A stretch of DNA of 45,851 bases, taken from positions 1-45,851 of the forward strand of contig JAIBAJ010000017.1 of assembly GCA_019695265.1 (NCBI GenBank), given 5' to 3'. Made by a program: the position numbers and the translations under genes. Every line of letters starts with the position of its first letter. The stretch's first letter is position 1. Under the pieces are notes generated by a model. It had not been told where the DNA came from. It ran no database searches and saw only the letters and a program-made list of their open reading frames with translations. Below, piece by piece: positions 1 to 45,851 of this stretch. The stretch is from Bacteroidia bacterium (lineage in GTDB: Bacteria > Bacteroidota > Bacteroidia > JAIBAJ01).

Positions 1-254
1 TCCCTTCCCTGCACCAGCACATGGACCCAAGCATCGACTCCTTTAAAGTGGAGGTTTTGGAAGTAGAACAAGACTTTTACATGGAGTTTAACCCCTGGAA
101 AAAACCTGATAAACGTAAAATTGCCAAAACCTTTCAATTTAAACCCTTTCACCTCAACGAAAAGGAATTTAAAGACCGATTATATGCCAGACGATTCGAT
201 CAGGAACCCAATTTTATTGAAAAACTTAAAACCGGTTTTGGTCTGTTAAAATAA
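1..254 (+). CDS. C-terminal end of an unidentified protein (partial, runs off the left edge)
   Basis: The reading frame is open from the first bases of the window (codons from position 3) to a TAA at 252-254, so this is the 3' end of a longer gene rather than a 77-residue protein starting at the ATG at 21. The visible part is charged and aromatic, has no obvious membrane segment, and ends in a basic/hydrophobic tail (NFIEKLKTGFGLLK). The stretch containing YARRFD is faintly like the FARKFD region near the end of core-2/I-branching (GT14) glycosyltransferases, but that is a weak impression. The next gene starts one base after the stop, so it is the first visible member of the PhyH operon. Product unknown. 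Confidence 0.55.
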   Translation, partial: PSLHQHMDPSIDSFKVEVLEVEQDFYMEFNPWKKPDKRKIAKTFQFKPFHLNEKEFKDRLYARRFDQEPNFIEKLKTGFGLLK

Positions 255-255
255 T

Positions 256-2145
256 ATGTTTTTCAAAGATCCTATATTACAAAAAGCCTTTGACACCGAT
301 GGCTTTGTTCGCTTTCCACTTTTAGACGAAAGTGAAGTACATGCCTTGAACGATCTTTATGACCATTCTTTTTCTTCTAACAATCCGGGCTTCTATTCCA
401 GTAGCTTCCTTGCCGATGAATCCCAACGAGCACTCCTTAACAACCGTATAGAAGAACTGGTACAAACTAAAATTAATACCCTTTGCCTGCCTCATCAAAA
501 ACTGGGTGCCTGCTTCCTGACAAAAAATACCGGACCTCAAGGCGAAATGCCCCCTCACCAGGATTGGACCATTGTAGATGAATCCGGGTTCCATGCCATG
601 ACCATTTGGATTCCGTTGCAAGATGTTAATGCCGAAAACGGCGCCCTGCAAGTAGTTCCCGGTAGCCATAAATTTTCAAAAGCCTTGCGTGGACCAAGTC
701 TGAAAGACCCTTTCAACGACCTGCATACCCAAATTAAAAAGGATGCTGTTTTGGTTCCCCTGAAAAAAGGTGAAGCCATCGCTTTCTCCCATGCCATCTT
801 ACACGCTTCCCCACCCAACCTAAGCCCAAAATTGCGCATCGCAGTAACCTATGGTCTTATACCCGAAAACGCTGAAATGTGCTTTTACCATCAGTCTTCG
901 CCCGGTATGGTGGAAAAATATACCGTAAAACCAGACTTTTTTCACCGTTACAACACCATGATTGGTCAGGCACCTTCCTGGTTACAACCTTCCGAAACCT
1001 TCAACTACGTCGAAAAACCGGTAAGCCTCCAAGAATACAACCTGGCAAAACGAAACTATCTGAAACAAAAAACCATGGACTCTTACCGCATGAACCCCAT
1101 TTTGAAGGATGCCAACCACCAACAATTTTTTGAAAAAAACGGTTATGTGGTTTTACCCATACTCGAACAAGATAAGGTTGAGCAACTGAAATCTTACTAC
1201 AATAACTCAGCCATAGCAAGCGAAAAACACGAAGGTTTTCATGTGAGCATGGATAGTGCCGATAAAGATTTTTGCCGGGCAACCCGCGATTTTGTTTGGT
1301 CATTAGTGCTTCCTGAAATGGAAAAATATGTTAGCAATTTTAAACCCTTCGTTGCCAGCTATACCGCCAAAGAACCTTCTCCTCGTGGAATCGTTCCTCC
1401 TCATCAGGATTGGAGCTTTGCCGATGGTGAACAAGAAGGAAATTGTTCCATAACCTGTTGGATTGCCTTGGTAGACACAACCCTTGACAACGGTGCACTT
1501 GGGGTTATTCCCGGAACACATCGCCTCATGCAAAACCACCGCCCTTCCCCTTCCCCGCAAACACCGGTTCCTCTGGCTAACCACATGTTCGAACTATTCC
1601 CCTTTACTCAACTGGTGGAAATGAAAGCCGGCGAAATGCTAATGTTTGATAACCGTACCTTCCATGCATCCCCTCCTAATATTGCTCAAAATACCCGCTT
1701 AGCAGTTGGAATAGGTATTACCCAAAAGGATGCTCAATTAGTCCATTATTATCTTAAACCCAATGGAAAAAAGGATACCCTCCTGAAATACCAAGTCGAC
1801 GAAGAGTTCTTTATCCAATACGATAATGCCAGACTCTCTAAAATGTACGAAAAAGGTGAACTAATTCAGGGATATGGCCAACCAATCGAACTGCCATACA
1901 GCTTCGAAAATTGGGATAAAACCACCATCCTGGAAGAAATTCAAGCCTTGGGAGCCACCATCAACCCTCCGCTCCAAGCCAGAATGAAAGAACTCTTCCC
2001 TTCCATGTACAACCAAACAAACCGGAATAACCCTGAACCTGAATTGGTTATGGACTCTACCCCACTCGATTCCAGAACCTTTTTCGAAAAATACACCCCT
2101 CTGAACATCTTTAGAGAAATTAAGTATAAATTAGGGTTGAATTAA
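256..2145 (+). CDS. Tandem two-domain phytanoyl-CoA dioxygenase (PhyH) family protein
   Basis: A 629-residue protein made of two complete PhyH-type Fe(II)/2-oxoglutarate dioxygenase domains in one chain. Domain 1 (about residues 5-240) has the HxD ligands H101 and D103 in PPHQDW, the distal H183 in HASPPN and the 2-oxoglutarate-binding R194. Domain 2 (about 280-540) repeats this with H383/D385, H470 and R481. All ligands are present in both, so both could be catalytic. PhyH enzymes hydroxylate or otherwise oxidise small substrates using O2 and 2-oxoglutarate; the substrate here is unknown. Single-domain members are normally about 250-320 residues, so this looks like an internal duplication or fusion. 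The C-terminus ends in a basic/aromatic tail (NIFREIKYKLGLN). It starts one base after the previous stop and ends one base before the next start. Confidence 0.85.
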   Translation: MFFKDPILQKAFDTDGFVRFPLLDESEVHALNDLYDHSFSSNNPGFYSSSFLADESQRALLNNRIEELVQTKINTLCLPHQKLGACFLTKNTGPQGEMPPHQDWTIVDESGFHAMTIWIPLQDVNAENGALQVVPGSHKFSKALRGPSLKDPFNDLHTQIKKDAVLVPLKKGEAIAFSHAILHASPPNLSPKLRIAVTYGLIPENAEMCFYHQSSPGMVEKYTVKPDFFHRYNTMIGQAPSWLQPSETFNYVEKPVSLQEYNLAKRNYLKQKTMDSYRMNPILKDANHQQFFEKNGYVVLPILEQDKVEQLKSYYNNSAIASEKHEGFHVSMDSADKDFCRATRDFVWSLVLPEMEKYVSNFKPFVASYTAKEPSPRGIVPPHQDWSFADGEQEGNCSITCWIALVDTTLDNGALGVIPGTHRLMQNHRPSPSPQTPVPLANHMFELFPFTQLVEMKAGEMLMFDNRTFHASPPNIAQNTRLAVGIGITQKDAQLVHYYLKPNGKKDTLLKYQVDEEFFIQYDNARLSKMYEKGELIQGYGQPIELPYSFENWDKTTILEEIQALGATINPPLQARMKELFPSMYNQTNRNNPEPELVMDSTPLDSRTFFEKYTPLNIFREIKYKLGLN

Positions 2146-2146
2146 T

Positions 2147-2545
2147 TTGAACGTGAAAGTTGGATTCTATACCGTTGATACCAGACACTTTGAAGATGGA
2201 ACCACCATCAACATTGTGGAACTTGGAAACCAATTACCCTTTGTGGTAAAACGGGTTTACAGCCTGGTATTAAACCAAGCCGGAGTGAAAAGAGGCGCTC
2301 ATGCACACCTCAACCAAACCCAATTGCTTTACGCCCTATCCGGTCATTGCATTGCCAAGGTATGGAACCAATTCGGCCAAATGCAAAGCTTCGACCTTTC
2401 CAATTCCGGCCAAGGCCTCCTCTTACCCCAAAACCACTGGATTGAAATTGAAGCCCTTCAGCCCTCCGTTTTGGTTTGCCTGGCTTCCGAACACTATCAA
2501 AACCTTCAAACCCTGTATAACAAATCCCAATTCCTAAACCAATAA
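2147..2545 (+). CDS. FdtA/WxcM-like sugar 3,4-ketoisomerase (cupin)
   Basis: A 132-residue cupin of the FdtA/QdtA/WxcM-C family. Members isomerise dTDP-4-keto-6-deoxyglucose to the 3-keto sugar on the way to amino-deoxysugars of O-antigens, S-layer glycans and secondary metabolites. Recognisable pieces are RVYSLVLNQAGVKRGAHAH (the conserved R-G-x-HAH segment with catalytic histidines), the QLLYALSGHC strand, the GLLLPQNHWIEIE strand and VLVCLASEHY near the end. The length fits a single-domain family member. The predicted start is TTG at 2147, one base after the preceding stop; a GTG at 2153 is an alternative. Its position inside a PhyH operon points to a modified deoxysugar or glycan product, but no nucleotide-sugar transferase or aminotransferase is visible here. 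Confidence 0.75.
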   Translation: MNVKVGFYTVDTRHFEDGTTINIVELGNQLPFVVKRVYSLVLNQAGVKRGAHAHLNQTQLLYALSGHCIAKVWNQFGQMQSFDLSNSGQGLLLPQNHWIEIEALQPSVLVCLASEHYQNLQTLYNKSQFLNQ

Positions 2546-2549
2546 TACT

Positions 2550-3494
2550 ATGTTCGACTTTCCATCCTCCATGAAACCCATTTTTAAAGATGCCGCTTTA
2601 CAGGCTGCCTTCGAAAAAGACGGGTTTGTAGTGGTCGATTTCTACTCACCCCAACAAGTTGAACAACTTATACAACTCTACCGTGACCTACACCCTAAAG
2701 ATGAAGTAGGTTTCTTCCCCAGTACGTTCTCGTCCGACAAAAACTACCGCAAAAAGGCCGACCAAACCATCCGGGAAGTGGCTGCAAACAGAATGCAGGA
2801 AATTTTTACCGATTTTCAGGAAGTTTGTGGCTCTTTCATCGTTAAAAGCCCCAATCCACAAAGCGGTATGTGTGTGCACCAAGACATGAGTCTGGTAGAC
2901 GAAAGCCGTTTTACCGGTGTCAATATTTGGGCTCCTTTAACCGATTTAACCATTCAAAACGGAGCTATTTTTGTATTACCCGGCAGCCACCGTTTCTTTC
3001 CTACCTACCGCGGTAGCAGCATACCCGAATTCTTCTCCCCTGTCATGAATGAAATTGTCGACTACCTCCAACCCGTGCTCATCTCTGCCGGGAAAGCAGT
3101 TGTTTTCGACCAAAGTATCATTCACTTCTCCCCGCCCAATTTGTCTGACCAAATCCGAATTGTAACCAATATCTTTATTACCAATGCCGACGCCGAGTTC
3201 AGAACCTATTTCTGGGACAAAAACCCGGAAAACAAAGTAGAAATTTATGCCCAGGAAAGTACATTCATGACTGATTTTGAGCAATTTGGACAAAACATTC
3301 ACAACCGCCCCCGGGTAGGTTCTCTAATCCAAACCGAAGTATATAGTTTCCCTAAAATCAATGCCGGTTTCCTGGCAGAAAATTGCAAACCCACCCAAGC
3401 CAGAATATTAATCGAATCGGAATGGAAGGCCTACCAAGACGCTCATCAACCAACTCCATCCCCCAAAAAATGGTGGCAAAAAATAATTGGATAA
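2550..3494 (+). CDS. Phytanoyl-CoA dioxygenase (PhyH) family protein
   Basis: A 314-residue single-domain PhyH-type dioxygenase. It opens with the family hallmark DGFVVVDF, and carries H110 and D112 (HQDM instead of the HQDW of its neighbours), distal H192 in IHFSPPN and R203 as the 2-oxoglutarate-binding arginine. The strand NGAIFVLPGSHRF is typical of the family. The ATG at 2550 is used; an in-frame ATG at 2571 (MKPIFKD) aligns better with the start of the paralogues and may be the true start. The C-terminus after the fold is a proline-rich linker and then KKWWQKIIG, a short aromatic/basic tail. It is a paralogue of the three other PhyH genes here and is cotranscribed by spacing. Substrate unknown. 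Confidence 0.83.
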   Translation: MFDFPSSMKPIFKDAALQAAFEKDGFVVVDFYSPQQVEQLIQLYRDLHPKDEVGFFPSTFSSDKNYRKKADQTIREVAANRMQEIFTDFQEVCGSFIVKSPNPQSGMCVHQDMSLVDESRFTGVNIWAPLTDLTIQNGAIFVLPGSHRFFPTYRGSSIPEFFSPVMNEIVDYLQPVLISAGKAVVFDQSIIHFSPPNLSDQIRIVTNIFITNADAEFRTYFWDKNPENKVEIYAQESTFMTDFEQFGQNIHNRPRVGSLIQTEVYSFPKINAGFLAENCKPTQARILIESEWKAYQDAHQPTPSPKKWWQKIIG

Positions 3495-3495
3495 A

Positions 3496-4422
3496 ATGGC
3501 CGTACGAATTTTTAAAAACAGTGAACACCAGGCTTTGTTCGACAAGCAAGGCTTTATTGTTCTCCCCTTTCTTACCACTTCCGAAATTCAAGACCTGGAA
3601 GCCTTTTTTGACCAAACCCATCCCAACCTCCACAACAATGGCTTCTTTTCCGATAGTTATCACCCCGATTACAACTATAAAAAACTAGCCAGCGAAAAAA
3701 TTGTCCACGTGTTTTCCCGGGCCTACGAATCCTACTTTACCAATTATACCCCTTTTGGTGGGGCCTTTTTATATAAAACCCCCGGACAACAAAGCGAATT
3801 GGCAGCACACCAGGATTGGACCATCGTTGACGAAACTCAACAAGTTGCACTCAATTGCTGGGTTCCACTTTGCGATATCAACGAAACAAACGGTTCTCTC
3901 ATGATACTCCCCGGTAGCCATTTCCAAAACTATCCCTCTTTGCGTTGTCCTACCTTGCCCTTCTTTTTTTCCGGTCACGAAGATATTATCCACCAAAACC
4001 TAATTCCGTTTCACGTAAAAGCAGGAACCGCCATCATCCTCAACCAAAGTGTAATTCATTACTCCTTACCCAACCGTTCCAATGCTGTTCGTAAAGCCAT
4101 TACAGCAGGCATCAAAAGCTTTGGAGCTCAAATGTATTTCCACTACAAAGTGCCTGACCTCGACCTTCTGGAAATATTTAAAGAAGAGGATTCCTTTTTA
4201 ATACAATTCGAAAATTTCGCCACCGATATCATGGAACGCCCCAAACTCGGTGAAAAAGTTGGCGAAAAACCATATACAAGTCCCCGGTTTACCAAATCAG
4301 AAATAAATTCCCTCATTCAGTCCATGCGCCTAAAAGCAGGTTTCGATTTTGTTCCATTGCCCCCTACCCAGGCACCCGCTTCAAATCTGTTTTCACGTTT
4401 AAAAAACTGGATTGCTCGCTAA
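3496..4422 (+). CDS. Phytanoyl-CoA dioxygenase (PhyH) family protein
   Basis: A 308-residue PhyH-type dioxygenase. I prefer the ATG at 3496 (MAVRIFK), one base after the previous stop, over an upstream in-frame TTG at 3487 that would overlap that gene. In this numbering the iron ligands are H105 and D107 (HQDW) and H188, with R199 for 2-oxoglutarate. One departure is the distal histidine motif, HYSLPN rather than HxSPPN. The C-terminal extension ends in LFSRLKNWIAR, an amphipathic basic/aromatic stretch like those of its neighbours. The gene overlaps the next one by one base (TAATG), implying translational coupling. Substrate unknown. Confidence 0.83.
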   Translation: MAVRIFKNSEHQALFDKQGFIVLPFLTTSEIQDLEAFFDQTHPNLHNNGFFSDSYHPDYNYKKLASEKIVHVFSRAYESYFTNYTPFGGAFLYKTPGQQSELAAHQDWTIVDETQQVALNCWVPLCDINETNGSLMILPGSHFQNYPSLRCPTLPFFFSGHEDIIHQNLIPFHVKAGTAIILNQSVIHYSLPNRSNAVRKAITAGIKSFGAQMYFHYKVPDLDLLEIFKEEDSFLIQFENFATDIMERPKLGEKVGEKPYTSPRFTKSEINSLIQSMRLKAGFDFVPLPPTQAPASNLFSRLKNWIAR

Positions 4423-5264
4423 TGGAAACAAATCCCATTTTACTTGATAAGGCCCTCGATGATGAGTTGAAACGAGAAGGGTATGTCGTTGTTCCTTTTT
4501 TATCTCCCCAACAAGTTATTGACTTAAAGACCTTTTTCATTCAAAACCACACCGACGCACTTCCAGGTTTCTACGCCACAGCGCATTCCCCAAACCTCGG
4601 GTTCCGAAAGGCAATGAACGACCGAATTATACAGGAGTTTAGCACTCCCATCCAAAGCCTGTTCAGTCATTGCAAACCTTTAGGAGGCTCTTTTGTTGTA
4701 AAAAACAACCAGGGTAGCGAGGTGTTACGTGCCCACCAGGATTGGAACATTGTGGATGAAACCAGGTTTCGTTCCTTTAATATTTGGGTTCCTTTAGTCG
4801 ATCTTTCTTCTCAAAACGGAGCAATTACCGTACTCCCGGGTAGCCATGCATGGATTGAAAACTACCGTGGGCCTAACATTCCTGATGATTTCGAACAGGT
4901 AAACTCCCAACTTTGGGATCGCATGCTTACCTTAAACATGAAAGCCGGTCAGGCACTTATTTACGACCACCGATTGTTTCACGCATCGCATGCCAATACA
5001 AGCGATTTCCTGCGCATGGCATGTGTTTTTGGCATCATCCCCGAAAATGCCGAAATGCTTTATTATTATGGCAATGGCAACCAGGTAGAAGTTTACAAAA
5101 GCAGTGTCGATTTCTTTATGAATGGCAACATCCAGGAAGGCAACAAACAATTAGAAATGGTCAAAACCATCCCCAGGCCCATTCCCAATTTAGAAAAGTT
5201 AGGTTTCACCCTTTCGAAGCCTGCTTCAAGCAACTTTTGGTCCCGATTGTTTGGCAGGGGCTAG
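4422..5264 (+). CDS. Phytanoyl-CoA dioxygenase (PhyH) family protein, last gene of the operon
   Basis: A 280-residue PhyH-type dioxygenase with H105/D107 (HQDW), distal H187 (FHASHAN) and R198. The ATG at 4422 overlaps the stop of the preceding paralogue (TAATG). It keeps the family frame of the other copies: an N-terminal LxREGYVVVPFL segment, GFYATAHSPN, the VDETRFRSFNIW strand and NGAITVLPGSH. The tail ends in NFWSRLFGRG. The stop TAG lies 46 nt upstream of the first copy of the dispersed structured repeat, so the operon transcript probably runs into that element. Confidence 0.83.
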   Translation: METNPILLDKALDDELKREGYVVVPFLSPQQVIDLKTFFIQNHTDALPGFYATAHSPNLGFRKAMNDRIIQEFSTPIQSLFSHCKPLGGSFVVKNNQGSEVLRAHQDWNIVDETRFRSFNIWVPLVDLSSQNGAITVLPGSHAWIENYRGPNIPDDFEQVNSQLWDRMLTLNMKAGQALIYDHRLFHASHANTSDFLRMACVFGIIPENAEMLYYYGNGNQVEVYKSSVDFFMNGNIQEGNKQLEMVKTIPRPIPNLEKLGFTLSKPASSNFWSRLFGRG

Positions 5265-5310
5265 GTATAACCGGCAAAAGAGAGGTTTACTATCTGGTAA
5301 TTGATGTTTA

Positions 5311-5470
5311 GGCGGGCCCCCTTCACGCCCCACCAACCGTCTGCAAATCTTCAGCGCTCCTGCATGGGCGTTCGGGTCACGCTATCGCCTGTAGTCCTCG
5401 TCCCCCTAGGCTTAAGGCCGTCGGGGTCCTGTGGGCTACCTGGCTCTATCGTTGCCCGGGGGTGCAAACC
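5311..5470 (+). repeat. Dispersed structured element, copy A
   Basis: This 160-bp element begins GGCGGGCCCCCTTCACGCC, has the core CGGGTCACGCTATC, and ends with CTATCGTTGCCCG and GTGCAA. Predicted pairings are CGCCC/GGGCG near the 5' side, CGGG/CCCG enclosing an internal loop, GCC/GGC, GTAGTCC/GGGCTAC (one G-U) and an inner CCCC/GGGG. It starts 46 nt after the stop of the last PhyH gene and points the same way. The same pairings recur with compensatory changes in the other five copies. I do not recognise a named family. Confidence 0.8.
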
Positions 5471-5860
5471 CAATCTGCTTACTTTATATCCATATTTATG
5501 AAGAATCAGGCTAAAAATTTTTTGAAATTTACAGTATCATTTGCCCATTCAAAAGCTGTTTAAGCAAAAAAACCACAGCCAATTTGGACCATTTTAAAAT
5601 TTCAATCGCTAGAAATAGATAACAGAAAAAGGAAATAAATTAAGTTCTATCCTAATAATACAGTACAACAATATCCTACTTATTGGCACATAGCTTATTG
5701 AATATGAAATAAAGATAAACCAAGTAAAAACTATTTTTTTATTCCAAAAATATTTACATACTTGCACACTATTGGTTGGTTAGGAGAGAGAAAGGGAGAG
5801 GGAGGCGGTAGATAGGTGTAACGGCAAAAACAGACTACCATTCTATTATCATATTTTTTT

Positions 5861-5868
5861 TATATTTG
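5861..5868 (+). promoter_or_regulatory. Bacteroidota-type -7 motif (TATATTTG) for the MNT/HEPN pair
   Basis: TATATTTG fits the TAnnTTTG -7 consensus and ends 4 nt before the ATG at 5873, implying a leaderless or nearly leaderless transcript. No clear TTG -33 element is visible at the expected distance. Confidence 0.45.
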
Positions 5869-5872
5869 CTTT

Positions 5873-6166
5873 ATGAAATTAGAAGTAGAAAGAATCGATG
5901 CTATCAAAAATTACTTTTCTACAAAGCCAGTGTTAAATGCTTACCTATTTGGGTCATTTGCAAGAAACGAGGCGGATTATCAAAGTGATATTGACATACT
6001 TGTTGACTTGGATTACTCCCAAAAAATTGGATTACAGTTCATTCAAATGAAATTAGATTTAGAGAAGATATTAGGCAATAAAGTTGATTTGGTATCTTCC
6101 CAAGGACTTTCACCATATATCCGACCAATAATTGAAAATGAAAAGAAACTAATCTATGCGCGGTAA
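5873..6166 (+). CDS. mntA: MNT-type nucleotidyltransferase antitoxin (MntA-like)
   Basis: A 97-residue minimal nucleotidyltransferase of the DNA polymerase beta fold. The signature GSFARNEADYQSDIDILVDL gives G27-S28 and the metal-binding D39 and D41. In described HEPN/MNT modules the MNT protein silences the HEPN RNase by adenylylating a tyrosine in its RX4HXY motif. That partner gene follows immediately and overlaps it by 11 nt (ATG at 6156), although it is interrupted. The length is normal for solitary MNT antitoxins. The ATG at 5873 sits just downstream of a TATATTTG promoter motif. Confidence 0.85.
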   Translation: MKLEVERIDAIKNYFSTKPVLNAYLFGSFARNEADYQSDIDILVDLDYSQKIGLQFIQMKLDLEKILGNKVDLVSSQGLSPYIRPIIENEKKLIYAR

Positions 6167-6518
6167 GCTTGGAGATAGTGTTAGGGTGCAGCACATTTAT
6201 GAAGCAATCCTTGAAATTGAATCGTAGTTGTTGGACAAGGATTTTTCAGACTTTATGAATAATTCAATGATGAGATTTGCATGTATAAAGCAGATGGAAA
6301 TAATTGGAGAAGCAAGCAATCATATATCTGAGACAACCAAATTAAATTTTTCATCAATAGAATGGGCTCAAATAGTTGGGATGAGAAATGTTTTTGTTCA
6401 TGAGTATTTTGGGGTTGACTCGACTCTGGTTTGGGAAATAATAAAAAATGATCTTCCGGATTTAAAGGAGAAAATTAAACTAATTCTAAACAGTTTGACA
6501 GAAAGCCGCAGCACCTAA
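6156..6518 (+). pseudogene. hepT: HEPN-domain (DUF86, HepT-like) toxin interrupted by an in-frame TAG
   Basis: Read from the ATG at 6156, which overlaps mntA as usual for these operons, the frame gives MRGKLGDSVRVQHIYEAILEIES, then TAG at 6225-6227 (codon 24), then continues without shift to TAA at 6516-6518. The downstream part is a clear DUF86/HepT protein: IKQMEIIGEASNHIS and the RNase motif RNVFVHEY (R77, H82, Y84 in full-length numbering), with the tyrosine that MNT partners modify. A tyrosine codon at position 24 would suit the family, so TAT/TAC to TAG is the simplest history. A TTG directly after the stop (6228) could restart a 96-residue product lacking the first helix. I call it a probable nonsense-mutated toxin; reinitiation is possible. 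Confidence 0.75.
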
Positions 6519-6644
6519 CACGGTGCAAAAGCCATAAGCCGTTTTGTTCTTCGAATCGACATTTTTCTGTTGGCTGAATTTTGGGCTTCGCATAAACATT
6601 TATCTGCAAATTCGCTTACGGCTTCTGCAACGGGAACGTTGGGT
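6513..6644 (+). repeat. attC-like cassette end, first copy
   Basis: The left end ACCTAAC matches RYYYAAC and overlaps the hepT stop codon; the right end GTTGGGT matches GTTRRRY. Between them the arms pair imperfectly: CGGTGCAAAAGCCATAAGC on the left against GCTTACGGCTTCTGCAACG on the right. The length of 132 bp is within the range of integron attC sites. No integrase is present in the window, so this would be an integrase-less cassette end or a cassette-like repeat. Confidence 0.6.
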
Positions 6645-6689
6645 GCAAAGGAATTGCCTAAAAACTAACCTTTTTTCCAAAAAAAAACT

Positions 6690-6697
6690 TAACTTTG
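6690..6697 (+). promoter_or_regulatory. -7 promoter motif (TAACTTTG) for the RelB/RelE-like pair
   Basis: TAACTTTG matches TAnnTTTG and lies 16 nt before the antitoxin ATG at 6714. It sits just after the first attC-like repeat, so this toxin-antitoxin unit carries its own promoter. No clear -33 TTG is seen. Confidence 0.4.
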
Positions 6698-6713
6698 GAA
6701 TTAAATAATAAAA

Positions 6714-6956
6714 ATGGACATTCAGGTAAGGAAATTAAATTTTGTACAAGAGTTCCTTAGGGTTGCAGATGAAGAACTGGTTTCTAAGTTAGAAAATATT
6801 CTACAGGTTGAAAGAAGAAAACAGTTAGAAAAGGATCCAGTTCCAATGACTATTGAAGAATTTAAGAGGAAGGTAGAGGAATCAGAAAATGATTTTTTGA
6901 ATGGACGAGAGAACGATGCAAAGATTTTGCTTAAGCAAATAGATTCATGGAAATAA
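6714..6956 (+). CDS. RelB/ParD-like antitoxin
   Basis: An 80-residue acidic helical protein. The first half (FVQEFLRVADEELVSKLENIL) looks like a dimerising helical segment and the second half (MTIEEFKRKVEESENDFLNGRENDA) is the toxin-binding tail common in Bacteroidota RelE/ParE partners. No DNA-binding ribbon-helix-helix is obvious to me. The downstream toxin frame overlaps its last codons: an ATG at 6947 lies inside this gene. Assignment rests on size, composition and neighbour. Confidence 0.68.
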   Translation: MDIQVRKLNFVQEFLRVADEELVSKLENILQVERRKQLEKDPVPMTIEEFKRKVEESENDFLNGRENDAKILLKQIDSWK

Positions 6957-6964
6957 GAGTATAG

Positions 6965-7261
6965 TTGTCTGATACTTCTTTACGGCAATTGCAGGAAATT
7001 TTTGATTATTACACAATAAAAGCAGGAGAAAAAGTAGCTAAAAGGTTGGTAAAAGGAATTGTTGAACAATCTATTCAATTGGAAAGAAATCCATTGATTG
7101 GTCCTGCAGAACCATTATTAGAATCAAACCTATTTGAATATCGATATCTTGTAGTGGGAAATTATAAATTGATTTACAGGTACGAAAATCAAACAATTCG
7201 AGTTGTTTCAGTATTTGACTGCAGGCAAAATCCAACCAAACTAGAAGGAATTTCAGAATAG
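6965..7261 (+). CDS. RelE/ParE-family toxin, possibly 5'-truncated by a TAG codon
   Basis: A 98-residue RelE/ParE-fold protein: SLRQLQEIFDYYTIKAGEKVAKRLVKGI helices, the NPLIGPAEPLL turn, FEYRYLVVGNYKLIYRYE strands and the terminal IRVVSVFDCRQNPTKL strand. These toxins are mRNA interferases or gyrase poisons. The natural start appears to be the ATG at 6947, overlapping the antitoxin gene by 10 nt, which gives MEIRV followed by an in-frame TAG at 6962-6964 and then LSDTSLRQL. Translation may instead begin at the TTG at 6965 directly after that TAG, which would remove the first beta-strand. The toxin may therefore be weakened or dead. The same TAG-TTG arrangement occurs in the neighbouring HEPN toxin. 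Confidence 0.72.
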   Translation: MSDTSLRQLQEIFDYYTIKAGEKVAKRLVKGIVEQSIQLERNPLIGPAEPLLESNLFEYRYLVVGNYKLIYRYENQTIRVVSVFDCRQNPTKLEGISE

Positions 7262-7268
7262 TCCCCAG

Positions 7269-7364
7269 CCCTAACACGGTGCAAAAGCCATAAGCGATTT
7301 TGTGCTTCGAAATTACTTTTATCTGTACATTCGCTTACGGCTCCTGCACAGGGTCCGTAGACAC
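7269..7364 (+). repeat. attC-like cassette end, second (degenerate) copy
   Basis: This shares CTAACACGGTGCAAAAGCC and ATAAGCGATTTTGT with the copy at 6513-6644, and its right arm (TTCGCTTACGGCTCCTGCAC) is the matching inverted arm. The left box CCCTAAC misses the R of RYYYAAC, and the right end (GTAGACA) is a poor GTTRRRY. It begins 8 nt after the RelE stop. It appears to be a shorter or decayed member of the same repeat. Confidence 0.55.
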
Positions 7365-7406
7365 CAATTGTAAGACTACACCATAACAGACGAATTAAGA
7401 CTATAA

Positions 7407-9836
7407 ATGAAATATAAAAACATAAGAGAAGAAGAACTAAAAAATAAAGTCGGTGCGGACTGGTTCAAAACATTCGACACGACCGAAATAATAGGCAATA
7501 TTGACTTTTCAGTTTTCCCTAAACAAGCCGACATTTTCGGCCGAACTCCCCTACTTTGGGCAGAAGCAAAGACGGGAATTTTTGACGTGCCGACAATGTT
7601 TGTGCAACTTATCTTGACAATAGGTAAAGCACGAACATTTGACAAAACAATACCACCTGCATTTTTGGGAGCTTTTGACTTTAAAAAAATTGCTTTTATT
7701 CCTTACATAAGCGTTCAAGACATTTTTTACCTAAATGACTTCAATTGGAATGTTACGCCAAGTAACCACGAAACAAAAGAGTTTAAGTTAATCGCAGAAC
7801 GTATTGAGAAAACGATAAAACAAAGGACTTACGTTTACGACTACATTCAAGACGAAAAAGAACTCAAATTTTTCATTTCCAACAATGTTGCAAAAGCGAC
7901 AGAAGTCAGCAAAATAAAAATTGACAAAAATAATTTCATTCCTATTTATCTGCGTTGGCTTGACATTGTAAAACCAATAATTGACGTAAATTGGGATGAA
8001 CTTAAAAAGGCAAACATTTTAGACAGCGACTTTTATTTGGCAGATTTGTTTGTGGACGACAGAGATACGCAACATATTGCCGATGATGCAACCATTCGTG
8101 AAAACTTGTTTGTTATTTTTCAAAATCAAGGCTACAAAATTGCAAAAGAGAACATCAAGCAAATGTTTGATGCAACCATCAATATTAAAGTAAAAGAAAC
8201 TTATCAGCATTTTTGGAAACGATACAAACGACCACCAATCAAGGAATTTCAAGAATACATAATAGAGCGTAGAGATTTACTTGTTCCGCAAGACATCAGA
8301 GAAAGAAAAGGTGCGTTTTTCACGCCACGAATTTGGGTTGAACTTTCACAAAAGTATTTGGCTGACTATTTAGGTGAAGATTGGCAAGAAGAATATTACA
8401 TATGGGACTGTGCCTGCGGCACAGGCAATCTTCTTGCAGGTTTAACAAACAAATACAATATCTGGGCATCAACGCTTGACCAAGCAGACGTTAGTGTAAT
8501 TCACGAACGTATTAAACACGGTGCAAACTTGCTTGATAATCACGTTTTTCAATTCGACTTTTTGAATGATGATTTCACCAAACTTCCACAAGGTTTACAA
8601 GCCATTATAAATGACGAGAAGAAACGTAAAAAGCTAATAATTTACATAAATCCGCCATACGCAGAAGCTGACAACAGGCGTGGAGATGGACGAACAGGCG
8701 TAGCGATTTCTCAAATCCATAAAAAGTATTCCGACTTAATGGGTTACACAAAACGAGAGTTGTATGTGCAGTTTTTAACAAGAATTTATTGCGAAATACC
8801 TCAAGTGGTGCTTGCAAATTTTTCAAAGTTGAAAAATTTGCAAGCACCAATGTTCTCGGATTTCCGGACGTTTTTTCGAGCGAAGCTCGAAAAATTATTT
8901 TTGACACCTGCGGACACATTCGACAACGTGAAAGGGCAATTTCCAATTGGTTTTTTCATCTGGAATACAGACAAGAAAGAAGTTTTTGAACACATTGAAG
9001 CGGACATTTACGATAAAAACCAAACTTTTATCGGAATTAAAAACATTTATGCTTATGACAAACTAAAATTTATAAACGATTGGGTAAAAACTTTTAGAAA
9101 TACAAAATCCGAATCAATTGCAACAATTATAGGCGTAGGTAGCGATTTTCAAAATCAAAGATTGGTGCGTTTTGGCGAACCATTTATGAAAGTTCCTGCT
9201 TCAAATCATAATTGGCAAACTACCAAAGAAAATTTAATTGAAACATCAATTTATTACACAGTTCGTCACATTATTGAAGCAAATTGGTTAAATGACAGAG
9301 ACCAGTTTTTATTTCCAAACGAAAATTGGAAAATTGATTTAGAATTTCAAAATGATTGCTTAGCTTATACTCTATTCAGTAACAATATTTCGAGCAGTTT
9401 TGGAATTAATCATTGGATACCTTTCGCAGAAAGCGAAGTAAACTCGATGGAAAAGTTTGAAAGTAACTTTATGACAAACTTCATTAACGGAAAACTAAAA
9501 ACTGAAAAGGAGTCTGACGGTGTTCTATTTGACGATAAGATCAAAATTGGTATTTATGACAATAAACCAAGAGAGTTTTCAGAACAAGCAAAAACTGTTT
9601 TTAAATCAGGTCAAGAACTTTGGAAATACTACCATTCACACAAAGACATTAACATAAACGCAAGTTTATATGACATACGTGAATACTTTCAAGGACGTAA
9701 CAACAAAGGCAGAATGAACTCACGAAGCGATAACGAAATTTACACAAAACTAATAGCAGAATTGCGAGACAAATTAGATTTACTTGCGGACAAAATAACA
9801 CCGAAAATTTATGAATACGAATTTTTAAAACAATGA
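7407..9836 (+). CDS. Eco57I-type fused restriction-modification enzyme (N6-adenine DNA methyltransferase)
   Basis: An 809-residue protein. Around residues 333-345 is the AdoMet motif I (WDCACGTGNLLAG) and around 414-417 the catalytic NPPY motif of N6-adenine methyltransferases. The region before motif I (RKGAFFTPRIWVELSQKYL) is typical of these enzymes. Near the N-terminus LLWAEAKTG (E53, K55) could be the (D/E)xK part of a PD-(D/E)XK nuclease, so this may be a single-chain type IIG enzyme that both cuts and methylates. The C-terminal half is probably the target recognition region. There is no separate endonuclease or specificity gene next to it. The coding sequence contains a perfect 21-bp inverted repeat (8806-8849) and a 10-bp one (8872-8894), yet the frame stays open. 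It is A/T-rich compared with flanking genes, consistent with transfer. Confidence 0.8.
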   Translation: MKYKNIREEELKNKVGADWFKTFDTTEIIGNIDFSVFPKQADIFGRTPLLWAEAKTGIFDVPTMFVQLILTIGKARTFDKTIPPAFLGAFDFKKIAFIPYISVQDIFYLNDFNWNVTPSNHETKEFKLIAERIEKTIKQRTYVYDYIQDEKELKFFISNNVAKATEVSKIKIDKNNFIPIYLRWLDIVKPIIDVNWDELKKANILDSDFYLADLFVDDRDTQHIADDATIRENLFVIFQNQGYKIAKENIKQMFDATINIKVKETYQHFWKRYKRPPIKEFQEYIIERRDLLVPQDIRERKGAFFTPRIWVELSQKYLADYLGEDWQEEYYIWDCACGTGNLLAGLTNKYNIWASTLDQADVSVIHERIKHGANLLDNHVFQFDFLNDDFTKLPQGLQAIINDEKKRKKLIIYINPPYAEADNRRGDGRTGVAISQIHKKYSDLMGYTKRELYVQFLTRIYCEIPQVVLANFSKLKNLQAPMFSDFRTFFRAKLEKLFLTPADTFDNVKGQFPIGFFIWNTDKKEVFEHIEADIYDKNQTFIGIKNIYAYDKLKFINDWVKTFRNTKSESIATIIGVGSDFQNQRLVRFGEPFMKVPASNHNWQTTKENLIETSIYYTVRHIIEANWLNDRDQFLFPNENWKIDLEFQNDCLAYTLFSNNISSSFGINHWIPFAESEVNSMEKFESNFMTNFINGKLKTEKESDGVLFDDKIKIGIYDNKPREFSEQAKTVFKSGQELWKYYHSHKDININASLYDIREYFQGRNNKGRMNSRSDNEIYTKLIAELRDKLDLLADKITPKIYEYEFLKQ
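8806..8849. repeat. Perfect 21-bp inverted repeat inside the methyltransferase gene
   Basis: The left arm 8806-8826 and right arm 8829-8849 are exact reverse complements separated only by AG. The sequence starts TGGTGCTTGC and ends GCAAGCACCA. It lies in the coding frame and encodes VVLANFSKLKNLQAP. A second perfect inverted repeat of 10 bp with a GAA loop follows at 8872-8894. Confidence 0.9.
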
Positions 9837-10383
9837 AGAGAGAAGAACAATTGGTAATAACATATAAAAGCTTAACCGAATGGCAGCGCAGCTGAACTAT
9901 TGTCACAAAGGTAGGAGCAATTTCGGTTTAAGCCTGTGTAGAGAGCAGTGTGTCCAGTTTGATAAATCTATGTTGATTCTAAATTTTACCTGTAAGTTTT
10001 CCAAGGATTTACACAATTGGAAAATGTTACCTGAACTGTTTTTATGGAATTACCGACCATTTTAACGGGTTAAATCTGGTTGCTTTTTTTGAAGTTCTTT
10101 TTGAACTAAATTTTATGCAGTTTTTTTAGTCAAAAAAAAATCTGCCATTGAATGGATAATGTGGCACAGACAAAAGAAATGGGCTTTCCCAAAAACTGGT
10201 TAGACGAAGAACTATGGAAATAACACCTAACTTTAATCGTCTAGCTCGCCCTGCCAAAAGATAAAGAAAGGGAGAGACTCCCAACTTAGCATGGCATTCT
10301 TTTGAATACCTATAAAAAACTAAACTATCCATTCAAACCCCAGCTTAGGTAAGGTTCATGCTGATACCACCATCCAATGGTTT

Positions 10384-10541
10384 GGAGTTGCACCCTCGGG
10401 CAACGATAGAGGCAAGTAGCCCACAGGACACCGACGGCGTTAGCCTAGGGGGACGAGGACTACAGCCGATAGCGTGACCCGAAGCCCGTTGCAGGAAGCC
10501 GGAATTAATTACCGCCTCCTCGTTGGGCGAAGGGGGCCCGC
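10384..10541 (-). repeat. Dispersed structured element, copy B
   Basis: Read on the minus strand it begins GCGGGCCCCCTTCGC at 10541 and ends GTGCAACTCC at 10384. The core CGGGTCACGCTATC and the CTATCGTTGCCCG strand are intact. Compared with copy A the inner closing pair is swapped (GGC/GCC instead of GCC/GGC), and the 5' stem is GCCC/GGGC. It is the only copy not lying downstream of a same-strand gene: it sits 85 bp upstream of the acyl-CoA dehydrogenase start, in antisense. Confidence 0.78.
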
Positions 10542-10596
10542 ATACAAGCTATTAGAATAATTTTAAGGCAGTCTTCCAAACTCCATTCATAAGTGC

Positions 10597-10604
10597 TACT
10601 TTTG
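10597..10604 (+). promoter_or_regulatory. -7 promoter motif (TACTTTTG) upstream of the acyl-CoA dehydrogenase
   Basis: TACTTTTG matches TAnnTTTG and lies 22 nt before the ATG at 10627, leaving a short leader. The expected -33 TTG is not obvious. Confidence 0.45.
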
Positions 10605-10626
10605 CCCGATTTTAATACCCACCACC

Positions 10627-11766
10627 ATGCTTTTCGAACTTACCGAAGAACAAAAAATGATTAAACAAGCCGCCAGGGATTTTGCTCAAAATGAGCTGCT
10701 ACCCGGGGTTATTGAGCGAGACGAGAAAATGCTTTTCGCCCATGAACAAATTAAAAAAATGGGAGAACTGGGTTTTCTGGGCCTGATGGTGGATCCAAAA
10801 TACGGAGGTGCAGGAATGGATACCATGTCATATGTGCTGGCTATGGAAGAAATATCGAAAGTAGATAACTCAGCCAGTGTATGCATGAGCGTTAACAACT
10901 CCTTGGTTTGCTGGGGTCTTGAAACCTACGGAACTGAAGAACAAAAACAAAAATACCTGACCCGCCTGGCTAAAGGTGAAATTATTGGTGCGTTTTGCCT
11001 AAGTGAACCGGAGGCTGGTAGCGATGCCACCTCTCAACGTACTACAGCCGTGGATATGGGCGATTATTACCTCGTTAATGGTACAAAAAACTGGATTACC
11101 AACGGAGGAAATGCTTCGGTTTACCTGGTTATTGCTCAAACTTATCCTGAAAAAGGACATAAAGGAATTAATGCACTTATTGTTGAAAAAGGACAGGAAG
11201 GTTTTATTATTGGTGCTAAAGAAAATAAATTGGGCATTCGATCTTCAGACACGCACACCTTGATGTTTCAGGATGTGAAGGTTCCTAAATCGAACCGTAT
11301 TGGTGAAGATGGCTTTGGTTTTACATTCGCCATGAAAACCCTTGCCGGCGGACGTATCGGTATTGCAGCTCAAGCACTTGGTATTGCAGCCGGAGCCTAC
11401 GAACTTGCCCTGGCCTACTCCAAAGAACGCAAAGCATTCGGAAAACCTATCTCCGAACATCAGGCCGTTTCGTTTAAACTGGCTGATATGGCCACCGAAA
11501 TTGAAGCTGCACGCCTTTTGGTTTACAAAGCTGCGTGGCATAAAGATCAACACCTGAACTATGACCAAAGTGGAGCAATGGCCAAATTGTATGCATCAAC
11601 CGTTGCTATGCGCCATACAGTAGAAGCCGTTCAAATCCACGGCGGATATGGCTTTGTAAAAGAGTATCATGTTGAACGTTTAATGCGTGATGCAAAAATT
11701 ACTCAAATCTACGAAGGCACTTCTGAAGTACAGAAAATTGTAATTTCCAGATCGGTTCTGAAATAA
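10627..11766 (+). CDS. Acyl-CoA dehydrogenase (short-chain/butyryl-CoA type)
   Basis: A 379-residue FAD enzyme that oxidises acyl-CoA to trans-2-enoyl-CoA and passes electrons to ETF. Signatures include LSEPEAGSDATSQRTTA (FAD/substrate loop), YLVNGTKNWITNGG, the GGRIGIAAQALGIA helix, and QIHGGYGFVKEYHVERLMRD. The catalytic base is E363 in IYEGTSEVQ, the position used by short- and medium-chain enzymes. Length is normal. It is monocistronic here with its own promoter motif. The role is likely fatty acid or branched-chain amino acid catabolism; chain-length specificity cannot be read from sequence alone. Confidence 0.92.
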   Translation: MLFELTEEQKMIKQAARDFAQNELLPGVIERDEKMLFAHEQIKKMGELGFLGLMVDPKYGGAGMDTMSYVLAMEEISKVDNSASVCMSVNNSLVCWGLETYGTEEQKQKYLTRLAKGEIIGAFCLSEPEAGSDATSQRTTAVDMGDYYLVNGTKNWITNGGNASVYLVIAQTYPEKGHKGINALIVEKGQEGFIIGAKENKLGIRSSDTHTLMFQDVKVPKSNRIGEDGFGFTFAMKTLAGGRIGIAAQALGIAAGAYELALAYSKERKAFGKPISEHQAVSFKLADMATEIEAARLLVYKAAWHKDQHLNYDQSGAMAKLYASTVAMRHTVEAVQIHGGYGFVKEYHVERLMRDAKITQIYEGTSEVQKIVISRSVLK

Positions 11767-11896
11767 AACCGATTAGGTAAGGTTCAATTTTGGGCTTGGC
11801 TATTCCTTAATAAAATGGCCTTTCCTAAGGTAAACCCGGTAACCTAGTTTGGATTAAAAAACATTTGAAATAAAGCAAGTCACCCGTTGATTTGCT

Positions 11897-12775
11897 CTAT
11901 TTTTCATTTCGGGCATCAACGTCTTCGTACATCACCCATTTACCTGCTTTCCAGCGCAAGGCATCAACACTTAAATCGGGACCGTAAAACTGAAATTGTC
12001 CAACCAAGGAAGGGGAAGAAGGAGATAAGTGTGGAACCAGAATAGCCGATTGTCCTACATCGTAATTTAACTTCATCTGGATTCCAAATTTATATTCGAA
12101 AATCCACCTGGCTTTTAGCAAATTACGCTTTCCTGAACCATAATTCACTTTAGGCATTCCCGGATCCTGGTTACCTGCCTTTACCTTTTGCTTTTTATGG
12201 TATTGCTGAAAATAATTGCCCCCAAACGTAGGAACACCTGCCGGGTTAACCGTGAGAACCTCTACCACCTTTTTGGAAGTATAATTATTACCTAGTTCCC
12301 AACCCAATAAGGTATACACTTTTTTACGCCCGGAACCTGTTTCAAGTAGGTTGTAATACAGGCATCCAAACCATTTATCAGGACTTAAAACCGCTCGTTC
12401 AGGCTTATCCATTCCTTTGGATTTGTCGACCAGCTTGAAATACATGTATTTTTTAAATTTAGCATTGTACACCTGTATAAAGCCATAATACTTTTGTCCA
12501 CCGGTGTCAATAGGCGAATTCCAGGTAATCACCCTGACCTTTTTATCTTTGGAAAGCAATACCCCGCAGTTGGGAAGGTCAGATAAATCGGTTTGCAATT
12601 GAAGGTCTGACTTCAGCAAGGATTCCAAGGAAGCAGACAGACTTTTATTGATTACGTCCCTGCAACTATCCGTTTCGCAGGACTTAAGTTGTTGGAATAA
12701 GGAAATGATTTCCCCTTTTTGTGCCAAGAGGCCAAAGGGAAGGATAATGAATACAAAAACTAGATAAGGTTTCAA
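11897..12775 (-). CDS. Exported protein of unknown function
   Basis: I place the start at a TTG at 12775 (MKPYLVFVFIILPFGLLAQKGE), which gives a clean signal peptide ending at LLAQ and a 292-residue protein. Longer readings overlap the divergent permease gene. The mature part contains SCETDSCRDVINKS (possible disulphide pair), VRVITWNSPIDTGGQKYYGFIQVY, SPDKWFGCLYYN, and a C-terminal part rich in W and Y (FEYKFGIQMKLNYD, FYGPDLSVDALRWKAGKWVMYEDV). I do not recognise the family; it is of a kind often annotated only as hypothetical in Bacteroidota. Export to periplasm or outer membrane is inferred from the signal peptide. Confidence 0.65.
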   Translation of the reverse strand: MKPYLVFVFIILPFGLLAQKGEIISLFQQLKSCETDSCRDVINKSLSASLESLLKSDLQLQTDLSDLPNCGVLLSKDKKVRVITWNSPIDTGGQKYYGFIQVYNAKFKKYMYFKLVDKSKGMDKPERAVLSPDKWFGCLYYNLLETGSGRKKVYTLLGWELGNNYTSKKVVEVLTVNPAGVPTFGGNYFQQYHKKQKVKAGNQDPGMPKVNYGSGKRNLLKARWIFEYKFGIQMKLNYDVGQSAILVPHLSPSSPSLVGQFQFYGPDLSVDALRWKAGKWVMYEDVDARNEK

Positions 12776-12840
12776 GGCAAAAAAGCAGAATGTGTCAAAG
12801 GTAGAAGGAATTTGGGTTATTTTGCTGCTTGAAACGTAGG

Positions 12841-14073
12841 ATGAAGCGACGATATTTTGCAAACCGACTCTTGTTTAGCTCTTCCGGCAATGGCCAGGGA
12901 GTAGAAGGCAGCCCCATTTTGGTCAGGATTGCGCGGATTGGGATTGCAATTGGACTTGCGGTAATGCTGATTTCTGTTTCGGTTGTAACCGGATTTCAAC
13001 ATGCTATCCGAGACAAGGTAACAGGGTTTGGTTCCCATTTGGTTATTTCCAATTTTGACAGCAATGAATCGCTCGAGGCCATTCCTATTCCGGCTAATCC
13101 ACCGTATTTGGCACAGCTCAAAGCCCATCCGGACGTAAGTCATGTTCAGGCCATTGCTACCAAGGCCGGAATAATTCGGGTAAAGGACAATATTGAAGGC
13201 ATTGTGGTAAAAGGAATTGGGGCCGATTTTGATTGGAGCTTTTTTCAAAACAACCTGGTGGAAGGTAAAGTATTTGAAACCTCTGATACGGCCAAATCGA
13301 GAAATTTACTGGTTTCCCAAGCTCTATGCCAACGCCTGAACCTGCATTTAGGCGATGCGGTAAAGGTGTTCTTCATCCAGAAAAATGATCGATTAGAACG
13401 TAAATTCACCATAACAGGAATTTATAAAACCGGATACAGTGATTTTGATAAAATCTATGTTTTGGCAAACATTGCCCATATTCGTAAACTGAACGAATGG
13501 GACTCTAATCAGGCTAGTTTTCTGGAAGTGACAGTTAAAGACTTTGATCGTTTAGCCACGGTGGCCGACGAATTGGAAGAACTCATTGGTTATGACCAAA
13601 AAGCTACCACCATTGAAGAAGAAAGGCCCTGGATTTTCGATTGGCTCCATATGCTCGATTTAAACGCCATCATTATTCTGGCACTCATGCTGGTCGTTTC
13701 CTGTATAATTATGGTATCAGCTATGTTGGCCTTGATTTTGGAAAAGACTCAGGTGATAGGAACTCTTAAAACAATAGGCATGAACAATGCTGATTTAAGA
13801 GGGATTTTTATGCTGGTTGGTATCAGAATTGCCTCCATTGGATTCTTATGGGGTAATTTGGTTGGAATAGGTCTGCTCCTACTCCAATACTTTACCCACC
13901 TCATCCAACTGGATGAAACCCATTACTATGTTTCCTTTGTTCCGGTTAATCTGGACTTTCGCAATTTTTTGTTGGTTAACCTCCTGAGCTCAGGTATGCT
14001 ATTCCTCAGCATCTTTATTCCTCTATTCATCCTGTATTCCATTAGCCCATTGAAAGCCATTCGGTACAAATAG
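12841..14073 (+). CDS. LolE/FtsX-family ABC transporter permease
   Basis: A 410-residue permease of the MacB/FtsX superfamily, close to LolC/LolE lipoprotein-releasing permeases. It opens with ANRLLFSSSGNGQGV and SPILVRIARIGIAIGLAVMLISVSVVTGF (first membrane segment), then a large periplasmic domain starting GFGSHLVISNFDS, then three membrane segments near the C-terminus (IIILALMLVVSCIIMVSAMLA; GIRIASIGFLWGNLVG; FLLVNLLSSGMLFLSIFIP). I use the ATG at 12841; a TTG at 12829 would add MKRR. Its partner ATPase is not adjacent, as is common in Bacteroidota. It likely moves lipoproteins from inner membrane to periplasmic carrier, by family analogy. Confidence 0.8.
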   Translation: MKRRYFANRLLFSSSGNGQGVEGSPILVRIARIGIAIGLAVMLISVSVVTGFQHAIRDKVTGFGSHLVISNFDSNESLEAIPIPANPPYLAQLKAHPDVSHVQAIATKAGIIRVKDNIEGIVVKGIGADFDWSFFQNNLVEGKVFETSDTAKSRNLLVSQALCQRLNLHLGDAVKVFFIQKNDRLERKFTITGIYKTGYSDFDKIYVLANIAHIRKLNEWDSNQASFLEVTVKDFDRLATVADELEELIGYDQKATTIEEERPWIFDWLHMLDLNAIIILALMLVVSCIIMVSAMLALILEKTQVIGTLKTIGMNNADLRGIFMLVGIRIASIGFLWGNLVGIGLLLLQYFTHLIQLDETHYYVSFVPVNLDFRNFLLVNLLSSGMLFLSIFIPLFILYSISPLKAIRYK

Positions 14074-14197
14074 CCTTTTGACTTTAATCCTTTATTTCGC
14101 CTAAAACCTGCTTCGTTGTAAGCATTCCGGAGCAAATCCTACTCCAAATAATTCCTTGGAAGGCTAATGCTTAACATTTCTTAACACGGGTTGGGAT

Positions 14198-14225
14198 TTG
14201 TTAAAAAAAGGGGAGGGTAATTTTG
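14198..14225 (+). promoter_or_regulatory. Promoter of the moxR/bat operon (TTG-N17-TAATTTTG)
   Basis: TTG at 14198-14200 and TAATTTTG at 14218-14225 are spaced by 17 nt, matching the Bacteroidota TTG/TAnnTTTG consensus. The ATG of moxR follows at 14244. Confidence 0.6.
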
Positions 14226-14243
14226 TTCCCCCAAAAATTTAAT

Positions 14244-15233
14244 ATGGTTACAGATATACGCGAATTGAATGAAAGGATCCAAAAAGAAAGTGCATTTGTG
14301 GATCTGATTACCATGGAAATGGAAAAGACCATTGTTGGTCAAAAGTACATGGTAGAAAGGCTGTTGATTGGTTTGCTATCCAACGGTCATATTTTATTAG
14401 AAGGAGTACCCGGATTGGCGAAAACCCTGGCAATTAAATCCTTGGCCAGTACCATCCATGGCAACTTCAGTCGTATTCAGTTTACCCCTGATTTACTTCC
14501 TGCGGATTTGATTGGAACCCTTATATACAATCAAAAAAAGGAGGAGTTTCACATTCGGAAAGGACCGGTATTTGCCAATTTCGTGTTGGCAGATGAAATT
14601 AACCGTGCCCCGGCTAAAGTGCAATCGGCCCTGCTTGAAGCCATGCAAGAAAGACAGGTAACCATTGGAGATGAAACTTTTGTTTTGCCGGAACCATTCT
14701 TGGTATTGGCCACCCAAAATCCGGTGGAACAAGAAGGAACCTACCCTTTACCGGAGGCCCAGGTAGATCGCTTTATGTTAAAAATTGTGGTGGGCTACCC
14801 ACAACGGGAAGAGGAAAAAAGAATTATTCGTCAAAATGTATTGGGTGACTTTCCAAAACCCAACCCCATTATGCATCCGGAAGATATCATCAAGGCCAGA
14901 TCGGTGGTTCGGGATGTTTACATGGATGAAAAGATTGAAAATTACATCGTCGATATTGTGTTTGCCAGTCGTTTTCCCGATCAATATAAACTAGGCAAAT
15001 TTAAAAACCTGATTAGTTTTGGTGGTTCACCAAGGGCAAGTATTAACCTGGCCCTGGCAGCCAAAGCCTATGCCTTCATCAAACGCAGAGGATACGTAAT
15101 TCCCGAAGACGTAAGAGCCGTTTGTAACGACGTGCTTCGTCACCGTATTGGATTAACCTACGAAGCAGAAGCAGAAAATATCAGTACCGAGGAAATCATT
15201 GCTGAAATCCTCAACACCGTGGAAGTGCCTTAA
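14244..15233 (+). CDS. moxR: MoxR-family AAA+ ATPase
   Basis: A 329-residue MoxR ATPase. I use the ATG at 14244 (MVTDIREL); the longer frame starts at a TTG that overlaps the promoter motif. Walker A is GVPGLAKT (residues 54-61), Walker B is FVLADE (D117, E118) with INRAP, then the LATQNPVEQEGTYPLPEAQVDRFM sensor region. MoxR proteins act as chaperone-like ATPases together with von Willebrand A proteins, which are exactly what the next genes encode. It heads an eight-gene block through batE; the gap to the DUF58 gene is 53 nt. Confidence 0.92.
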   Translation: MVTDIRELNERIQKESAFVDLITMEMEKTIVGQKYMVERLLIGLLSNGHILLEGVPGLAKTLAIKSLASTIHGNFSRIQFTPDLLPADLIGTLIYNQKKEEFHIRKGPVFANFVLADEINRAPAKVQSALLEAMQERQVTIGDETFVLPEPFLVLATQNPVEQEGTYPLPEAQVDRFMLKIVVGYPQREEEKRIIRQNVLGDFPKPNPIMHPEDIIKARSVVRDVYMDEKIENYIVDIVFASRFPDQYKLGKFKNLISFGGSPRASINLALAAKAYAFIKRRGYVIPEDVRAVCNDVLRHRIGLTYEAEAENISTEEIIAEILNTVEVP

Positions 15234-15286
15234 AACCGGAAATCGTTTCCTTGTTTTATTAACCTTTAAATGCCTTCGTTTCTTGA

Positions 15287-16156
15287 ATGGAAACCAATGA
15301 ACTTCTTTCCAAAGTAAGGAAGATAGAGATTAAAACACGGGGTTTAAGCAACCAGGTGTTTTCAGGCGAATACCATTCGGTGTTTAAAGGGCGGGGTATG
15401 GCCTTTTCGGAAGTAAGAGAATACACCCCGGGCGACGATATTAGAACCATCGATTGGAATGTAACCGCCCGTTTTGGTCACCCATATGTAAAAGTATTTG
15501 AGGAAGAAAGAGAATTAACTGTTATGCTCCTGGCCGACATGAGCGCTTCCGGCTTGTTTGGAACCCAATCCAGGCAAAAACAAGATATGATGACCGAAAT
15601 AGCCGCCGTTCTTGCCTTTTCTGCCATCCAAAACAACGATAAAGTCGGTATCATCTTTTTTACCGACCGCATCGAAAAATACATACCGCCCAAAAAAGGC
15701 AAAAGCCATATTCTGCGTATCATCCGTGAATTGATCGATTTCAAACCCATAGGTTCGAAAACCGATTTAGGCCTAACGCTGAAATATTTCACCAACGTGA
15801 TGAAAAAACGTTGTACAGCCTTCGTTATTTCTGACTTTATTTCTCCCGATTTTACTGATTCCCTAAAAATTGCCAACCGAAAACACGATGTTATCGCTCT
15901 TCGCCTTTACGACAAACGTGAAAAGGAAATGCCGGCCATCGGATTAGTGCGGTTACAAGATCAAGAAAGCGGAAAATCGCAATGGGTCGATTTTTCCGTT
16001 GAAGAAAACAGAAAGCAATATGTCATTAATGCCTTGAGAAGGGAAGAAAAACTGAAGGAAATATTTAACCGAAGCGGTGTTGATTTCGCCAATATCGCCA
16101 CCCATGAAAACTATGTTAATCCGTTGATGAACCTTTTTAAACGCAGGGAAAAATGA
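15287..16156 (+). CDS. DUF58 domain protein of the bat operon
   Basis: A 289-residue DUF58 protein. The signature VFKGRGMAFSEVREYTPGDDIRTIDWNVTARFGHPYVKVFEEERE is diagnostic; the following part (TVMLLADMSASGLFG) is a von Willebrand A-like fold with a MIDAS-type D-x-S-x-S segment. Family members partner with MoxR ATPases. It has no signal peptide or membrane segment and is likely cytoplasmic. Its stop overlaps the next gene by 4 nt (ATGA). Confidence 0.9.
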   Translation: METNELLSKVRKIEIKTRGLSNQVFSGEYHSVFKGRGMAFSEVREYTPGDDIRTIDWNVTARFGHPYVKVFEEERELTVMLLADMSASGLFGTQSRQKQDMMTEIAAVLAFSAIQNNDKVGIIFFTDRIEKYIPPKKGKSHILRIIRELIDFKPIGSKTDLGLTLKYFTNVMKKRCTAFVISDFISPDFTDSLKIANRKHDVIALRLYDKREKEMPAIGLVRLQDQESGKSQWVDFSVEENRKQYVINALRREEKLKEIFNRSGVDFANIATHENYVNPLMNLFKRREK

Positions 16157-17103
16157 AAAGGATTAACTTGTTTCTAACCTACCTGATTGCATTTACATGG
16201 CCCTTAAACCTTGTTCAAGGCCAATCCATTCGTACCTCCGTGGATACCAATTCCATTCTAATTGGAAATCCCATTCAGCTCCATATCCGGGTAGAAGTTC
16301 CGGAAAAAACCAACATCCGAATGCCTTCTGTCCACGACTCGGTTTTTACAGGTTTGGAGATCGTAGAAACGGGAAAAATTGACACCATTCGTTCCAACGA
16401 AAAACCAGGTTTTACCTTGCAACAAACGGTGGTTCTTACCGCATACGATAGCGGAAAGTTCTTTATACCCCAATTCACCATTCTGGTCAATTCCGATTCT
16501 GCTCAACCTTTATTCTCCCAGGTTATTCCAATCTCTGTTAATTTCCCCAAGGTGTTGATGGAGAAAGAAATTAAAGATATTAAACCACCCTTGATTCCTC
16601 CTTTCGACTGGCTTTTTTGGTCTTTAACAATCCTGGGAATCTTAATCGGATCGATTGCTGCTTGGTTTGCCTATCAATTCTATCAAAAAAGGCAAAACCC
16701 ATTCAAACAAATCTTTCAGGAAAAACCCCTGCCTCCCGATGAATTAGCCATTAAAAAACTCAATGAACTAAAGCAAAAGAAATTATGGCAAAATGGTATG
16801 GAAAAACAATACCATGTTGAATTGTCCGAAATTATCAGGGAATACATCGAAGGCAGATTTAAAGTTAAAGCCCTGGAACAAGTTACCGACCAAACCTTAT
16901 CGGAATTACGCTTTCTTGTTTCAACAGAACTTTTGGCGGTTTTAAAACAAATCCTAAGCCTAAGCGATTTGGTAAAATTTGCAAAACTTCAGGCACAACA
17001 GGGCGAAAATGAACTTAGCCTCACCAATGCCTATGAATTTGTAAACCAAACCAAACCCCTATTGCAAGATCAATCCATGGAAAAGGAGGGCCGCCATGAC
17101 TAA
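16153..17103 (+). CDS. BatD-like membrane protein of the bat operon
   Basis: A 316-residue exported and membrane-anchored protein. It has an N-terminal signal peptide (IAFTWPLNLVQGQS), a beta-rich periplasmic domain (RTSVDTNSILIGNPIQLHIRVEVPE, a pattern also seen at the start of BatD), one membrane span (WLFWSLTILGILIGSIAAWFAY) and a charged cytoplasmic helical tail with YHVELSEIIREYIEGRFKVKALEQVTDQTL. The tail matches the C-terminal region of BatD-type proteins. Its role is presumably structural within the Bat complex. It overlaps both neighbours. Confidence 0.75.
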   Translation: MKRINLFLTYLIAFTWPLNLVQGQSIRTSVDTNSILIGNPIQLHIRVEVPEKTNIRMPSVHDSVFTGLEIVETGKIDTIRSNEKPGFTLQQTVVLTAYDSGKFFIPQFTILVNSDSAQPLFSQVIPISVNFPKVLMEKEIKDIKPPLIPPFDWLFWSLTILGILIGSIAAWFAYQFYQKRQNPFKQIFQEKPLPPDELAIKKLNELKQKKLWQNGMEKQYHVELSEIIREYIEGRFKVKALEQVTDQTLSELRFLVSTELLAVLKQILSLSDLVKFAKLQAQQGENELSLTNAYEFVNQTKPLLQDQSMEKEGRHD

Positions 17104-18088
17104 TTTCATCTGGGCCAGTCCATGGTTTTTTTGCCTTTTTGCTACACTTCCCTTGCTTATTTGGTGGTATTGGAAACAATTGGAACCTAACCAACCTTCC
17201 ATGCACATTTCCTCTTCCCAGGCTTTTGAAGGTATTGTGCCATCGGCAAGAGTTAAATTCCGCCACCTTCCCTTTGTGCTTCGAATTTTAGGACTTAGCT
17301 CCTTTTTTATTGCTTTGGCACGACCACAAAGCAGTTCATCCTGGCAAAACTCTACCACCGAAGGAATTGACATCATTCTGTCAATGGATATTTCTCCGTC
17401 TATGTTGGCTGAAGATTTCAAACCCAACCGATTGGAAGCAGCCAAAAAAGTAGTGTTGGATTTTATCGACAAAAGACCCGATGACCGAATGGGTCTGGTA
17501 GTATTCTCCGGCGAAGCTTTTACCCAGGTTCCTATTACTTCCGACCATGCCGTTATTAAAAACATCCTCGACGACGTAAAAAGCGGATTACTCACCGATG
17601 GAACCGCTTTGGGAAATGGATTGGCCTTAGCTGTTAAACGACTGCTCAGTAGTAAAGCAAAAAGCAGAGTCATCATCCTTTTAACCGATGGAATCAACAA
17701 TTCGGGAGAAATTGCACCCCTCACCGCCGGTGAAATAGCGAAAACTTTTGGTATTCGGGTTTATACCATAGGTGTTGGAACCTATGGTACAGCTCCATAT
17801 CCTGTGCAAACACCCTGGGGAATTCAATACCAGCAAATGGAAGTTAAAATTGATGAAAAATTGATGAAGCAAATTGCCACTATGACCAAAGGACAATACT
17901 TCAGAGCTACCAATAACAAAAATTTAAAAGATGTTTACAATACCATCGATAAACTGGAGAAATCAAAAATAGAAACTACCGAATTCAGAAAAAGAAAAGA
18001 AGAATACCTCCTCTTTGCCCTCCTGGGTTTAGGCTTTTTACTCTGCGAATTATTACTTAGAAACACCTGGCTAAGAAGCATCCCTTAA
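17096..18088 (+). CDS. batA: BatA, von Willebrand A protein
   Basis: A 330-residue inner-membrane vWA protein. Membrane segments flank the domain: one at the N-terminus (WFFCLFATLPLLIWWYW), one near residues 60-77 and one at the C-terminus (LLFALLGLGFLLCELLL). The MIDAS motif is D98-I-S100-P-S102, followed by the conserved MLAEDF.PNRLEAAK. It contains GLVVFSGEAFTQVPIT and VIILLTDGINNSGEI, typical of BatA. An unusually good Shine-Dalgarno sequence (aaaggaggg, 17082-17090) lies before the ATG, within the previous gene, which it overlaps by 8 nt. Bat proteins were linked to aerotolerance in Bacteroides; the exact function is uncertain. Confidence 0.9.
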   Translation: MTNFIWASPWFFCLFATLPLLIWWYWKQLEPNQPSMHISSSQAFEGIVPSARVKFRHLPFVLRILGLSSFFIALARPQSSSSWQNSTTEGIDIILSMDISPSMLAEDFKPNRLEAAKKVVLDFIDKRPDDRMGLVVFSGEAFTQVPITSDHAVIKNILDDVKSGLLTDGTALGNGLALAVKRLLSSKAKSRVIILLTDGINNSGEIAPLTAGEIAKTFGIRVYTIGVGTYGTAPYPVQTPWGIQYQQMEVKIDEKLMKQIATMTKGQYFRATNNKNLKDVYNTIDKLEKSKIETTEFRKRKEEYLLFALLGLGFLLCELLLRNTWLRSIP

Positions 18089-18091
18089 ACC

Positions 18092-19120
18092 ATGTTCCGT
18101 TTTGCACATACCGAATATTTGTGGGCACTTTTAGTAGTGGTTCCCTTGGTGTTCCTTGCCTTCTGGAACCTTTACCAACGCAATTTACGACTGAAAGAAC
18201 TCGGCGATCCTGATTTAGTGAAACAATTACTAGGCGAGTTTTCTGAAAAAGGCCGCACCTGGAAACATATTTTATCCATCTCAGCCCTCGTTTTTGCCAT
18301 TTTCGCCGTTGCCAACCCACAAATTGGCAGCAAATACGAAGAAGTTAAACGGGAAGGCGTTGAATTGGTGGTTTGTCTGGATGTTTCCAATTCCATGTTG
18401 GCCGAAGATATTCAACCCAATCGCCTGGAACGATCCAAACAAGCTTTATCTAAACTGCTGGACGAACTCGGTAACGACAAAATAGGTTTGGTGGTTTTTG
18501 CCGGCGATGCATACACCCAATTACCTCTAACAACCGATTACGGGGCAGCAAAATTATTCCTCTCCTCAGTAGGTACCGATGCCGTGCCCGTGCAAGGAAC
18601 AGCCATCGGAGCAGCCATTGAAAAAGCAATAAATTGCTATGGTAAAAATGAAGCCGGAAATCGGGCAATTATTGTCATATCAGATGGTGAAAACCACGAA
18701 GACAATGCTTTGGAACAAGCCAAAATTGCCCATGAAAAAGGTATAAAAGTGCATACCATCGGAATGGGATCCCCTCAAGGTGCACCCATTCCAAACCTGG
18801 TAAGAGGTAAAATGACCGGATACAAAACCGATGAAAGTGGTGAAACCGTCCTGTCGAAAATGAACGAATCTATGTTGTCGGAAATAGCCTCGGCAGGAGG
18901 TGGAAGTTATACCCGAGCCACCAATTCAGACGTGGGACTCAACGAACTTCTTTCCCAAATAAGTAAGATGGAAAAAAAGGAAATTGGTAAAAAAATGTTC
19001 ACCGACTTCGAAGACCGTTTCCAATATTTCCTGGCAGTAGCTGTATTGCTCCTGCTCATTGAACTGGCACTGCCCGAACTAAAATGGTCGGCTTGGAACA
19101 AATTTAAAGGAAACAAATAA
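18092..19120 (+). CDS. batB: BatB, von Willebrand A protein
   Basis: A 342-residue paralogue of the preceding gene with the same layout: N-terminal membrane segment (YLWALLVVVPLVFLAFW), a second near residues 60-76, the vWA domain with MIDAS D97-V-S99-N-S101, and a C-terminal span (FQYFLAVAVLLLLIELALPE). It carries VEAEDIQPNRLERSK-like and GLVVFAGDAYTQLPLT segments and ends its domain with GTAIGAAIEKAIN and IIVISDGENHED. The start is 3 nt after the batA stop. It forms the usual BatA-BatB pair. Confidence 0.9.
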   Translation: MFRFAHTEYLWALLVVVPLVFLAFWNLYQRNLRLKELGDPDLVKQLLGEFSEKGRTWKHILSISALVFAIFAVANPQIGSKYEEVKREGVELVVCLDVSNSMLAEDIQPNRLERSKQALSKLLDELGNDKIGLVVFAGDAYTQLPLTTDYGAAKLFLSSVGTDAVPVQGTAIGAAIEKAINCYGKNEAGNRAIIVISDGENHEDNALEQAKIAHEKGIKVHTIGMGSPQGAPIPNLVRGKMTGYKTDESGETVLSKMNESMLSEIASAGGGSYTRATNSDVGLNELLSQISKMEKKEIGKKMFTDFEDRFQYFLAVAVLLLLIELALPELKWSAWNKFKGNK

Positions 19121-19123
19121 CCC

Positions 19124-19900
19124 ATGGTAAAGCGAATGAACACTTTTTTCCTCAGCCTTTATTTTGGTTTATTCCTGCTCTTGGGAATAGGTAACCCGGC
19201 TTTTGCCCAATCTCGGGAAACCAATAAATTGATCAAAAAAGGAAACGATTTCTACAACAACAAAAAATTTAACGATGCCGAAGTAGAATACCGAAAAGCC
19301 CTGGAAAAAAACAAATCCAGCTTTGCAGGTAAGTTCAACCTGGCCGACGCCCTCTACAAACAAGGAAAATTCGAAGACGCTGCCAAAATTTTTAAAGAAC
19401 TTAGCAATTCTACCCAAAACAAAGAAGAACTGGCTAAAGTGAATTATAACCTGGGAAACTCCTACCTAAAACAAGAAAAATACAGGGAAAGTGTGGAGTC
19501 TTACAAAAAAGCGTTGAAACTGAATCCCAAAGATGAAGATGCCCGATACAACCTGGCATATGCCCTTAAAATGATCCAAAAACAACAACAAAACCAGCAA
19601 AACCAAGACCAACAAAACAAGGATCAACAAAAACAAAACCAGCAAAACCAAAATCAACAGAATCAAGACCAACAAAACAAGAACCAAGATAATAAAGACC
19701 AAGAGCAACAGAACCAACAAAACCAACAACAACAACAAAATCAGGAAAATAAAAGTCAAAAGCAAAATTCCAACCAATTGAGCGAAGAACAAGCCAAACA
19801 AATGTTGGAAGCAATTGGACAAAATGAAAAGGAAGCAAAGGATAAACTGAAAAAAGTTCCCATTCGTGCTAAATCAGGTAAACCAAGCAAAGACTGGTAA
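19124..19900 (+). CDS. batC: BatC, TPR protein with a Q/N-rich tail
   Basis: A 258-residue periplasmic TPR protein. A signal peptide (FFLSLYFGLFLLLGIGNPAFAQ) precedes TPR units at roughly residues 36-66, 71-95 and 105-138 (GNSYLKQEKYRESVESYKKALKLNP). Residues about 152-218 are almost only Q, N, K, D and E, then a helical end (LSEEQAKQMLEAIGQNEKEA). Such glutamine-rich tails are common in BatC. The Met at residue 5 (19136) is an alternative start. The TPR part likely scaffolds the other Bat proteins. Confidence 0.88.
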   Translation: MVKRMNTFFLSLYFGLFLLLGIGNPAFAQSRETNKLIKKGNDFYNNKKFNDAEVEYRKALEKNKSSFAGKFNLADALYKQGKFEDAAKIFKELSNSTQNKEELAKVNYNLGNSYLKQEKYRESVESYKKALKLNPKDEDARYNLAYALKMIQKQQQNQQNQDQQNKDQQKQNQQNQNQQNQDQQNKNQDNKDQEQQNQQNQQQQQNQENKSQKQNSNQLSEEQAKQMLEAIGQNEKEAKDKLKKVPIRAKSGKPSKDW

Positions 19901-19922
19901 TTAAACAACGGAGGAGTGTACC

Positions 19923-21806
19923 ATGAGAAAAAGTCAGCATGTTTTATATCGTTTGTTATTCCTGGTAGGAATACTATTTTTATTACCTGCCCGGACCTGG
20001 GCTGTAGAGATAAAATTTGTTGCCAACGGACCTAAACAAGTCAGCAACGGTGAGCAGTTTCAGGTTACCTATACCATCAATGCAAACCCTACACACCTTA
20101 TTTCACCCAATTTCCCCGACTTTGATTTACTCGGTGGCCCAAGTCAAAGCTCAAATACCAGCTACATTAATGGAACAGTAAACCAAAGCATGAGCTTTAC
20201 TTACTACCTCCGGGCAAAAAAAGAAGGCACCTTCTCCATTAAACCCGCTAAAGTCAAAGTAAATGGGGTGGAAATTGAAAGTAATACCTTAACAATAACC
20301 GTTACTAAAGCAGACCCCGCCGCAGTCCAACGTCGTCAACAACAACAACAACGTTACAATTCCTGGGATCCATTTGCCGACCCCTTCGGATTTCCGGAAG
20401 ATAACTCCGCCAACCAAAACCAACCCCAGGAAAAAGTAAAAGCCAATGGACAAGATATCTTTGTCCGTATTGTGCTCGATAAGAAAAAGGTAAGCCAAGG
20501 AGAACCTATCCTGGCCACTTTGAAAATCTATACCCGCATCGACTTGGTTGGTTTCCACGACATTAAATTCCCCGAGTTTAATGGATTTTGGAAAGAAGAA
20601 ATACCTAGCGGCGCTCAAATAAGTTTCAAACCTGAAGTAATTGATGGCATTCAATACCAGGTGGGAACCTTTAAACAATTGGTACTTACCCCTCAAAAAT
20701 CAGGATCTATCACCATCGAACCCTTTGAAGTGGAAGCTGTAATCAGGCAAAGATCTCAACGCAGATCCAGAAGCCTTTTCGACCAGTTCTTCGGCTCCTA
20801 TGAAGATGTAATCGTTAAACTTAAAAGCCAGGCTTTTAAAGTAGATGTTACCCCATACCCCGCTAATCCTCCTTCCGATTTTACCGGAATTTCCGGCAAA
20901 CTAAAAATGTCGGTGAGTCTCGATAAAACTAATACAAAATCAAACCAGGCCGTTAATCTAAAACTCACCATCGGTGGAACCGGAAACCTCAAGTTACTCG
21001 AAGCACCTAAACTCAGCTTCCCACCCGACATTGAAGCCTATGACCCCAAAACCGTTGATAAAATCAATGTTAATCAGGCAGGTATTTCCGGAAGCCGTTC
21101 CTTCGAATACTTACTCATTCCCAGATATGCAGGCGATTTCAAACTTGGACCATTTTCCATTACTTACTTCGATCTCGATAAAAAATCCTACGTAACTCTT
21201 ACTCAACCCGAATTAAACCTCCATGTTGAAAAAGGTGAAGGCCAGGAAGAAGCCCATGCAATTGTCGGCGGTAGTAACAAAGAAGACCTCAAAATCATTG
21301 GAAAAGACATTCGCTTTATCAAAACCAATCTGCCCGATTTTCAAATTCATGGCGAAAATTTCTACGGCTCCGAGCTTCATGTGCTTGGTATAGTGGCGCC
21401 TTCTTCCCTATTCGGCATTTTTCTCCTGTTTCTTCATATCCGCCGCCGCAAAAACTCCGACCTTTCCTATGTAAAAAATCGCAGAGCTACCAAATTGGCT
21501 AAAAAACGCTTGGCAACTGCAGAAAAACTACTTAAACAAAACAAAACCAATGAATTCTACGAAGAAATTGCCCGTGGCCTTTGGGGCTATGTTGGCGATA
21601 AATTGTTGTTGGAAGTTTCAAGCCTTACCAAAGACAATGTAAAAGATAAACTGCTGGCAAATGGAACTTCCCCCGAACTCATCGACCGATTCATCAAAGT
21701 ACTTAACGACGCCGAATTTGCCCGCTATGCCCCTTCCGCCTTGGGAATTTCACCGGAGCAAATCTTAAACGATTCAGTAAAAATTATTGTGGAATTAGAA
21801 GCCTAG
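19923..21806 (+). CDS. batD: BatD (oxygen tolerance) protein
   Basis: A 627-residue BatD. After a signal peptide (LLFLVGILFLLPARTWA) come repeated beta-sandwich-like modules (VEIKFVANGPKQVSNGEQFQVTYTINA; VKANGQDIFVRIVLDKKKVSQGEPILATLKIYT; ISGKLKMSVSLDKTNTKSNQAVNLKLTIGGTGNLKLL is the third), then one membrane span near residues 483-502 and a cytoplasmic helical tail (NKTNEFYEEIARGLWGYVGDKL). A good Shine-Dalgarno (ggaggag at 19910-19916) precedes the ATG. It lies 22 nt after batC. Confidence 0.88.
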   Translation: MRKSQHVLYRLLFLVGILFLLPARTWAVEIKFVANGPKQVSNGEQFQVTYTINANPTHLISPNFPDFDLLGGPSQSSNTSYINGTVNQSMSFTYYLRAKKEGTFSIKPAKVKVNGVEIESNTLTITVTKADPAAVQRRQQQQQRYNSWDPFADPFGFPEDNSANQNQPQEKVKANGQDIFVRIVLDKKKVSQGEPILATLKIYTRIDLVGFHDIKFPEFNGFWKEEIPSGAQISFKPEVIDGIQYQVGTFKQLVLTPQKSGSITIEPFEVEAVIRQRSQRRSRSLFDQFFGSYEDVIVKLKSQAFKVDVTPYPANPPSDFTGISGKLKMSVSLDKTNTKSNQAVNLKLTIGGTGNLKLLEAPKLSFPPDIEAYDPKTVDKINVNQAGISGSRSFEYLLIPRYAGDFKLGPFSITYFDLDKKSYVTLTQPELNLHVEKGEGQEEAHAIVGGSNKEDLKIIGKDIRFIKTNLPDFQIHGENFYGSELHVLGIVAPSSLFGIFLLFLHIRRRKNSDLSYVKNRRATKLAKKRLATAEKLLKQNKTNEFYEEIARGLWGYVGDKLLLEVSSLTKDNVKDKLLANGTSPELIDRFIKVLNDAEFARYAPSALGISPEQILNDSVKIIVELEA

Positions 21807-21815
21807 ACCAAAATC

Positions 21816-22574
21816 ATGAAAAAACTAATTTCATTTATCGTCCTACTTAGCTGTTGCTTTCAGGCTTTCTCTTTTGATGCTGCTTCATCCTACTCCAAGG
21901 CCAATAAGCTTTATCAAGAATCCAAATTTGAGGAGGCAGCTAAAACCTACGAAGCTGTTTTACTCTCCGGAAATGAGTCTGCCGAACTGTACTTCAACCT
22001 GGGTAACGCATATTTTAAACAATCCAAATTTCCTCAGGCTATTCTCAACTTTGAACGGGCCCTCCGACTTGCGCCCGGCGATGAAGATATACGCTTCAAC
22101 ATTCAGGTGGCTAATCTTAGAATTGTTGACAAAATTGAACCCATGCCCGAAATCTTTTATAACCGCTGGATCAATGACCTAAAATCCTTGTTTTCTGCCG
22201 ATGGCTGGGGACGTTCCAGCATCTATTTCCTGCTTCTGTCCATCGCCGCCGGTATCTTTTATTCATTGTCGGAAGGACTTGGAATTATTCGCAAAATCAG
22301 TTTCTATTTAGCCTCTTTTGCCTTAGCTATTTCCCTACTGGCGCTTGCGTTTGGCTACAACGAGTACCAGCAAATTAAGGAAGCAAAATCGGCCATTGTT
22401 TTCACCCCTACCTTGCATGTTAAAAGTTCTCCAAACGAAAATGGCAACAATATTTTTGTAGTTCACGAGGGCACTAAAGTCGAACTTCTGGACCGGGTTA
22501 ATAATTGGGTTAAAATTCGCTTAGCCGACGGAAATATCGGTTGGGTACCTGAGCATCATGTGGTGGTAATTTAG
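21816..22574 (+). CDS. batE: BatE, TPR and SH3-like protein
   Basis: A 252-residue protein: signal peptide (FIVLLSCCFQAFSF), TPR repeats (YSKANKLYQESKFEEAAKTYEAVLL and AELYFNLGNAYFKQSKFPQAILNFERALRLAPGDED), two membrane segments around residues 130-175, and a C-terminal bacterial SH3 domain (LHVKSSPNENGNNIFVVHEGTKVELLD ... WVKIRLADGNIGWVPEHHV). This arrangement is that of BatE. It closes the operon; its stop is 45 nt before repeat copy C. Confidence 0.88.
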   Translation: MKKLISFIVLLSCCFQAFSFDAASSYSKANKLYQESKFEEAAKTYEAVLLSGNESAELYFNLGNAYFKQSKFPQAILNFERALRLAPGDEDIRFNIQVANLRIVDKIEPMPEIFYNRWINDLKSLFSADGWGRSSIYFLLLSIAAGIFYSLSEGLGIIRKISFYLASFALAISLLALAFGYNEYQQIKEAKSAIVFTPTLHVKSSPNENGNNIFVVHEGTKVELLDRVNNWVKIRLADGNIGWVPEHHVVVI

Positions 22575-22619
22575 CCCAAAAAACTCTTTCCCCGCTATTG
22601 GCTATATTTTAGTTTTTTT

Positions 22620-22778
22620 GGCGGGCCCCCTTCACGCCTGCCAACTCCCTGCCAACCCAAAAGTAATGCAATAGGCGTTCGGGTCACGCTATCGCCCGTA
22701 GTCCTCGTCCCCCGAGGCTAACGCCGTCGGGGTCCTGTGGGCTACTTGGCTCTATCGTTGCCCGATGGTGCAAGCCCC
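22620..22778 (+). repeat. Dispersed structured element, copy C
   Basis: It begins GGCGGGCCCCCTTCACGCC 45 nt after the batE stop and runs in the same direction. The stems are CGCCT/AGGCG, TCGGG/CCCGA, GCC/GGC and GTAGTCC/GGGCTAC, with an apical GGC-TAAC-GCC hairpin. The core strands CGGGTCACGCTATC and CTATCGTTGCCCG and the GTGCAA end are intact. Confidence 0.8.
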
Positions 22779-22926
22779 AATTTAAACCAATTTTAATTTT
22801 TTTTAATAGTCCGAAGGCTTTTATAAATTTAGATTGGTAAGTACCGAGGATACAAAATGTTATACCACTGTTATTTAAAAAATAGTCCAAAACTATTTTG
22901 AGAATTATACCGAGAGGAAAAATAAT

Positions 22927-22960
22927 ATGATTCCAGTTCGCTTAGGCCTCCTGGAATCAT
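22927..22960. terminator. Candidate intrinsic terminator between convergent genes
   Basis: Perfect 10-bp arms (ATGATTCCAG / CTGGAATCAT) with a 14-nt loop, flanked by A-rich sequence on the left and TTATTTTTAT on the right, so it could stop transcripts from both sides. A second hairpin (CGGCATTT / AAATGCCG) follows at 22974-23000. Confidence 0.5.
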
Positions 22961-23064
22961 TTATTTTTATCCTCGGCATTTGCAACATTGGTAAATGCCG
23001 ATGCATAAGCTGTTTAGTCCAATTATGGCTTAGCCTAATTGGACTATTACAGATTTGCAAACGG

Positions 23065-23305
23065 TGTTAGTCCGATTTTTTCAAGAAAATTTAAGCATAA
23101 AATTGGACTATACATTTTGTCCATTCGGTATACATGCCGAGGATACAAAATGTTAGTCCGATTTTTTCAAGAAAATTTAAGCATAAAATTGGACTATACA
23201 TTTTGTCCATTCGGTATACATGCCGAGGATACAGAATGTTAGGCCAATTTTCTCAATAAAAATTAATACCTAAAATTAGACTAAACATAATGTACATTCG
23301 GTATT
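23065..23305 (+). repeat. Tandem 86-bp repeats, each with a long hairpin
   Basis: Units 23065-23150 and 23151-23236 are nearly identical (last bases acaaaa versus acagaa); a diverged third unit runs to about 23305. Within a unit TAGTCCGATTTT pairs with AAAATTGGACTA (one G-U), and outside it ACAAAATG pairs with CATTTTGT from the unit edge, giving about 20 bp of stem. Related diverged pieces occur at 22806-22915. No spacers are present and no cas gene is nearby. Confidence 0.85.
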
Positions 23306-23457
23306 ACGCATCGGGCAACGATAGAGCCAAGTAGCTCCGTGCCAACGCAGCTTTTAAGCGGAGTTGGCACGGACTACAGGCGATAGCGTGACCCGAACGC
23401 CTGTACCAGAAAGCCGGTGGTTTGCACGAAACCCGGCAGGCGTGTAGGGGGCCCGCC
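23300..23457 (-). repeat. Dispersed structured element, copy D
   Basis: On the minus strand it begins GGCGGGCCCCCTACACGCC 45 nt after the stop of the gene at 23503-24987. The 5' stem is CGCCTG/CAGGCG. The apical stem has a different sequence from the other copies but is a perfect 11-bp helix (TCCGTGCCAAC / GTTGGCACGGA) at the same place, above GTAG/CTAC. This is the clearest single piece of evidence that structure, not sequence, is kept. Confidence 0.8.
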
Positions 23458-23502
23458 AAATCATAAATCACCTCAATTAAACAAGTATCAAAAATATTTC
23501 CA

Positions 23503-24987
23503 TTATTCAGCCAATTTCCCTTCCAGCCAGTGTTCAAGACAAATATAATACAGCTTGGAACCCTTAATTTCCTGGACTAACTCAGCAGCTACTTCTCGAA
23601 CCAAATCAGGTTTTTTCTTATCCAATCCTATGGCAATTTGCTGAAAACCATTGGCCACATTAACTAATATTTGTATTGGTAATTTGTTCTTTTCTGCATA
23701 AATAATAGCATTTTTTGTCAAAATTTTAACTATTTCAAAATGCTTTAATTCAATATGACAAACCAGGCTTAACCAATGTGCATACATAGTTAAATCCTTT
23801 CTGGCTTCAATATTAGAGTTTATTATTTGATTAGAAACTTGTAGTGCTTTTGAATAATTCTGAATCTCGATTAAGGCCATTAATTCCAGCATCCAAAATG
23901 TAATTTGGTCCTCTTCTTCAAACACAATAACATGATCTTTGACCAATCTTTTCAGCACTTCTACATTCTCTAGCGACTGTTGGAACTTACCGGAATATAA
24001 AGCGATAATGATTCGATGAAAAAGCACAATTTTCTTCAATCTGAATTCATACAGCTTTGAAATGGTGTTATTATGTCGTAAAATGAGTAAATCAGCGTAA
24101 TCGACCAACCTGGAAACCTCGTCGAGACGTCGTCTTTCGATGTTCAAACTTATAAGACGGTTCACGAGGGGGAAAAATTTATGCAGAGGCAAGTCTTCAC
24201 CAAATTGTCCGGCCTCCAGTCCGTGAATGGTTTGGGACAACAATTCGATGCACTCTTCCGACTTATTAGTAATCCAATACAGCCGCGAAAGCACCTCTAC
24301 CCGTTGAAGTTTAGCCAGTCCGGAAAGGGCAGCCTCCGGATGAGCGATCAATGGATCTTGCGAAAGCAGGTCAATCTCTTGCTTTCGTTCTTCGGGCAAG
24401 GCATCGCCAAAATTCTGATGCGCCCAAACCAACCTGTTTCGCCCATAGTAATAACTTAGTAAATTATCGTATTGGCTTAAGGCATTCTTTCTTAACTCCG
24501 AAATTTCCGCGTTACGTTCCGACAATTCCTTAATTCGAATGCTTTGCAGCAGCAGATACTCTTCCATTTCTATCCATTCCAGCAAATGGGTTATTCTTTC
24601 ATTTTTCAATGCCAGTTGCTTTTCCTTTTGTATTTTTTTGTCGGCAGTATCAAACATCCACCGGCCAATCATGATGTGAGTATCGGCCATGGCCAAAATA
24701 TTCTCAAGATAGGGAAGCTTATCTTCGTAGTAATTGCGGAGGGAACGAACAATTAAATTCTTCAGGTATAACTTAGTTACCCCCAGTTGCTTAACAAACT
24801 TCTCTTTTCTAAACTTGTTTTTAATTTCCTGCTCATCATACACCTCCAACTTATCAATAGCATCAAAGAGTTTAGTATAATTTCCATTCGCAGAATCGCT
24901 ATGCAATTTCGAGAATCTTCTAAAATACCGTTTCTCACTGGTTGACAAAGACTTAATGAGAATAAATAATTCGTCGTTCTTTTTCAT
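23503..24987 (-). CDS. Helical-repeat protein of unknown function
   Basis: A 494-residue protein without signal peptide or membrane segment. It is almost wholly alpha-helical by composition, with the conserved-looking opening MKKNDELFILIKSLSTSEKRYFRRFSKLHS and a run of leucine-rich helix pairs suggestive of TPR-like repeats. The opening pattern is one I associate with a family of uncharacterised Bacteroidota proteins, but I know no function. It is monocistronic, convergent with batE and divergent from nuoG. A cytoplasmic scaffold or regulator is only a guess. Confidence 0.75.
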   Translation of the reverse strand: MKKNDELFILIKSLSTSEKRYFRRFSKLHSDSANGNYTKLFDAIDKLEVYDEQEIKNKFRKEKFVKQLGVTKLYLKNLIVRSLRNYYEDKLPYLENILAMADTHIMIGRWMFDTADKKIQKEKQLALKNERITHLLEWIEMEEYLLLQSIRIKELSERNAEISELRKNALSQYDNLLSYYYGRNRLVWAHQNFGDALPEERKQEIDLLSQDPLIAHPEAALSGLAKLQRVEVLSRLYWITNKSEECIELLSQTIHGLEAGQFGEDLPLHKFFPLVNRLISLNIERRRLDEVSRLVDYADLLILRHNNTISKLYEFRLKKIVLFHRIIIALYSGKFQQSLENVEVLKRLVKDHVIVFEEEDQITFWMLELMALIEIQNYSKALQVSNQIINSNIEARKDLTMYAHWLSLVCHIELKHFEIVKILTKNAIIYAEKNKLPIQILVNVANGFQQIAIGLDKKKPDLVREVAAELVQEIKGSKLYYICLEHWLEGKLAE

Positions 24988-25479
24988 GAAATTTCAGACT
25001 ACAAAACTAAAAACAATAAGCATTCATCTATAAATTAATCCGATTTGGTCTTTAATTTTTTTACGCTCATCTGAAATATAACCATCTGAAAAACAAAGCA
25101 CTGTCTATGCAACAACTTAAAATCGCTTAGTTTAGATTTTTAATCGACTAATTTGAAATTTTTATTTATTTAACCAACCTAAATGAATTCTAATATATCT
25201 TTGACCTGCAATTAATTTTGTGATTGGTAGGGTAACCTACGTTCCGAGTGGACGTTTCCCCAACTATTATAGCCGCTTTGGGGTAGAATTGCGGCTTGGG
25301 GAAACAACCTCGGCACTTCTTTCAACCATGTTTTAGGCAAATTCAAGATTTAAGGCAAGATTAGCTTTATGGGAAAATATTCCCGGAAAAATCACGGTTG
25401 AATTCTTTCGTGTTATTCCAATAATTTGCTGTTACACTCTTGGTATTTTACCTATTTTCGCACCCGCAAAATATTCTGA
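24988..25479. other. Divergent intergenic region upstream of nuoG
   Basis: A 492-bp spacer between two divergent genes. The left 200 bp is A/T-rich. A TAATTTTG (-7-like) motif is at 25213-25220 and a strongly folding 70-nt element follows at 25244-25313. Close to nuoG, TATTTTCG near 25453 is a poor -7 match. No gene is supported. Confidence 0.6.
25244..25313. ncRNA. Candidate structured RNA or leader upstream of nuoG
   Basis: Three stacked stems: CCGAG/CTCGG (25244-25248 with 25309-25313), GTTTCCCC/GGGGAAAC (25254-25261 with 25298-25305), and AGCCGC/GCGGCT (25271-25276 with 25291-25296). A TAATTTTG motif ends 23 nt upstream, so on the plus strand it could begin a transcript leading to nuoG, about 165 nt further on. 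No riboswitch class is recognised and only one copy is present. Confidence 0.4.
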
Positions 25480-26448
25480 ATGGCTAAAGTTACCATAGAC
25501 GGAAAAGAAATAGAAGTTCCAGACGGAACCACCATTTTAAATGCTGCAAGAATGATTGGTGGAGAGGTTGTACCTCCTGCCATGTGTTATTACAGCAAAT
25601 TAAAAAACAGTGGAGGGAAATGCCGTACCTGCATCGTAAAAGTATCTCAAGGTTCAGCAAAAGATCCGCGTCCAATGCCAAAACCGGTTGCCTCATGCCG
25701 CACAACCGTAATGGATGGAATGGTTGTAGAGAACATTAGCTCACCTGAGCTTCTGGAAGCCAGAAAAGGAGTGGTGGAAATGCTTTTGATTAATCACCCG
25801 TTGGATTGTCCAATTTGTGACCAGGCAGGAGAGTGCGATTTGCAAGATTTGGCATTTGCCCACGGATCCTCCAAAACCCGATACGAAGAAAAACGCCGCA
25901 CCTACGAGAAAATTGATATTGGGCCTTACATCCAACTTCATATGAATCGCTGCATCCTTTGTTACCGCTGCGTATTTACAGCCGATCAGCTTACAGACAA
26001 ACGTGTGCATGGCGTACTTAACCGGGGCGATCACGCTGAAATTTCAACCTATATCCAAAACTCAATCGACAACGATTTCTCAGGAAACATGATTGATGTT
26101 TGTCCGGTTGGAGCCCTCACCGATAAAACCTTCCGCTTCAAAAGCCGTGTATGGTTTCTAAACCCGATGGACGCCCACCGCGATTGTCCAAAATGCAAAG
26201 GAAATGTGGTTCTTTGGATGCATGGAAAAGAAGTTTACCGGGTTACCGGTCGCAAAGACAAATACGGTGAGGTGGAAGACTTTATCTGCAACACCTGCCG
26301 CTTCGATAAAAAAGATGCCAACGATTGGATCATTGAAGGCCCAAGAAAAATCGAAAAAGATTCGGTTATTTCAGCTAACCATTACACGCTTTTGAATAAA
26401 ACCAAAGCCCAATTGAAAGCAGCTCAAAAAGCACAATTAGAAAAATAA
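25480..26448 (+). CDS. nuoG: NADH-quinone oxidoreductase subunit G, short form
   Basis: A 322-residue iron-sulfur subunit of complex I. The N-terminal [2Fe-2S] ferredoxin domain has C36, C48, C51 and C73. Then come H106/C110/C113/C119 (HPLDCPICDQAGEC) and C158/C161/C164/C208, the ligands of two [4Fe-4S] clusters, and a further CxxC pair set (C236, C239, C270, C273) resembling the start of the Mo-oxidoreductase Fe4S4 domain. The protein stops there, without the large molybdopterin-like domain, so it is under half the length of E. coli NuoG. Short forms of this kind are known in Bacteroidota. It is followed by nuoH after 19 nt. Confidence 0.88.
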   Translation: MAKVTIDGKEIEVPDGTTILNAARMIGGEVVPPAMCYYSKLKNSGGKCRTCIVKVSQGSAKDPRPMPKPVASCRTTVMDGMVVENISSPELLEARKGVVEMLLINHPLDCPICDQAGECDLQDLAFAHGSSKTRYEEKRRTYEKIDIGPYIQLHMNRCILCYRCVFTADQLTDKRVHGVLNRGDHAEISTYIQNSIDNDFSGNMIDVCPVGALTDKTFRFKSRVWFLNPMDAHRDCPKCKGNVVLWMHGKEVYRVTGRKDKYGEVEDFICNTCRFDKKDANDWIIEGPRKIEKDSVISANHYTLLNKTKAQLKAAQKAQLEK

Positions 26449-26467
26449 GCATTCCCTGAACAATACA

Positions 26468-27496
26468 ATGGATTTACTCATTTTCAAAATCATTCTAATC
26501 GCAGTTATCCTCGGTGTTACCCTGGTAGTTGCCATGTATAGCACCTATGCCGAACGCAAAGTGGCCGGTTTCATGCAAGACAGGCTTGGTCCAAATCGGG
26601 CCGGACCATTCGGTTTGCTGCAACCCCTTGCCGATGGTATTAAAATGTTCATGAAAGAGGAAATTATCCCGGATGTTTCCAACAAAGCCCTTTTTATTCT
26701 CGGTCCTTGTATTGCAATGACAACTGCTTTAATGACCGGTGTGGTTATTCCATGGGGCCCTGATTTGGTATTTGATGGAAAACATTTCCCATTGCAAATT
26801 ACTGATGTAAACATTGGCGTTCTGTACGTTTTTGGAGTAGTTTCCATCGGGGTTTATGGCATAATGATTGGTGGCTGGGCTTCGAATAACAAATATTCAT
26901 TGCTGGGCGCCATTCGGGCTTCTTCCCAAATGATTAGCTATGAGGTCGCTATGGGACTTTCCATGATTGCTATTATTATGATGTCTGGAACCCTTAGCCT
27001 TCGCGAAATTGTTGAACAACAATCCGGTGGCAATTGGAACATCTTATATCAACCCTTAGCATTTATCATTTTCATTGTATGCGCCTTCGCCGAATGTAAC
27101 CGTACCCCCTTCGACCTTCCCGAGTGCGAAACCGAATTGATTGGTGGTTACCATACCGAATATAGCTCCATGAAACTGGGATTCTACCTTTTCGCTGAAT
27201 ATATCAATATGTTCATCAGCTCAGCTATCATTTCCTGCGTTTTCTTCGGTGGTTACAACTTCCCTTTCATTGATGGTTTAGGATTAGACCAAAACCTACT
27301 TTCAGCCCTACACGTTATGGTGCTGTTCGGTAAAATCTTCTTCTTCATCTTCTTCTTTATGTGGGTGCGTTGGACCATCCCCCGGTTCCGCTACGATCAA
27401 TTGATGAATTTAGGGTGGAAAGGTTTATTGCCTTTATCCATGCTGAACATCATCATTACCGGTATTGTGATGGCGGTTACTGGAAAGTTGGGATAA
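26468..27496 (+). CDS. nuoH: NADH-quinone oxidoreductase subunit H
   Basis: A 342-residue multi-spanning membrane subunit of complex I. Diagnostic sequence: YAERKVAGFMQDRLGPNRAGPFGLLQPLADGIKMFMKE, the quinone-site-lining loop AFAECNRTPFDLPECETELIGGYHTEYSSMKLG, and FMWVRWTIPRFRYDQLMNLGWK. It sits at the quinone-binding junction with the peripheral arm. Normally nuoI follows; here the next gene is on the opposite strand, so the nuo genes are dispersed in this genome. Confidence 0.95.
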   Translation: MDLLIFKIILIAVILGVTLVVAMYSTYAERKVAGFMQDRLGPNRAGPFGLLQPLADGIKMFMKEEIIPDVSNKALFILGPCIAMTTALMTGVVIPWGPDLVFDGKHFPLQITDVNIGVLYVFGVVSIGVYGIMIGGWASNNKYSLLGAIRASSQMISYEVAMGLSMIAIIMMSGTLSLREIVEQQSGGNWNILYQPLAFIIFIVCAFAECNRTPFDLPECETELIGGYHTEYSSMKLGFYLFAEYINMFISSAIISCVFFGGYNFPFIDGLGLDQNLLSALHVMVLFGKIFFFIFFFMWVRWTIPRFRYDQLMNLGWKGLLPLSMLNIIITGIVMAVTGKLG

Positions 27497-27519
27497 GCTT
27501 TTTTATTAAGACTTAAACT

Positions 27520-27551
27520 AAAGGATCAGGGATTAAATTTCCTGGTCCTTT
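27520..27551. terminator. Bidirectional intrinsic terminator between nuoH and the RES toxin gene
   Basis: AAAGGATCAGG (27520-27530) pairs with CCTGGTCCTTT (27541-27551), one wobble, with a 10-nt loop followed by TATTCTTTTAT. The stop codon of the minus-strand toxin gene lies in the loop, so both converging transcripts could end here. Confidence 0.65.
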
Positions 27552-28009
27552 ATTCTTTTATCGAATTCCATTTTCCAAGTTTGTACCACTTTAATTTCAG
27601 CAGCATCCGGATGATTAGGATTGATAAGGAAATTGTATTCAAACGGAACAATTGCACTTGGGACTTTTAGAACGGCTGCTTCATTTCTACTTACAAAGGT
27701 ATCCCCAATTTTTTGAGAAACCGTGCCGGGCGGCTTAGAATCCCATCCCAAAGGAAGATCCAATCTGTTAAGTTCCAAAATCAAGAGTTTATCCGGAATA
27801 TCAAGTTCAACATAATAACGATCGTTAGGCAAATCTTCACTTAAATCCAAATGAACAGTTACCTCCACAGTCGCCAAAGCCCTGCTTTCGGAAGTATAAA
27901 CCATGCGGGTGTGAAGCCCATTCCATCTAAAACCGGAAGATAAAGAAGCACCCAAACCAAGCAAAGTGGCAGAAAGATGCTTTTCACGTTCAATTCTAAA
28001 TACTCGCAT
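27533..28009 (-). CDS. RES-domain toxin
   Basis: A 158-residue RES-family protein. The family name comes from conserved Arg, Glu and Ser; likely counterparts are R28 (GFRWN), E49 (ALATVEV) and S118 (VPSAIVPFEYN). Other hallmarks are VYTSESRALATVEV and the terminal FLINPNHPDA. RES toxins studied so far degrade NAD+ and are structurally related to ADP-ribosyltransferases. It lies 22 nt after the antitoxin gene in the same operon. Length and motifs look intact. Confidence 0.87.
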   Translation of the reverse strand: MRVFRIEREKHLSATLLGLGASLSSGFRWNGLHTRMVYTSESRALATVEVTVHLDLSEDLPNDRYYVELDIPDKLLILELNRLDLPLGWDSKPPGTVSQKIGDTFVSRNEAAVLKVPSAIVPFEYNFLINPNHPDAAEIKVVQTWKMEFDKRIKDQEI

Positions 28010-28031
28010 AAAGGCTATTCCAATATGGTGA

Positions 28032-28532
28032 TTAAGCTAATGCACCAAATTCCAAACGATCCAAACAAGATTTGACTTCCTCCAAACCGGAAACAGTGTC
28101 CATTAATTCAATGGGAGATTGCCCTTGTAAGGAAAGATTTGGTTTTCCTAACCAACGAAGGAATTTATCCTCCTCTCGGTTAAATACCTCCGTTCCATAA
28201 TCCAGTAACTCGATGATAAGTAACACCAATTCCGTATTCCGGCTATCCAGGAAGGAGTGTTCACTTTTCCTTTTGTTGTAGGTAGTTTGAGGCATTCCTA
28301 CTAACCCAAGAATAGCTTTTATTGGACGATTCATGCGATCGCCTAAAACCTCAATGCTGGAAACAGGAACCCCTTTGCGAATTAGGTTAATACGTTCTGA
28401 TCGGGTTTGCCAGGAATAGGTGTTACCCTCTGATTTAAAAAGAGATTTTCGGTAATAGGCCTTTGCAAAGCCAATATCCTCAACAACCGGCTCTGAATTA
28501 CCATCTTCAATTTTATAGGACTTTATCGGCAT
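28032..28532 (-). CDS. Xre/MbcA/ParS-type antitoxin of the RES module
   Basis: A 166-residue antitoxin. I use the ATG at 28532 (MPIKSYKIEDGN); a TTG at 28562 would add ten residues. The middle has a helix-turn-helix-like part (SSIEVLGDRMNRPIKAILGLVGMPQTTYNKRKSE) and the C-terminal half is the MbcA/ParS toxin-binding domain (LRWLGKPNLSLQGQSPIELMDTVSGLEEVKSCLDRLEFG). Such proteins bind the RES toxin and autoregulate. The start region is 109 bp from the divergent pyrR start. Confidence 0.87.
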   Translation of the reverse strand: MPIKSYKIEDGNSEPVVEDIGFAKAYYRKSLFKSEGNTYSWQTRSERINLIRKGVPVSSIEVLGDRMNRPIKAILGLVGMPQTTYNKRKSEHSFLDSRNTELVLLIIELLDYGTEVFNREEDKFLRWLGKPNLSLQGQSPIELMDTVSGLEEVKSCLDRLEFGALA

Positions 28533-28602
28533 TGCAGCAATCTTGCTCCAAATATACAACAATTTTGCTTGTCTTTTCTATTTTCAATAAATTTTACCTT
28601 CC

Positions 28603-28635
28603 TTGTCTATCTTTTTTACAAAAGCCCTACTTTTG
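28603..28635 (+). promoter_or_regulatory. Promoter of pyrR-pyrB (TTG-N22-TACTTTTG)
   Basis: TTG at 28603-28605 and TACTTTTG at 28628-28635 are spaced by 22 nt. The pyrR ATG at 28642 is only 6 nt past the -7 motif, so the transcript is probably leaderless and leaves no room for the PyrR-dependent leader attenuator known in Bacillus. Confidence 0.55.
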
Positions 28636-28641
28636 TTGCAC

Positions 28642-29190
28642 ATGTCAAAGCTGGTATTACTTTCTTCTGTTCAGCTACGTCACACGATTTCTCGTCTTTC
28701 TTATCAGCTTATTGAAAACCACGGAAATTTTGAAGACTCAGTAATTGTTGGACTTCAGCCTCGTGGGGTTGTCTTTTCAAAACGAATTGTGGCAGAAGTT
28801 GAATCCATCCTAGGTCATTCTATTACATCGGGCACCTTGGATGCAACCTTTTACCGCGACGATTTCAGACACCATAAAGGTCCAATTATACCCAAAACCT
28901 CTGATCTAAACTTCCCTATCGAAAACAAAAAGGTAATTCTCGTAGATGACGTACTTTTTACCGGCCGCACCATACGAGCCGGAATGGATGCCCTCCTCGA
29001 CTTTGGCCGTCCTTCCTTGGTGGAACTAGTGGTACTTATCGATCGAAGGTATGCAAGGCAGGTTCCGGTACAACCCGATTTTACCGGACGAGTAATTGAT
29101 ACCATTTCTTCCGAAAAGGTAAAGGTGGAATGGAAAGAATCTGAAGGTATTGATCAAGTAATTTTATTTTCACAGGACATTACAGAATGA
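28642..29190 (+). CDS. pyrR: PyrR, uracil phosphoribosyltransferase/regulator
   Basis: A 182-residue PyrR-type phosphoribosyltransferase. I use the ATG at 28642 (MSKLVLLSSVQL); the longer frame begins at a TTG within the promoter. The PRPP loop is VILVDDVLFTGRTIRAGMDAL, preceded by VGLQPRGVVFSKRI and TLDATFYRDDF, typical of PyrR. In Bacillus it regulates pyr mRNA attenuation and has uracil phosphoribosyltransferase activity. Its stop overlaps pyrB by 4 nt (ATGA). Confidence 0.9.
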   Translation: MSKLVLLSSVQLRHTISRLSYQLIENHGNFEDSVIVGLQPRGVVFSKRIVAEVESILGHSITSGTLDATFYRDDFRHHKGPIIPKTSDLNFPIENKKVILVDDVLFTGRTIRAGMDALLDFGRPSLVELVVLIDRRYARQVPVQPDFTGRVIDTISSEKVKVEWKESEGIDQVILFSQDITE

Positions 29191-30113
29191 GCAACCTAAG
29201 CCAAAAACATCTGCTAGGAATAAAGTATATCACCAAGGAAGATATTGACCTTATTTTTCAAACAGCAGATGGTTTCAAAGAGGTCATTAATCGTCCCATT
29301 AAAAAAGTACCTTCCCTCCGCGATATTACCATTGCTAACCTATTTTTCGAAAACTCCACCCGTACCAAACTCTCCTTCGAACTAGCCGAAAAACGCCTTG
29401 GAGCTGACGTAATCAGTTTTGCAGCTTCTTCATCTTCCGTAAAAAAAGGAGAAACCCTTATTGATACGGTAAATAATATCCTGGCTATGAAAGTTGATAT
29501 GGTGGTGATGCGACATTCCAGTCCGGGAGCAGCCGTTTTCCTTTCTCAAAAAGTCAATTCCATCATTGTTAACGCCGGCGACGGGGCACATGAACATCCA
29601 ACACAGGGTTTACTCGATGCCTATTCCATCCGTGAAAAACTCGGTAGCGTTGAAGGAAAAAAAGTAGCTATCATCGGTGATATCCTCCATTCCAGGGTAG
29701 CACTAAGCAATATCTTCACCCTGCAAAAATTAGGTGCCGAAGTCATGGTTTGCGGCCCCACCACACTCCTGCCTAAATACATTGAAAGTTTAGGCGTAAA
29801 AGTGGAAACCAATCTCAAAAAAGCCCTGGATTGGTGCGATGTTGCTAATATGCTTCGTATTCAACTGGAAAGACAAGACATTAAGTTTTTTCCTAGCATC
29901 CGGGAATATGTTATGCTTTATGGCCTTAACCGTGAAATTCTGGATAATCTCAATAAACAAATCGTAATAATGCATCCGGGACCTATCAACCGGGGGGTTG
30001 AAATAAGTTCTGATGTTGCAGACGGTGAGCATTCCATCATCCTACAGCAAGTTGAAAACGGAGTTGCTATCCGAATGGCAGTCCTATTCCTTTTAGCAGG
30101 AAATCGTTCCTAA
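29187..30113 (+). CDS. pyrB: Aspartate carbamoyltransferase catalytic subunit
   Basis: A 308-residue enzyme joining carbamoyl phosphate and aspartate in pyrimidine synthesis. FFENSTRTKLSFELAEKRLGADV contains the carbamoyl-phosphate loop S57-T-R-T60; HPTQGLLDAYSIRE and VVMRHSSPGAA are further hallmarks, and IMHPGPINRGVEI is the typical late loop. Complete length. It ends 4 nt past the stop of the convergent thioredoxin-like gene. No pyrI regulatory subunit follows. Confidence 0.95.
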   Translation: MSNLSQKHLLGIKYITKEDIDLIFQTADGFKEVINRPIKKVPSLRDITIANLFFENSTRTKLSFELAEKRLGADVISFAASSSSVKKGETLIDTVNNILAMKVDMVVMRHSSPGAAVFLSQKVNSIIVNAGDGAHEHPTQGLLDAYSIREKLGSVEGKKVAIIGDILHSRVALSNIFTLQKLGAEVMVCGPTTLLPKYIESLGVKVETNLKKALDWCDVANMLRIQLERQDIKFFPSIREYVMLYGLNREILDNLNKQIVIMHPGPINRGVEISSDVADGEHSIILQQVENGVAIRMAVLFLLAGNRS

Positions 30114-31498
30114 GGAATTAGCTTTTCTAATTTATTACCCAATTCACTTAATGGAAATTCCTTTTCCAAAATGAGTTGTTGACCATCCAATAAATAAGCA
30201 GTTGGGGTTTTATGAACCATGTAAAGTTGTGCCACCTGGGATTTCCAACCTCCCAAATCGCTCCAATTTAACCATACCAACTTCTTCTCCTGAATAAATT
30301 TCAGCCAGGTGCTGTAGTCCTTATCCAACGAAATAGCAATAATTTCAAATCCTTTGCTTCGATACTTGGCATACAAATCCAATAATTCCGGCACATCCGC
30401 CTGACAGTGAGAGCAGGTTGAAGACCAAAACAACAACAGCGTGGCCTTTTTGCCAAGATTTTTCGACAATTCCTGAGCCTGCATACTGATGTCGGGCGCC
30501 TTAAAATCCGGTGCTTTATTCCCCACCGATAACACCTTGAGTTTACTCACCTTGTCGGCAGTTTGGGGCTTTAACAAAGACTCACAGCTCGAAGCATAAT
30601 TCTCAGCCAGATAGGATAACATCTCTTGAGGCCCCTTTTCTGCAAACAAATCCATTAAATAGGTAAGTACCAATTGTCGGGAATCTTCATTGGGGCCTAC
30701 CAATTGCAATACATGATTTACACCAAACTTAAAACCGGCCAAATCCAATTGAACATAACGCAACAAATACTGAAATATAAAGTCTTCCCATTTGGGATTT
30801 TGCAGGTAACGCGGATCTTTAAAATTTACCAAATCGAAATAATGCAAATGCAAGTAAGCAGTTTCAGTGTCGTACTCTTTATTGGTCTCCTTGCTGGATT
30901 CCTTCAATGAAAACAGGTAAAAATTTGCTAAAACTTCCGAAACATAGGTATTGGGAAATTCCTGCTTGAGCTTGGCAATTTTCGAGTTAAATTTCAATTT
31001 CAATTCTGCTACATCCGCCTCTTGCTTATTCATTTTAGAACGATAGCGAGGATCAAATTCATCAAAGATGGATGATTTCATCAGGCTATCCATTTGGCGT
31101 TCAAACTTCAGCTTCAATTCTTCCAAACCTGCCCAAGCCTCCATTTCTTTGTTCTGCAAAGCAAAGCCCGTTTGGAAAACCTGCTCATAGCTTGCTTCCA
31201 ACTTATTTAAAGGCTGTGGACCTAAAATTAGGGTGGTTTTTACCCCAAGCTTCAATCCCAATTTATAAAACCCTTGAGGATAGTCCTTGGGAAACTTGAA
31301 ATTCCCATCCTTGTCCAATGCCACACTATCCACCAATTTCTCTTGCTTTCCTTGTTGAGACCACAAATACAACCAAGGAAACTTAGCCGCTTGTCCATGT
31401 TTAACAGTTCCTTGAATCAAGCCCGACTGCGCTTGGGTTTCCAAACGAAAAAGTGAAAAAAAACCGACTAAGAAAGCAGCCGAAACAAGGTATTTCAT
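30110..31498 (-). CDS. TlpA/thioredoxin-fold exported disulfide reductase
   Basis: A 462-residue exported protein, start taken at the ATG at 31498 (MKYLVSAAFLVGFFSLFRLETQAQS, a signal peptide). The N-terminal region resembles the beta-rich domain often preceding thioredoxin folds in Bacteroidota, followed by a long helical section, then a C-terminal TlpA/ResA-like thioredoxin domain: GNKAPDFKAPDI, then LLFWSSTCSHCQADVPELLDLY with active site CSHC, then EIIAISLDKD and the cis-proline segment KTPTAYLLD. It likely reduces periplasmic disulfides. It lies 14 nt after arsC on the same strand and may be cotranscribed with the arsenic genes, without evidence of a shared role. Confidence 0.8.
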   Translation of the reverse strand: MKYLVSAAFLVGFFSLFRLETQAQSGLIQGTVKHGQAAKFPWLYLWSQQGKQEKLVDSVALDKDGNFKFPKDYPQGFYKLGLKLGVKTTLILGPQPLNKLEASYEQVFQTGFALQNKEMEAWAGLEELKLKFERQMDSLMKSSIFDEFDPRYRSKMNKQEADVAELKLKFNSKIAKLKQEFPNTYVSEVLANFYLFSLKESSKETNKEYDTETAYLHLHYFDLVNFKDPRYLQNPKWEDFIFQYLLRYVQLDLAGFKFGVNHVLQLVGPNEDSRQLVLTYLMDLFAEKGPQEMLSYLAENYASSCESLLKPQTADKVSKLKVLSVGNKAPDFKAPDISMQAQELSKNLGKKATLLLFWSSTCSHCQADVPELLDLYAKYRSKGFEIIAISLDKDYSTWLKFIQEKKLVWLNWSDLGGWKSQVAQLYMVHKTPTAYLLDGQQLILEKEFPLSELGNKLEKLIP

Positions 31499-31512
31499 TA
31501 GCAGAAAATTTT

Positions 31513-31950
31513 TCAAAGATGGGTAGGATTAAATGAATTGGCAAATTTCTTACAAAATTCCCGAATTTCATTTCTAACCCTCCTAAACTCAGATTTAATT
31601 TCCTCTTCTGTACCAATTAATTTCGACGGGTCCGCAAAATTGCAATGGATGCGATCTGCTCTGTTTGGAAAAACCGGACAACGTTCATTGGCATGATCAC
31701 ATACCGTAATAACCGTAGAAAAATGTATACCAATATATTCGTCCACCAAATTAGAGGTTTGTTTGGAAATATCCACCCCATCCTCCAACATAACCCAAAC
31801 AGCCATGGGATTTACACCATGCTTTTCAACCCCTGCACTAAAAACCCTGGCCTTATCCCCAAGAAACTTCCTTAAATACCCTTCTGCCAACTGACTTCTG
31901 CAACTATTCCCTGTACATAAAACCAATACATTGGGCAAGTCTTCTTTCAT
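31513..31950 (-). CDS. arsC: Arsenate reductase, low-molecular-weight phosphatase type
   Basis: A 145-residue protein of the LMW protein-tyrosine-phosphatase fold. The phosphate/arsenate loop is C12-x5-R18 (CTGNSCRS), followed by AGVEKHGVNPMAVWVMLEDGVD and TVCDHANERCPVFP, the segment bearing the redox cysteines of thioredoxin-coupled arsenate reductases. It reduces arsenate to arsenite. It lies between arsM (18 nt) and the thioredoxin-like gene. Confidence 0.9.
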   Translation of the reverse strand: MKEDLPNVLVLCTGNSCRSQLAEGYLRKFLGDKARVFSAGVEKHGVNPMAVWVMLEDGVDISKQTSNLVDEYIGIHFSTVITVCDHANERCPVFPNRADRIHCNFADPSKLIGTEEEIKSEFRRVRNEIREFCKKFANSFNPTHL

Positions 31951-31968
31951 TAAATACTCAAATTAAAA

Positions 31969-32805
31969 TTAACAACAGCTTGGTCCACAACCACATGGTT
32001 TTGGCTTTTCACCATAAACGGAAATACTAAAAATCCCGTTTTTGCTTTTTTGCAACTCCTTCATTTCCTCCTTACTAAGGTATTTCTCCAAAATATCAGT
32101 TGGAATATTTATTTCCTTTTCCTTTTGTATTCTTACATTTTCAAATCCGGCCGCTTGAATAAAATTCAGGTATTTTTCTTTAGAAATTGCACCTGAAACA
32201 CAGCCGGCATACATTTCCATATCAGACTCTAAGGATTTTGGTAAGTCACCTACCAATACCACATCTGAAATGCTAAAATGTCCGCCCGGTTTCAATATCC
32301 GGAACATCTCTTGAAAAACCTTTTCTTTGTTTGGCACCAAATTCAACACACAGTTACTTACTACCACATCGGCACGATTAGATGCCAGAGGAATATCTTC
32401 AATATCACCTAAACGAAACTCTACATTTCGATAGCCTAACTTGTCTGCATTTTCCCATGCTTTATCAATCATAGCAGGTGTAAAATCAATTCCAATTACT
32501 CTACCATCTTGTCCAACCTGATTTCGGGCTACAAATACATCATTTCCGGCTCCACTACCTAAGTCCACAACCAAATCTCCGGGCTTAATCTGTGCAAATT
32601 GAGTTGGCAAACCACATCCCAACCCTAAATCCGCCTCGGAATGATAACCTTCCAAACCTTCATAATTATCGGTCATAATATTGTATACTTCGGTAGAGCA
32701 GCCTCCACTTCCACAGCAGGATGACTGATTAGCATCCTTTGACTGGCCGGCTATTTCACTATATTTTTGCCTAACCATTTCTTTTAACATTTCCGGATTT
32801 TCCAT
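31969..32805 (-). CDS. arsM: Arsenite S-adenosylmethionine methyltransferase
   Basis: A 278-residue ArsM. The N-terminal SSCCGSGGC segment and the YHSEADLGLGCGLPT motif, AdoMet motif VVDLGSGAGNDVFVA, IGIDFTPAMIDKA, and CVLNLVPNKEKVFQEMFRILKPGGHFSISDVVL are diagnostic. The cysteines in GLGCGLP, SNCVLN-containing and MYAGCVSGAI segments correspond to arsenic-binding positions. The C-terminus is a Cys-rich tail, CGCGPSCC, that could also bind arsenic. It methylates arsenite to methylated species. Confidence 0.93.
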   Translation of the reverse strand: MENPEMLKEMVRQKYSEIAGQSKDANQSSCCGSGGCSTEVYNIMTDNYEGLEGYHSEADLGLGCGLPTQFAQIKPGDLVVDLGSGAGNDVFVARNQVGQDGRVIGIDFTPAMIDKAWENADKLGYRNVEFRLGDIEDIPLASNRADVVVSNCVLNLVPNKEKVFQEMFRILKPGGHFSISDVVLVGDLPKSLESDMEMYAGCVSGAISKEKYLNFIQAAGFENVRIQKEKEINIPTDILEKYLSKEEMKELQKSKNGIFSISVYGEKPKPCGCGPSCC

Positions 32806-32821
32806 TGATTCAACTATTAAT

Positions 32822-33154
32822 TTAACAACAAGTATTATTTTGCTGAGAACTCTTATTCATCACTTCCTTCAAAAACACATTCAATTCTTGTAAGGTTTCA
32901 AAATCTGCACAATAGCAAATGGAATTACCACTGATACGACCCTTTATCAATCCGGCATTTTTCATTTCCTTCAAATGCTGAGAAACGGTTGGTTGTGCCA
33001 AGGGTAAATCGTCAACAATATCTCCACAAATGCAAGAATCGGATTGCAAAACTCTTTCCAAAATGGCTACTCTGGCCGGATGACTCAAGGCTTTGGCCAT
33101 GGCTGCCAGGCGATTGTGCCTACTCGAAAAATGATCTGATTTAGAAGCTCCCAT
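32822..33154 (-). CDS. arsR: ArsR-family metalloregulatory repressor
   Basis: A 110-residue winged-helix repressor, start taken at the ATG at 33154 (MGASKSDHFSSRH); the longer reading starts upstream of the likely operator. The fold is ALSHPARVAILERVL, then D-S-C41-I-C43-G-DIVDDLPLAQPTVSQHLKEMKNAGLIKGRISGNS. The CxC pair at the start of the third helix is a plausible arsenite site, and the last residues (NNTCC) give two more cysteines. It is the first gene of the arsR-arsM-arsC operon and should repress it in the absence of arsenite. Confidence 0.9.
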   Translation of the reverse strand: MGASKSDHFSSRHNRLAAMAKALSHPARVAILERVLQSDSCICGDIVDDLPLAQPTVSQHLKEMKNAGLIKGRISGNSICYCADFETLQELNVFLKEVMNKSSQQNNTCC

Positions 33155-33160
33155 ATTTTT

Positions 33161-33172
33161 ATATTGCAATAT
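33161..33172. promoter_or_regulatory. Candidate ArsR operator
   Basis: ATATTGCAATAT is a perfect 12-bp palindrome 6 nt upstream of the arsR start. On the minus strand it overlaps TAATATTG, a near match to the -7 consensus, with TTTG about 15 nt before it. A repressor bound here would block the promoter. Confidence 0.55.
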
Positions 33173-33229
33173 TACGATAAATAAATAAACAAACACTTCA
33201 TATTAACATTTTTTTCTTGTTAACCTTCC

Positions 33230-33261
33230 TTGGAACCTCTCCATATTATTGCTTACTTTTG
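33230..33261 (+). promoter_or_regulatory. Promoter of the secreted FG-GAP protein gene (TTG-N21-TACTTTTG)
   Basis: TTG at 33230-33232 and TACTTTTG at 33254-33261 are separated by 21 nt and precede the ATG at 33277. Confidence 0.55.
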
Positions 33262-33276
33262 AAAATCAATTTCATT

Positions 33277-35511
33277 ATGAAACCCCGTATTTACTTATAT
33301 ATGCTTGAACTCCGCCTGACATTTCTTCTTATTATTCTTTCTTCGGCTATTGTATCCTCTCAACCCTTTTTCCATTTTAACGATAGTGTTACCGTTACTA
33401 AAAACGGCCAAACCCTCGCCAATCCTTGGGCGGGGGGACTTAACTTTGTCCAATTCTCCGAAATTGACCTCAACCTCGACGGAAAACTAGACCTTCTAGC
33501 CTTCGATCGAAGCGGGTTCCGTATCAATACCTTTATCAACCAAGGAAATGCCGGACAAACCAATTACAGGTTTAATCCTTTCTATTCCTACTTCTTCCCA
33601 AAAGCTGAAAGCTGGATGCTTCTTCGCGACTACAACAACGATCAAAAAGCGGATATCTTTACCTACCGGGTTGGTGCCGGTGCCATAACCATTTGGAAAA
33701 ATACAAGCACCTCCGATACACCCACCTTCGATATTGCTGTTCCCCTGCTCCGCTCCAACTACCTGCCTAATATGCTCAACCTCTATGTAAATGCAGTAGA
33801 CATCCCCACCATCGACGACCTGGATTACGATGGGGATTTAGACATTCTCACATTCAATGTACTCGGAGGATTCATGGAACACCATAAAAACCTTAGTGTC
33901 GATAGTTTTGGAACACCCGATTCCCTGTCCTTCCGTCTTCAAACTTCGTGCTGGGGAAAAATGATGGAAAACGCAACCGGAAACTCCGTCCACCTCGATA
34001 CTTGCAGCTTCCTTGACTTTTCCCAAATCCCCGAAGACCCAAATCCACTTTTCCGACATTCCGGCAGCACCAGTTTTGCCATCGATGCCGACCAGGATGG
34101 ACTTAAAGATTTGGTCATCGGCGACCTCTCCTTTAATACCCTAACCATTCTCTATAACGATGGAACCCTCGATACCGCCCATATCTATTCCCAAAACCCC
34201 GCCTTTCCAACCTCGAATCCCGTAAACCTGGAAGTTTTTCCTGCCGGATTCTACCTCGACCTCACCAACGATGGAATTAAAGACCTCGTTGTTAGTCCAA
34301 ACGTTACTTCCCTTGGTGCCAACATCGAAAACAATTGGTTCTACAAAAACAACGGCTCCAACGATTTACCCAACCTCTCCCTCCAATCTAAATCTTTTCT
34401 GAACGGTGGTATGATTGAAGTGGGTGAAGGTGCTTACCCGGTTCTGGTTGACCTGGATCAAGATGGCCTTACTGACCTGGTAATAGGGAACAGGGGCTAT
34501 AAGAGAACCGGCGAAGATTACGTTGGAAAAATTGCCTATTACAGAAACATCGGTAATGCCGAACAACCATCCTTCGACCTGGTAACCGACGACCTCGCTA
34601 ACCTCGGCCTGTTTGGATATGCCAATCCTTATCCGGCTTTCACCGACCTGGATGGTGATAGCGACTTGGATATGCTGGTTGGCCGTTACCAAGGCACCTT
34701 CGACTATTATGAAAACTCCGCTCAACCCGGAAACCCTCCCCAATTTACCTACCTCGCCGGAAATTACCAAAACCTCTTTGTCGGACAAAACTCCTTTGCG
34801 GCACCCCAATTCTTTGATGTAGATAAAGATGGATTAGTAGATCTCCTGGTAGGTGAATACAATGGTAACCTTAACTATTTCCACAACAACGGAACCCCTA
34901 CCAACCCTCAATTTTCCCTTGTTTCGGATTTCTTCGGACAAATTAAAACCAATAGTTTATACACCTCTCTGGGTTATTCAACACCATGTATGTTCCGAAC
35001 CAATGGAGTAACTAAACTCTTTTGCGGAAGCGAAGACGGAACCATTTACTACTACGACCAAATTGACGGAAACCTGGAAGGAACCTTCCATACGATTTCA
35101 AAATCTTACCAAAACATCGATGAAGGGACCCGAACAGCCATTAGCCTGGCCTACCTCAACAACGATACCTTATTAGACATGGTTATTGGAAATTATGCCG
35201 GTGGAGTAAGTTTGTATTTCGGCACCTCCGATAGCCTGGGAATCCCCTATTCTACCCCAACTACCCCATATAGCCTGGCCGGATTACAAATCTATCCAAA
35301 CCCGGCACATGAAAGCATTCAAATCAAATCACCCGAAGAAAGCCCTACCTTCTCCTACCAAATTTTCGACGTCATGGGTAAGCAACTTTCCCAAGGCTTG
35401 GTGAAAGGCAATCAAGAAGCCATTTCCATCCAAAACCTTACCCCCGGCATTTACTTTCTTTCGCTATCTAAAGGAAATGCCTGCAAAAACCTGAAACTGG
35501 TTGTAAATTAA
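33277..35511 (+). CDS. Secreted FG-GAP/VCBS repeat protein with type IX secretion tail
   Basis: A 744-residue protein from the ATG at 33277 (a longer TTG-started frame overlaps the promoter). A signal peptide (LTFLLIILSSAIVSSQ) is followed by about nine FG-GAP-like repeats with calcium-binding DxDxDGxxD cores, for example DLNLDGKLDLLAFD, DYNNDQKADIFTY, DLDYDGDLDILTF, DADQDGLKDLVIGD, DLDQDGLTDLVIGN, DLDGDSDLDMLVG and DVDKDGLVDLLVGEYNG; these likely build a beta-propeller. The last 80 residues (LQIYPNPAHESIQI ... YQIFDVMGKQL ... LTPGIYFLSLSKG ... KLVV) are a type IX secretion C-terminal domain. It is presumably exported to the surface and is an adhesin or binding protein; ligand unknown. Confidence 0.88.
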   Translation: MKPRIYLYMLELRLTFLLIILSSAIVSSQPFFHFNDSVTVTKNGQTLANPWAGGLNFVQFSEIDLNLDGKLDLLAFDRSGFRINTFINQGNAGQTNYRFNPFYSYFFPKAESWMLLRDYNNDQKADIFTYRVGAGAITIWKNTSTSDTPTFDIAVPLLRSNYLPNMLNLYVNAVDIPTIDDLDYDGDLDILTFNVLGGFMEHHKNLSVDSFGTPDSLSFRLQTSCWGKMMENATGNSVHLDTCSFLDFSQIPEDPNPLFRHSGSTSFAIDADQDGLKDLVIGDLSFNTLTILYNDGTLDTAHIYSQNPAFPTSNPVNLEVFPAGFYLDLTNDGIKDLVVSPNVTSLGANIENNWFYKNNGSNDLPNLSLQSKSFLNGGMIEVGEGAYPVLVDLDQDGLTDLVIGNRGYKRTGEDYVGKIAYYRNIGNAEQPSFDLVTDDLANLGLFGYANPYPAFTDLDGDSDLDMLVGRYQGTFDYYENSAQPGNPPQFTYLAGNYQNLFVGQNSFAAPQFFDVDKDGLVDLLVGEYNGNLNYFHNNGTPTNPQFSLVSDFFGQIKTNSLYTSLGYSTPCMFRTNGVTKLFCGSEDGTIYYYDQIDGNLEGTFHTISKSYQNIDEGTRTAISLAYLNNDTLLDMVIGNYAGGVSLYFGTSDSLGIPYSTPTTPYSLAGLQIYPNPAHESIQIKSPEESPTFSYQIFDVMGKQLSQGLVKGNQEAISIQNLTPGIYFLSLSKGNACKNLKLVVN

Positions 35512-35528
35512 CCCCATCAACCTCTTGC

Positions 35529-37985
35529 ATGGAAGCCCTGTTCGCCGATGTAATTATGCCTCTGTCTATTCCAAGGTTGCTCACCTACCGGGTGCCTAAG
35601 GAAATGTGGAACGAAGTGTTTCCGGGCAGCAGAGTCATTGTTCAGGTGAAACGAAAACTCTATACCGGTATCGTTCGAAACTTACACCATCAAGTGCCCG
35701 AAGGTTGGGAAGCCCTCTACCTGGTCTCCGTTCTCGACATAGCTCCAATTCTAAACCCCATCCAACTTGAGTTCTGGGATTGGCTCTCCTCTTATTACCT
35801 CTGCTCTCCCGGCGATATACTCAACGCCTCCCTCCCCGGACACCTTCGCCTAAACAGTGATAGCATGGTGGTTCTTAGCGCCGAAAACACCTCCCTACCT
35901 GAAAACCTCAGCCCCAAAGAAGAAGCTATCTTCATCGCTCTTCATGAAAAAGGTAGTCTACCCATTTCAGAAGTTGAAAAACTACTGAATCAGGTTACGG
36001 TCATGCAACATATTAAAAAGCTGATGGACAAAGGTTTGGTAACTATCAAGGAAGAAATTAAGGAGAGCTATAAACCCAAAATGGAAGGCTTCGTCTCCCT
36101 GAATGAAGCCATTGACCAGGAACAACTCGGACTTTTACTTGATAATCTGGAAAAAAAAGCCCCTAAACAGGTCGATGTTTTAATGCGCTTCCTGCAAAAA
36201 GGACAACCCTTTTCGAAAAACAAACAGGAAGTTTCTAAATCCGATTTAATTAAAGGTCTCGATGGTGCCGATACCGCCCTTAAAGCACTCGAAAAAAAAG
36301 GGATATTGCTCCTGTATGAAAAAGAAGTTGGTCGGTTTGGTTTTGTAGCTGAAATCCAAGCTATTTCAGAGTTATCGCCGGTTCAGGAAGAAAAATTAAA
36401 CGAAATACACCAACTTTATCAAAACAAATCGGTAGTGCTTTTGAAAGGTGTAACCTCCTCCGGCAAAACAGAAATCTACATCAGGCTAATCGAACACGTT
36501 CTTCAATCCAGAAACGAAATTCTCTACCTTCTCCCTGAAATTGCCATCACCGCCCAAATCATTTCCCGACTACGTAAAGTCTTCGGTCACCAGGTTTTAG
36601 TTTACCACAGCCGACTCTCTCAAAACGAACGGGTCGACGTTTGGCGGGAATTGATACAACGTCAACAAAAAAATGAAAAATTGGTCATAGTTGGTCCCCG
36701 GTCTTCCCTGCTTTTGCCATTTTACGACCTGGGATTAGTTATCGTTGATGAAGAACACGACCCCAATTTTAAACAGCAGGAAAATCCAAGGTATCATGCC
36801 CGTGATGCTTCCATCTGGTTGGCCCTCAAACATAAGGCTAAAGTGTTGCTTGGAAGCGCTACACCTTCCATCGAAAGTTGGTACAACGCCCAAACCGGAA
36901 AATATGGCTTGGTAGAACTTAATACCCGATTCGGGGGGGTGGCTTTGCCCGAATTTAAGGTCGCCGATTTAAAAGACCTGAACAAGAAAAAACAAATGAA
37001 ATCCATCTTTTCTCCCGAACTGCTGGAAGCCATTAAAACCACTACCGAAAAAGGAAAACAAGTAATGCTGTTCCAAAATCGCCGGGGATTTTCACCCAGT
37101 GTGGAATGCCAAAGCTGTAGCTGGATGCCTCAATGCACCAATTGCGATGTTACTCTTACCTACCATAAAAACAGCGGACAACTTCGCTGCCATTACTGCG
37201 GCTATAGTTCCGTTGTGCCTACTGTTTGCTCCAACTGTGGCGATACTCAAATAAAAACCGTGGGCTTTGGTACCGAAAAAGTAGAAGAAGAATTATCCAT
37301 CTTTTTTCCCAATTTGAAATTAGGCCGTATGGACTTGGACACCACTAGAAGTAGGGCGGCATACGACCGGATTTTCTCGGCCTTCTCATCAGGAGACACC
37401 CAAATTCTTGTCGGCACACAAATGATTTCCAAGGGTTTAGACTTTGCTAATGTAGGCCTTGTAGGTATCCTAAATGCCGATGCCATGTTGGGTTTCCCCG
37501 ATTTCAGATCCTTCGAACGAGCTTACCAAATGTTGGTGCAGGTAAGTGGTAGAGCAGGTCGCCGTAAAGAGGCCGGACAGGTCATTATTCAAACCAAAAA
37601 TAAAAACCATCCCGTGCTAAAATGGGTCATGGAACAAGATTTCACTTCCTTGGTGCAGCACGAGTTTATGGAAAGACAAAAATTTTCCTATCCTCCTTAT
37701 TGTCACTTAATTAGCCTCAGTTTGCGCCATGTCGACAACCGTTTGTTGGATAGGGCCGCTTTCCAATTTTCAAAAGATCTCCGTCAGTTTTTTGGTGAAC
37801 GCGTGCTGGGTCCGGCCTATCCGGTGATTCCCCGTATTCGTAATCAGTACCAAAATTGCATTATGCTGAAGATCGAAAAAAACGCATCCTATGCCCAGGC
37901 CAAAACCATTTTGCGCAATTGTATAGACAAGTTTAAAGCCTCCGAATTTAGGGCGGTTCAGGTCAGTATCGATGTGGATGCCTAA
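35529..37985 (+). CDS. priA: Primosomal replication-restart helicase PriA
   Basis: An 818-residue PriA. The N-terminal domain (ADVIMPLSIPRLLTYRVP) is the 3'-fork binding part. Helicase motifs: Walker A LLKGVTSSGKTEIYI, VDEEHD box, LLGSATPSIES, and GTQMISKGLDFANVGLVGILNAD. Zinc-binding cysteines lie in CQSCSWMPQCTNC and CHYCGYSS...CSNCGD, as expected. It reloads the replisome at stalled forks. It starts 17 nt after the secreted protein gene; its stop is 44 nt before repeat copy E. Confidence 0.95.
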   Translation: MEALFADVIMPLSIPRLLTYRVPKEMWNEVFPGSRVIVQVKRKLYTGIVRNLHHQVPEGWEALYLVSVLDIAPILNPIQLEFWDWLSSYYLCSPGDILNASLPGHLRLNSDSMVVLSAENTSLPENLSPKEEAIFIALHEKGSLPISEVEKLLNQVTVMQHIKKLMDKGLVTIKEEIKESYKPKMEGFVSLNEAIDQEQLGLLLDNLEKKAPKQVDVLMRFLQKGQPFSKNKQEVSKSDLIKGLDGADTALKALEKKGILLLYEKEVGRFGFVAEIQAISELSPVQEEKLNEIHQLYQNKSVVLLKGVTSSGKTEIYIRLIEHVLQSRNEILYLLPEIAITAQIISRLRKVFGHQVLVYHSRLSQNERVDVWRELIQRQQKNEKLVIVGPRSSLLLPFYDLGLVIVDEEHDPNFKQQENPRYHARDASIWLALKHKAKVLLGSATPSIESWYNAQTGKYGLVELNTRFGGVALPEFKVADLKDLNKKKQMKSIFSPELLEAIKTTTEKGKQVMLFQNRRGFSPSVECQSCSWMPQCTNCDVTLTYHKNSGQLRCHYCGYSSVVPTVCSNCGDTQIKTVGFGTEKVEEELSIFFPNLKLGRMDLDTTRSRAAYDRIFSAFSSGDTQILVGTQMISKGLDFANVGLVGILNADAMLGFPDFRSFERAYQMLVQVSGRAGRRKEAGQVIIQTKNKNHPVLKWVMEQDFTSLVQHEFMERQKFSYPPYCHLISLSLRHVDNRLLDRAAFQFSKDLRQFFGERVLGPAYPVIPRIRNQYQNCIMLKIEKNASYAQAKTILRNCIDKFKASEFRAVQVSIDVDA

Positions 37986-38029
37986 GCAACCTATTCTGGT
38001 TTTTATTTCTTTATTCTTAATACCTATTT

Positions 38030-38186
38030 GGCGGGCCCCCTTCCGCCACCAACCGGCTAAAAACAACCCTTCTAAAGTGCAAGTGGCGTTCGGGTCACGC
38101 TTTCCGCAGTACTCCTCGCCCCAAAAGGGTTTGGGGCTGTGGGGTACTTGCTCCAATCGTTGCCCGGGAGAGCCGTGCAAGTTCGG
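38030..38186 (+). repeat. Dispersed structured element, copy E
   Basis: It begins GGCGGGCCCCCTTCCGCC 44 nt after the priA stop in the same direction. The stems differ in sequence yet keep pairing: CGCCAC/GTGGCG, GC/GC, GTACTCC/GGGGTAC and CCCCAAA/TTTGGGG with an AGGG loop. The core reads CGGGTCACGCTTTC with AATCGTTGCCCG. Confidence 0.78.
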
Positions 38187-38217
38187 TTTGGAGATGGAAA
38201 TCATAGCATTTTCTTTT

Positions 38218-38290
38218 AACCCAAAATCAATAAAACCATACGTTAATCCCGAATTCCACAAGAAGTTAAACTTCTTTTGGAATTTGGGTT
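38218..38290. terminator. Inverted repeat between copies E and F, possible terminator
   Basis: Outer arms AACCCAAAAT/AATTTGGGTT (one mismatch) enclose an inner near-perfect palindrome (ATTCCACAAGAAGTT / AACTTCTTTTGGAAT, 38253-38283, 1-nt centre). It sits midway between convergent genes. No strong T-tract follows, so termination is only a possibility. Confidence 0.4.
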
Positions 38291-38305
38291 AATACCTGCT
38301 TTTTG

Positions 38306-38466
38306 CCGCTTGCATGGTCTGCATTTCGGGTAGGGATAGTAGCGGAAAGCCCACAGACGACCGCGGCGCTAGCCAAGGAAGGCGAGGACTTGCAGCGGAT
38401 AGCCCGACCAGCCGCATAGACTAAACCCTTATCTTATGCAATACTCCAGGGCGGCTGGGACCCGCC
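38306..38466 (-). repeat. Dispersed structured element, copy F (most diverged)
   Basis: On the minus strand it begins GGCGGGTCCCAGCCGCC 25 nt after the stop of the DUF885 gene. Sequence identity to the others is low outside short blocks, but the stems remain: CAGCCGC/GCGGCTG, TCGGG/CCCGA, and AAGTCC/GGGCTT where other copies have GTAGTCC/GGGCTAC, plus GGC-TAGC-GCC at the tip. It ends with CCATGCAAG. Confidence 0.7.
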
Positions 38467-38491
38467 AAAAAATTCTAAAAAATAAAAACCA

Positions 38492-40321
38492 TTATGCTGC
38501 CTTTTTCTTAGCAACCCACTCTTTTACAACCTCTTCCAATAAATTCAAAGGCAAGGCACCATTGGTTAACACTACATCGTGGTACTCCCGAATATCGAAT
38601 TTATTGCCTAGCTCCTTCTTTGACATCTCCCTTAGTTCCAAAATTTTAAGCATCCCAATTTTATATCCGGTAGCCTGACCGGGCCAAACAATGTAACGCT
38701 CAATTTCCTTTCTGCAATCCTCTGCCGGATTAGGAATATTTTCCATGAAATACTTCAAGGCATCCTCACGGGTCCATTTAAAATAATGAATGCCGGTATC
38801 AACAACCAATCGGGCAGCCCTAAAAATCTCCATCGACAATCGGCCAAAATCGCTGTAAGGGTCAGAATAAAATCCTAACTCCTTTGGAATAAGCTCGCTG
38901 TAAAGTCCCCAACCTTCTATATAGGCTGTGTAAGAACCCATTTTTCGAAACATCGGTATTCCTTGCAATTCCTGAGCAATACTTAGCTGCATGTGATGAC
39001 CTGGAATACCTTCGTGATAAGCCAAAGCCTCCATTTGGTAAATAGGTTGATCGGCCATGCTATACAAATTAATATAGTAAATTCCTGGTCGGGAGCCATC
39101 CAAGGCCGGATCTTGGTAAAAAGCTCCACCAGCCGATTTCTCGCGGAAAGGCTCCACCGCTTTTACCACCATTTTTGCATTGGGCTTGGTAATAAACAAG
39201 GCATCCAGCTTGGTTCGCATCGCATCAACAATAGCTGTTGCTTTGTCTTTATATGCTTGCTTCCCTTGGGCAGTATTAGGAAAATAAAACTGTTTATCCT
39301 CCCGCATGAAGGTGTAAAAGTCCTGAAGATTATCGTTTTTAAAATTCACTTTCTTCATTATTTCCTTCATTTCAGTTTGAATTCGGGCCACTTCCTTTTT
39401 ACCCAACTCATGAATTTGTTCGGCACTTAAGTCAGTGGTGGTGGTGTTTTTCAAAGCTGCATTGTAAAAGTCCTTGCCTTCGGGAAATTTCCACGCACCA
39501 TCATCGGTTGTGGCCTTCTTTTCCAATTCGGTAAGGTAGGCAACCAAACGCTGATATGCCGGCTTCACTTTTTCAATCAAGGCCTTTTCTGCCTTGGCTT
39601 TCAAAGCAATCTTTTCCTCGGGCTTCATATCTTTCAAACTATCAATTTTTGTGCAGATATCCTGATAAATGGCATTGTTTTCCTTGGATTGATCGAATGG
39701 TTTACCCGACAAAATATTCTTGCAATCGTTGAGCACCTGAGGAAAAACAAACTTGGGAGGTATAATCTTCTTCACCTCCCTAATTTTCAGGTTAATCAAC
39801 TCTTGTTCAAACACTTCAGGTATAGCTTCCAAGCGGGAAACATAACATTCGGCATCCTTCTTTTCGGAAACAGTGTGGATATTAATCAGAAAGGAAGGCA
39901 TTTCGGAATGGAAACCACCCATTTGATTAATGGGATAGTTGTGGAAGCGCCATTTATTATTGGCCACTGCGTTGTTTACATTCAATTCATAAATACGGTA
40001 GCTCAGTTTGGTTTGAGCATCCAGGGCGTCAAAATCAATACTATCCTTGAGCTTTTGCAAATTTTCTTGTGATATTTTTAATTCGGTTTGTCCGAAAGCA
40101 TCACTGCGATTGTTCCATTTGTCATAATCATATTTATAACCCAGGTAGCTTTGATACTCAGGGCTTCGCTCTACCGATTCAACAAACCAACGTTCGAACA
40201 AGGCATTGGCCTTTTTACTTTCAGCGGCAATTTCTTCGGCCGTATAGGTTTTGGGGCCGCTATTACAGGCTCCTAAAAACAATGAAACGATTAAAACAAT
40301 AAATGGAAACTTTTTCATCAA
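38492..40321 (-). CDS. DUF885 family lipoprotein, putative metallopeptidase
   Basis: A 609-residue protein of the DUF885 family. A lipoprotein signal (FPFIVLIVSLFLGACNS, lipobox LGAC) implies attachment to a membrane. The metal-binding signature YHEGIPGHHMQLSIAQE is near residue 440, followed by YIEGWGLYSELIPKELG, both standard for the family, which is related to M3/M32-like peptidases. The C-terminal PGQATGYKIGMLKILELRE is also typical. Activity is inferred, not known. Its stop is 25 nt from repeat copy F. Confidence 0.87.
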   Translation of the reverse strand: MMKKFPFIVLIVSLFLGACNSGPKTYTAEEIAAESKKANALFERWFVESVERSPEYQSYLGYKYDYDKWNNRSDAFGQTELKISQENLQKLKDSIDFDALDAQTKLSYRIYELNVNNAVANNKWRFHNYPINQMGGFHSEMPSFLINIHTVSEKKDAECYVSRLEAIPEVFEQELINLKIREVKKIIPPKFVFPQVLNDCKNILSGKPFDQSKENNAIYQDICTKIDSLKDMKPEEKIALKAKAEKALIEKVKPAYQRLVAYLTELEKKATTDDGAWKFPEGKDFYNAALKNTTTTDLSAEQIHELGKKEVARIQTEMKEIMKKVNFKNDNLQDFYTFMREDKQFYFPNTAQGKQAYKDKATAIVDAMRTKLDALFITKPNAKMVVKAVEPFREKSAGGAFYQDPALDGSRPGIYYINLYSMADQPIYQMEALAYHEGIPGHHMQLSIAQELQGIPMFRKMGSYTAYIEGWGLYSELIPKELGFYSDPYSDFGRLSMEIFRAARLVVDTGIHYFKWTREDALKYFMENIPNPAEDCRKEIERYIVWPGQATGYKIGMLKILELREMSKKELGNKFDIREYHDVVLTNGALPLNLLEEVVKEWVAKKKAA

Positions 40322-40422
40322 ATAAGGAAAAGAAAGTTAGAAGGGCAAAAATAGAGTATTCGGAATAGGATAGGTAACAAAATAAAACTTGTTCAAAAAC
40401 CGACAATCTTTACCTTTATCCC

Positions 40423-41025
40423 ATGATTTCAAAAGGTAGTACGATCCTGTTTTTAGTCTTGTTAAACCTGAGTTTTTCACTGGTTTCACAAAACCCTGTG
40501 AATTTAGATCAATATAACCTGGAACGTAAGCAAATCGGTTCGGCATCGATGGCCGTATTAGGCGGATTTGCATTGGGAAACCTGGCGATTGGAATTCCAA
40601 ATGCCATTCAGCTAAGCGGAAAAGACAAGTACTTCAACGAAATGAATTGCTATTGGAATGTGGTAAACTTAGGCATTGGTATCGGTGGCTACCTCAGCAA
40701 TCAACGAAAAGCAACCCAAGGATTAAATCTTGACCAAAGTATTGCCGAAGAACGCAAAACCATGAAAATATATGGAATTAACGCCGGATTGGATGTGCTT
40801 TACATGGGATCAGGTTGGGCCTTGATGGCATTTGCAAACAAAGCTCCTAAGGCAGAACAACGCTTGTTAGGATATGGTGAAAGTTTATTGGTGCAAGGTG
40901 GTTTCTTATTGCTGTACGACTCCACCATGTTGCTCCTGCATGGTTTACACGGAAAAAAACTGCAAAAAAAAGATTCCGGACTTTCCCTTTCCTACCAAGG
41001 GATTGGAGTGCAATATAGGTTTTGA
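40423..41025 (+). CDS. Small exported or membrane protein of unknown function
   Basis: A 200-residue protein with a signal peptide or N-terminal span (ILFLVLLNLSFSLVSQ), then NLDQYNLERKQIGSASMAVLGGFALGNLAIGIP, NVVNLGIGIGGYLSNQR, INAGLDVLYMGSGWALMAFAN and LVQGGFLLLYDSTMLLLHGLHG. The glycine-rich hydrophobic segments suggest an integral membrane protein with about four spans. I have seen similar proteins annotated as uncharacterised in Bacteroidota but know no function. It stands alone upstream of the isomerase, 79 nt away. Confidence 0.7.
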   Translation: MISKGSTILFLVLLNLSFSLVSQNPVNLDQYNLERKQIGSASMAVLGGFALGNLAIGIPNAIQLSGKDKYFNEMNCYWNVVNLGIGIGGYLSNQRKATQGLNLDQSIAEERKTMKIYGINAGLDVLYMGSGWALMAFANKAPKAEQRLLGYGESLLVQGGFLLLYDSTMLLLHGLHGKKLQKKDSGLSLSYQGIGVQYRF

Positions 41026-41104
41026 ACCGGGTCATGTGAAACAATATTTTGTAAATGAAGTTTCAAGCCCAATACCTTTGGTCCGAAAATTTGTGAATTA
41101 AACT

Positions 41105-42094
41105 ATGAATATGAAAGAATTGGTGGAGCGTTTTCCCACCCAACTGAAAGAGGCGCTGGCAATTGCACAATCCAAATCATTTAAACCAAGTAATAACCCC
41201 ATTCAACAGGTGGTTGTTTCCGGACTGGGTGGTTCGGGAATTGGAGGAACAATTGTAGCCGAGATACTAGCCAATTCCTTACGTGTTCCTGTTTACATAA
41301 ATAAAGATTATGCCATTCCTGCTTTTGTTGGTAAAAACACCTTGTTTGTAGCCTCCAGCTATTCCGGAAATACCGAAGAAACCTTGGAAGCTTTAGAGAA
41401 GGCTATACAGGCCGGGGCTGAAATTGCCTGCATCACCTCAGGCGGGAAATTACTCGATATTGCAGTACAATCCGGCTATAACTACCTCCAGGTGCCGGGA
41501 GGAATGCCACCCCGCAGTTGCCTTGGGTATTCCATGGTGCAACTGATGGGTGTATTTTCCAAATACCAACTCAGCGATTACCCCTCTCTGGAAAAAGTAG
41601 ATGCAAGCATTAGACTATTAGAGTCGCAAAAACAAACCATACAAGAACAGGCCATGCAAATGACCGAGTTCTTAATGAACAAAACCCCGATTATTTATAC
41701 CTCTTCCGGCTTTGAAGGCGTTGCTATTCGCTTGCGTCAACAACTGAATGAAAATGCAAAAGTGTTATGTTGGCATCATATTATTCCGGAAATGAACCAC
41801 AACGAATTGGTAGGTTGGACCGTTCCGAACGATCAATTGGCCGTAGTTTACCTTCGAAGCGGAAATGAATATTCACGAACAGCCGAACGTATTGCCTTTT
41901 TGCAAAATGTAATTTCCAACTACACTCCCCATCAGTTATCCATTGTTTCTCAAGGGGCATCGGCTATTGAGGAAGCATTCTACCTTATTCATGTCAGCGA
42001 TTGGGCTTCCGTTTATTTGGCCGACAAACGCCAGGTTGACGCCATGGATATAGATATTATTTACAAACTTAAAGACCATTTATCCACTTTTTAA
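41105..42094 (+). CDS. Bifunctional phosphoglucose/phosphomannose isomerase
   Basis: A 329-residue SIS-domain protein of the PGI/PMI family. The first SIS domain has VVVSGLGGSGIGGTIVAEIL and FVASSYSGNTEETLEALE; the active-site region contains MPPRSCLGYSMVQL and the second domain PEMNHNELVGW, all hallmarks. It interconverts fructose-6-phosphate with glucose-6-phosphate and mannose-6-phosphate. It is followed after 2 nt by lipB, so the two are cotranscribed despite unrelated roles. A downstream Met at codon 3 is an alternative start. Confidence 0.88.
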   Translation: MNMKELVERFPTQLKEALAIAQSKSFKPSNNPIQQVVVSGLGGSGIGGTIVAEILANSLRVPVYINKDYAIPAFVGKNTLFVASSYSGNTEETLEALEKAIQAGAEIACITSGGKLLDIAVQSGYNYLQVPGGMPPRSCLGYSMVQLMGVFSKYQLSDYPSLEKVDASIRLLESQKQTIQEQAMQMTEFLMNKTPIIYTSSGFEGVAIRLRQQLNENAKVLCWHHIIPEMNHNELVGWTVPNDQLAVVYLRSGNEYSRTAERIAFLQNVISNYTPHQLSIVSQGASAIEEAFYLIHVSDWASVYLADKRQVDAMDIDIIYKLKDHLSTF

Positions 42095-42096
42095 GT

Positions 42097-42804
42097 ATGC
42101 AACAAGCCACCGTTCACAGGCTAGGCTTAATCGACTATCAAGAGGCCTGGGATTACCAGTTGGCTTTGTTCAAGGCTACCATCGACCGTAAACTAATAAA
42201 CCGAGATTTACCGAAAGAGCAGCAGGTTCCAACCGAAAACCATTTCGTTTTTTGTCAACACCCACATACCTATACCTTGGGCAAAAGTGGCGACGATAAG
42301 CATTTACTGGCCAATGAAGCCTTGTTGCAGAACATCGGAGCCAAATTTTACCACATCAACCGGGGCGGCGATATAACTTACCACGGTCCCGGTCAACTGG
42401 TAGGATATCCCATTTTTGATTTAGATAATTTTTTTACCGACATACACAAATTTATGCGTTTGATGGAAGAAGCAATCATTCGATTTTTAGCCAAATACGG
42501 CTTAAAAGGCGAACGTTGGGAAGGCTTTACCGGGGTGTGGCTGGATGTAGATAAACCTTCCCGTTGCCGAAAAATTTGCGCCATGGGTGTCCATACAAGT
42601 CGCTGGGTTACTATGCATGGCTTTGCCTTGAATGTGAGCACGGATTTAAGCTATTTCGACTATATCATTCCATGCGGCATTGAAAACCGGGGTGTTACTT
42701 CCCTGGAGAAGGAATTGGGACAAAAGTTTGATTGGGAGCAAGTGCGTTTGGAGGTTTTGAAAGAGTTTGAGGAAGTATTTGAATTTGAAGGGGTAAATCA
42801 ATAA
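42097..42804 (+). CDS. lipB: Octanoyl-[ACP]:protein N-octanoyltransferase LipB
   Basis: A 235-residue LipB. Motifs: HPHTYTLGKSG, NRGGDITYHGPGQLVGYPIFDL, the lysine-containing RKICAMGVHTSRWVTMHGFALNV, and the catalytic cysteine in IIPCGIENRGVTSLEKELG. It transfers octanoyl from ACP to lipoyl domains of 2-oxoacid dehydrogenases and glycine cleavage H protein. Complete length. Confidence 0.95.
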   Translation: MQQATVHRLGLIDYQEAWDYQLALFKATIDRKLINRDLPKEQQVPTENHFVFCQHPHTYTLGKSGDDKHLLANEALLQNIGAKFYHINRGGDITYHGPGQLVGYPIFDLDNFFTDIHKFMRLMEEAIIRFLAKYGLKGERWEGFTGVWLDVDKPSRCRKICAMGVHTSRWVTMHGFALNVSTDLSYFDYIIPCGIENRGVTSLEKELGQKFDWEQVRLEVLKEFEEVFEFEGVNQ

Positions 42805-43081
42805 TATTTTTTTGGAAACGTAGCGTTCATCTTTCAAGCCAATCTGTGGCCCCGCTTTCCATTGCAAGTCCGGCCAGCCCACTTGCCATCGCATTCGGGC
42901 TTTTCATTGCAATCGGGTTTAGACCCGTAGCTTTTTCGCTTTCAAAGGGGGGAGGGGTATTTAAGCCCTTGCATAATCAAGCTCTTTGGGCAATTTTTAT
43001 TAAAAAATGAAATCAGGCTTTCCAAATTATAAATTAGGCCATTCAATATAAATTATCTGTTTTAGGTAAAAACATCAGACT

Positions 43082-43089
43082 TACATTTG
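43082..43089 (+). promoter_or_regulatory. -7 promoter motif (TACATTTG) of the AAA/TOPRIM-like module
   Basis: TACATTTG fits TAnnTTTG and ends 4 nt before the ATG at 43094, so the transcript would be leaderless. No -33 TTG is clear. Confidence 0.45.
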
Positions 43090-43093
43090 CTTT

Positions 43094-44197
43094 ATGGAAA
43101 AGCCATTATTGGAAAACCTTCACATTAAAAATTTTAAATCTATAAATGATTTAAAAATTGATGGTTTCAAACGAATAAACCTATTCTTAGGAAAACCAAA
43201 TGTTGGAAAATCCAATATCCTAGAAGCTTTGGGTTTGTTGGCTCCTCATTACTATCAATCGAGTGGAATTGTTGATTTCAACAACCTCGTACGATGTGAT
43301 TCTTTAGGATCTCTATTTCATTTTGGAAACATAAAAAAGGAAATTTCAATTATTGCAAATAATAACGATTTCGCCTATTATGGGGAACTAAAGGATTATG
43401 GTGTTGTTTTTGATGGATTTTACAGAAATTTAGACAAATATTCTGAAGATTTACTTCTAAAGTTCCCAAATATAAAAAATACACTTCCATATGAAATACC
43501 AGTAAACGGCATTTGGTTGGCAATTGGAGATAAACTTCAAATAGATTCTTGGGGACGTGGAATATTTAATATCGACTTAAAAGAATATTTCCCCTCCATT
43601 AAACGCTACAAGTTTAGTAATTCTGAAACATTTTCATCAGGAGAAAAATACAAAGAGAACTTCTTAATGCCACCTTTTGGTAAAAACATTCTTTCTATGA
43701 ATGTGAATTTTCCTGAATTAAGGAAGGAAACCATTTCACTTTTTAATGAATACAAAATTGAGGTTGTTTTCGACCAGGCTTCTAATGCATTAAGAATTCA
43801 AAAACGTTTGAATGAAAACGAGGTATTTGGAATGTCATTTGGGATGATTTCTGACACATTAAAGAGGCTTATTTTCCACCTAGCAGCCATTAAATCTAAC
43901 AAAAACAGCTTATTAATTTTTGAAGAGCCGGAAGCCCATTCATTTCCACCTTACATGATTAAGTTCGCCCAGGAAGTAATTAATAGTGAAACTAATCAAT
44001 TTGCAATTGCCACTCATAGTCCCTATGTAATTACTGATTTTTTGGAGGACGCCTTCAGCGATACAGCCATTTTTGTTGTTTATTATGAAAACAATCAAAC
44101 AAAAGTAAAACAGCTTACAGATGCAGAGATGCATGATGCCTTGCAACATGGCGTTGATATTCTATTAAATATTGAGAATTACATTCCTCAATCATGA
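43094..44197 (+). CDS. AAA ATPase (SMC/OLD-like, AAA_15/AAA_21 type) of a putative defence module
   Basis: A 367-residue ABC-class ATPase with one nucleotide-binding fold split by an insertion. It begins LLENLHIKNFKSINDLKIDGFKRINLFLGKPNVGKSN with Walker A at residues 33-40. Walker B is LLIFEEPEAHSFPP (near 275-282) and the H-loop is ATHSPYVI (near 305). The intervening part (about 55-250) lacks a long coiled coil. OLD-like overcoming-lysogenisation nucleases and the AriA ATPase of PARIS share this architecture; unlike OLD proteins, there is no C-terminal TOPRIM domain, which appears to be supplied by the next gene. The gene is A/T-rich relative to flanking housekeeping genes. It overlaps the next gene by 4 nt. 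Confidence 0.8.
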   Translation: MEKPLLENLHIKNFKSINDLKIDGFKRINLFLGKPNVGKSNILEALGLLAPHYYQSSGIVDFNNLVRCDSLGSLFHFGNIKKEISIIANNNDFAYYGELKDYGVVFDGFYRNLDKYSEDLLLKFPNIKNTLPYEIPVNGIWLAIGDKLQIDSWGRGIFNIDLKEYFPSIKRYKFSNSETFSSGEKYKENFLMPPFGKNILSMNVNFPELRKETISLFNEYKIEVVFDQASNALRIQKRLNENEVFGMSFGMISDTLKRLIFHLAAIKSNKNSLLIFEEPEAHSFPPYMIKFAQEVINSETNQFAIATHSPYVITDFLEDAFSDTAIFVVYYENNQTKVKQLTDAEMHDALQHGVDILLNIENYIPQS

Positions 44198-44736
44198 GTA
44201 GTGATTTATATATCATTCCTGAATGTTATGCTGATACTTTATTGGTAGAATCCTTAGCTCATCCAAAACAAGGATACAATCACCAAAAAGGCAGTGGTAC
44301 TGTAGGTAGGAAAATGCAAACAGTTTTCCAAAATCAATTTGCCTTAGGTATAATTGACAAGGATGAAAAAACATTAGATTATTTGAAAAACCATTTTAAG
44401 TTGGTTATTCAAGGTAATGAAATTCAACTTTGGCGTCACAAAGAAGATACAATTCATCAATGGATCATTCAAATTTGCCCGGAATTAGAGCCTTGGCTTT
44501 TAAAGAGGGCAACAGAATCCGGATTAACTGAAACTAACTTTTCATTTTTAACAAATAGAAAGTCTATTGATAAAAGACTTAAATCACTTACTAGTAAGAG
44601 AGACCAAGAAATTCGTAATTTTTACAATGAATTGATAAGAAGAAATAATCCTATCATTCTAAAACTTCAATCTTGGATCATCTATTTGAAACAAAAACAA
44701 TACCTGGCAATTATAGAAGATATTGAGAGATTTTGA
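44194..44736 (+). CDS. Small TOPRIM-like protein partnered with the AAA ATPase
   Basis: A 180-residue protein translated from ATG overlapping the ATPase stop (ATGA). The pattern LYIIPECYADTLLVESL (E10) and FALGIIDKDEKT (D55, D57) spaced by a short helix is what a TOPRIM metal site looks like (E ... DxD). The rest is helical and charged with a C-terminal LQSWIIYLKQKQYLAIIEDI helix. I do not recognise a specific named family. It could be a nuclease effector released by the ATPase, as AriB is in PARIS, although it is shorter. Both proteins are probably cytoplasmic. Confidence 0.62.
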   Translation: MSSDLYIIPECYADTLLVESLAHPKQGYNHQKGSGTVGRKMQTVFQNQFALGIIDKDEKTLDYLKNHFKLVIQGNEIQLWRHKEDTIHQWIIQICPELEPWLLKRATESGLTETNFSFLTNRKSIDKRLKSLTSKRDQEIRNFYNELIRRNNPIILKLQSWIIYLKQKQYLAIIEDIERF

Positions 44737-44962
44737 CTTTTTCTAAACTTGGTTCTATTAACTCAAGCAACTTTGAAAAGTACAACTTAGAATTCATTTT
44801 TTGCTGATTATGTAATCACCTTAATTTATTAATGCCGACAAAAACAGGAATTAACTACCTAGAAATAATCAAGCTAACCATTGCAAATCCCAGAACAATG
44901 CAAATTGAAACACCGCCTTTCAATTTGCACAATTTTAACTACGGTAAAGACTCTCTTTTGCT

Positions 44963-45547
44963 TTACTTCTCATAAAAATGCATTTCCTTCAGGTACTCCC
45001 AAACGGCCGGTGAAAGAAAGTGGCGCACATCCTTTTTATCATGAATGGCTTGTCGGATAAAAGAAGATGAAATCTCAACCTCAGGAGCCTGGACCAGGGA
45101 AAAATTAGGGTTATTGAGCAAGGCGTGCCCCTGGAACCCGTTTCTGGGATATACTAAAATGTGGTAATGTTCGATAATGGCCTCGTAATTTTTCCATTTA
45201 TGAAAATTCTCCAAGTTATCACTGCCCATGATGAGGGAAAAGCGATACTGAGGATATTTTTCGCTTAGGTGAGCCAGGGTGGTTACAGTGTAGGAAGGGG
45301 TAGGAAGATCAAATTCAATGGTAGAGGCTTTGAGTTTGGAATAATCACCAATAGCCAGCTGAACAAGTTGAAGGCGGTGGTGGTTAGACAACAGGCTTTC
45401 TTTGGATTTAAACGGGTTTTGGGGAGAAATTACCAACCATACTTCATCCACCGGACCAAACTCAGCGATGTAATTGGCAACCACTAAATGTCCCACATGC
45501 ACCGGATTAAACGAACCGAAGTACAAACCTATTTTCTTGTTTTTCAA
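44963..45547 (-). CDS. nadD: Nicotinate-nucleotide adenylyltransferase
   Basis: A 194-residue NadD. The nucleotidyltransferase motif is GLYFGSFNPVHVGHLVVANYIAE; later VWLVISPQNPFK, FSLIMGSDNLENFHKWKNYEAI, and SSSFIRQAI complete the family signature. It adenylates nicotinate mononucleotide in NAD synthesis. It is the only minus-strand gene in this part and ends in a spacer of about 225 bp with no gene seen. Confidence 0.94.
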   Translation of the reverse strand: MKNKKIGLYFGSFNPVHVGHLVVANYIAEFGPVDEVWLVISPQNPFKSKESLLSNHHRLQLVQLAIGDYSKLKASTIEFDLPTPSYTVTTLAHLSEKYPQYRFSLIMGSDNLENFHKWKNYEAIIEHYHILVYPRNGFQGHALLNNPNFSLVQAPEVEISSSFIRQAIHDKKDVRHFLSPAVWEYLKEMHFYEK

Positions 45548-45582
45548 GCCCTTCTAAAATTTTCTACAAAAATATTTACTTT

Positions 45583-45615
45583 TTGGTAGCACGAATCATT
45601 TTCTATATATATTTG
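45583..45615 (+). promoter_or_regulatory. Promoter of the tRNA-Val gene (TTG-N22-TATATTTG)
   Basis: TTG at 45583-45585 and TATATTTG at 45608-45615 are spaced by 22 nt, and the tRNA begins 15 nt later. This is the best-defined promoter of the window. Confidence 0.65.
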
Positions 45616-45630
45616 CACCCCCAAAACAAT

Positions 45631-45708
45631 GGGAGCTTAGCTCAGCTGGTTCAGAGCATCTGCCTTACAAGCAGAGGGTCACTGGTTCGAACCCAGTAGC
45701 TCCCACCA
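45631..45708 (+). tRNA. tRNA-Val (anticodon TAC)
   Basis: A 78-nt cloverleaf: acceptor GGGAGCT/AGCTCCC, D stem GCTC/GAGC, anticodon stem TCTGC/GCAGA with loop CTTACAA giving TAC, T arm ACTGG-TTCGAAC-CCAGT, discriminator A and an encoded CCA. Confidence 0.96.
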
Positions 45709-45719
45709 ATAAAATCAAG

Positions 45720-45755
45720 GGTTTCAGAAGGTAACACAACTGAGGCCTTTTTTAT
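45720..45755 (+). terminator. Intrinsic terminator of the tRNA-Val gene
   Basis: GGTTTCAG-like left arm (45720-45727) pairs with CTGAGGCC (45740-45747) including two G-U pairs, 12-nt loop, followed by TTTTTTATTT. Located 12 nt after the tRNA. Confidence 0.65.
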
Positions 45756-45778
45756 TTGCGCATTATTTGCGCATTATT
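45752..45778 (+). repeat. 11-bp direct repeats downstream of tRNA-Val
   Basis: TTATTTGCGCA occurs twice back to back (45752-45762, 45763-45773) and is followed by TTATT. No integrase is visible before the window ends. Confidence 0.7.
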
Positions 45779-45851
45779 CCTTCATTTTTACATTAATAGG
45801 AAGATTATTCAAACAAGTAAAACATATTACTCCAAAGTTTGTATTAATTAA

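Follow-up and report, generated by a model that had tools for sequence, protein, structure and literature searches.

The stretch of DNA analysed here (the window, 45,851 nt, which is the complete contig C17 of a Bacteroidia bacterium assembly) begins with an operon of phytanoyl-CoA-dioxygenase-like (PhyH) genes that probably belongs to a conserved cassette for the oxidative tailoring of a lipid-linked surface glycan with Wzm/Wzt-type ABC export. The observations behind this assignment are gene content and order, orthology, the intact Fe/2-oxoglutarate (2OG) ligands of groups B to F, the missing Asp ligand of the relatives' group A proteins, purifying selection and Wzm/Wzt adjacency. If the assignment is correct, a conserved cassette of several oxygenases serves one surface molecule in many Bacteroidota, and the surface chemistry of the phylum is richer than known.

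The operon consists of closely packed genes (Table 1). Between 256 and 5264, an earlier note, made from the letters alone, had described four adjacent PhyH paralogues, one of them a two-domain fusion, spaced by -1 to 4 nt and with HxD...H and Arg in every domain. The open reading frames and Pfam scores agree with this description, the measured gaps are, in order, +1, +4, +1 and -1 nt, and the ligands are present in 5/5 domains. The operon does not start at 256, as the note had it: nt 3-254 form the end of another PhyH gene, whose stop lies 1 nt upstream. The five domains that it counted are intact, and a sixth, cut at the contig edge, had been missed. The DNA 5' of the nt 3 gene lies beyond this edge, and the next plausible gene downstream of the group F gene starts from 5873. 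Promoter and terminator scans yielded sites no more numerous than in shuffles, and no obvious glycosyltransferase gene adjoins the array on C17.

Table 1 Features of the operon in the window
Feature	Position (nt)	Strand	Remarks
Truncated PhyH gene, group A	3..254	+	last 83 aa, reading frame open to TAA
Fused double PhyH protein, groups B + C	256..2145	+	629 aa
C-terminal helix of the 629-aa protein (aa 609-626, FFEKYTPLNIFREIKYKL)	2080..2133	+	structure model
FdtA/WxcM-type cupin	2147..2545	+	132 aa, TTG start, HxH pair in RGAHAH
PhyH oxygenase, group D	2550..3494	+	314 aa, HQD...H...R
PhyH oxygenase, group E	3496..4422	+	308 aa from ATG (311 aa from upstream TTG), HQD...H...R
PhyH oxygenase, group F	4422..5264	+	280 aa, HQD...H...R; last operon gene seen here

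With Pfam PhyH (PF05721, cut-off 22), the 629-aa protein scores 160.7 bits over two stretches, and the 314-, 308- and 280-aa proteins score 74.3, 72.3 and 82.2 bits, respectively. The fused protein contains the triads H101-D103-H183 with R194 and H383-D385-H470 with R481. Its structure model (pLDDT 88) comprises two complete domains with the double-stranded beta-helix, for which Foldseek matches include MysH, SnoK and SnoN. A linker at aa 587-605, with pLDDT below 50, tethers the C-terminal helix, and the same C-terminal tail is found in the B-C, A-C, C, D, E, F and F-MT proteins of relatives; judging from the model, the helix is likely a docking or membrane peptide. The solved structures closest by sequence include MysH, which is the best match, SnoK, SnoN, PHYH and SyrB2. 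The nearest solved folds include the sugar- or oligosaccharide-acting SnoN, SnoK, KanJ, HygX and EvdO2 (for HygX/EvdO, PMC8234114). Since MysH is a small-molecule enzyme, the substrate cannot be read from similarity of fold. The array shares its fold, and in groups B to F the HxD...H and Arg ligands, with the PhyH family (SnoN/SnoK, MysH, KanJ, HygX/EvdO2, PHYH, EctD), but identity to the solved structures is only 14-24%. It differs from known PhyH enzymes in the number of PhyH domains per locus (median six, at most ten), in its position beside an exporter and in the HxN motif of group A. Models of the sporadic carbohydrate cluster 2OG oxygenases were rejected (TIGR04324, at most 36.2 against a cut-off of 150 bits; TIGR04436, at most 24.6 against 200 bits), as was that of the SyrB2-type chlorinating enzymes (TIGR01762, 53.2 against 226.3 bits), the motif here being HxD and not HxA/G.

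A contig scan with the 629-aa protein as a single sequence gave no matches, and a scan with an alignment of five orthologues yielded 62 array loci. The array A-(B)C-D-E-F is present in about 60 Bacteroidota loci, with a median gap of 2 nt between core genes across the relatives; because this gene order recurs, the operon is not a chance arrangement. The 629-aa protein is 38-52% identical to its orthologues. Among the five domains, pairwise identity is only 24-32%, compared with an average of 42-51% to the own group in other genomes. In the tree, a phylogeny that the earlier note had proposed, clades are formed by group A (54/54, support 0.994), group E (46/49, 0.998) and group D (51/51, weak support), and omega is 0.05-0.09 for groups A to F and the methyltransferase (MT) in relatives. 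By sequence comparison, the array domains are ancient orthologous groups. Recent tandem duplications, leaving redundant or decaying copies without distinct roles, would account for paralogues in tandem, yet this origin is scarcely credible: it is contradicted by the tree and the selection data, with separate clades, intact ligands, low omega in the relatives and identities higher within groups than among the domains. That several related oxygenases are retained together as one unit, in line with the note's reading, is strongly supported by the separate orthologous groups and purifying selection. Three further proteins first grouped with PhyH are methyltransferases, joined through a PhyH-MT fusion.

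A Wzm-like polysaccharide-export permease gene lies within two genes upstream of the array in 37 of the 51 loci with readable upstream sequence, and readable downstreams contain a methyltransferase in 22/43 and Wzt in 20/43. The genome of the window has only two Wzm-like genes, so chance adjacency is expected at the order of 0.1% per locus. The other 14 of 51 relatives lack an adjacent Wzm; some arrays stand between housekeeping genes. Some relatives show the unrelated upstream context that the earlier note named as evidence against its reading, with the same array still kept. In the own assembly, a search for the counterpart of the relatives' Wzm gene found none, and the Wzm/Wzt pairs on contigs C34 and C58 were rejected as array partners, being other loci at which no PhyH gene was seen. 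It is very unlikely that the array encodes catabolic or assimilatory oxygenases (for phosphonates or lipids, for example) that lie near an exporter by accident: the weak similarity to the methylphosphonate and ectoine hydroxylase models is far below cut-off (35 vs 500 and 30 vs 336, both models being rejected), and the Wzm adjacency is recurrent.

The nearest named families of the Wzm/Wzt homologues are galactan and teichoic-acid exporters, and their scores fall well short of the cut-offs curated for named Wzm/Wzt/TagH. Neighbours in the relatives include a DegT aminotransferase, GNAT, KAS III, UbiA, a carbamoyltransferase, GT2, LMF1 and an epimerase. The Wzm, Wzt, UbiA, glycosyltransferase, aminotransferase and N-acyltransferase genes in this context support the surface glycan or glycolipid pathway that had been suggested from the sequence. 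Tailoring of a membrane lipid or a secreted small molecule (a natural product), which the ABC transporter would export, is a possible but doubtful alternative. It is consistent with the activity of MysH, SnoK, SnoN, PHYH and SyrB2 on small molecules or acyl chains, with a neighbouring methyltransferase nearest to the cyclopropane-fatty-acid type, with the KAS III, UbiA and LMF1 neighbours and with some arrays being located away from glycan genes; however, the exporter families, the sugar aminotransferase, GNAT, epimerase and GT neighbours and the arrays examined, in which no PKS/NRPS was noticed by inspection, argue for a glycan. Like Wzm/Wzt-dependent O-antigen or polysaccharide loci, the surroundings of the relatives' arrays contain Wzm-like, Wzt-like, sugar-nucleotide, GT and GNAT genes, but 2OG oxygenases make up a large share of the tailoring genes, and the exporter need not lie beside the array.

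Literature searches found no published description of a PhyH array, and Xanthomonas provided the only mention of PhyH with O-antigen, Wzm/Wzt or polysaccharide clusters. There, an LPS cluster with wzm/wzt holds a PhyH gene, XAC3597 of Xanthomonas citri, matched by an insertion mutant in a screen for biofilm-defective mutants (PMC3130047). This system belongs to a different phylum and is known from genes and the mutant screen, with one PhyH gene named rather than an array (PMC3130047).

For the preferred glycan cassette, the site of action would be the cytoplasmic face of the inner membrane. With Fe(II), 2-oxoglutarate and O2, the B to F enzymes would all act on one membrane-bound glycan or sugar-lipid, each at a C-H bond of its own, and fusions together with the shared C-terminal helix may hold the PhyH enzymes together. 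Further modification could come from a methyltransferase and, in some cases, from WelO5-like or Asp-hydroxylase-like enzymes, before final export of the product through Wzm/Wzt.

The product of nt 3-254 matches the C-termini of group A proteins (blastp, 35-45% identity, best E 8e-19), with no blastp match below E 0.05 outside this group, and corresponds to positions 224-304 of the group A profile (E 1.6e-22). Its catalytic part is off the contig, the HxD site lying outside the readable 83 aa, and the rest of the gene was looked for in the own assembly and not found. In relatives, group A carries HxN in place of HxD in 49/49 full-length proteins, both His and the Arg are invariant, and purifying selection is strong. 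Thirteen proteins are A-C fusions, and in most other cases group A neighbours C or B-C. Most likely, group A binds metal and 2OG and acts as a partner of C, with oxygenation altered or absent. The array may, as the earlier note proposed, hydroxylate one scaffold in successive steps; some steps could be of another kind, because the group of the cut enzyme lacks the iron-binding Asp. Besides hydroxylation, epimerisation, cyclisation and halogenation are known for PhyH enzymes.

Compatible with the tailoring cassette, and a real prospect though short of an even chance, is that the nt 3-254 gene encodes a pseudo-oxygenase forming a heterodimer with C and activating it, by analogy with TlxI for TlxJ. 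The fully conserved HxN and the fusion or adjacency to C fit this arrangement, TlxIJ is among the Foldseek matches, and in the heterodimeric 2OG oxygenases TlxIJ and TlxAC an altered subunit is likewise paired with an active one (TlxI with TlxJ, PMC12141560). However, the fungal TlxI has lost the 2OG Arg, whereas group A retains the Arg and both His, with Asn for Asp, which looks as though metal and 2OG were still bound. For carboxylate-ligand replacement in 2OG enzymes, the invariant HxN group offers a natural test case, with a pseudoenzyme, new chemistry or halogenation as possible outcomes.

The 132-aa cupin, reported earlier as FdtA-like, exceeds the FdtA cut-off (PF05523, 72.4 vs 23 bits), and its RGAHAH segment aligns to the solved FdtA 2pa7, with the catalytic HxH pair of ketoisomerases present. 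Family and HxH pair are shared with the FdtA/QdtA dTDP-sugar 3,4-ketoisomerases, and the ketoisomerase activity of the cupin is putative. In contrast to these enzymes, it is the second, weaker FdtA paralogue of its genome, the better one (118 bits) being encoded on C34 with a DegT-type aminotransferase nearby. Within the array, the FdtA-like gene is accessory: co-occurrence of FdtA with PhyH arrays, for which the earlier note had proposed a search, was found in 1/62 loci and was rejected as a rule.

WelO5-family proteins are often encoded near the relatives' arrays, most with the halogenase-type HxG and a few with HxE. Together with those on contig C48 of this genome, outside the window, they share the family score and HxG with the WelO5-type aliphatic halogenases (PF22814), making them putative halogenases; the genes here adjoin polysaccharide-export genes, whereas those of the WelO5 halogenases adjoin alkaloid genes. 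The occurrence of WelO5-like HxG proteins in these loci turns surface halogenation into a specific hypothesis that can be checked. A wider scheme, unlikely as a whole, is that Bacteroidota make a surface glycan or glycolipid with five to ten Fe/2OG oxygenases acting in relay and with carbon-halogen or other unusual groups, group A using a two-histidine iron site (HxN) for a non-hydroxylating reaction and the WelO5-like HxG enzymes being true halogenases of this glycan. On C48, which encodes three WelO5-family proteins, the family score is 177 bits against a cut-off of 27, the aligned site is HCG in 2/3 and HCE in 1/3, and a Wzt-like ATPase gene adjoins the PhyH and WelO5-like genes.

The left end of the window, which is an entire contig (45,851 b) of a 3.83 Mb genome in 213 contigs, carries five open reading frames spaced by +1, +4, +1 and -1 nt. 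Four score above the Pfam cut-off for PhyH, with two such domains in the 629-aa protein, and the 132-aa frame scores above that for FdtA; each of the five PhyH domains has an intact HxD motif, second His and Arg. The operon of five PhyH domains and an FdtA-like cupin that the earlier note placed at 256-5264 is thereby borne out in gene content, but not in its start at 256, since a PhyH C-terminus reads in from the contig edge. This open stretch encodes 83 residues, with a stop 1 nt ahead of 256, and its product shares 35-45% identity with C-termini of group A, one of the orthologous groups (A-F) of PhyH domains (best E 8e-19), aligning to positions 224-304 of the group profile (E 1.6e-22). The operon therefore starts beyond the contig edge and has six or more PhyH domains; the front of the truncated gene was sought elsewhere in the same assembly and not found.

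Coordinates of the array genes and of other features in the window, the same genome and relatives
Locus	Position (nt)	Feature	Orientation
Window	3-254	group A PhyH C-terminus	
Window	256-2145	PhyH double-domain protein (B-C), 629 aa	one direction with rest
Window	2147-2545	FdtA protein, 132 aa	one direction with rest
Window	2550-3494	PhyH protein (D), 314 aa	one direction with rest
Window	3496-4422	PhyH protein (E), 308 aa	one direction with rest
Window	4422-5264	PhyH protein (F), 280 aa	one direction with rest
Window	5305-5480; 22616-22777	GC-rich intergenic repeat, ~170 bp	
Window	5873-7261	two small gene pairs	
Window	7407-9836	809-aa protein	
C48 (L013), same genome	403-1251; 3767-4573; 5698-6549	three WelO5-family Fe/2OG proteins	
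L086	21552-22385	second-type HxN PhyH protein	
L055 (G053 C8)	8053-8898	second-type HxN PhyH protein	
L062 (G041)	14069-15880	SAM methyltransferase	
L064	6706-7623	SAM methyltransferase	
L122	7174-8103	c20 family	

Of 98 genomes of the same class, 5 carry relatives of the 629-aa fusion, at 38-52% identity; one of the five has only the second domain and a group A domain. In a sample of 395 genomes of that class, 10 contain a full-length group A gene. Alignment of the fusion yields 62 named loci, nearly all in Bacteroidota MAGs of several orders. Gene calling and group profiles reveal a repeated order that opens with a Wzm-like permease and runs through A, (B)C, D, E and F; frequent followers are a SAM methyltransferase, a Wzt-like ATPase, UbiA and WelO5-like genes. 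Among the 59 loci with the core array, which are not independent (a few come from the genomes of the first-seen relatives), the median core-gene spacing is 2 nt; Wzm lies within two genes upstream in 37 of the 51 with readable upstream sequence, and the methyltransferase and Wzt follow in 22 and 20 of the 43 readable downstream. In some genomes the array is flanked by housekeeping genes, and so acts as a self-contained unit. The best-supported reading, held with moderate confidence, is that the cassette carries out oxidative tailoring of a lipid-linked surface glycan exported by an ABC transporter; a PhyH gene also lies within the wzm/wzt LPS cluster of Xanthomonas (PMC3130047). The main rival reading, action on a lipid or secreted small molecule, is less likely. 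For the glycan cassette, successive hydroxylations are one option among several for the number and kind of reactions. No description of this array was found in the literature searched, which excludes most subscription papers. The accompanying methyltransferase is conserved and CMAS/UbiE-like (motif AGCGVCGPA). A family matching neither Pfam nor NCBIfam (c20) occurs at 15 loci, usually on the opposite strand between GNAT and Wzm genes.

The domain phylogeny proposed in the earlier note, built with 422 domains, sorts them into groups A-F. Group A forms a clade (54/54, support 0.994), as does E (46 members plus three intruders, 0.998); C, D and F come out with few intruders, at lower support, and B is mostly together (36/39). 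Recent duplication is ruled out, because the window domains share 24-32% identity with each other versus a mean of 42-51% with their own groups elsewhere. Comparison of one pair of close relatives puts dN/dS at 0.05-0.09 for A, B-C, D, E, F and the methyltransferase, and within this set group A is under the tightest constraint (0.050). Adjacent domains are fused in differing combinations (B-C 32, A-C 13, D-E 2, and F to the methyltransferase at 5 loci), which suggests that the enzymes cooperate physically. Many array proteins share a C-terminal peptide, YTPxNIxxEIK, modelled as a tethered helix that may serve in docking or membrane binding.

In group A, the Fe-ligand Asp is replaced by Asn (HQN or HEN) in all 49 strong domains, a count from relatives, as the motif of the window copy lies off the contig; neither the two His nor the Arg varies. 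Strong members of groups B-F have HxD at every readable site. The carboxylate ligand is lost in halogenases (PMC10187165) and likewise in the two-His hydroxylase AspH. TlxI offers a helper-subunit precedent (PMC12141560), but has lost the Arg that group A keeps along with both His. No natural HxN group was found described in the literature, which is not proof of absence. A second HxN PhyH type is a protein pair from two genomes, each member directly preceded by a WelO5-like gene with HxE.

Models of group A (pLDDT 89) and B-C (pLDDT 88) adopt PhyH-type folds, and their top solved matches are SnoN, SnoK, SyrB2, MysH, EctD, KanJ, HygX and EvdO2. Several act on sugars, orthoester oxygenases among them (PMC8234114); at 14-24% identity, these predicted similarities do not fix the substrate.

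The genome has 12 PhyH matches on four contigs. C48 combines PhyH genes with a Wzt-like ATPase, a B12-radical SAM enzyme, Asp-hydroxylase-type and cupin_8/JmjC-type oxygenases and WelO5-family proteins bearing HCG (halogenase-type HxG) in two and HCE in one; WelO5-family members, mostly with HxG, also turn up in 14 loci of relatives. On C120 and C148, PhyH lies near radical SAM-like and GT2 genes. The 132-aa FdtA-like protein, by family and HxH motif, is plausibly a sugar ketoisomerase, and its gene is accessory to the array. A better-scoring FdtA lies on C34, near a separate Wzm/Wzt pair and a DegT-type aminotransferase; this locus (L075) likely serves a dTDP-3-amino-sugar polysaccharide.

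Downstream of the array, the intergenic repeat has at least 40 copies genome-wide (81-97% identity). Just 3' of the array, the small gene pairs, nucleotidyltransferase with HEPN-like and RelE/ParE-like with a partner, look toxin-antitoxin-like by eye. The 809-aa protein, with an NPPY motif as in DNA adenine methylase, also read by eye, is probably a restriction-modification enzyme.
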